From Acidobacteriota bacterium (lineage in GTDB: Bacteria > Acidobacteriota > Terriglobia > Terriglobales > Acidobacteriaceae): a DNA stretch of 34,449 nucleotides. Made by a program: the position numbers and the translations under genes. The stretch is taken from contig JAJYFA010000023.1 in the NCBI GenBank assembly GCA_021790995.1, positions 1 to 34,449 on the forward strand, read 5' to 3'. The notes beneath the pieces are model-generated. The model was given only the letters and a program-made list of their open reading frames with translations. It was not told the DNA's origin and did no database searches. Positions 1 through 34,449 of the stretch are shown piece by piece; the stretch's first letter is position 1; every line of letters starts with the position of its first letter.

Positions 1-1
1 G

Positions 2-1141
2 CGCAAGCTGGCGATTGGCGCCCGCGACGTCGCCCAGGGAGCGCAGAGCCTTGGCCAGCTCGAAGTGGACCTGCGGCTCGTCAGCGCCCAGAGAGATGGC
101 CTTTTCAAGCTGCCGCCGTGCCCCGGTGGCGTCCTTCATGTCGACCAGCACAACACCCAGGTTGACGCGGGGATTCAGATCGTTGGGGTTGAGTGCCACG
201 GCCTCTTCCAGATGCCTGCGCGCAGCAGCAAAGTCGCCGTTCCTTTGCTCGATCATGCCGTTCAGGTTGAGCAGATCGGCGTCGTGTGGCGCCTGGGCGA
301 GGAGCTTTTTGGCCAGAGGCGCGGCGGCGGCGTTGTTGCCCGTGAGTACCAGCGTGCGCAGCTCGATGCGCTGCGCGGCGAGGTCGCCGGGATGGGCGGT
401 GGCGAACTTCGCAGCCAGGGCGGAGGCGGCCGCGAAGTGGTAGAGGTCCATATCAAGCGAGACCAGGGCTGCGGCAATGGCGTCGGAACCGGGGCGCGAC
501 TGAAGACCATCGCTGAGCGTCTTGACCTCCTCATCGTACATGCCGGCCTTGCGGTAGGCGGTGGCGAGATCGAGGGTGAGTTGCTCATCGAGCGGGGCCG
601 AGCGCAATAGTTGAATGGCGCGGTCGTACTCGCCGGCCGAGACGAGGCTCTTGACAAGGCCATCGAGCGCAGGCAGGGAGGTGGGATCGATGGCGATGGC
701 CTGTTGCCATTCGCCGAGGGCCTCCTGGTTGCGGCCCAGACGGGTGAGCGCGGTGGCCAGCAGCAGATGCGGCGGCAAGACGCCAGGGGCAAGACGCACG
801 GCCTCGCGTAGCGGCGCGAGCGCCTGCTGGGCACGGCCCGAGGAGTAGAGGCTGAGACCGAGAAGATAGTTCAGGTGAGCCGAGCCAGGCGACTGCTTCA
901 ACCCGGCGCGGATGGCCTGTTCGGCGCATTGCGGCTGACGCTGTTGCCGGAACCACTCGCCCAGCGCCGCCCAGGCTTCATCGCCGGGATGAGCGCGGAG
1001 CTGCGATTCGAGCGAAGGTGGCCCAACGCAGGCCGGAGAGCGTAAGTTCTGGGCCGAGGCGGCGAGCACGGCGCAAGGTAGGACGCCAGCCAGCAGGCCG
1101 GTCCTGCACAAATCGAGAAAACTAAGCATGGGCACAGTCAT
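2..1141 (-). CDS. Exported tetratricopeptide-repeat protein, 3' end outside the window
   Basis: The minus-strand frame runs open from about 1141 to the left edge, so about 380 N-terminal residues are visible and the C terminus is missing. The N terminus has a hydrophobic stretch ending in AASAQ, a plausible Sec signal peptide. The rest is helical with repeated TPR-like signatures: NYLLGLSLYSSGRAQQALAP, HLLLATALTRLGRNQEALGE, LNLNGMIEQRNGDFAAARRH and VNLGVVLVDMKDATGARRQL. TPR proteins are scaffolds for protein interactions; no enzymatic domain is visible, so the partner and process are unknown. There are two possible ATG starts in frame, 1141 and 1129. An AGG-rich stretch precedes both, so the exact start is uncertain. 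The gene lies downstream of, and in the same direction as, the xylanase locus, but is separated from it by about 340 bp holding a transposase remnant, so co-transcription is doubtful. Confidence 0.8.
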   Translation of the reverse strand, partial: MTVPMLSFLDLCRTGLLAGVLPCAVLAASAQNLRSPACVGPPSLESQLRAHPGDEAWAALGEWFRQQRQPQCAEQAIRAGLKQSPGSAHLNYLLGLSLYSSGRAQQALAPLREAVRLAPGVLPPHLLLATALTRLGRNQEALGEWQQAIAIDPTSLPALDGLVKSLVSAGEYDRAIQLLRSAPLDEQLTLDLATAYRKAGMYDEEVKTLSDGLQSRPGSDAIAAALVSLDMDLYHFAAASALAAKFATAHPGDLAAQRIELRTLVLTGNNAAAAPLAKKLLAQAPHDADLLNLNGMIEQRNGDFAAARRHLEEAVALNPNDLNPRVNLGVVLVDMKDATGARRQLEKAISLGADEPQVHFELAKALRSLGDVAGANRQLA

Positions 1142-1255
1142 CCTACCTGCGCGGGCAGAAGTAAGGCTCTGCCGGGACGGATTCAATGCTTCTGTCCATT
1201 TTAGTGTAGTGCGCGGCAGAATCGGTGCGGCTTCAAGCTGGCTAGCTAGGTTCCA

Positions 1256-1450
1256 GTGCCGCAAATCCGCAGAAAAATGTACACCTTGCACGATCTGCAC
1301 GGCAAAATCCCCACTGCCCTTCGTGTGATCAGCGGCAAGGCTCATGACCTCACCATCCTCGATGACACTTTGATAGAGACAGGAGCCTTCTATGGCGTGG
1401 ATCGCGGTTCCATCCATTTCCAACGGTTCTATCGATTTACCTCGGCGCCA
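1256..1450 (+). pseudogene. IS4-type DDE transposase fragment
   Basis: A short plus-strand reading frame encodes RRKMYTLHDLHGKIPTALRV, ISGKAHDLTILDDTLIETGA and FYGVDRGSIHFQRFYRF. This matches the central block of IS4-family transposases, where a 'LH.LxDLRGxIP' strand is followed by 'DGKxHDVxxLD' and the catalytic-Asp motif 'FYVMDRGYxDFxRLxxF'. The Asp of VDRG would be the second catalytic acid. Nothing before about 1256 or after about 1450 continues the homology, so only about 65 residues of a roughly 350-400 aa protein remain. The frame runs on into the antisense of the xylanase 3' end, where it is noise. No terminal inverted repeats or target duplication were recognised around it. This is the scar of an old insertion next to the xylan locus. 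The family assignment is from motif recall. Confidence 0.65.
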
Positions 1451-1481
1451 CGGGAAATGGCGATTGAACACCACGTGCTTC

Positions 1482-2648
1482 TCAGCGACGGCGACGATCA
1501 AAACTGTCGCGCAAGGCGAAGAATGCCTGTTTCGGCCGGTAATTGCGGTCGAAGGGCAACGAGCGCTGGGGACGATTGGGCTGTTTGCGATGGTGCGTTG
1601 GCCCGTTGTTGAGCCAGGTGAAGCGATCGCTGAGATCCCAGGTGAGCACGAGCTTAACGGCTCGATTGGCGAGGGCGACGCGGAGATAATCGGTGTAGGT
1701 GCGCGCAATGATCGCATCGCGTTCGGCGGGATCGTTTGTGGCAATGTCATCTTCGTTTACGTCGAGTTCAGTCAGGTAGACATCGAGGCCCATCTGGCGA
1801 ATGGCCTCAATGTAGTCGGCCAAACCCTTGCCGAAGGCGTAGTGCTGGACAGCCTTCAGGTGGCTCTGGATCCCGACAGCATCGAGCGGAACATTGTTCT
1901 TCTGCAATTTACGCAGCATCTCGAGGATCAGGCTGCGACGCTCCGCGTCTTCCTCGCTGTCGTACTCCACGCCGTAATCGTTGTAGGTGAGCCGCGCGTG
2001 GGGATCGGCAGCGCGCGCGGTACGGAAGGCAAGCTCGATGTAATCGGGACCGATTTGCTCGTACCAGAACGACTTGCGCAGCCCTCCCGGCTGGCCGTCG
2101 GCGGGGAGAATAGCCTCGTTGACTACGTCCCACGAGTGCAGACGGCCGGCGTAGTGCTTGCACACAGTGGTGATGTGATCGATGAAGATCTGCCTCGTAT
2201 GCGGACGATTTGCAGGGCTCTGAATCCACTCCGGTACAGAGTTGTGCCAGCAAAGAGTGTGCCCGCGCATCAACATGCGATGGCTCTGTGCAAAGGCAAG
2301 AAGGAAATCGGGGCGGGAGAAATCGTATTTGTCTGGCGCGGGGCGCAGGGCGACCCACTTCAACTCGCTGGTCGGAACGACGATGACGCATTGCTCGGCG
2401 ATCAGCTCGGCGAACTCGGGATCGTCCTCGACATTGCGCACAATCACAGCCGAACCGAAGATCAGTCCGTGGCGCCAAGCGTGGGCGCGGAGCGAACGCG
2501 CGCCGGCGACGTCGCCAAATGAACCCGGGAGAGCAGACGAACCCTGAATGCGATGCGTCCAATCGGCCAGAAGCGAATCCGCGGGCTGCACTGCAGCTGC
2601 TACTGCGGCCGCTGCTCCGAACCTTGTGAATTGTCGCCGGGTAATCAT
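1482..2648 (-). CDS. GH10 endo-1,4-beta-xylanase, Tat-type signal
   Basis: The 388-aa product is a glycoside hydrolase family 10 enzyme that should cleave internal beta-1,4 links of xylan with retention of configuration. Visible hallmarks are RGHTLCWHNSVPEWI (residues 128-142), the acid/base motif WDVVNEA with Glu178, and the nucleophile motif LTELDVNE with Glu294. QSH (261-263) and a C-terminal TWDLSDRFTWL substrate-binding block are also present. The length equals a single catalytic domain; no carbohydrate-binding module is seen. The N terminus MITRRQFTRFGAAAAVAAAV carries a twin-arginine motif followed by a hydrophobic segment, so export as a folded protein is likely. An AGG-rich Shine-Dalgarno stretch (GAGGTTAGG) precedes the ATG. 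It starts 14 bp after the GH43 stop, so the two are almost certainly co-transcribed. Family and catalytic residues are well supported; the precise xylan preference is inference. Confidence 0.93.
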   Translation of the reverse strand: MITRRQFTRFGAAAAVAAAVQPADSLLADWTHRIQGSSALPGSFGDVAGARSLRAHAWRHGLIFGSAVIVRNVEDDPEFAELIAEQCVIVVPTSELKWVALRPAPDKYDFSRPDFLLAFAQSHRMLMRGHTLCWHNSVPEWIQSPANRPHTRQIFIDHITTVCKHYAGRLHSWDVVNEAILPADGQPGGLRKSFWYEQIGPDYIELAFRTARAADPHARLTYNDYGVEYDSEEDAERRSLILEMLRKLQKNNVPLDAVGIQSHLKAVQHYAFGKGLADYIEAIRQMGLDVYLTELDVNEDDIATNDPAERDAIIARTYTDYLRVALANRAVKLVLTWDLSDRFTWLNNGPTHHRKQPNRPQRSLPFDRNYRPKQAFFALRDSFDRRRR

Positions 2649-2662
2649 TGCCTAACCTCAAC

Positions 2663-4279
2663 CTACCAGGGATTGGGCGCCAGTGCGCGATAGTGAGCCC
2701 AGTCGAAATCGACGGCGCCGGGGTCAGAGGCGAGCGTAGTGAAGGCAAAAAGAGCGGGACGCGAGCCTTTCCACCAGCTGAAGTGGATGGGCGTGGCCCC
2801 ACCGAGGTTGTGGAAGGTCTTGCCCTCATCGAGGCTGTAAGAGTAACGAGCCCGATCGGCGCGGACGCGGACGCGAAGCTCGATCGCGGATTGCGTTAGC
2901 GCAGGGCCCTTCACGCGCTCTTGCAGGTAGAAGTAGCTCAGCCGGCGGACGTTGCCCGATTGCGCGACCGCGAGGCCGCTCGGGAACTCCTCGAACATGG
3001 CGAGGCCGGCGTGGACGCCGGACTTCATCGCGGTCAAATCGACACGGATGGTGAACTGGAAGGCGTTGTCCTGCATGCACTCGGTGAGCGTGTTGCGCGC
3101 CGCGAGCAGTGCGTCGGCCCGCATGGGGACGAGGCGCAGCGATCCGGGCCGCGCGGTGAGCGACCAGTGCGCGTCGTCGGGATTATGGTTCCACTCCCAC
3201 TGCGGCGCGAGGACGGTTTCGTTGAAGTCGTCCGAGGTTTGCGGATGCAGATCGGAAGGCGCGGCGGTATGGCCGGGAATGGGACCGGAGGGAACGGGCC
3301 AGCCAGTGGTTTCCGTGTCGGGATCGGCGCCGACGATGGGCCAGTCATTCTTCCAGCGCACCGGTTCGAGGTGCACGATGCGGCCGTGAGCGCCATCGGA
3401 TTGGAAATGGACAAACCAGCCCTCTCCGCCGGGAGTCTCAACGTATCCACCCTGGTGCGGGCCGTTGATGGGGGTTGATCCCTGGGCCAGCACCACGCGG
3501 TATTGATACGGCCCGTAAATATGGCGGGAGCGCAGGACGGCCTGCGCGCCGCCGGCAACGCCTCCGAAGGGCGCGAAGATGTAATAGTAGCCGTGGCGCT
3601 TATAGAGCTTGGGGCCTTCGAGCGTGGGCAGGTGGACGGGATTCCGCACCACGATCCTACCCCGGTCGAGCACGTGCTTTCCATCAGCGGACATGTGGTG
3701 CAGGATAAGCGGACCGGCCCCGGTGACGGAGTGGATCAGATAGGCCTGGCCGTCGTCGTCCCAGAAGGGGCAGGGGTCTTCAAGGCCAGGACCGGCGATG
3801 ACGGCGGCGGGCTTGCTCCACGGCCCGGTGATTTGGGGCGCGCTGCTCATGAAGATGCCTTCATCGGGCGTGGGAAAGTACACGTAAAAGATCCCGCCGT
3901 GCTTGCGGATCGAGGGCGCCCACACGCCTTTTCCGTAGCGGTTGCCGCCGGCCATGCTGTAGCGCGGATCCATGGTGAGCCGATCGACCACGTGGCCGAG
4001 GATGGTCCAGTGCACAAGGTCGGTGGACTCGAGGATCGGAATTCCGGGAACGAAGTGAAAGGTCGAAGCGATGAGGTAGTAGTGAGCGCCGTCGCGGATC
4101 ACGTCGGGGTCGGAGTAATCGGCGAAGAGGACGGGATTGTGGTAGACGCCCTGTGGCGCCGGCGTTGCCGCCGGCTGCAATGCCTGCGCCGCCACCGGAA
4201 CGGCGCGTGCCGCGAGACAGACCGCGAGCACCCTGCTCAAGAGCTGGTTCTCAAATTTCCATCGTGCCGTTGCGATCAT
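2663..4279 (-). CDS. GH43 beta-xylosidase / arabinofuranosidase-like enzyme, exported
   Basis: The 538-aa product has a GH43 five-bladed beta-propeller followed by the beta-sandwich domain typical of GH43 xylosidases. The inverting triad is visible: base Asp57 in DYSDPDVIR, pKa modulator Asp168 in LEDPCPFWDDDG, and acid Glu221 in LEGPKLYK. The C-terminal sandwich begins near residue 370 (DDFNETVLAPQWEWNHNPDD) and ends in VDFDWAHYR. The frame opens 29 codons earlier, but I chose the ATG at 4279: AAAGG lies about 7 bases before it, and it gives a hydrophobic N terminus ending in VPVAAQA, a likely Sec signal. The family contains beta-xylosidases, alpha-L-arabinofuranosidases and arabinanases. 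The adjoining GH10 xylanase favours action on (arabino)xylo-oligosaccharides. It is probably the first gene of a two-gene unit with the xylanase. Confidence 0.9.
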   Translation of the reverse strand: MIATARWKFENQLLSRVLAVCLAARAVPVAAQALQPAATPAPQGVYHNPVLFADYSDPDVIRDGAHYYLIASTFHFVPGIPILESTDLVHWTILGHVVDRLTMDPRYSMAGGNRYGKGVWAPSIRKHGGIFYVYFPTPDEGIFMSSAPQITGPWSKPAAVIAGPGLEDPCPFWDDDGQAYLIHSVTGAGPLILHHMSADGKHVLDRGRIVVRNPVHLPTLEGPKLYKRHGYYYIFAPFGGVAGGAQAVLRSRHIYGPYQYRVVLAQGSTPINGPHQGGYVETPGGEGWFVHFQSDGAHGRIVHLEPVRWKNDWPIVGADPDTETTGWPVPSGPIPGHTAAPSDLHPQTSDDFNETVLAPQWEWNHNPDDAHWSLTARPGSLRLVPMRADALLAARNTLTECMQDNAFQFTIRVDLTAMKSGVHAGLAMFEEFPSGLAVAQSGNVRRLSYFYLQERVKGPALTQSAIELRVRVRADRARYSYSLDEGKTFHNLGGATPIHFSWWKGSRPALFAFTTLASDPGAVDFDWAHYRALAPNPW

Positions 4280-4415
4280 CGATTGGCCTTTAGATTTTGT
4301 CTGAATTCCTTCGGAGATAGAAGCGGCCTCCCGCTGCCGTTCGATGCGGCACTCGACCAGAGACAAACTGTTCGAGTGAGCGATAGATACCGAGGCTGAA
4401 GCTCTTGAAAGCGGT

Positions 4416-4444
4416 GGGGGGTGCGGCGCTCAGCCGCACTCCCC
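4416..4444 (-). terminator. Strong hairpin between the TonB receptor and the GH43 gene
   Basis: A 12-bp stem (4416-4427 with 4433-4444, one G-T wobble) closes a 5-base loop immediately after the receptor stop codon. Read on the minus strand it is followed only by a weak CTTTC stretch, so it may be a partial terminator or an mRNA-stabilising hairpin that lowers expression of the downstream hydrolases relative to the receptor. Confidence 0.55.
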
Positions 4445-4450
4445 TGTCAA

Positions 4451-7400
4451 CTAGAACATCAGCTTGAGCGACAACTGCGCGATGCGCGGATCGTTCTGCG
4501 GCGCCGTGCCGGCCCAGTTCTGCGGGCTGGTGCTGGTGATTTTCCCGAACGAACTGGAGCCAACGGTGGTTCCGGGATCGCCCAGGTTGGTGTGGTTGAG
4601 CAGATTAAAGTAGTCGGCTTCGAAGCGGAAGGCGACCCGCTCCGTCACGGGGAACTTGCGCACCAGGCTTCCGTCCCAATCGACGTAGCGCGGACCTGTG
4701 AACGACCCTTTGGCCACGTTGCCGAATCCGCCCGGGGCGGGATTCGAGAAACTGGCGGCGTTCATCCATCCGACGCAGTTCGCGGCGCCCACCGCGCAGG
4801 CGCTGCGGCTGTAAGCGCCGCTGCCCGAGTACACGGCGCGATCGCGGTTCTGTCCCGATCCATCGAGGTTGCTGTTGCCCGAGAAGACGGTCAACGGATC
4901 GCCGCTGCGGAACTGGAAGATTCCGTCAAGCTCCCAGTTGTTAACGATATAGCGGGCAACGCTTGGGGCATCGTTGAGGAACTTCGGAATGGCGTAAACA
5001 TATCCGAGCGTTGCCACGTTGCGGTGATCGAAGTCCGCCGGGCCGTAGTCCAGGGCCTTGAAGTTCGGCATGGTGATTGGGTAAACGAAGGAGTTTCCCG
5101 ATCCGATTGAAGTGGCGGCCTGATTCCAGGGCATGTTATTCATGGCCTTCGACCAGGTGTAGTTAAAGAGCATGTTGAGGCCGTAGCGGACACGCTGCTC
5201 GGCCGAGAGCTGCAGCGAGTTGTAGCTGGTGTTGCCGCCGGTGTTGGCCGCCGTGATCGGCTGGCTGTAGCAACTGTTGGTCGCCGCGCAGCCGGAGGGA
5301 TTGAAGGCGCGCGTCCCATTCACGAATGGGTTCAGCTCCATATTCTGCCACTGGTGGCTGCCGTGGGTTGCCACGTAAGCAGCCTGAAAGGAAAGGCTGC
5401 CGGTGACTTGCTGCTGGAGGGCAAGGTTCCATGCGTAGACGAGAGGATCGTGGAAGCCTTTGTAGGGATCGTAGGTCAGCCAGGACTGCACGGGAATAGG
5501 AGTCGTGGAAGGCGGCGGCTGCGGAGCCGGAAATGGATTGGCGATTCCATAACTCGAGTAGGGATTGGCGACGTTGATGACGGTTCCCGGAGCGCTGTTG
5601 TTAAAGCCGGCGGCCGTCACGAAAGGCGAGCCGTTCGAGTAGATATTGAACAGCGTGCTGTTGATGCGGCTGTCGAAGAACATGCCGGCGCCGCCGCGCA
5701 GGCTGGTCTTGCCGTTGCCGAAGACATCGTAGGCAAAACCCAGCCGGGGCATGAAGTGGTTGTAGGCCGAGGCCACGCCGTTGGGATTGAAGCCCGTATC
5801 GCCGGCGAACAACAATCCCGCCGGTGCCAGCGGATACATCGTCGAGTGCGTATGCGATGCCCAAAGGCTGGGGAAGAAGCCTCCCATGCGCCCCTGCAAC
5901 TCGTGCCAGGGGATGAAAGGCTCGTAGCGGACGCCGTAGTCGAGCGTCAGGCGGGAACTCGCCTTCCAACTGTCTTGAATGTAGGCCCCCTGAAATTTGC
6001 CCCGGGGATTGAAGTACTGTCCCGATGCCTGCGTGAAGGAGTAGAGATACCCGAACAGGAAGTTGGCCGCCGGATCGCCGCCCGTGTTGTTGCCGTTGAA
6101 GGTGAATTGGCCCGGCGTCTGGAAGAGATTGTTCACGTCCACCTTCGAGACTTCCCCGTGGTACCCGGCATCGATATTGTGCCGTCCCAGCAGGAAGTGA
6201 ATATCGTCCGTGAGCGTGTAATTTGCCCGGCGGAAGAACGCCTGCGGGTTGTCGCCGATGTTGAAGTAGTTGACAACCTGAATCTGCTGAATCTGCTTGA
6301 AGGCCGGCTGCCAGATGTTCACGCCCAGATCGGCGGCGTCGACGCTGCTTGCAACCGGTCCGCGGGAATCGTTGTCGAGCTGATAGCTGAGGATGAAGTT
6401 GTTGACGATGTGGTCGCTGAAGGTGTGTGTCTCGGAGATCAGCGCGTTGTAATAGTGATTCTGGGCCCCGTCGGCATAGGTGAGCAGATCCTGCGTGTTG
6501 AGGACACCCTGAAGCACGAAGGCATCGGAGAAGTAGCGCAGGGTCAACTTGTCCTTCGGCGTCATCTCCCGATCCACGCGGGCGGTGATCTCTGCTTCAG
6601 TGAAGATATTCGGCTTCACGACGCTGCCAGGGTTGCCGGTCGTGGTAAGCGCAGGAAGGTAGGTGAGCAGCTTGGCCGCCACCGGACTCAGCGCGGCCGA
6701 ACTCCATACATTGGAGTAGTTCGACGCGCATCCCGCGATGGTGGGGGCCAGCATGGCCGACGGGTTGATGGGGTCGGTGACGCAATCGGTAAAGACCAGA
6801 CTGTTGGTGCCGGGCGAGGCGCCCGACGAGTTGGCGCCGGCCTGCGCGATGGTGGGCAGGAACGTTGCGCCTGCGATATTCGCCGCTGCGTGATTGATGG
6901 TTCTCTGGTAGCCGAAGAAGCCAAACGTCTTCTTGTCCTGAAAGACGTGGGGAATCTCCAGCGGGCCTCCGACAGTGCCGCCGAACTGATTTCGTTTGAG
7001 CGGGTTGAGATAGTTGCTTGTGCCGTTCCAGGTCAGGGGTTGAGTGGCATTCAAGGCGGCGTTGCGCACGTACTCGAATAGATCGCCGTGCCATTGACTG
7101 GTGCCGCTCTTGGTGATGATGTTGACCACGCCGCCGGCGTTCTGGCCGTACTGCGCGTTGTAGTTGTTGGTCTGAATGCTGAACTCCTGCACCGCGTCAG
7201 GCATGGGGAATGGCATGTTGACGTTGGTGTACTCGTCCACGTTGTTGCCGCCATCGAGCATGTAGTTCGTCTGCCCGACGAAGGTGCCGTTGGCCGAGAT
7301 GGCGATCACCGTCGGAAATGTCTTGGTATTTCCCTGGTCGGCCTGCGCGGGCGGGGCAATGGTGACACCGGCTACCTCCTCGGTGAGCTGCGCGGCGTTA

Positions 7401-7861
7401 CGGCCGTTCAACGGCAGGTCGTTCACCTGTTCGGTGCCGATCACCTGCGACAGCGTCCCCGTCGTCAGGTCAACCTGGACGTTGTCGGCGTTCACGGTCA
7501 CGGTCTCGGTCGCCTTGCCAAGTTTCAAGGTAATGTTTACCGTGACTGCGGCGTCGGCGCGCAGTTGTACGCCGTTCTGCGTGTATGCCGAGAATCCCGC
7601 CCGCGAAGCGGTGATGTTGTAAACGGAAGGCTGCAGAATGGGAAAGACGAACTGGCCTTCGCTGTTGGTGGTGGTTCTGGTCGAAATCCCTGTGGCAGCC
7701 TGGGTGGCCGTCACTTCAGCTCCGGCAACCACCGCACTGGTCGAATCGGTCACCGTGCCGTTAATGCTGCCTAAGCCCTGCGCAAACAGCCTGCCCGGCG
7801 CGCAGATGCTCACCGCGCAAAGGGCTGCCAAACAACCCAATAGCTTGAAAAGAACTCTCAT
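4451..7861 (-). CDS. Large Oar-like TonB-dependent outer-membrane receptor
   Basis: The 1136-aa product begins with a signal peptide (MRVLFKLLGCLAALCAVSIC to about Gln28). A carboxypeptidase-regulatory-like beta-sandwich domain follows (about 30-115, GSINGTVTDSTSAVVAGAEV with a GFSAYTQNGVQL end). A plug-like region comes next (about 118-250: VQVDLTTGTLSQVIGTEQV, DLPLNGRNAAQLTEEVAGV, AGGVVNIITKSGT). The remainder is a long beta-barrel ending SLKLMF, with the terminal Phe expected for an outer-membrane barrel. ATG 7861 is preceded by AGGAGG with a 6-base spacer, a near-perfect ribosome site, so I prefer it to the ATG 20 codons upstream. Receptors of this type take up large ligands with TonB energy. 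Position directly upstream of the GH43 and GH10 genes suggests xylo-oligosaccharide uptake, which is inference. No SusD partner gene is present, as is usual for this phylum. Confidence 0.9.
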   Translation of the reverse strand: MRVLFKLLGCLAALCAVSICAPGRLFAQGLGSINGTVTDSTSAVVAGAEVTATQAATGISTRTTTNSEGQFVFPILQPSVYNITASRAGFSAYTQNGVQLRADAAVTVNITLKLGKATETVTVNADNVQVDLTTGTLSQVIGTEQVNDLPLNGRNAAQLTEEVAGVTIAPPAQADQGNTKTFPTVIAISANGTFVGQTNYMLDGGNNVDEYTNVNMPFPMPDAVQEFSIQTNNYNAQYGQNAGGVVNIITKSGTSQWHGDLFEYVRNAALNATQPLTWNGTSNYLNPLKRNQFGGTVGGPLEIPHVFQDKKTFGFFGYQRTINHAAANIAGATFLPTIAQAGANSSGASPGTNSLVFTDCVTDPINPSAMLAPTIAGCASNYSNVWSSAALSPVAAKLLTYLPALTTTGNPGSVVKPNIFTEAEITARVDREMTPKDKLTLRYFSDAFVLQGVLNTQDLLTYADGAQNHYYNALISETHTFSDHIVNNFILSYQLDNDSRGPVASSVDAADLGVNIWQPAFKQIQQIQVVNYFNIGDNPQAFFRRANYTLTDDIHFLLGRHNIDAGYHGEVSKVDVNNLFQTPGQFTFNGNNTGGDPAANFLFGYLYSFTQASGQYFNPRGKFQGAYIQDSWKASSRLTLDYGVRYEPFIPWHELQGRMGGFFPSLWASHTHSTMYPLAPAGLLFAGDTGFNPNGVASAYNHFMPRLGFAYDVFGNGKTSLRGGAGMFFDSRINSTLFNIYSNGSPFVTAAGFNNSAPGTVINVANPYSSYGIANPFPAPQPPPSTTPIPVQSWLTYDPYKGFHDPLVYAWNLALQQQVTGSLSFQAAYVATHGSHQWQNMELNPFVNGTRAFNPSGCAATNSCYSQPITAANTGGNTSYNSLQLSAEQRVRYGLNMLFNYTWSKAMNNMPWNQAATSIGSGNSFVYPITMPNFKALDYGPADFDHRNVATLGYVYAIPKFLNDAPSVARYIVNNWELDGIFQFRSGDPLTVFSGNSNLDGSGQNRDRAVYSGSGAYSRSACAVGAANCVGWMNAASFSNPAPGGFGNVAKGSFTGPRYVDWDGSLVRKFPVTERVAFRFEADYFNLLNHTNLGDPGTTVGSSSFGKITSTSPQNWAGTAPQNDPRIAQLSLKLMF

Positions 7862-8000
7862 GATCAGCCTCCTGCTCCTCAAACTTCTCGATCTTCGGCC
7901 CAGCCGAGACGGCATTTTCACACCGCGAATTGGACACGACCCGGCGGGCCGAATTGCGAGTCCTGGCGTTTCTAGTAAATCGAATTAGCCTCTGGATAGA

Positions 8001-8027
8001 CAGGTACCGTCCCTGACCGTCAGGTAC
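8001..8027. promoter_or_regulatory. Candidate operator: spaced direct repeat plus palindrome
   Basis: CAGGTAC occurs at 8001-8007 and again at 8021-8027, exactly 20 bp (two helical turns) apart. Between and overlapping them is the palindrome CCTGACCGTCAGG (8012-8024). The site lies 140 bp upstream of the TonB receptor start and about 70 bp past the stop of the membrane regulator. It sits in the only AT-rich stretch of the locus. The layout is that of a transcription-factor site; the binding protein is unknown. Confidence 0.45.
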
Positions 8028-8096
8028 TTTTGTATCTCTATTTTTAACAATGATTTACGGAATTGACTCTGCTGAATTCCCAGACTCGGCGACGGC

Positions 8097-9389
8097 CTAA
8101 TCCGCAGAGACCGCAAGCACCGATGGCGGCCCCGGAGTTCCATCAGTCACCGTTGTCCCGAGCACAACCTGCAGATTGTGCCCTCCTCCGCCAGAGCGCA
8201 CCTCGCTAGCAATGGCCTGCATAAGGTCGGGATTCGTGAGGAACTCTCCAGCAGCCTCCGTACCATAGGTATAAAGACCGCCAACGACCACCACGACATG
8301 GCCAGTTTCGGAGTCGCGGATGCGGGAGATCAGGGCATAGTCCTGCAGTTTAGGGCTGTTCGCGCCTGTCACTGGCTGGCGCGGCTGGTTGGTGCCCCAG
8401 CTCCAGTTGCGCGATGAGGGATTCTTCGCATCGCGAATGTAAATCAGATGCCGGTCGGGGTCGAGCGCCAGGCTGTAGCGCAACTGGCGGGTGAGGCGCA
8501 GGCTCCACTCATTATTGAAGGCGCCGATGAGCACCACGGCACCCTCGCGTAGATCGGAGAAGGAACTCGAACTGCCGCGGCGGATGAGAACCCGCTTGTT
8601 GCGCGCCTCCAGCGCCCCGACCACGCGCGCAATCGTCACCGTGTCGCCAAAGGGAACGGTCAGGGAGGAATCCGAGCTGGGGACCGGGGTGACGGCGCTG
8701 GCAATTCCATCGGTGGCCGGAAGGGTGGGCGGGCCGTTGGGGTGGTCGCCGATGGCCACCAGGACGGGGCCCGGGGTGTCGATAACCGGCTGCCAGAACA
8801 GGTCCTCTGGATTGGCCCGATGGAGCCAGCCGTATCCTGCGGCGGCCGCAAGGGTTGCAGCGGCAAGCAGGAGCGGACCAGCGCGCCGCCACCAGCGGGG
8901 ATTTTTCCCGCGAGCTGCCTTGAGCGGAACCGAAGCGAGCTGGACCTGGGTGCCATGGCTTTCAAGACTGCTTCCGGACGCGTCGGGGGCGGCTTCAGGA
9001 TCGAGAGCCGCGGTCCTGCCTTGGCAGGGCAGCGTGAACCGCGGAACGTAAGATCCCGGCACCAGTTCTATGCGCAGCTCAGCGCGGTGCCTTTCGTCGA
9101 CGTAATAGGTGGCCAGCCGCTTGCGCAGCTCCGTGGCCGCCGTACGCACGATGTGATCGATGTTTGTCTCGTAGTCCGGATCCCTACCGAAAACCTCAAT
9201 TCCTATGGTGCGTTCCTTGATCTGGTCGGCCGATCCGTTCAATGTCTGTTCCACCGCAAATTTAAGGAATGCAACAGACCGTTTGCTGGAGCGAAAGACT
9301 TCATCGTGTATGAGAACGTCCAGTTGACCGTAAATCATCTCTGCGGTCAACTCAGGCGTAGTTCCATACTGAACTCCAGCGTCACTCAT
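8097..9389 (-). CDS. Single-pass membrane protein with a predicted cytoplasmic N-terminal domain, candidate regulator
   Basis: The 430-aa product has three parts. Residues 1-120 form a soluble domain with ERTIGIEVFGRDPDYETN (59-76), HIVRTAATELRKRLATYY (79-96) and ELRIELVPGSYVPRF (104-118). I recognise this block as one that recurs at the N terminus of many acidobacterial proteins. A linker and one membrane helix follow (about 170-190). The C-terminal part (200-430), probably periplasmic, contains LREGAVVLIGAFNNEWSLRL and AAGEFLTNPDLMQAI. The topology recalls membrane-bound one-component regulators such as CadC, but I see no classical winged helix, so a regulatory role is inference. ATG 9389 has GGGA about 8 bases upstream. 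The frame stays open further upstream through 9470, but that part belongs to the degenerate region. It lies next to and in the same orientation as the TonB receptor. Confidence 0.7.
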   Translation of the reverse strand: MSDAGVQYGTTPELTAEMIYGQLDVLIHDEVFRSSKRSVAFLKFAVEQTLNGSADQIKERTIGIEVFGRDPDYETNIDHIVRTAATELRKRLATYYVDERHRAELRIELVPGSYVPRFTLPCQGRTAALDPEAAPDASGSSLESHGTQVQLASVPLKAARGKNPRWWRRAGPLLLAAATLAAAAGYGWLHRANPEDLFWQPVIDTPGPVLVAIGDHPNGPPTLPATDGIASAVTPVPSSDSSLTVPFGDTVTIARVVGALEARNKRVLIRRGSSSSFSDLREGAVVLIGAFNNEWSLRLTRQLRYSLALDPDRHLIYIRDAKNPSSRNWSWGTNQPRQPVTGANSPKLQDYALISRIRDSETGHVVVVVGGLYTYGTEAAGEFLTNPDLMQAIASEVRSGGGGHNLQVVLGTTVTDGTPGPPSVLAVSAD

Positions 9390-9466
9390 AAGTGTCTTCC
9401 CAGTGAAACGAATTTTAGCATGCGCCAAGCGTCCATCAACTAGGGGGCGCGCGCATAAATAGTCGA

Positions 9467-9838
9467 TCATGAAAAAGTGAACGGATGTCCGGAGTTCCGG
9501 AATCTCGATTTCGAATTCGGGGTTCGCCTCGAAATCAACGATGGGGTTCTCCTTGATGACGGAGAGATAAAGCTCTGCGTCGGAGCGTACCCAGGGAAAC
9601 GTTCCCTCCCGATCGATAAATGCGGAAAGTCCACAGTCAGTCTGTGATAGAAAGATCGACGAATCTGGATCTGCCGGTACCAGCCAAGTGCGTCTAATTG
9701 GCTGAGCTTGTCGTACCTTTCCAACGAAAACCAGTTGAGTCGCTTTTCGTATTCTTGGATCGCAGAGTTCTTCGGCTTGCCTGGACTTGCCCCTATTTTT
9801 GAGTCTTGACCGTTTGTCTCAAAAATGGGGCAAGTCCA
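9467..9838 (-). pseudogene. Degenerate, frameshifted ORF of unknown function
   Basis: Two minus-strand frames each look protein-like over part of this stretch. The upstream part reads NSAIQEYEKRLNWFSLERYD then KLSQLDALGWYRQIQIRRSF. The downstream part, in another frame, reads AFIDREGTFPWVRSDAELYL then SVIKENPIVDFEANPEFEIE. Together they suggest one gene with a frameshift near 9640-9680. There is no convincing start codon; upstream the frame runs into the inverted repeat at 9782-9838 and soon meets a stop. The downstream frame is fused in phase to the regulator gene, but no start codon exists there. Base composition is more AT-rich than the neighbours, which fits imported DNA. I do not recognise the family with confidence. 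Confidence 0.4.
9782..9838. repeat. 57-bp inverted-repeat element with TG...CA ends
   Basis: The left arm (9782-9803, TGGACTTGCCCCTATTTTTG followed by AG) and the right arm (9818-9838) are reverse complements over 21 bp with a single extra T at 9794. They enclose a 14-base spacer. The outer ends are 5'-TG and CA-3', as in the terminal repeats of many IS3-type and related insertion sequences. It could be a remnant consisting only of two IS ends, a miniature element, or a recombination or replication site. No target duplication is evident in the flanks. It ends 15 bp before the ribbon-helix-helix gene. Confidence 0.7.
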
Positions 9839-9852
9839 CTGGAAGAGAGGAG

Positions 9853-10038
9853 GTGAGTGAGATCAAGAAGGCTGAAGAAGGAGTCACAAAACGCATGAAC
9901 TTGAACGTACCGCTCTAGCTGCACAATAACTTCAAGTCGGTCACCGCCGCCCAGGGCGAGAACATGACCGATGTGCTGCTGGAGTTTATCCGCAACTACG
10001 TCACCAAGCATGCACCGAAGAAGGGACGGCGCCCGTGA
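9853..10038 (+). pseudogene. ParG-like ribbon-helix-helix protein, interrupted by an amber codon
   Basis: From GTG 9853 (preceded by AGAGAGGAG) the frame encodes a basic tail (SEIKKAEEGVTKR), then MNLNVPL, an in-frame TAG at 9916-9918, then LHNNFKSVTAAQGENMTDVL and LEFIRNYVTKHAPKKGRRP. Read through, this is a 61-residue ribbon-helix-helix protein of the ParG/CopG kind. The beta strand is MNLNVPL.L, helix A is HNNFKSVTAAQG, and helix B follows the NMTDVL turn. Such proteins bind operators as dimers and act in plasmid partition or autoregulation. The stop replaces what is normally a charged residue after PL; a single G-to-T change from GAG would create it. The stop codon overlaps the resolvase start (GTGA), showing original translational coupling. 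Family confidence is good; inactivity is inferred. Confidence 0.7.
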
Positions 10039-10409
10039 AGCGCGCTGCCTTGTATGTCAGATTCAGCACTGTTGGCCAGAACCTCGCGACGCAACTCCTT
10101 GACCTACGCCAGATGGCTGCCCAGCGCGGCTATGAAGTCGTGAAGGAATACACCGACCGGATCAGTGGCGTGAAGGCGCGCCGGCCGGGGCTCGATGATC
10201 TGATGCGCGATGCCCGCCGCGGCATGAGACGCGCGAAACTTGAAGGCCGCCACATCGGACGCAAGCCACTGGAACTGGATCGCGACGCGATCCGGCGGGA
10301 TCGTCAGCACGGGCAGAGCCTGGGCCAGATCGCCAAGGCTCATCGCATCTCACGCGCCACCGTGCACCGCGTCATCCACGAACAGAACCCATCGGAGAAA
10401 GTTACATGA
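10035..10409 (+). pseudogene. Serine resolvase/invertase with in-frame loss of the central catalytic part
   Basis: The N terminus RAALYVRFSTVGQNLATQLL holds the nucleophile Ser in the R-x-S-T-xxxQ motif, and EYTDRISGVKARRPGLDDLM is the usual next block. It then jumps from DARRG directly to MRRAKLEGRHIGRKPLE, the start of the C-terminal linker and helix-turn-helix (SLGQIAKAHRISRATVHRVI). Intact relatives are about 190-200 aa; this one is 124 aa. It lacks the segment with the DRLxRS arginines and the long E helix, so it cannot catalyse recombination, although DNA binding may survive. The reading frame is preserved across the deletion. The start is GTG 10035, with AAGGGA upstream, overlapping the stop of the ribbon-helix-helix gene. 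Its stop overlaps the start of the next gene (ATGA). The product could be a deliberate short DNA-binding form rather than decay. Confidence 0.75.
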
Positions 10410-10648
10410 TCGAAACAACCGCAGACGTTCTACCTATATGGATGCTGATCTCCGCCACCCTCGGCCAGAACTTCGGTCGCCGCAAGTGTCTCGAAGAGAT
10501 CAACGACGATCTCCGGGAAGAGCTTGAGACGGCCCGGGCCAGCGAAGCACCAGTGCGCGGCGAACTCAAACGGCAGCGCGGCCTCCTCAACGACATCCAC
10601 AAGCACGTCAGGGCTGTTTCAAAAGGCCTCGAAAAACGGCCTTGCTAA
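10406..10648 (+). CDS. Small coiled-coil protein in the resolvase module, unknown function
   Basis: The 80-aa product starts at an ATG that overlaps the resolvase stop by four bases (ATGA), so it is probably translated by coupling. The first 20 residues are moderately hydrophobic (VLPIWMLISATLG) and could be a short membrane anchor. Residues 29-74 are strongly helical and charged with heptad character (EEINDDLREELETARASEAP, GELKRQRGLLNDIHKHVRAV). I recognise no family. Gene order RHH protein, resolvase, coiled-coil protein suggests a plasmid or phage-derived module. It is the only member of that module with no visible lesion. A short hairpin lies within its last codons and another follows it. 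Confidence 0.5.
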   Translation: MIETTADVLPIWMLISATLGQNFGRRKCLEEINDDLREELETARASEAPVRGELKRQRGLLNDIHKHVRAVSKGLEKRPC

Positions 10649-10665
10649 ACTCCACAAAACAAACA

Positions 10666-10686
10666 GCCGGATCTCCCTGATCCGGC
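10666..10686 (+). terminator. Hairpin ending the RHH-resolvase-coiled-coil module
   Basis: A perfect 8-bp stem GCCGGATC/GATCCGGC with loop TCCCT lies 18 bp after the coiled-coil stop codon. The following CGTTTC is only weakly T-rich, so termination efficiency is uncertain. Confidence 0.55.
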
Positions 10687-11040
10687 CGTTTCAAAACCTG
10701 TAGCTTCAGGAACAACGGCTCATTCACCCTTCAATGAGTGACTCGTCCTGTTATCGTCAAATGTAAGAATCGCTGTTCACGTTCGTTACCTCAGTTTATA
10801 GGCCCATTCGAGAGAGGTCGAATACGACTATCGCCATGCCGACTCACGCCGCTGATTCTTCTTGCGCCGCCGTCTCCTCGTCGTTGTGAATCGACGTATG
10901 ATGATAAGCAGTCATCGCACTCCCCCGGTAAGTCACGGCGGATCGAAGCGCGGCGCAGAATTTTGAGGCGCCAGGTGCGGCGATTCCAACGCTGGCATGG
11001 TTGTCATTCGATGGTCATCGAGTCACATCGCGAGGGGGAT
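10687..11040 (+). other. Intergenic stretch, no gene seen
   Basis: The frame of the downstream PEBP gene stays open back to 10738, but the implied residues (Arg-, Ser- and Pro-rich, no structure) do not look like protein. I see no RNA gene or strong promoter. The right border of the accessory module probably lies in here. Confidence 0.4.
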
Positions 11041-11646
11041 ATGAGTCCCGATAGCAGGAAGTTTCAAAGCAACCCCAACATTAGGCGGATTTTTACCGCC
11101 GCCATAGTCTTTCTGTGCAGTCTTCTGGCTTCAGCTCTGATTTGGGAGCGATCTCATTCCGCTCACGGCCAGGCGCGCTCCACCTTGTCGGTCCGCAGCG
11201 CGAGCTTCTCCGAAGGCGGATCGATTCCTCGCCAGTACACGTGCGACGGCGCCAGCCTTTCGCCGCAATTAAGTTGGCAGGCCACACCCGCCGCCACGAA
11301 GAGTCTCGCCATCGTGATGGAAGATCCCGACGCGCCCGTCCTCTTTACGCATTGGCTTGTCTACAACCTCGCGCCCAACGTGCGAGATCTGGCAGAGGGC
11401 GCATCGCGACAAGGTATCATGCCTGCTGGAGCAGGCGAAGGGCATAACAGCTTTGGCCGCCTCGGATACGGTGGTCCGTGCCCGCCACCGGGCAAGCCGC
11501 ATCACTATATCTTTCGCGTATACGCTCTCGATCGCCAACTCGATCTGCCTGCCGGCGCGAGCAGGCAGCAACTCGACACCGCAATCGACGACCACACTGT
11601 CGGTCAAGGTCAGCTCGTTGGCATCTACCAGCGGATGAGCCGGTAA
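11041..11646 (+). CDS. PEBP (YbhB/YbcL, Raf-kinase-inhibitor-like) family protein, membrane-anchored or exported
   Basis: The 201-aa product carries a hydrophobic N-terminal segment (about 17-34) that is a signal peptide or anchor, followed by a phosphatidylethanolamine-binding-protein fold. Motifs seen are MEDPDAPVLFTHWLVYNL (residues 93-110), with the ligand-pocket DPDAP and HW, and GRLGYGGPCPPPGKPHHYIF. The C-terminal IDDHTVGQGQLVGIYQR fits the bacterial YbhB subgroup. The biochemical role of bacterial members is poorly defined; anion or lipid-headgroup binding is assumed. The open frame extends about 100 codons upstream without protein-like character, so I chose ATG 11041, which has AGGGGG just before it (tight spacing). 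It converges with the glycosyltransferase gene 47 bp downstream. Confidence 0.85.
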   Translation: MSPDSRKFQSNPNIRRIFTAAIVFLCSLLASALIWERSHSAHGQARSTLSVRSASFSEGGSIPRQYTCDGASLSPQLSWQATPAATKSLAIVMEDPDAPVLFTHWLVYNLAPNVRDLAEGASRQGIMPAGAGEGHNSFGRLGYGGPCPPPGKPHHYIFRVYALDRQLDLPAGASRQQLDTAIDDHTVGQGQLVGIYQRMSR

Positions 11647-11693
11647 CAGCGGAGAGCACCCCGGATAGCGCCGCGAGCGCAGGCGAGTTTTGC

Positions 11694-12989
11694 TCAGCCC
11701 TTCACGCGCTCCGTAAAGATGCCCGCCAGCCGCGCCACGCTGCGCCGCAGATCGTAGTCCGCCACGACACGCGCGCGGCCGTTGCGTGCGATCTTTCGGC
11801 GCAGCTCCGCGTCGTCCATCAGGCGGGCCAGCGCCTTTGCGAGCGCCTCCGCGTCCGACGGCGGCACAAGCAAGCCGTCTACGCCGTCGCGGATCAGCTC
11901 CGGAACTCCCGCGATGTGCGTCGCAACGCAGGGAAGCTCCATGGCCATGGCTTCCATCAGCGCCACGGGCAGCCCCTCGGCGAAGCTGGGCAGGCAGAAG
12001 GCGTCCGCCGCTGCATAAAACTCGCGAATGCGATCCTGATTGATAGCGCCCTCGAACACAATGCACTCACGAGCCGCGCAGCGAGCTGCGTGTTCGCGCA
12101 GAGAAGCCTCGTCCGGCCCGCCGCCTACCAGCCGCAGCCGCACCCGCCGGCCCTGCTGCGCGAGCCGTTCGATCTGCACAAGCCGATCGAGGGCATCGAT
12201 CAAAATGTGCTGCCCCTTTGCCGGAATCAATCGCCCCACGCATAGAATTTCGAACGCTCCGTCTGTTGTCTGCCGCGGCCGCTGCGCAAAGATCTCCGGA
12301 TCGACGCCGAGCGGCAAGACGACGAACTTGCTCCATTGCTCGCAGGGCGAGAGCTTCATCAGCTGGCTGCGCGTAAAAGAACTGATGCAGCAGAGGAAGC
12401 CGGCGGCTTCAATCTTCTGTGCCAACATTTGCCTCTCGGCGTCGTAGAACTCGTCGGGGCCATGAACGGTGAGCGAGTAGCCAAGGCCGAAGACGGCGCG
12501 CACGAAAAGCCCTACGCTCGCCGCCTGCGAGGCCAGATGCACATGCAGATGCCGCAGCCCCTGCCGCTTCATCCACTGGCCCACCATCAGCGCCTCGGTC
12601 CAGTACATCAGGTTGAGGAAGAGCCGGTGCAGATCGAGGCCGGCAAGCGCGAAGGCATTTGCAAGCCCGCGCCAGTAGCCGGCGAAGTTTGTCGTCAGCG
12701 TCTTGAGGTGCGCCACCGCCGCGCCTGCCGCGCCATGCCGTTTGACGCAGTAGGTTCGGCGCGCCTCTGCCGCTTCGGCCGGCGTCAGCCGTTTCGCGGG
12801 TCGATCCGGTGGATTGATCGAAGCCGTCTCGATGCGGAATCCCAGTTCACGCAGCGCCAGTACCTCGCGCAGCACGAAGGTCATGGAAAGCGTCGGATAG
12901 GTGCTCGCCAGATAGACCAGCGTGCGCACCGGTTGCGCGCCGGGCCGGTCAGGTTGGGTCGTGGCGGCCATGCGATCGTTGCGCTTCAT
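11694..12989 (-). CDS. GT4-family glycosyltransferase
   Basis: The 431-aa product is a GT-B fold retaining glycosyltransferase of family 4. The N-terminal half carries YLASTYPTLSMTFVLREVLA and HVHLASQAASVGLF plus SLTVHGPDEFYD. The C-terminal half has VLPLGVDPEIF, LCVGRLIPAKGQHILIDAL, RLVGGGPDEASL and the E-x7-E sugar-nucleotide motif FAEGLPVALMEAMA with Glu338 and Glu346. These enzymes transfer sugar from a nucleotide sugar to polysaccharide or lipid acceptors at the cytoplasmic membrane face. The acceptor cannot be read from context, because no other polysaccharide genes lie nearby. Similar proteins with the YPTLSMTFVLRE start occur in colanic-acid-like and exopolysaccharide clusters. It is divergent from the GH13 gene. 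Confidence 0.9.
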   Translation of the reverse strand: MKRNDRMAATTQPDRPGAQPVRTLVYLASTYPTLSMTFVLREVLALRELGFRIETASINPPDRPAKRLTPAEAAEARRTYCVKRHGAAGAAVAHLKTLTTNFAGYWRGLANAFALAGLDLHRLFLNLMYWTEALMVGQWMKRQGLRHLHVHLASQAASVGLFVRAVFGLGYSLTVHGPDEFYDAERQMLAQKIEAAGFLCCISSFTRSQLMKLSPCEQWSKFVVLPLGVDPEIFAQRPRQTTDGAFEILCVGRLIPAKGQHILIDALDRLVQIERLAQQGRRVRLRLVGGGPDEASLREHAARCAARECIVFEGAINQDRIREFYAAADAFCLPSFAEGLPVALMEAMAMELPCVATHIAGVPELIRDGVDGLLVPPSDAEALAKALARLMDDAELRRKIARNGRARVVADYDLRRSVARLAGIFTERVKG

Positions 12990-13088
12990 TGTACGATGCC
13001 TGCCCTCGCGCTCTCGCGTTCCCCTCGAATCGGCAACATTCTCCGCGGCGGGTGGCCACGGTCCCAGGTGCCTGTTTCAACCACGAAT

Positions 13089-13128
13089 GAGGGTGCCCCC
13101 GGTCCCTCGCACTTGGGGACCGGGGAGG
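13089..13128 (+). repeat. Hairpin repeat family 1, copy A
   Basis: A 40-bp unit contains a perfect 10-bp stem CCCCGGTCCC / GGGACCGGGG around the loop TCGCACTTG. An identical 40-bp unit lies inverted at 13342-13381, and a diverged one at 16980-17017. It lies between the divergent glycosyltransferase and GH13 genes. Confidence 0.85.
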
Positions 13129-13341
13129 GAGAACCCACTTTTTCGGTTCAACCCAACCGCAAATGGGGTAACCTGAACGCGCATGGAAGGCGAGCGCAGC
13201 GGCGAGGACTGGTTGAAAAACGGAGGAGTGGATGTGGTCGAGTTTTCGGCATGATCAGTCGGGCGTGCGCGGAACCGTGGAGATCGAGTCGGAATGGACA
13301 GCGCGCGAGAGAGGCTGGCAACTTCCCGAGTGGATGCGCTA
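13129..13341. other. 213-bp segment between the inverted repeat copies, no gene seen
   Basis: The stretch enclosed by repeat copies A and B shows no protein-like frame and no recognised RNA. With the repeats it forms a 293-bp unit that could be a miniature element or a paired repeat island (BIME-like). The full gap between the two divergent genes, 12990-13643, holds only this unit and a possible promoter. Confidence 0.4.
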
Positions 13342-13381
13342 CCTCCCCGGTCCCCAAGTGCGAGGGACCGGGGGCACCCTC
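13342..13381 (-). repeat. Hairpin repeat family 1, copy B (inverted)
   Basis: This is the exact reverse complement of 13089-13128 over all 40 bases. The flanks differ immediately outside the 40 bp, which defines the unit's borders. Confidence 0.85.
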
Positions 13382-13534
13382 AGTTGAATCATTCCTGCCA
13401 TAGAATCGTGGTCACCCGCCCCGCACGCTGATCGATCGTGGCGCAGGCGCCCAGCGCCTTGAAATCGGTAAGGGCCTGTCAGATGCCTACCCACTTCCTC
13501 GCGCCTTCCGCTGCGGCAAACCGCTTCGTCCGTT

Positions 13535-13540
13535 TACAAT
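13535..13540 (+). promoter_or_regulatory. Possible -10 box for the GH13 gene
   Basis: TACAAT matches the sigma-70 -10 consensus at five of six positions. No good -35 hexamer lies 17 bp upstream. A start near 13547 would give about a 95-base leader to the preferred GH13 start codon. Confidence 0.3.
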
Positions 13541-13643
13541 CACAGTTTCCGGCGGCATGATCGTTCTGATGTACCTTGGGAATAGGCTGCGGTTGTGTCC
13601 CGGCGATCAGGCAGATGTGGAACGGAGTTCGGCAAACGTGACG

Positions 13644-16600
13644 ATGGAATTTCACATTGCGCGCAAAGCTCGGGATCGTTACGGCTTTGCCGAATCCCTG
13701 TTTTCCTACAACGGAAACGTGATCCTGGCCAATCTCTCGGCGTGCCGCGAGTTCGCGCACCGCATGAACCAGGTGCGTGAGGTCGAGAAGCACCCCGAGC
13801 TGGCGGTCCACGCGGGCCAGCTCTTCGCCATGGGACTGATCGACGAGGCCAGCCACGTATTGATGGCGCGCTACCGGCAACAGTTCGACTCCGAGGTCAT
13901 GACAGCGGCTCTCGACTGGTTCAGCGCGCAGGTCGGCTCCGGCAACCTCGACAAGATGCTGCTCACCTTTGTGGAGCAGTTCCCGGGGCAGAGCGTGATG
14001 CGCGGCCTGGAGACGCCGGCGCAATGGCTGGCTGGCGCTACCGATGGCTTGCAGCACCGCGCCGCGGCGCTGGAAGAGTTGCTGCTGCTCTGGTCGGCGA
14101 ACCGCAACCCGGCATTCAAGCCCTTCGAAGAACTCTTTGAAGACCGCACGCTCGCCGAGAAGACGGTCTACGCCCAAGTGACGGCGCAAATGCAGGAGTA
14201 CTTTGCCACGCGCCCGCTGATTCCGGTTGCTGGCGCGAGCCCCATCAGCCTGCTCGATCTTCTGCGCGCGCCGATAGCCGGTGCGCCCGCGTCGCTCAGC
14301 GATCAACTGAACCTGATCCGGCAGCTCTGGAAACCGTTGCTGGGCGAGAGCCTGGAGCGATTCCTGCTGATGGCCGGCGAAGTTCTCCACGAAGAAGAGC
14401 TTGCCATCTGGATGCAGTTCAACCCGCAGGCCGTTCAGGCTCGTGAGGCCGCCGAGCGTCATCGCAGGGCCGGCCAGCAACAGTGGCCGTCGGTTGTCAG
14501 CCACTCCGAGGTGCCGTTCTTTGGCGACCCCGCCCACGAATACGAGAAATTCTCCCCCGACACGGCCTGGATGCCGGGAACGGTGCTGATGGCCAAGAGC
14601 ACCTATGTATGGCTGGCCCAGTTGAGCCGCAAATACTCGCGGCATATCGGCCGCCTTGACGAGATTCCCAACGAAGATCTCGCTCAGCTCGCGCATCGCG
14701 GCATCAATACTCTATGGCTCATCGGCGTTTGGGAGCGCAGCCGCGCCTCGCGCACCATCAAACAGCTCTGCGGAAACAGCGAAGCCGTCGCCTCGGCGTA
14801 CTCGCTCTTTGACTACCGCATTGCGGACGACCTGGGCGGCGAGGCAGCCTATATCGACCTGCGTGACCGCGCCTTCCGCCACGGTATTCGCCTCGCCAGC
14901 GACATGGTGCCGAATCATATGGGCATCGATTCGCCCTGGGTGGTTGAACACCCCGAGTGGTTCATCGCGCGCCCCGATTCGCCTTACCCGGCTTACAGTT
15001 TTGAGGGGCCTGACCTTTCGCTCGATAGCCGCGTCGAGATCAAGATCGAAGACCACTATTTCGAACAGTCCGATGCCGCAGTCGTCTTCCGCCGTCGCGA
15101 CAAGGCCACCGGCGAAACGCGCTACATCTACCACGGCAACGATGGCACCAGCTTTCCCTGGAACGACACGGCGCAGCTCGACTACCTGAACCCGGCGGTG
15201 CGCGAGCAGGTGATTCAGACCATCCTGCACGTGGCGCGGCTCTTTCCCGTCATCCGTTTCGACGCCGCCATGACGCTCGCAAAGCGCCACTTCCATCGCC
15301 TCTGGTTTCCAGGTCCGGGATCTAGCGGCGCCATTCCCTCGCGCGCCGAGTACGGCATGAACCAGGCTGAGTTCGACCGCGCCATGCCGCACGAGTTCTG
15401 GCGCGAGGTGGTTGATCGTGTGGCTGCCGAAGTTCCCGGCACGCTGCTTCTGGCTGAGGCCTTCTGGCTCATGGAGGGTTACTTCGTTCGTACACTTGGC
15501 ATGCACCGCGTCTACAACTCGGCCTTCATGAACATGCTGCGCGACGAGGACAACGCCAAGTACCGCTCCGTCATCAAGAACACTTGCGAGTTCGATCCCG
15601 ATATCATGAAGCGCTACGTGAACTTCATGTCGAATCCGGACGAGCGCACCGCCATTGACCAGTTTGGCAAGGGCGACAAATACTTTGGCGTTGCGGTCGT
15701 GATGTCCACGCTGCCCGGCCTGCCCATGTTCGGCCACGGCCAGATCGAGGGATTCACCGAGAAGTACGGCATGGAGTACCGCTGGCCGCGCTACCAGGAA
15801 GATCCCGACCACGGGCTCGTCCAGCGCCATGAGCGCGAGATTGCGCCTCTACTGAAGCGCCGCTGGCTTTTTGCCGAGAGCGCCCACTTCCTGCTCTTCG
15901 ATTTCTTTGAGCCCAGCGGCTCGGTGAACGAAGACGTCTTCGCCTACTCGAACCGCAATGGCGGCGAGCGCGCCCTCGTCGTCTATCACAACCGCTACGC
16001 CGACGCGCATGGCACAGTCGATCTTTCCGCCGCCTACGCCGACAAGGGATCGGGCCAGCTTCGCCAGAGCCGGCTTGCCGAGGGGCTGGGCCTGAGCGGT
16101 GACCGCGCAAAAATTGTTGCTTTCCGCGACTCGCTCACCGGCCTCGAATACCTGCGCCGCAGCGGTGATCTCTACGACCGCGGCATCACGCTTAGCCTCC
16201 ATGCCTATCAGTGCCACGTTTTTCTCGATTGGCGCGAGCTGCATCCCACGGTCGATAAGCCCTGGGACCGGCTCGCCGACTGGCTCAACGGTCGCGGCGT
16301 GGCTTCGCTCGACGATGAACTGGTCAATCTTGAGCTCAAGCCCGTGCATGATGCACTGCGTAGATTCCTCGCGCCTGAACTGGTGCGGCGCTTCGCCGAT
16401 GTTGCCGACCACCCGCGAACCGTGGGCGCGGAGCGGGCCAAAAAGATCGAACGGCAGCGCGGCGAATTCCTGAAGGATGCGGGAGCGCGAGCTGAATCCC
16501 TTTTAAGTTTGGTCGAGACCGCCCATGTTCTGAGTCTGGTGCAGGCTGACGAGCCGGCGCTCACACGTGAGGCGGCCGATGCTGCGTCGCTGGCGCTGGC

Positions 16601-17432
16601 CCTCACAAAACTTCTTCGCTCGGCCATGCACATGACGTCCGTCGAATCGCTGTTCCCGTCACCGTGGACCGCGGCCGCGCGCAGCGTGTTGCCCAGCCCC
16701 AGCCCGCAACTCACGGCAACCGAGATGTGGGGCCCTGTGCTGGCCTGGTGCGTGCTGGAGTGGCTCGCGGCATCCATCGATTCAACGCAAACGGAGCGCA
16801 CGGCCCTTGACCTCTTCGATCGTCTCCGTCTGCGCGAACCGTTTGGCCAGGCCTTCACCGCGCTCGGCTTCAAGGGCGAAGAGGCCTGGCGCGCCGCCGC
16901 GCGCATCAAGGTTCTGCTGCTGGCCGAAGCAGGCGTCGGCAAGGGCGAGGAACCGGAGACTGAATCAACCCCAACCGCCGGTACTCCTGATCCCTCGCAT
17001 TTGGGGATCAGGGAAGGGAACTCCGCGCCCGATGCTTTGCCATCGGAGACCGAGCAGGTTGTCCTCGCGCCCGCTCTCTGGCTCGACCCTGACGTGCGCT
17101 GGCTCTGCGGCGTCCACGAGGCGGAGGGCCACTTCTACCTGATTCGCGAACAGTACGAAGAACTATTGTGGTGGCTGCTCATGCCCTCGCTTTTGCAGTT
17201 GGCCGGTGAGGCTGCGCCCAGCCGCGCCGCGGCCGAGGAGCTGAGCAGGACCGTTGCCACGGCTCTCAACTCTGCTGAAGCCGCGGGCTATCGCATCAAC
17301 ACGCTGCTCGGGCCGCTGGCAGAGTCGGAGACCGACGAATCCGCAGCGGCCGAACCGGAGCCTGGCGACCTCGACGCGAGCGCGCAGCAATCAGCCCGCG
17401 AAGCGGGCGACATACGGTCGCCACAGTCGTAA
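13644..17432 (+). CDS. Very large GH13 (alpha-amylase superfamily) protein
   Basis: The product (about 1262 aa from ATG 13644) has about 300 helical N-terminal residues, then a GH13 barrel. Region I is DMVPNH (Asp420-His424). Region II is VIRFDAAMTLAKRHF with nucleophile Asp540. Region III is LLLAEAFW with acid/base Glu605. Region IV reads SNPDERTA with Asp666, where the usual NHD His is Pro665. About 450 C-terminal residues of unknown fold follow. GH13 enzymes act on alpha-glucans or sucrose/trehalose-like substrates; the subfamily is not clear, and no signal peptide is evident, so a cytoplasmic role in storage-glucan metabolism is possible. The start is uncertain: GTG 13638 and ATG 13557 are in frame. 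A family-1 hairpin repeat is inserted in frame (GTPDPSHLGIREG, about residues 1113-1125), and the last residues run into a second repeat family. Confidence 0.8.
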   Translation: MEFHIARKARDRYGFAESLFSYNGNVILANLSACREFAHRMNQVREVEKHPELAVHAGQLFAMGLIDEASHVLMARYRQQFDSEVMTAALDWFSAQVGSGNLDKMLLTFVEQFPGQSVMRGLETPAQWLAGATDGLQHRAAALEELLLLWSANRNPAFKPFEELFEDRTLAEKTVYAQVTAQMQEYFATRPLIPVAGASPISLLDLLRAPIAGAPASLSDQLNLIRQLWKPLLGESLERFLLMAGEVLHEEELAIWMQFNPQAVQAREAAERHRRAGQQQWPSVVSHSEVPFFGDPAHEYEKFSPDTAWMPGTVLMAKSTYVWLAQLSRKYSRHIGRLDEIPNEDLAQLAHRGINTLWLIGVWERSRASRTIKQLCGNSEAVASAYSLFDYRIADDLGGEAAYIDLRDRAFRHGIRLASDMVPNHMGIDSPWVVEHPEWFIARPDSPYPAYSFEGPDLSLDSRVEIKIEDHYFEQSDAAVVFRRRDKATGETRYIYHGNDGTSFPWNDTAQLDYLNPAVREQVIQTILHVARLFPVIRFDAAMTLAKRHFHRLWFPGPGSSGAIPSRAEYGMNQAEFDRAMPHEFWREVVDRVAAEVPGTLLLAEAFWLMEGYFVRTLGMHRVYNSAFMNMLRDEDNAKYRSVIKNTCEFDPDIMKRYVNFMSNPDERTAIDQFGKGDKYFGVAVVMSTLPGLPMFGHGQIEGFTEKYGMEYRWPRYQEDPDHGLVQRHEREIAPLLKRRWLFAESAHFLLFDFFEPSGSVNEDVFAYSNRNGGERALVVYHNRYADAHGTVDLSAAYADKGSGQLRQSRLAEGLGLSGDRAKIVAFRDSLTGLEYLRRSGDLYDRGITLSLHAYQCHVFLDWRELHPTVDKPWDRLADWLNGRGVASLDDELVNLELKPVHDALRRFLAPELVRRFADVADHPRTVGAERAKKIERQRGEFLKDAGARAESLLSLVETAHVLSLVQADEPALTREAADAASLALALTKLLRSAMHMTSVESLFPSPWTAAARSVLPSPSPQLTATEMWGPVLAWCVLEWLAASIDSTQTERTALDLFDRLRLREPFGQAFTALGFKGEEAWRAAARIKVLLLAEAGVGKGEEPETESTPTAGTPDPSHLGIREGNSAPDALPSETEQVVLAPALWLDPDVRWLCGVHEAEGHFYLIREQYEELLWWLLMPSLLQLAGEAAPSRAAAEELSRTVATALNSAEAAGYRINTLLGPLAESETDESAAAEPEPGDLDASAQQSAREAGDIRSPQS
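16980..17017 (+). repeat. Hairpin repeat family 1, diverged copy inside the GH13 gene
   Basis: The stem is CCTGATCCC / GGGATCAGG around TCGCATTTG. Compared with copies A and B the loop differs at one base, while the stem differs at two base pairs, each changed on both sides. It adds an in-frame, linker-like peptide between helical C-terminal segments. Confidence 0.8.
17391..17412 (+). repeat. Hairpin repeat family 2, copy A
   Basis: TCAGCCCGCGAAGCGGGCGA with stem GCCCGC/GCGGGC lies in the last codons of the GH13 gene and so forms part of its C-terminal tail. A similar unit follows at 17461 and another, inverted, at 34171-34195. Confidence 0.6.
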
Positions 17433-17460
17433 GACTGGGTGAAGTAAACCGATTGCTCCG

Positions 17461-17482
17461 TCAGCCCGCTTGGGCGGGCGCA
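17461..17482 (+). repeat. Hairpin repeat family 2, copy B
   Basis: TCAGCCCGCTTGGGCGGGCG shares the TCAGCCCGC...GCGGGCG frame of copy A with a different loop, exactly 70 bp downstream. Placed after the GH13 stop it may also act as a transcript-end hairpin, though no T-run follows. Confidence 0.55.
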
Positions 17483-17621
17483 AGAATTCCTGTCTGCGCG
17501 GCGCTTCACCCTGTCCGCGCTTTTATTTTGTATCGAGGATCGGATCGCACGAATTCCATCCGCCATTTCCATCTCAACGGCGGAACCTTGGCTGTTAAGA
17601 TTCTGCCTTGGAGTGCAATCT

Positions 17622-18308
17622 GTGCCTCAATCCGATCGCGAAATCTTTCAATCCGCGCGCCGCGAGCTCTTTTCCGCCGTTATCGGCGATGTGATGGACA
17701 AGATGGGCCTGCTGCGCCAGTTTCTGCCTCCCACTATCGTTCCTCTCGATCGCTCCATGGTGGTCTGCGGCCGCGCCATGACGGTACTTGAAGCCGATGT
17801 CTTCGAGGAATCCGTCGCCGGCTCGCACAACCCGCTCTCTGCGCGCCCCTTCGGCTTGATGATGGATGCGCTCGACGACCTGAAGACCGGCGAAGTTTAC
17901 ATCTGCACCGGCGCCTCGCCGCGTTACGCGCTCTGGGGCGAACTGATGAGCGTGCGCGCCAGACAGTGCGGCGCAGCGGGCGCCATCGTCGACGGCTACT
18001 CCCGCGACACGCGCGGCATTCTCGCGCTGGGATTTCCCGCCTTCTCCCACGGCAGCTATGCGCAGGACCAGGGCCCCCGCGGCAAAGTCATCGACTTCCG
18101 CATTCCCATCCAGATTGGCCAGGCGCGTATCGCTCCCGGCGACATCCTCTTTGGCGATCTCGACGGCGTCTGCGTGGTCCCTCGCGCCGCCGAGCAGGAG
18201 GTTCTCGCCCGCGCTTTCGAGAAAGCCCGCAAAGAGAAGACCGTCCGCAACGCCCTTGAAGAAGGCATGACCTCAAAAGCAGCGTTTGAAAAGTTCGGAA
18301 TCCTTTAA
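17622..18308 (+). CDS. RraA-family protein (HMG/CHA aldolase-like)
   Basis: The 228-aa product belongs to the RraA / 4-hydroxy-4-methyl-2-oxoglutarate aldolase family, often mis-named dimethylmenaquinone methyltransferase. Family features are SAVIGDVMDKMGL near the N terminus, the pocket motif WGELMSVRARQCGAAGAIVD followed by GYSRDT (Arg and Asp for metal and substrate), and PGDILFGDLDGVCVVPRA near the C terminus. Members cleave 4-hydroxy-4-carboxymethyl-type acids to pyruvate and a second acid, while the E. coli namesake inhibits RNase E. Which applies here cannot be told. GTG 17622 has GGAG eight bases upstream, better than the in-frame GTG at 17613. It stands alone between the GH13 gene and accA; a 185-bp gap follows. 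Confidence 0.85.
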   Translation: MPQSDREIFQSARRELFSAVIGDVMDKMGLLRQFLPPTIVPLDRSMVVCGRAMTVLEADVFEESVAGSHNPLSARPFGLMMDALDDLKTGEVYICTGASPRYALWGELMSVRARQCGAAGAIVDGYSRDTRGILALGFPAFSHGSYAQDQGPRGKVIDFRIPIQIGQARIAPGDILFGDLDGVCVVPRAAEQEVLARAFEKARKEKTVRNALEEGMTSKAAFEKFGIL

Positions 18309-18493
18309 AGGCAGGGAAACAGGCAACAGGGCAAAGCCCAAACCTGAAACTTGAGACCTTCAGTGTTGCGGGAGCCCGCTCTGGCGGATGGAAGAAGTGG
18401 GCCCCGATCTCTGTTCCCTGATGCCAGTCTCCTTGCTCCCTGTCGTAGAATGACCTGAGGGCCGGTGGTTCTACTCCCCGGCGCCACACACCG

Positions 18494-19333
18494 ATGAGCG
18501 AACAGGAAACAGGTCTTCAGCCCCAGGCCGTCTCGCCGGCGTGGGAGAGAATTGAGCGGGCACGGCATCCCCAACGCCCATACCCCATGGAACTGATCGA
18601 GCGAATCTTCACGGATTTCAGCGAGATTCACGGGGATCGCGCCTTTGGCGACGACGAAGCCATCGCCTGCGGCATGGCGCGGCTCGGCGACGAAGAGGTC
18701 ATGGTGATCGGCAACCGCAAGGGTGGCACCACCAAGGAGCGTGTGCGCCGCAACTTCGGCATGCCGCACCCGGAGGGCTACCGCAAGGCGCTCCGCTGCA
18801 TGAAGCTCGCGGAAAAGTTTGCCCGCCCTGTCATCAGCTTCATCGATCTGCCCGGCGCATATCCCGGCATGGGCGCCGAGGAGCGCGGACAGGCAGAAGC
18901 CATCGCCCGCAACCTGCGCGAGATGTCGCGCCTGCGTGTGCCTACCATCTCCGTCATCAGCGGGGAAGGCGGATCGGGAGGCGCGTTGGCGCTTGCCGTC
19001 TCCGATCGCGTACTGATTCTTGAGAACGCCCTTTATTTTGTGATTTCACCCGAAGGCTGCGCCTCAATCATGTGGAACGACGCTGGCAAGAAGGCTCTCG
19101 CTGCCGAAGCGCTGCGCATCTCCGCGCCGGAAGTGGCCGAACTTGGTTGCGTCGACGAGATTGTCCCCGAGCCGCCCGAAGGCATGCACGGCGATCGCGA
19201 GGCCGGTTCCGTATTCCTGGGTTCCGTGCTCAAGATGCACCTCAGCGAGCTCAAGGCAGTTCCCGTCGAGGACCTGGTGGCCGCGCGGCAGCAGAAGTTC
19301 CGCAACGTGGCGCAGTTCTATACGCAAGTCTGA
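18494..19333 (+). CDS. accA: Acetyl-CoA carboxylase carboxyltransferase subunit alpha
   Basis: The 279-aa product is the alpha subunit of the carboxyltransferase that, with AccD, moves the carboxyl group from carboxybiotin to acetyl-CoA to give malonyl-CoA for fatty-acid synthesis. Signature blocks are ERIFTDFSEIHGDRAFGDDE, NRKGGTTKERVRRNFGMPHP, SFIDLPGAYPGMGAEERGQA, ISGEGGSGGALALAVSDRVL and ISPEGCASIMWNDAGKKALA. It is about 40 residues shorter at the N terminus than the E. coli protein, lacking part of the first helical region, but the crotonase-like core is complete. The ribosome site before ATG 18494 is weak. accD is not in the window, so the two subunit genes are separated, as in many bacteria. 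Confidence 0.95.
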   Translation: MSEQETGLQPQAVSPAWERIERARHPQRPYPMELIERIFTDFSEIHGDRAFGDDEAIACGMARLGDEEVMVIGNRKGGTTKERVRRNFGMPHPEGYRKALRCMKLAEKFARPVISFIDLPGAYPGMGAEERGQAEAIARNLREMSRLRVPTISVISGEGGSGGALALAVSDRVLILENALYFVISPEGCASIMWNDAGKKALAAEALRISAPEVAELGCVDEIVPEPPEGMHGDREAGSVFLGSVLKMHLSELKAVPVEDLVAARQQKFRNVAQFYTQV

Positions 19334-19452
19334 TTCTCCGGCTGAAATACTCCAACGAATCTCATGAAAAAACGTCAAGCAGATCTTCGCGGCAGACAAC
19401 GCGCTTCTTATCGCGCCACAATCCCCGCTTGCGCCGCACGCCGGAGGTTCGT

Positions 19453-20463
19453 ATGACCGCTCCCGCCTACACCGCAGGCAGGCTGCGCGCCTACCTGGAA
19501 TTTCTCGCCGCGTTCCTTTACTTGATTCTTGCGCGCTCGCTCGCCTTGAGTGGCGCCCGCGGTCTTGTCGGCGATGGGCTGTCCCCACTTTTCGGGCAGG
19601 CCATGCTGGTCTTCCTGCTGATCGTTGGCTACGCTGCCATGGGCTTCTGGCTCGACCACCAGCGGGACGCGATGAGCGAGCAGGGCTTGCCATACCGTTC
19701 CGGCTGGACACGCGAAGTCGGGATGGGTCTGGCAACCGGCTGGGGAATTGCAGTGGCCTGTGTGCTGCCCCTCGCACTCTTCGGCGGCATCGTCATCTCG
19801 TTCTCGCCGGAAGCCTCGCAGTGGGGTTGGCTCCTGGCCGATGTGGCCTTCTTCGCGCTGGCTGCTCTGGCTGAAGAGATCGCATTCCGCGGTTACGCCT
19901 TCCAACGCTTCGAACGTGCTGTCGGATCACTGGGCGCCGCGCTTGGCTTTGCCATCATCTACGCATTTCTACAGGAACTCCTGCCGGGAGCGAATCACGC
20001 CAGCTTCGCCGTCTCCTTCGTGCTCGCACTGGTTCTCTCGACGTGCTACTTGCGCACCCGCGCTCTGTGGATGAGCTGGGGCCTCAACTTTGGCTGGAAG
20101 GCCAGCCGTGCTTTGCTCATTGGCCTTACCGTCAATGGCAACAGCAGCCATTCGCCGATCGTGCAGGGCGATCCGATGGGGCCGTTGTGGCTCACCGGCG
20201 GTGGCTTTGGTCTCGATGGCAGTTGGCTCACCTTCTTTGTCCTGCTCGCGGCGCTGCCCCTGATCTTTCGGCTCACCCGCGACCTCAACTTCCGCTATAA
20301 CGCGCCCGTTATCGTGCCCGGCGGCATCCCCGTCGACCTCGACGCCGCAGCACGCGCTCAGCACGAGACCGCCATGGCGTCAGCAGCCCCCGCCGCACCG
20401 GTTCTGGTGCAAATTGAAAATACGGGGACCGGCGAGCCGGCGGAGCGAGAAGACAGGAAGTAA
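19453..20463 (+). CDS. CPBP-family intramembrane protein (Abi / Rce1-like)
   Basis: The 336-aa product has about seven or eight hydrophobic segments. It carries the CPBP glutamic-protease signature EEIAFRGYAFQRFE (Glu141, Glu142, Arg146). A second conserved block follows (LPGANHASFAVSF, His182), then a third (LWMSWGLNFGWKA, Asn212). In many members the third position is His; here it is Asn. Family members include prenyl-protein peptidases, bacteriocin-immunity proteins and others of unknown substrate. GGAGG lies five bases before ATG 19453. The frame extends far upstream as antisense-like noise overlapping accA, which I reject. The last 35 residues are a soluble tail rich in Ala and Glu. It is 119 bp downstream of accA; a shared transcript is possible but the functions are unrelated. 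Confidence 0.85.
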   Translation: MTAPAYTAGRLRAYLEFLAAFLYLILARSLALSGARGLVGDGLSPLFGQAMLVFLLIVGYAAMGFWLDHQRDAMSEQGLPYRSGWTREVGMGLATGWGIAVACVLPLALFGGIVISFSPEASQWGWLLADVAFFALAALAEEIAFRGYAFQRFERAVGSLGAALGFAIIYAFLQELLPGANHASFAVSFVLALVLSTCYLRTRALWMSWGLNFGWKASRALLIGLTVNGNSSHSPIVQGDPMGPLWLTGGGFGLDGSWLTFFVLLAALPLIFRLTRDLNFRYNAPVIVPGGIPVDLDAAARAQHETAMASAAPAAPVLVQIENTGTGEPAEREDRK

Positions 20464-20502
20464 GGCGCAGGGAACAGCGACGTGCCCCGTTTTTCCCCAT
20501 TG

Positions 20503-20520
20503 CCATTTGACCCCAAATGG
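20503..20520. promoter_or_regulatory. Palindrome upstream of the exported unknown protein
   Basis: CCATTTGACCCCAAATGG forms a perfect 7-bp inverted repeat with a 4-base centre, 40 bp after the CPBP stop and 58 bp before the next start codon. It could be an operator or part of a terminator; there is no T-run. Confidence 0.35.
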
Positions 20521-20578
20521 CGCTAACGTTTGCATAGTACGGTTTGGCTGAGAGCGCGAGAACCCATGGGAGGCCCCC

Positions 20579-21964
20579 ATGAATCGGCGTTTTCTTCCCC
20601 TACAGGCTCGTCTGGCAGCGGCATCGCTCGTAAACCATCGCAGCAGGAAGGTTTTTGCGCTCAGAATGGGCGTGTGTGCACTGGCGGCATGTGCCGTCGC
20701 CGGTGTCGGCGTTGCCCAAGTGCTGGTTGTGGACACGAGCGGCAAGGGTAACGTGGCCACCACCGGCCCCGTGGACCGGCGCTACGCGCAGATTGAACCT
20801 ACCCACGTTGAGCTCAGCAAGGCGCCGCTCGATCCCAAGGCGCGCATCATGCTGATCCGGACGCTCGAGTCCGACCAGGGGTTCGCCATGCGTCCGTTCC
20901 CTCGCGGACATAAAGGGCTGACGCTGGCGGCCAACGGCAAGCTGGAACCCGCTGGCGTGAACTATCTGAACATGGTGGTCAGCGAGGGACTCTCCGCCAA
21001 ACCCGGCCAGCGCGTGGTCATCACCAACATCAGAATCGGCCGCTCGAAGATCGTCCTTGATTTCGACGGCGGGCCTGATCCCAAGCACCGCTTCCTGCGT
21101 CACGTGCAGATCGGCGTCGGGCCGCAGATGGGCGATCCGGATATCGACCCTTCGCTGGCCAGCTCCAATGGTGAGCCTGTGGGCTCACGCCTGACGCTCA
21201 CCTTTGCCGGCAGCGTTCCCGAACTGACGCCTGACCAGGTCAGGGCCCTGCTGGCGCCGCTCCTTTCCTTCGACGTCAAGTCGCCGGTGCAGGCGTTTAC
21301 TGACACGCTGCCGAAGCCGCTGAAAGACGCCATCCTCAGCCACAAGGTGCTGGTGGGCATGAGCACCGATATGGTGCTCTTCGCCAAGGGCCAGCCCAGC
21401 TCAAAGATCCGCGAGATGGACGGACAGATGCCGTTTGAGGAATGGATCTACGGCAAGCCGCCTGAAGATGTCGACTTTGTGCGCATCAACGGCAATCGCG
21501 TGATCCGTGTGGAGATCGCCAAAGCCGGCCAGCCGCTCCAGATCTTCACCGAAGACGTGGTTTCACCCATGATGCTCGCCAGCGGCCGGCCGGAATTCGC
21601 AGCCAATACGCGCACGGTCGCCGAGGGTGACGTGCAGCCCGATCCCGATAGACAGGCGCCTGCCGCGCCGCCCAGCCTGCGCCTGCCCGGCGAGCAGTTG
21701 CCTGCCGACGACACACGGGTGGGTGTTATGCGCCCTGTGCAATTCCCCGCCAGCAAGCAGCCCGGCGCCAATCCCGATGAGCAGCCGAGCCAGCCGGCTT
21801 CGCATAGTCAATCGGCCCCAGCGAGCTATCCGCAGGGCGAGAGATCGCCATCTCCAGCCAATGACTCCGGGCAGCCAGCGAGCGGATCGCAACCGCAGCC
21901 GTCCGCCCCGGCGACAACGCCACCGCCGCAAAACGGCAACCAGCCGCCGCCCAGCGTCAAATAG
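20579..21964 (+). CDS. Exported protein of unknown function with Pro/Ser/Gln-rich tail
   Basis: The 461-aa product starts with a long basic N region (about 28 residues) and a hydrophobic core ALRMGVCALAACAVAGVGVA, a probable signal peptide. Residues 50-340 form a globular part with two blocks that look conserved in type: VNYLNMVVSEGLSAKPGQRV with VITNIRIGRSKIVLDFDGGP, then MSTDMVLFAKGQPSSKIREM with EEWIYGKPPEDVDFVRI. The second block resembles outer-membrane lipoproteins that use a 'G.s...v...G.P....eW.Yg' pattern (SmpA/OmlA-like fold), but this is weak. From about 345 the chain is low complexity (PASHSQSAPASYP, PATTPPPQNGNQPPP), likely disordered or wall-spanning. GGGAGG lies five bases before ATG 20579. 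I do not recognise a named family. Confidence 0.75.
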   Translation: MNRRFLPLQARLAAASLVNHRSRKVFALRMGVCALAACAVAGVGVAQVLVVDTSGKGNVATTGPVDRRYAQIEPTHVELSKAPLDPKARIMLIRTLESDQGFAMRPFPRGHKGLTLAANGKLEPAGVNYLNMVVSEGLSAKPGQRVVITNIRIGRSKIVLDFDGGPDPKHRFLRHVQIGVGPQMGDPDIDPSLASSNGEPVGSRLTLTFAGSVPELTPDQVRALLAPLLSFDVKSPVQAFTDTLPKPLKDAILSHKVLVGMSTDMVLFAKGQPSSKIREMDGQMPFEEWIYGKPPEDVDFVRINGNRVIRVEIAKAGQPLQIFTEDVVSPMMLASGRPEFAANTRTVAEGDVQPDPDRQAPAAPPSLRLPGEQLPADDTRVGVMRPVQFPASKQPGANPDEQPSQPASHSQSAPASYPQGERSPSPANDSGQPASGSQPQPSAPATTPPPQNGNQPPPSVK

Positions 21965-22158
21965 CCCGCCGCGCCCGCCACCTGGCGCCGTCGAGCTGAC
22001 CCGGCCGTGCAGTTTCATATAAACTGAAAACAGCGAGTCCTCTTCGGTATCCGGCAGTTTCATGCCTCAGAAGCCGAACCAGTACCGCGCCGTTGAAGCC
22101 GCGAGCCATCTGTTGCCCGTGCGAGCAGAGACATTCCAACAAGGAGAATCATCCGACC

Positions 22159-22338
22159 ATGGCCAAAATTGCCAAGACCGGCGATCGCAAGAAGATGATG
22201 GACACGACGAAGTCCACGGACTGCCCCAAGTGCTCGAAGCCTACGCGCATCGTCAAGCGCGTCAAGGACCGCGAGCGCGGCGTCCCGGGCGGAGTCTATA
22301 TTTCATGTTCCGCCTGCGACTTCTACGAAAAGCTTTAA
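22159..22338 (+). CDS. 59-aa zinc-ribbon protein
   Basis: The product MAKIAKTGDRKKMMDTTKST is followed by DCPKCSKPTRIVKRVKDRER and ends SCSACDFYEKL. It has two Cys pairs (Cys22/25 and Cys50/53) spaced as in a single zinc ribbon. It has a basic N terminus and is likely to bind nucleic acid or protein. AAGGAG lies 12 bases before ATG 22159, a rather long spacing; an upstream in-frame ATG at 22093 gives a less protein-like N terminus. The function is unknown. A strong terminator follows directly, so it is transcribed as a short mRNA. Confidence 0.75.
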   Translation: MAKIAKTGDRKKMMDTTKSTDCPKCSKPTRIVKRVKDRERGVPGGVYISCSACDFYEKL

Positions 22339-22367
22339 GTTTCGCTTGAACTTCCTGCGCTACCCAG

Positions 22368-22388
22368 GACCCGGCTTCGCGCCGGGTC
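22368..22388 (+). terminator. Rho-independent terminator after the zinc-ribbon gene
   Basis: A perfect 8-bp stem GACCCGGC / GCCGGGTC with loop TTCGC is followed by TTTCGTTTG on the plus strand. It lies between the convergent zinc-ribbon and pyrF genes and so can also limit read-through from pyrF. Confidence 0.8.
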
Positions 22389-22414
22389 TTTCGTTTGATT
22401 CCGATTTCGCTTTT

Positions 22415-23212
22415 TCACAGGGACTGCGATTGTCCTCGGGGCGCAATGGCTTTGGCCATCTCTTCAAGAATCGCCTCGGCTGCTTTGGCGGGGTTGGGTG
22501 CCTGGGTGATGGGCCGGCCCACCACAAGATAGCTTGCGCCCGCTGTGAGCGCATCGGAGGGCGTCGCCAGGCGCTTCTGGTCGCCAGCATCGGCTCCTGC
22601 GGGACGGATGCCAGGCACGACGAGAACCCCCTCGGGACCGGTGAGCCCGCGCAGGGCCACCACCTCTTTAGGCGAGCAAACAAATCCCCGGATGCCGGCT
22701 TCAAATCCCATCCTCGCCAGCAATTCGACCTGCGTTGCGGGCGCGCGGTCTACTCCTGCGGCCATCAGTTGCGCTGCGTCCATGCTGGTAAGCACCGTGA
22801 CGGCCAGCAACTGGGGAGGATCGGCGAGGCCGTCGAGGGCTGCGCTGGCGGCGGTGAGCATCGCCGGCCCGCCGGCAGCGTGAATCGTTATCATGCGCGC
22901 GCCCAGAGTTGCGGCCGAGCGCACGGCGCCCGCTACCGTGTTGGGGATGTCGTGGAACTTGAGATCGAGAAAGACCGAGTAACCGCGAGCGACGAGCGCC
23001 TCCACAACGGCGGGACCAGCCGCGGTGAACAGTTCCAGTCCCACCTTGAACCATTGGCACTGATCTTCGAGCCTGTCCACGAGGCCAGTCGCGGCCTGTG
23101 CGTTCGGCACGTCGAGCGCCACGATCAGGCGCTTACGGCCCTCTTTGATCGGGTCAGGCCCAACGGGGCGAGTGGAAACGAAGGTTGGCTTCAAACGTTC
23201 GGGAATGGGCAT
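22415..23212 (-). CDS. pyrF: Orotidine 5'-phosphate decarboxylase
   Basis: The 265-aa product catalyses the last step of UMP synthesis, decarboxylating OMP. Active-site features are LIVALDVP (Asp34), WFKVGLELF (Lys56) and the catalytic LDLKFHDIPNT (Asp83, Lys85, Asp88). TVLTSMDAAQL, the phosphate-binding GIRPAGADAGDQKR and VVGRPITQAPNP also match. It is of the short bacterial TIM-barrel type, with about 27 extra residues at the N terminus before the first strand; the true start could be internal, but no other ATG or GTG precedes the core. It is a solitary gene, convergent with the zinc-ribbon gene and divergent from the TPR gene at 23337. No other pyrimidine genes are near. Confidence 0.95.
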   Translation of the reverse strand: MPIPERLKPTFVSTRPVGPDPIKEGRKRLIVALDVPNAQAATGLVDRLEDQCQWFKVGLELFTAAGPAVVEALVARGYSVFLDLKFHDIPNTVAGAVRSAATLGARMITIHAAGGPAMLTAASAALDGLADPPQLLAVTVLTSMDAAQLMAAGVDRAPATQVELLARMGFEAGIRGFVCSPKEVVALRGLTGPEGVLVVPGIRPAGADAGDQKRLATPSDALTAGASYLVVGRPITQAPNPAKAAEAILEEMAKAIAPRGQSQSL

Positions 23213-23336
23213 AGTCCAATGCTAAAGGATTCACTCATGCGAAATCAGATTGGTATTGCACTGGATCTTCGGCCGTGGCTGCCGCACGGAACAATCTGGA
23301 AAGAGGCAGCCGGTACCATAGGATGAGGAGCGGATC

Positions 23337-24554
23337 GTGAAGCCGGGAAAGTTCGCAGTGCGCATGTTGGCTGTTGGATGGATGGTGTTTCTGATGCACG
23401 GAGTGGCTGCCGCCGAGACCCTGCACACCAATCCCATGAACTACGACCCCCAGGTGCACGCCGCTTACGAGCGGTTGTACGACCTCGATTATCCGACCGC
23501 CGTTCAGCGTTTTGAGCGGTTTCACGAGGCGCATCCCGGCGATCCGCAGGCAACGGACTATCTGCTCAATGCGGTGATCTTTCAGGAGTTGTATCGTCAG
23601 GATCTCCTCGACACCACCTTTTATGCCAACGACGGATTTCTGAGCGGCCGCCACGCCACCGACGAAGATCCTCGCAAGCGCGACGAGATCTTCGCCCTGG
23701 CCGATGAGGCGGTCCGCGAAGCCGACTGGCAGTTGCACGAGAATCCCAACGACGTCGACGCGCTCTTTGCCCGCGCCTGGGCGCGCAGTTTGCGTTGCAC
23801 CTACGTGGCCATGGTGGAGCGCGGCTTTGGCGCCGGCTTCCGCCTGGCGACCAAAGCCAAGAACGATGCCGCGCGCGTTTTACAGATCGATCCCGAGTAC
23901 GCGGATGCAAAGTTGATTGTGGGCGTCTACCAATACGTGGTGGGCGCGCTGCCCTGGCCTTTCAAGCTGATGATTGGTTTTGCCGGCATTACAGGCAACA
24001 AATCGACCGGGCTGGCCATGCTGAACGACGCCGGCAAGCACGGCGTCATCACCAGCGTGGAAGCGCGTACGGCGATGGCCTTGTTCCTGCGTCGCGAAGC
24101 GAAGTACCAGCAGGCAATCCAGGTCGTACAGGAGCTGAAGCGCGAGTATCCCCACAACTTCCTCCTATGGCTTGAAGAGGCGAATCTGCGCAAAGACGCG
24201 GGCGAGGGAATGGCTGCGGTGGAGGCGTACAGGCAACTGCTGGCCGACGCGGCCAGGCCGGGATACTTTGCCTCGGCCAAGCTCGAGCTGGCCGACTTCG
24301 GACTCGGTGACGCTCTGCGCGGCCAGCGCCACTATGCGGAGGCGGCTCAGGCATACGAGCACGCGGCCCGGACGACCGGCGCCGGATCGGAACTCAAGAT
24401 CCGTTCGCTGCTTGCTGCCGGGCAGTGCCACGATCTGCTGGGCCAGCGTTCGCTGGCCTTACGCGATTACAAGGAAGCAATCGACGCCGGCCCCACAACC
24501 TCGCGCGCCGCCGAGGCAAGAAAGTATCTGTTCGCGCCGTACCGTGGAAAGTGA
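23337..24554 (+). CDS. Exported TPR-like protein
   Basis: The 405-aa product starts at GTG 23337 with GGAG six bases upstream. It begins with a signal peptide (LAVGWMVFLMHGVAAAE). The mature part is all-helical with TPR-like units: AYERLYDLDYPTAVQRFERF, ALFLRREAKYQQAIQVVQEL, DALRGQRHYAEAAQAYEHAA and HDLLGQRSLALRDYKEAIDA. The middle (LPWPFKLMIGFAGITGNKST) has no TPR signature and includes a hydrophobic stretch. Proteins of this layout are common in Acidobacteriota and have no assigned function; scaffolding in the periplasm is likely. It stands alone, divergent from pyrF. Confidence 0.8.
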   Translation: MKPGKFAVRMLAVGWMVFLMHGVAAAETLHTNPMNYDPQVHAAYERLYDLDYPTAVQRFERFHEAHPGDPQATDYLLNAVIFQELYRQDLLDTTFYANDGFLSGRHATDEDPRKRDEIFALADEAVREADWQLHENPNDVDALFARAWARSLRCTYVAMVERGFGAGFRLATKAKNDAARVLQIDPEYADAKLIVGVYQYVVGALPWPFKLMIGFAGITGNKSTGLAMLNDAGKHGVITSVEARTAMALFLRREAKYQQAIQVVQELKREYPHNFLLWLEEANLRKDAGEGMAAVEAYRQLLADAARPGYFASAKLELADFGLGDALRGQRHYAEAAQAYEHAARTTGAGSELKIRSLLAAGQCHDLLGQRSLALRDYKEAIDAGPTTSRAAEARKYLFAPYRGK

Positions 24555-25025
24555 TTGAGACCGCGGGGTTGGCAGTTCCGGCGGGGTTGGCAGCTCTGGC
24601 AGAGTTCGCGGAGTGATCGATGAGACCGGTAAATACCGCTCCCATGAACCCCTGGCAAAATTCTTCCCTCCGCCTTGCCGATTGTTTCCCGGCTTCGGCG
24701 CATACTGTCTTCACGGCCTCGAACCAGGCCCGAGTGCGCATTTGTATGCACTGCCCACTGTTCACTGACCACTGACCACTGGCAGTTGCCCCCAACTCCA
24801 ATGCCATCAGGATTCTGGCCGCAAACTACTGAAAAGAGGGAACTTCCCTCATTTTGATCTCGCTAAGGTCAAGAAAACAAAGATCTTCTTTACAGAAACC
24901 CAAGGGGGGCGCCCCCCTGTGCCACAGACCCGCCAAAATGGCCCATAATCCGGAAGGCAGGGAACCGGCAGGCTGATAATCTCGTATCCTCAGTTCGATT
25001 GAATGTTGTTTTGGGAGAAGCGGTC
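24555..25025. other. 471-bp intergenic region with several small repeats, no gene seen
   Basis: GCGGGGTTGGCAG occurs twice with an 18-bp period (24563-24575, 24581-24593). TGACCACTGACCACTG at 24766-24781 is a tandem 7-mer run flanked by related CACTG words. GGGGGGCGCCCCCC (24904-24917) is a perfect 14-bp palindrome. None of the short ORFs is protein-like. The 7-mer run resembles dispersed intergenic repeats that I associate with related genomes, which is recall only. Confidence 0.5.
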
Positions 25026-25343
25026 ATGAACGTTTATTGTCAGCGTTGCGGAGCGAAGATGCCTGATAGTGCGCGTTTCTGCTCGGCGTGCGGTGCGGCC
25101 ATCCCTGCGATAGGGCCGCAGCCGGGTCAGCCGCTGATCCGGCCGCGCGTCGGCCGCCAGGTTGGCGGAGTCTGCATTGCCCTGGCGCGGGCCAACGGCT
25201 GGGACGTGGCCGTGGTGCGAATTATTGCGGTTCTCGGACTGATTTTCTCCAGTGGTTTGGTTGGTGTCGTCTATCTTGCTTTCTGGATTGGCATTCCAGA
25301 GGAGACACCGCCCCTGCCGGGAGCGTATCCTCCTACTGTATGA
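25026..25343 (+). CDS. Zinc ribbon plus PspC-domain membrane protein
   Basis: The 105-aa product opens with a zinc ribbon (YCQRCGAKMPDSARFCSACG, Cys5/8/19/22). It is followed by a PspC domain: RVGRQVGGVCIALARANGWD then VAVVRIIAVLGLIFSSGLVG and VVYLAFWIGIPEE, with one or two membrane helices (66-90). PspC-type proteins sense or stabilise the cytoplasmic membrane under stress. The fused ribbon is a frequent variant whose role is unknown. GGAG lies eight bases before ATG 25026; an ATG nine codons upstream is less likely. Its stop overlaps the next gene's start (ATGA), so the two are coupled. Confidence 0.85.
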   Translation: MNVYCQRCGAKMPDSARFCSACGAAIPAIGPQPGQPLIRPRVGRQVGGVCIALARANGWDVAVVRIIAVLGLIFSSGLVGVVYLAFWIGIPEETPPLPGAYPPTV

Positions 25344-26173
25344 ACGGCGTCTCTCTCGTTGACAGTTCAGGTCTAGGATTTACTGACGCAGGCAGTGGCC
25401 CAGCGGTCGTCTTCCTGCACCCCACGCCACTCGACAGAGACTATTGGCGTCCACTGACGAAGGAACTCGCCGGCATTCGCGCCGTGGTCCCCGATTTGCG
25501 CGGCCACGGCGTTTCCGAATTGGGCAATGGGTTGCCCGTGGGCGGATTCAGCATGGTTCCCGACGCGCCCGTGCTCACCATGGAGCGGTTGGCCACGGAT
25601 GTGCTCGCCCTGCTCGACCAGCTTTCACTGCGCAAGGCTGTTTTTGCAGGCTGCTCCATTGGCGGATACGTGCTGCTGGAGTTGTGGCGCAGGGCGCCGG
25701 AGCGCATGACGGGCTTGGTCTTCATCTGCTCCAAGCCGCAGCCCGATGCGACGGCTAATCATGCGCGCCGCGCCGAGACCATCCAGCGCGCGCGGACGGA
25801 GGGTGTGACCGCGCTCTTCGACAGCATGGCCCAGAACCTGCTGGGCGAAAGCTCTCGCCGCGAGCGCCCGGAGATCGTGGCAGAGGTGCGCTCCCGCATG
25901 ACGCTGACACCGGAAGCCGTGGTGGCCGTGCAGGCGGGCCTGGCCACGCGTGCCGATTCAGTGCCTACCGTGGCCACCATCGGCGTGCCCATTCTGGCGA
26001 TTGCCGGCGGCGAAGACAGCGCCATTACTCCCGCGGAGATGGAGACATTTCGTTCCGCTCCCGGCGGTTGCGACTTCCAGTTGCTGCCCAATGCCGGCCA
26101 CCTGGCCGCCTACGAGCAGCCACGCAAGGTCGCCTCCCTCATGGCGCCGTGGTTGCGGCAGTTCGAGCTTTAA
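25340..26173 (+). CDS. Alpha/beta-hydrolase
   Basis: The 277-aa product is a complete alpha/beta-hydrolase: oxyanion block VVFLHPTPLDRDYW (His27-Pro28), VPDLRGHGVSE (Asp52), nucleophile elbow AGCSIGGYVLLEL with Ser106, and acid GGEDSAITP with Asp226. The catalytic histidine is in LLPNAGHLAAYEQP with His254. The substrate is not predictable; the pattern resembles the 3-oxoadipate enol-lactonase / carboxylesterase group. The ATG at 25340 overlaps the PspC-protein stop by four bases, so it is translated with a membrane-stress-type protein, which gives no obvious metabolic link. A large repeat island follows it. Confidence 0.88.
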   Translation: MNGVSLVDSSGLGFTDAGSGPAVVFLHPTPLDRDYWRPLTKELAGIRAVVPDLRGHGVSELGNGLPVGGFSMVPDAPVLTMERLATDVLALLDQLSLRKAVFAGCSIGGYVLLELWRRAPERMTGLVFICSKPQPDATANHARRAETIQRARTEGVTALFDSMAQNLLGESSRRERPEIVAEVRSRMTLTPEAVVAVQAGLATRADSVPTVATIGVPILAIAGGEDSAITPAEMETFRSAPGGCDFQLLPNAGHLAAYEQPRKVASLMAPWLRQFEL

Positions 26174-26191
26174 CCGACTGTGGTGAAAGTC

Positions 26192-26362
26192 CGGTTTTGA
26201 AAGGGCACGACTTTAGTCGTGCCGCATGATCCGATGGAAAGGAATCGGCCTTTAGGCCCTGAGGGACGGGGTTCATCTGTCAAAAACATCCCTCAGCGAC
26301 TAAAGTCGGGGCCTTTCTTGCTGCTCTTTTGGCACGACTGAAGTCGTGCCCTTTCAAAACCG
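26192..26362. repeat. 171-bp palindromic repeat island with 32-bp inverted ends
   Basis: The ends 26192-26223 and 26331-26362 are inverted repeats over 32 bp with one mismatch. Each end itself contains a 9-bp hairpin (GGCACGACT/AGTCGTGCC). The interior carries smaller palindromes: GGCC-TTTA-GGCC, CGACT-AA-AGTCG, and CTGAGGGA facing TCCCTCAG. It fills the gap between the hydrolase and the ABC transporter genes. No transposase is encoded, so it is a MITE- or BIME-like element. Confidence 0.85.
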
Positions 26363-26502
26363 TTGCCGAAATTGGTTTATTCCGTTCATGCGATCACCCT
26401 GGTCTGTGACTCCGGGCTGCATTCGATTCTTCGCTTCTTTGCTACACTTTTCCTGCAACATATTTCTAATCGGCCCAACACTTTATCGAATCAGGAGCCT
26501 TC

Positions 26503-27405
26503 ATGCCCGTCGTTCAACTTACGGGAGTCACCAAGGCCTACGAAAATAAGGTCGCCGTCCACAGTCTTTCTCTCTCTATCGAAGCCGGCCAGATGTTTGG
26601 GCTCCTCGGGCCCAACGGCGCCGGCAAAACCAGTTCCATTCGTATGATGCTCGGCATCACGATGCCCGACTCCGGCCGCGTCGATCTCTTTGAGAAACCC
26701 TTCGCTCGCGCAAGCCTCAACCGCGTCGGCTACCTGCCCGAAGAGCGCGGCCTCTACAAGAAGATGAAGGTCCTCGACCAGATTGTCTTTTTCGGGCAGT
26801 TGCACGGCCTCACCGCTGAAGACGCCCGCTCGCGCGCTGTCTCCTGGGCCTCGCGCATGGAAATCTCCGACGCCCTCGACAAGAAAACGCAGGAGCTTTC
26901 AAAGGGCATGCAGCAGAAGATTCAGTTCATTTCCACACTGCTCCACGACCCCGACCTCATCGTCATGGATGAGCCCTTCAGTGGCCTCGATCCGGTTAAC
27001 ACCACACTCTTGCAGGACGCGCTCCTCGAACTCAAGGGCCGCGGGAAAGCCATTCTCTTTTCCACGCACCGCATGGATCAGGTCGAAAAACTCTGCGATG
27101 AAATCTGCCTCATCGATCACGGTGAGGCCGTCCTGAGCGGCCGCATGCGCGAGATCAAGAGCCGCTACGAGCGCAACCACGTCATCATGGAATTTGAAGG
27201 CAGCACCGAATTCCTCACGAGCGGCGAGATCGCCGAGGCCAATAACTACGCGGGCCACGCCGAGATCAAGCTCAAACCCAACGGCGACGCGCAGAAGCTG
27301 CTGCACCAGGCCGCGTCCATGGCTCATATCTACCGCTTTGAGCTGGTCGAGCCCTCGCTCGAAGAGATCTTCATTCAGACCGTTGGAGGCAAAGCCGATG
27401 CGTAA
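26503..27405 (+). CDS. ABC exporter ATP-binding protein (NatA-like)
   Basis: The 300-aa product has a complete nucleotide-binding domain: Walker A GPNGAGKT (36-43), signature ELSKGMQQK (131-139), Walker B DLIVMDEPF (151-159), D-loop SGLDP and H-loop FSTHRMDQVE. The C-terminal 80 residues form the extension typical of sodium/drug-type ABC-2 exporters (NatA, DUF4162 type). It powers the permease encoded immediately downstream, whose start overlaps this stop by 8 bases. The substrate is unknown. No promoter is obvious between the repeat island and the start. Confidence 0.93.
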   Translation: MPVVQLTGVTKAYENKVAVHSLSLSIEAGQMFGLLGPNGAGKTSSIRMMLGITMPDSGRVDLFEKPFARASLNRVGYLPEERGLYKKMKVLDQIVFFGQLHGLTAEDARSRAVSWASRMEISDALDKKTQELSKGMQQKIQFISTLLHDPDLIVMDEPFSGLDPVNTTLLQDALLELKGRGKAILFSTHRMDQVEKLCDEICLIDHGEAVLSGRMREIKSRYERNHVIMEFEGSTEFLTSGEIAEANNYAGHAEIKLKPNGDAQKLLHQAASMAHIYRFELVEPSLEEIFIQTVGGKADA

Positions 27406-28642
27406 CATTCTGCTGATTGCAAAGCGCGAGTATCTGGAGCAGGTTCGCGGACGCGCCTTCCGGTTCTCCACGATTCTGGTGCCGCTGATGATTGTGGTCC
27501 TGATGGGGGGCAACTACCTTGTTGTGCGTCACGCGGGCACGGGCAAGCACATTGCAATTGTGGCGACGGACCCGCAGTTGGCAGCCGCCATTCAAAGCGA
27601 ACTGCTGGCAGACAAAAGAGCTGACTTTACCGTGGACGTGGATGCGGCCAGCCCGGAACGGATCGCCGCGCTCCGCGAGCAACTGCGCAACAAGTCGCTC
27701 GACGGACTGCTTGCGATCGACTCGGCTAATGCAGCTTCGCCAAGAATCTCCTTCACTTCGCTTTCGAGCGGCGATATGGAACTGGTGGCTCAGCTCAAAG
27801 ATGCGGTGCGGACGGCGATGGCGCGGCAGGAGTTGCTGCAGCGTGGCATTAGCCAGACAGAGATCGATCGGCTGTTTCGCAAGGTCTCCGTCGAAACGCT
27901 GCGCGTCGACAAACAGGGTAAGGTCGTGAAGAGCTCGGGCATGACGACGCTGGTCAAAATCAATGTGATGCTCATGCTCATCCTCATGCCCATTTTGCTC
28001 CACGGCATGGATATGGCCCGCGCCATCATCGAGGAGAAGGGATCGCGGATCTTCGAAGTGATGCTGGCTGTCTCCAAACCTGAGGAAAGCCTGGCTGGAA
28101 AACTGTTGGGTACGGGCGCGGTTGGCCTCACGCAGATCGCCATCTGGGTCGCCCTGGTGATTTTTGCCAGTAGTTCAGCTGCGATGGCGTCGATGCTGGG
28201 CGGCAATCTCAGCTTTCACATCTCGTTTGCCGAGGTCGCTTTCTTTGTTGTTTACTTTGTCCTCGGATTTCTCCTCTACAGCGCCATCTTCTCGGGCCTG
28301 AGCGCCACATGCGAGACTGCGCAGGATCTGCAGATGTATGCCTCGCTGATTGTGATCCCGGTCTGGCTGGCAATGTTTGCGGTCATGAACGTGATCAATC
28401 ATCCCGGCTCGCCGTGGACTATCGTCGCATCGCTGTTTCCCATCACGGCTCCGTTTGTCATGGTTCCGCGCATGGGCATTGAAACGGTGCCCCTGTGGCA
28501 AACGGCAGCCTCTCTGGTCATTCTGCTCCTCAGCCTCTGGATCGTGTTGCGGTTTGCCGCGCGCCTTTACCGTGTCGGCATTCTGATGTACGGCAAACGC
28601 GCCACCCTGCCCGAAATCCTGCGCTGGCTGCGGTATAGCTAA
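27398..28642 (+). CDS. ABC-2 type exporter permease (NatB-like)
   Basis: The 414-aa product starts MRNILLIAKREYLEQVRGRA, the classic cytoplasmic entry of ABC-2 permeases. One membrane helix follows (about 22-42), then an extracytoplasmic domain of about 150 residues. Five or more helices come next: INVMLMLILMPILLHGMDMA, VGLTQIAIWVALVIFASSSA, VAFFVVYFVLGFLLYSAIFS and YASLIVIPVWLAMFAVMNVI. IIEEKGSRIFEVMLAVSKPE is the conserved ABC-2 loop. With the preceding ATPase it makes a complete half-size exporter. The 8-base overlap shows co-translation. NatAB-type sodium or drug efflux is the nearest known role; the real substrate cannot be read. Confidence 0.9.
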   Translation: MRNILLIAKREYLEQVRGRAFRFSTILVPLMIVVLMGGNYLVVRHAGTGKHIAIVATDPQLAAAIQSELLADKRADFTVDVDAASPERIAALREQLRNKSLDGLLAIDSANAASPRISFTSLSSGDMELVAQLKDAVRTAMARQELLQRGISQTEIDRLFRKVSVETLRVDKQGKVVKSSGMTTLVKINVMLMLILMPILLHGMDMARAIIEEKGSRIFEVMLAVSKPEESLAGKLLGTGAVGLTQIAIWVALVIFASSSAAMASMLGGNLSFHISFAEVAFFVVYFVLGFLLYSAIFSGLSATCETAQDLQMYASLIVIPVWLAMFAVMNVINHPGSPWTIVASLFPITAPFVMVPRMGIETVPLWQTAASLVILLLSLWIVLRFAARLYRVGILMYGKRATLPEILRWLRYS

Positions 28643-28652
28643 AATTGATGCA

Positions 28653-29348
28653 GTGAACACCGAAGCCAGCCCCAGGTTCAACATTCGCCAGCGCCTTGTA
28701 CTGGCCACAGTTCCGCGGATTGTCTGGGCGCTGCTTTCCGTCGTCGCCCGCACATGGCGCTTCGAGATCGCCGCCGAGGAGGGTGCTACGCCGCTCCCTT
28801 ACGGCGAAGGCGTCAAGAACGACATCTTTTGCTTCTGGCATCAGTGCGTGCTTCCTTGCACGTTCTACTACCGTCGCACCCATGCCACCATCATCGTCAG
28901 CCGGAGCTTCGACGGCGAGCTTATCGCGCGCATTCTGCATCTCTTCGGTTACAGAACCGTGCGCGGCTCCAGTTCTTCCAGCGGGCGCGAGGGCTTGCTC
29001 GGCCTGCGGCACGCTCTCCAGCTTGGCGGTCCCGCCATCTTCACTGCCGACGGCCCCCGCGGTCCCATTTATCGCACCAAGATGGGGCCCATCAAGCTCG
29101 CGCATCTCACAGGCGCGCGTATCGGCGCCTTTCATCTGGAACCCGAACGCGCCTGGACCATGCATTCCTGGGACCGTTTCCTCGTGCCCAAGCCGTTTAC
29201 GCGCATCGTGGCGAGTTGGGCACGCTGGACCTACGTGCCCCCCGATCTCTCGATGAGCCGCTTCGAAGAAAAACGCGAGGAGCTCAATGCCGCCATCGAG
29301 CGCGCTCGCCTGCAAGCCTTGGCTCACCTGGGAAAGACCGATGCCTGA
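28653..29348 (+). CDS. DUF374 / lysophospholipid-acyltransferase-like protein
   Basis: The 231-aa product carries the DUF374 pattern: [14 protein letters not shown] (His63), [18 protein letters not shown] (79-96) and [40 protein letters not shown] follows. DUF374 is related to the LPLAT acyltransferases and has been linked to acyl transfer onto lipid A-type glycolipids. A cytoplasmic-membrane location is expected, with an N-terminal hydrophobic segment (about 16-32). The start is GTG 28653, ten bases after the permease stop, without a strong ribosome site. Its stop overlaps the queA start by eight bases. The order exporter, acyltransferase-like, queA suggests one transcript. Confidence 0.85.
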
Positions 29349-30465
29349 AAACTCTTCTCCAAAAGGTAAAAACGCGGAGCGACTCCGCGTCGCAGACTTC
29401 GACTACGACCTGCCCGAGGAGCTGATCGCGCAAGAGCCGCCCGCCGTGCGCGGCACAAGCCGCATGATGGTGGTCGACCGTGCCACCGGCGCAACGCAAG
29501 ACGACTGTTTCTCCAATTTCGGGCAACACCTGCGCCGCGGCGATCTTCTCGTACTCAACGACAGCCGCGTGATTCCCGCGCGTCTCTACGCGCGCCGCAC
29601 CCTCCGCCGCGAGCGCGAGAAACCGACCGGCCGCATTGAAGTCATGCTCACCGAGCCCGAAGGCGAAAACCGGTGGCGCGCGCTGGTGCGTCCAGGCCGC
29701 AAGGTCGCCATCGGCGAGCGGCTCGTCTTCCCCGCACCCTCGGGCGAAGTCCTCCTCGAAGCTGAAGTCCGCGATCGCGGCCAATTTGGCGAACGGCTTC
29801 TCGAATTCACCCCCGTCGACGACACGATTGCAGGCGACTTCTTTGCCGTCCTCGACCGCATCGGCCACGTGCCGCTGCCGCCCTACATTCATCGCGACGA
29901 TGCAACCGCCGATCGCGAGCGCTACCAGACTGTCTTCGCCCACGAGAGAGGTTCGGTGGCCGCGCCTACCGCCGGCCTGCACTTTACGCCGGAGGTTCTT
30001 GCACAACTCTTATCCAAAGGCATTGAAATAACCCGCGTTACGCTCCACGTAGGCCTCGGCACTTTTGCGCCTTTGCGTGTCGAGCGCGTCGACGAGGTGC
30101 ATCTCCACCGCGAACGTTATACCATCTCAGCCGAGGCAGCAAACTCCATTAACACCGCTGCACGCAGTGCCCGCCGCATCGTCGCCGTCGGCACTACAAC
30201 GGTGAGGACGCTTGAATCGCTCGCGCAGAAGTTCAAGCCCGGCCACATCCAGGCATACTCCGGCACAACCGAGATCTTCATCTCGCCCGGCTTCGAATTC
30301 CGCCTCGTTAACGCGCTGCTCACCAACTTCCACCTGCCGCAATCGAGCCTGCTCATGCTCGTCAGCGCCTTCGCCGGCCGGGAAAAGGTTCTTGCCGCCT
30401 ACAAACACGCAGTCCAGGAGAAATACCGCTTCTTTAGCTACGGAGATTGCATGTTCATCGCGTGA
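29341..30465 (+). CDS. queA: S-adenosylmethionine:tRNA ribosyltransferase-isomerase
   Basis: The 374-aa product transfers and isomerises the ribosyl group of S-adenosylmethionine onto 7-aminomethyl-7-deazaguanine in tRNA to form epoxyqueuosine. Typical blocks are [58 protein letters not shown] and the near-invariant [55 protein letters not shown] and [19 protein letters not shown] also fit. ATG 29341 overlaps the DUF374 gene; an in-frame start 18 codons earlier would only lengthen that overlap. Length is slightly above the usual 340-360 because of a charged insertion around [16 protein letters not shown]. tgt and other queuosine genes are not in the window. Confidence 0.95.
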
Positions 30466-30565
30466 CAGCGGCCAGCGCCAGCGGTCAGTGATGAACTTCT
30501 CGATTCAAGAGACCGATGGCGCAACGTCGATTCGCTGACGGCTGACAACTGTTATCCTTCCTACC

Positions 30566-33259
30566 GTGACCACCCCATCCAAGCCGCCCGTCTTCCTCCT
30601 CGACGCCATGTCGTTCATCTTCCGCGCCTACCATGCGATGCAGCGCTCGCGGCCCATGTCAACGCGCGCCGGTCTGCCCACGGCGGCCACCTACGTCTTC
30701 GTCAACATGATCCGCAAGCTGCGCCAGGACTTTGCGCCGCGTTACTTCGCCGCAGTCTTTGACGTGAGCGGCGAGGTCTTCCGCGACGAGCGCGCCCGCC
30801 AGATGGGTCCCCTGCGCAAATGGAACTCGAGGACGCAGAGCTTCGACGAGGTCGACTACGAGGGCTACAAGGCCAATCGCGAGTCGATGCCGGAAGATCT
30901 GCGCCGCCAGATTCCCTACATTCGCCGCGCCCTCGAAGGCTTGCGCATCCCAATCCTTGAAGCCGAAGGTTTCGAGGCTGATGACGTCATCGGCACGCTG
31001 GCTCGTGAGGCCGCAGAGCAGGATCACGAGGTCTTCATCGTCTCCGGCGACAAGGACATGATGCAGCTCGTTACACCGCGGGTGAAGATCCTCAATCCCC
31101 AGAAGGACAACCTGATTCTCGATCCTGCAAAGGTGGAAGAGACGCTTGGCGTGCCGCCGGAAAAAGTCATCGACGTGATGGCCCTGCGCGGCGATTCGGT
31201 CGACAACATTCCTGGCGCGCCGGGCATCGGCGACAAAGGCAGCGTCGAGCTGATCAAGGAGTTCGGCTCCGTCGAAGCCGTCCTCGACCGCGCATCGGAG
31301 GTCAAACGCAAGGCATATCGCGAATCGCTCGAACAGAACCGCGACGCCGTCCTGCTCTCGAAAGAACTTGTCACCATCGACTGCCGTGTCCCGCTCGCGC
31401 TCGACCTCGGCTCCATGGAGACGCAACCGCCCGACCTAGAAGCCTGCCGCGCGCTTTTCACTGAACTCGAATTCACCTCCATGCTCCGCGACCTCGGGGC
31501 TGCGCCCGGTGCTGCTTCGGTCGAGTGCATCGAAGAGCCGACGGCAGAACAATCCGCCGCTTTTTACGCCTCCGCGCGAGAACACGGCTTCGCCTTCGCG
31601 CTCGACGCATCGCATCCCGTCGCTGAAGCCTCTGAAGACGACGAACCGGCCGGCGCGCCCTCGCTGCTTGATCTAGCCGAAGTTGCCGAAAGGAAATCGA
31701 ACTTCTTCGTCGGCGTCTCGGCCGGCCCAACGCGCGCCCTGCGCCTGCCGCTCACGCCGGAGTTACGCGATCTGCTCGAAGACGCATCTGTTTCCAAGCG
31801 CGTTCACGACTGGAAGCTGGCCCTGCACGTTCTTGGCGAAATGGGCGTCACCCTCCGCGGCCGCATGGACGACTCAATGCTGCTCTCCTACGCGCTCAAC
31901 CCCACGCACTCGACGCAATCGCTCGCCGACGTGGCCGCGCGCCACAACCAGGCCCCAGCCGCTTCGCTGGCCGCATCCGCCGCAGCCATCCACGCCCTTG
32001 TTCCCGCGCTGCGCGAAGAAGCTGAAAAATCCGGCGTTCTCGGTGTCTACGCTGACATCGATTTGCCGCTCGCTCCCGTGCTCTATCGCATGGAGCAGGC
32101 TGGCGTCTGCATCGACACGCAGGCGCTGAGCAGACTTTCGGAGAGATTGGGTGCTGAGTTGACCCACCTCGGCGACAGCATCTTCTCACTCGCCGGCAAA
32201 CGCTTCAACATCAATTCGCCCAAGCAACTAGGCGCAGTCCTCTTCGGCGACCTCGGTTTGCCCGCTCCGGCAGCCCGCGGCAAATCGAAATCCGTCTCCA
32301 CCGCGCAGGACGTTCTTGAGTTCCTCGCCGAAAAGCACGAAGTTCCGCGCCTCGTCCTCGAATACCGGCACGTCGCAAAGCTCAAATCGAATTACGTCGA
32401 CGCGCTGCCGCTGCTGGCCGATGCCGGCTCGCGCGTGCACACTACATTCCAGGCCGCAGCCACAGCCACCGGGCGTCTCTCCTCTGTCAATCCGAATCTA
32501 CAGAACATTCCCGTGCGCACCGAACTTGGCCGCGAAATTCGCGCTGCCTTCGTCGCCGCGCCTGGCACGCAACTGCTGTCCGCGGATTATTCGCAGATCG
32601 AGCTACGCCTTCTCGCCCACTTCAGCGAAGATCCGCTCCTGCTGCGCGCCTACGCAGAAAATATCGACATTCACACCCTCACGGCGAGCGAAGTCTTCGG
32701 CATTCCTGTCGAGTCCATGGACAAGGAGACGCGCGGCCGCGCCAAGGCCGTCAACTTTGGCATCGTTTACGGCATCTCGGCCTTCGGGCTCGCCGCACAG
32801 CTAGGCATTCCGCAGGCCGAGGCGAAGGCCTACATCGACCGCTACTTCGCACGCTACCAAGGGGTGCGCGAGTTTATCGAGCGAACTCTGGCTCAGACGC
32901 GCCGCGAAGGCAGTGTGCGCACCATGTTCGGCCGGGTGCGTCCCATTCCCGACATCGAGAGTCGCAACCCCAACCAGCGCGGTTTCGCCGAGCGCACGGC
33001 CATCAATACGCCGCTGCAGGGCACGGCCGCGGACCTCATCAAGCTCGCCATGATCTCGCTCGACCGTAAACTCGCCGCGCGCAACCTGAAAACCCGCATG
33101 GTGCTCCAGGTGCACGACGAGCTGCTCTTCGAGGTTCCACTCGCTGAAGCCGAAGAGGTAGCCGCGCTGGTCAGCGCCGAGATGGAGGGTGTCGTAAAGC
33201 TCAAAGTCCCGCTCATTGCCGACCTCGCTTTCGGCCCCAACTGGCGCGACCTGAAATAA
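30566..33259 (+). CDS. polA: DNA polymerase I, proofreading site apparently inactive
   Basis: The 897-aa product has the three DNA polymerase I regions. The 5' nuclease spans about 1-315 (FLLDAMSFIFRAYHAM, EADDVIG, VSGDKDMMQL, GDSVDNIPGAPGIGDK). A remnant 3'-5' exonuclease domain spans about 325-510. The polymerase has motif A LLSADYSQIELRLLAH (Asp674), motif B RGRAKAVNFGIVYG (Lys727, Tyr735) and motif C LQVHDELLFEV (Asp851, Glu852). In the exonuclease region the expected D-x-E is LDAS (Asp347, Ser349), the KYD Asp is Ala419, and the YxxxD block is missing, so proofreading should be absent. Between FRDE (72-75) and YKANR (101-105) about 21 extra residues lie in the 5' nuclease. The start is GTG; no strong ribosome site is seen. 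Confidence 0.96.
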   Translation: MTTPSKPPVFLLDAMSFIFRAYHAMQRSRPMSTRAGLPTAATYVFVNMIRKLRQDFAPRYFAAVFDVSGEVFRDERARQMGPLRKWNSRTQSFDEVDYEGYKANRESMPEDLRRQIPYIRRALEGLRIPILEAEGFEADDVIGTLAREAAEQDHEVFIVSGDKDMMQLVTPRVKILNPQKDNLILDPAKVEETLGVPPEKVIDVMALRGDSVDNIPGAPGIGDKGSVELIKEFGSVEAVLDRASEVKRKAYRESLEQNRDAVLLSKELVTIDCRVPLALDLGSMETQPPDLEACRALFTELEFTSMLRDLGAAPGAASVECIEEPTAEQSAAFYASAREHGFAFALDASHPVAEASEDDEPAGAPSLLDLAEVAERKSNFFVGVSAGPTRALRLPLTPELRDLLEDASVSKRVHDWKLALHVLGEMGVTLRGRMDDSMLLSYALNPTHSTQSLADVAARHNQAPAASLAASAAAIHALVPALREEAEKSGVLGVYADIDLPLAPVLYRMEQAGVCIDTQALSRLSERLGAELTHLGDSIFSLAGKRFNINSPKQLGAVLFGDLGLPAPAARGKSKSVSTAQDVLEFLAEKHEVPRLVLEYRHVAKLKSNYVDALPLLADAGSRVHTTFQAAATATGRLSSVNPNLQNIPVRTELGREIRAAFVAAPGTQLLSADYSQIELRLLAHFSEDPLLLRAYAENIDIHTLTASEVFGIPVESMDKETRGRAKAVNFGIVYGISAFGLAAQLGIPQAEAKAYIDRYFARYQGVREFIERTLAQTRREGSVRTMFGRVRPIPDIESRNPNQRGFAERTAINTPLQGTAADLIKLAMISLDRKLAARNLKTRMVLQVHDELLFEVPLAEAEEVAALVSAEMEGVVKLKVPLIADLAFGPNWRDLK

Positions 33260-33333
33260 GGCCCAGCCATGACTAAGCCGGTTTCGGAAATTCAGACAGC
33301 GGGATGAGTGGAAGGATTGTTCCTCAGCGAGCC

Positions 33334-33618
33334 ATGACGATTGAAGAGTTTAAAGCAACGCTTGCGCAGGCTGGGCCGCCGCTGGAGCTGACGGCGCCGC
33401 TGGTCGCGCTCTGGTGGGACGCCAAAGGCGACTGGGTGCGCGCCCACCAAATGGTCAATGACCTGGAGACGCCCGACGCTATGGCTGTGCACGCTTACTT
33501 GCACCGCAAGGAGGGAGTCGAGTGGAACGCCGATTACTGGTACAGCCGAGCCGGAAGCAGGTTTCGCCGCCCTGCCTTCGATGCGGAGTGGCAGGCGCTG
33601 GTGGAGGGGTTGCTCTGA
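33334..33618 (+). CDS. Small conserved protein of unknown function
   Basis: From ATG 33334 the product has 94 residues: MTIEEFKATLAQAGPPLELT, ALWWDAKGDWVRAHQMVNDL, DAMAVHAYLHRKEGVEWNAD and YWYSRAGSRFRRPAFDAEWQ. The Trp/His/Asp-rich pattern (WWDAKGDW, AHAYLHRKEGD-like, NADYWYRRAG) is of a kind I associate with small uncharacterised bacterial proteins; a helical, TPR-like pair is plausible. An upstream in-frame ATG at 33304 adds ten residues and cannot be excluded; neither has a good ribosome site. It follows polA by 74 bp and may be co-transcribed with it. No function is proposed. Confidence 0.7.
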   Translation: MTIEEFKATLAQAGPPLELTAPLVALWWDAKGDWVRAHQMVNDLETPDAMAVHAYLHRKEGVEWNADYWYSRAGSRFRRPAFDAEWQALVEGLL

Positions 33619-33679
33619 GTTGAAACGCAACGCCTCTTTTGCGGCCCAGGTGTGATACACCTATGCCGAGGGGATTTCC

Positions 33680-34126
33680 ATGGAAAGACAGGCGCAGTCT
33701 CCCGCGCCGGTTATGCGCATCCTGAAGTATGCTTTTGTCGTCTCCGCGTTCTTGTTCATTCTTGTGATGAAGCAGATCCCGGTGCAGGCTGGGCCTCCGG
33801 TGAGCCGGCAGTTCCAGGCGGCAATCGTATTTGTGGGCTTGGTGAGCATTGTGGCTGGTTTTCTTGTGCCGCGACTCGTCTTCCAGGCTGCGCAACGCAC
33901 GCCCCGGAGCGATTCGACCGCGATTCAGCTTCAGCAATGGATAACAAAGGGTGTCATGAGCCTGGCGTTTTTTGAAGCGTGCATCTTGTTTGGACTCGCG
34001 CTGCATTTTCTTCACGGGAGCCTTCGGCTTGTGGAGCTTATGTTCACTGCAGGAATCGCGGCGGAGTTGTTCTGGAGTCCGGGCAAGCCGCCGAGTGTGG
34101 AAAATGGAGAGTTTCCGCAAGGATAA
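33680..34126 (+). CDS. Small integral membrane protein, unknown function
   Basis: The 148-aa product has four hydrophobic segments: YAFVVSAFLFILVMKQI (about 17-33), AAIVFVGLVSIVAGFLVP (47-64), GVMSLAFFEACILFGLALHF (91-110) and LVELMFTAGIAAELFW (116-131). Short charged ends flank them. AGGGG lies seven bases before ATG 33680. No motif identifies a family. It starts 61 bp after the preceding small gene. Confidence 0.6.
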   Translation: MERQAQSPAPVMRILKYAFVVSAFLFILVMKQIPVQAGPPVSRQFQAAIVFVGLVSIVAGFLVPRLVFQAAQRTPRSDSTAIQLQQWITKGVMSLAFFEACILFGLALHFLHGSLRLVELMFTAGIAAELFWSPGKPPSVENGEFPQG

Positions 34127-34449
34127 TGAGGCGGCGCGATCGAATCCCTCGTTTGCCGATTCGCTGAATGTTCTTTCGCCCGCTGAAGCGGGCCCTCGGA
34201 CGATTGCGCCGGCATATGTTTCCAGGCTCACGGCGGGTTTTCGTTTATTGCTTCCTTCGGAAACAGCATGGCCCGTTGCGGGGGTCTGTGTGCCTGGCAG
34301 CTAGGAGGTTCCTCACCAGCGCAGCGATCCACGGGATCCATATTGCATTGCACCATATAAACATCGTGCCACCATGCGAGATTATTGTCCCTCCCTGTGC
34401 CACCCATCACTGCCCCTAAGCCCCCTCAATGCAGAGACTCACGATAGCG
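34127..34449. other. Right-edge intergenic stretch, no convincing gene
   Basis: Apart from the palindrome at 34171-34195 I see no coding or RNA signal. The short open frame 34168-34419 is Cys/His/Pro-rich but lacks a ribosome site and protein-like pattern. Confidence 0.4.
34171..34195 (-). repeat. Hairpin repeat family 2, inverted copy
   Basis: TTCTTTCGCCCGCTGAAGCG followed by GGCCC contains the stem GCCCGC/GCGGGC with loop TGAA. Its reverse complement matches the AGCCCGC...GCGGGCGA pattern of the units at 17391 and 17461. Confidence 0.55.

Follow-up and report, generated by a model that had tools for sequence, protein, structure and literature searches.

A hairpin repeat of about 50 bases lies in frame inside a GH13-type gene in the stretch of Acidobacteriota DNA that we analysed (34,449 nucleotides of contig JAJYFA010000023.1; hereafter the window). 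This repeat belongs to a family of REP elements (family 1). We consider it very probable that the family is dispersed as a single-stranded DNA hairpin by RAYT transposases, and that the copy in this gene was inserted in frame in a permissive loop of the enzyme, where it is translated as a linker. Copying as a structure, with a RAYT as the agent, is the most likely origin of the hairpin, as suggested by its membership of this family, by the covariation of the family stem, by the inverted pairs of hairpins found at RAYT genes, and by the relic of a RAYT within the window itself. Under the mechanism that we propose, RAYTs (Y1/HUH transposases) would disperse family 1 in the form of a single-strand hairpin, one such hairpin would have entered, with the reading frame preserved, a loop of the GH13-type enzyme that was permissive beforehand, to be translated there as approximately 11-17 linker residues, and insertions that are in frame and in tolerant loops would survive and subsequently decay. 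We infer that a RAYT catalysed the insertion in the window, and that selection against insertions elsewhere keeps the hairpins to particular loops. The features on which the argument depends are collected in Table 1.

Table 1 Features of the window considered in this study (positions are those of the window)
Feature	Position	Strand	Basis
Family-1 REP, left end of RAYT relic	13085..13135	+	R2 covariance model
Relic, C-terminal part of REP-associated tyrosine transposase	13217..13351	+	Similarity to G063 RAYT
Family-1 REP, inverted right end of RAYT relic	13335..13385	-	R2 covariance model
GH13-type (alpha-amylase catalytic domain) gene, 1291 codons	13557..17432	+	Pfam
Linker of the gene product, hypervariable and predicted to be disordered	16923..17072	+	71 linkers compared; AlphaFold2
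Family-1 REP copy inside GH13-type gene	16973..17023	+	R2 covariance model, 42.5 bits, E 3.7e-8
Hairpin: 5' arm 16985-16994, loop 16995-17003 (TCGCATTTG), 3' arm 17004-17013	16985..17013	+	10 pairs

The hairpin family and its stem

The hairpin in the gene reads TCCTGATCCC-TCGCATTTG-GGGATCAGGG (arm-loop-arm), and all ten of its stem pairs are standard, one of them a T.G wobble. A first-pass annotation, made from the letters of the window, had described it as a hairpin repeat, and so it is: a covariance model that contains no sequence of its own genome (G000) recognises the ten-pair hairpin with an E of 3.7e-8. This match, together with the 15-mer CCCTCGCAYTTGGGG, of which the 4.15 Mb assembly contains 6 exact copies (reversed control: 0), refutes the possibility of a chance palindrome in GC-rich coding sequence, notwithstanding that perfect stems of at least nine pairs also occur in gene bodies (5 in 91.9 kb), and that the 9-base loop motif alone, with up to one mismatch, does not exceed expectation in the window (18 occurrences against 20.98). 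Since the loop motif on its own is not above chance in the window, the signal is the loop plus the stem, and the motif by itself is useless as a probe. The loop had moreover been presented as nearly fixed (TCGCAYTTG); it is less fixed than claimed, and sister variants with other loops exist.

The consensus of family 1 is GGGTGCCCC-N-GGTCCC / TCGCNYTTG / GGGACC-N'-GGGGA, with a length of about 50 bases. A first covariance model (R1), built from 20 copies of the own genome with the copy at 16973-17023 among them, has at least 27 matches in that genome at E <= 0.01, and at the same threshold it has matches in 39 of 40 genomes of the genus, at 1 to 82 per genome, numbers which are lower bounds because about 148 candidates were scored per genome. 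All of the matches in G015, G020 and G027 are weaker than E 0.001, and G024 is the sole genome of the 40 for which no match at E <= 0.01 was found among the roughly 148 candidates scored. A second model (R2) was built from an alignment of 113 matches drawn from 94 sources (60 fetched stretches, 29 loci and five GH13 loci), in which the fetched stretches came from the best-scoring listed R1 matches and from which the own genome is absent.

Like REPs, family 1 is a short GC-rich hairpin repeat present in many copies per genome. Its 5' foot reads GGGTG in 98 of the 108 rows that have letters in all five columns (113 rows in total), a tag that is non-canonical for REPs, whose canonical tag is given as GT[AG]G in PMC6006769. 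The latter motif does occur somewhere within the first 20 letters of 22 of the 113 rows, yet not as a fixed foot. Searches of the window and six loci gave no Rfam match at or above the gathering score, and a known RNA family is accordingly rejected as the identity of the hairpin. A terminator or attenuator would also seem to be excluded as the main role of the copy at 16973-17023, given that it lies mid-gene with the frame open on both sides. Five loci of the own genome (L074, L075, L076, L085 and L087) carry family-1 copies with longer flanks in common, of the type CGATCCT...GCTGAGAATTTCTC..AATCCGCTACC, and these copies may therefore belong to a larger repeat unit.

The first-pass annotation had taken paired stem changes as a sign that the hairpin is selected or copied as a structure. 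Across the 113 copies from other genomes the stem does covary: in this sample, which was chosen (as the best-scoring copies) by a model that includes the structure and is to that extent biased towards pairing, 98.8% of 1107 stem cells are standard pairs, as against 95.6% in shuffles, and 23 cells show double changes, as against 3.0 +/- 1.5 in shuffles, with none of 500 shuffles reaching 23. The double changes are spread over three of the ten stem pairs, and when the partner column is slid by one their number is 1 to 3 and pairing is 59-78%. One stem pair illustrates the range of states, being C-G in 87 copies, A-T in 9, G-C in 7, T-A in 1, a wobble in 4, unpaired in 3 and a gap in 2. Uncompensated changes, which had been named as the sign that would speak against the annotation's view, do occur, but they are few (1.2% of cells in the 113 copies; in the own genome, the copy at C51:36372-36422 has one pair broken). 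Watson-Crick double changes (21 cells) exceed G.T wobbles (9 cells) among the 113 copies, an excess that would fit a DNA hairpin rather than an RNA hairpin.

RAYT genes and a relic in the window

In four other genomes, two inverted family-1 hairpins bracket a RAYT gene, as is characteristic of REPs (G063:C180, G060:C5, G002:C1 and G009:C9), and in G003 a RAYT stands beside a single family-1 copy. Four of these five RAYT proteins exceed the cut-off of the NCBIfam model REP_Tyr_transpos, that of G002 falling just under it (77.9 against 80). The C-terminus is full in G063 and G009 and departs from the others in G002, and the frame in G060 contains one ambiguous base. Taken with the stem covariation, the inverted pairs flanking RAYT genes support that part of the earlier claim according to which the hairpin is copied as a structure.

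The window contains what appears to be the remains of such a unit. Between the inverted family-1 copies that precede the GH13-type gene, the relic aligns over 45 residues, at 69% identity, with the RAYT of G063 that is itself flanked by REPs (E 1.3e-16), and it runs into the inverted REP, as do the genes of G063 and G009 and likewise that of G003, in the last case beyond an intervening stop codon. No intact family-1 RAYT was found among the PF01797 matches of the own genome (assembly 94% complete), and the local family-1 copies may therefore no longer be mobile. The PF01797 matches in question are an IS200-type gene on C27, in two pieces, and a RAYT on C254 that is flanked by another REP family. 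This second family (GGCACGACTTNAGTCGTGCC) is present in all seven genomes searched, with 3 to 106 exact matches counted over both strands (reversed control: 0), and hairpins of its type flank the RAYT on C254. The C-terminal coding sequence of that gene (L009 1246-1866) reads through the second-family hairpins (PQGLKPQDFEE...GTAEAVPF). An inverted pair of the second family (GGGCACGACTTTAGTCGTGCC type) is also found in the window, at 26192-26242 and 26312-26362, its members 69 bases apart.

The insertion in the linker of the GH13-type enzyme

The alpha-amylase (GH13) catalytic domain is the sole Pfam match of the interrupted gene, and its product reaches the cut-off of no NCBIfam model. Most orthologs align only from residues ~20-30 (window 13557-13640), so the true start of the gene may be downstream of 13557. 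Across the hairpin its frame reads ...GTPDPSHLGIREGN..., in agreement with the peptide PDPSHLGIREG given for the hairpin in the first-pass annotation, and the description of this peptide as a translated linker inside a GH13-type enzyme is upheld by the open frame, the Pfam match and the predicted disorder of the loop. AlphaFold2, applied to residues 861-1291 with an alignment of 52 sequences, gave a model (mean pLDDT 88.1) in which the REP peptide (model residues 284-294) lies in an unstructured stretch, with pLDDT 57 and 52 in the two blocks that contain it and helices with pLDDT above 90 on either side, and the peptide is thus predicted to sit in a disordered loop.

The 3' part of the gene is matched in 71 of 80 genomes of the genus, and we compared 71 linkers: 68 genus genomes contributed one each, and to these were added those of a second gene copy in G074, of one of two G015 matches (that with anchors) and of the outgroup G037. 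The lengths of all 71 are multiples of three. Among public genomes, 39 of 80 named loci have both anchors, and 23 of these 39 have 0-12 linker residues (Granulicella aggregans, Bryocella elongata and Edaphobacter lichenicola among them), as against 42 in the window; long linkers occur elsewhere, with 49 residues in Terriglobus albidus and 47 in an Edaphobacter bin. The linkers contain 13 perfect hairpins with stems of at least eight pairs in 12.3 kb (1.06 per kb), as against 17 in 91.9 kb of gene body from 28 orthologs (0.19 per kb), and hairpins of at least seven pairs with a 4-base T..A loop number 11 in linkers against 1 in ortholog bodies, although these counts are not independent, given the relatedness of the orthologs. 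The 11 T..A hairpins are located in seven linkers (G003, G004, G010, G060, G067, G019 and G099). Hairpins of family-1 type were detected by R2 in the linkers of 3 of the 71 orthologs, namely G000, G023 (two hairpins) and G099 (decayed), with one further weak match outside the linker in G017 (E 0.044). The pair in G023 represents a distinct insertion, and as both of its hairpins were included in R2 we quote for them the values of R1, which was built without them (E 2.5e-4 and 4.8e-3). Owing to the variability of the linker, no cleanly matching empty site for the window insertion was found among the linkers compared.

Relative to the two copies at the ends of the RAYT relic, the hairpin in the gene has two stem pairs altered on both sides (C-G to T-A and G-C to A-T), as the annotation had noticed, and a third altered on one side only (C-G to a T.G wobble), which it had overlooked. 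The 5' tag is CGGTA, against GGGTG in those two copies, and several stem and tag positions depart from the family consensus. One explanation for full pairing in spite of such departures is that a functional RNA or DNA structure is selected within the gene, for example in translation pausing or protein binding, in which case the two double changes would be compensations that arose in the gene; that G000 alone of four related linkers is fully paired is also explicable by selection. We regard this as very unlikely. The G099 ortholog has this insertion too, likewise in frame (GAPAPSHLENREGK, where the window has GTPDPSHLGIREGN), with 3 of the 10 stem pairs broken (R2 E 0.0015), and the linkers of G019 and G081, which have only the right-hand side of the insertion in common with it, look from their sequences like truncated remnants. 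The insertion consequently seems to be old and its stem free to decay, and the proposal that the hairpin itself is selected in the gene finds no support. Furthermore, 58 of the 71 linkers are without a perfect hairpin of at least seven pairs (a filter that misses the imperfect ones of G023), and no sign of a hairpin function in the GH13 mRNA or protein was found in comparisons of sequences, orthologs and models.

Both types of changed pair are also found in family copies elsewhere, and the T of one double-changed pair is common to G099 and the window copy; most simply, therefore, this double change is older than the split between G000 and G099 and did not arise as an in-gene compensation. On the reading that we favour, dispersal by a RAYT, the compensated pairs would most likely have been brought in by a family stem variant. 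In a tree of the C-terminal part, G000 groups with G081, G086 and G019 and the position of G099 is not resolved, so that an exchange of linkers between lineages is also a possible source of the insertion common to G000 and G099.

The proximity of other family copies in the window raises the alternative of gene conversion from, or recombination with, a copy already in the genome, such as one 3.5 kb away, in place of a RAYT-type event. The short right flanks are indeed alike (GGGAGGGAGAACC beside the 13085 copy, GGGAAGGGAACTCC at the hairpin in the gene), yet a longer flank in common with the nearby copies was not seen, these copies possess neither the T-A and A-T stem pairs nor the altered tag, and the insertion is old enough to be common to G099, all of which makes such a conversion or recombination very unlikely. 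Of the 32 listed own-genome matches, 30 were inspected, and none of these has the identical stem and flanks expected of a donor.

Family hairpins in loops of conserved proteins and their relation to known elements

Insertion into coding sequence is not confined to the GH13-type gene. In at least 15 of 140 family matches (the 113 and 27 of the own genome) the hairpin is embedded in a gene, with recognised domains surrounding or spanning it: S9 peptidases (three), GH67, a BNR-repeat protein, IleRS, an FAD/Fe-S oxidoreductase, a UvrD-type helicase-nuclease, RimM (two species), MnmA, Era and the GH13 gene (three). Two of these proteins, IleRS and Era, are essential. We surveyed 30 orthologs each of Era, RimM and IleRS, which were picked because an ortholog had a match and are not a random sample, using R2 at E <= 0.05 within the matched gene stretch. 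Matches were found in 7 of 30 species for Era (three of them weak, E 0.02-0.047), 3 of 30 for RimM and 6 of 30 for IleRS, in each protein all in one loop; when copies already in R2 are left out the counts are 6, 1 and 5, respectively. Other R2 matches in the Era and RimM loci fall outside the matched gene stretch. Loop lengths are multiples of three in all 30 orthologs of each protein. In Era the hairpins occur in both orientations, and in the IleRS of G009 the hairpin is read in another frame (GVPQVPRTWGPG).

In 14 of 30 species the IleRS loop is 1-5 residues long, and with hairpins in it the loop reaches as many as 42. Several of these 30 species have one REP hairpin, or two different ones, in this loop of ileS, and in others the loop is nearly empty, so that it offers a natural series running from empty through filled to decayed. 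The ileS loop of G063 (L407 489-566) combines the family ends (GGGTGCCCC...GGGA) with a different, perfectly paired stem of 20 bases, a sequence which suggests that the ends are conserved and the arms free provided that they pair.

In Nunvar et al. 2010 (PMC2817692), REPs and RAYTs form units (REPtrons) in which two inverted copies of a short hairpin repeat flank a transposase gene. Family 1 resembles these in being a multi-copy hairpin and in having an NF047646/PF01797-type gene between two inverted copies; it differs from them in its tag (GGGTG, not GT(A/G)G) and in its repeated placement inside conserved genes. Di Nocera et al. 2013 (PMC3733652) describe GTAG/CGTC REPs that are translated inside known genes, tRNA synthetases included, with REPs at about the same site in recB of two Xanthomonas species, and mention Acidobacteria solely in connection with TIR-flanked transposases (TIRYT). 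Some family-1 copies are likewise translated within genes, but their tag is neither GTAG nor CGTC, and here four unrelated genes each have family hairpins at one loop in several species. Intragenic REPs (PMC3733652) and RAYT-REP units (PMC2817692) are thus already known; what is new is a family whose tag, GGGTG, is non-canonical, and the recurrence of insertions at a single loop of each protein, the filling of which across species exceeds the recB example. No report of in-frame REPs in Acidobacteria was found in the open-licence literature searched.

Rickettsia palindromic elements (RPE) offer a further parallel, since according to published accounts they too are inserted in frame and translated in unrelated genes, with a length of about 150 bp (PMC10969869, PMC3733652). 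Family 1 also includes palindromes that are in frame and translated in unrelated genes, and we liken the two by mode and not by sequence; family-1 copies, in contrast, measure about 50 bp and flank RAYT genes. We know of no transposase for RPE.

Palindromes inserted in frame are already familiar from Rickettsia and from other bacteria, and to our knowledge their route of entry is still open. The family to which the inserted hairpins described here belong is found flanking identifiable RAYT genes, and the same loops of conserved proteins can be traced across 30 to 71 orthologs, from a nearly empty state through a filled one to decay, so that both a mechanism (whether RAYTs cut and insert the hairpins) and a consequence (the origin of new protein loops) become directly testable. 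As a tentative extension, which we hold to be possible but far from assured, a RAYT/REP system in this genus might act as a steady source of new loops in proteins, supplying hairpins with fixed ends (GGGTGCCCC...GGGA) and freely varying, self-complementary arms, in frame, to conserved and even essential genes, each at a single permissive loop (those of IleRS, Era and RimM and the GH13 linker), where they would decay to ordinary linker sequence, such that much of the variation in loop length between species would be fossil REP. The recurrent use of a single site may reflect target choice, for example of an existing REP or of a replication-exposed strand, as well as tolerance. A separate observation concerns G008, in which a cluster of seven family-type hairpins, all in one orientation and mostly about 80 bases apart, is found near rimM (L315 816-1454).
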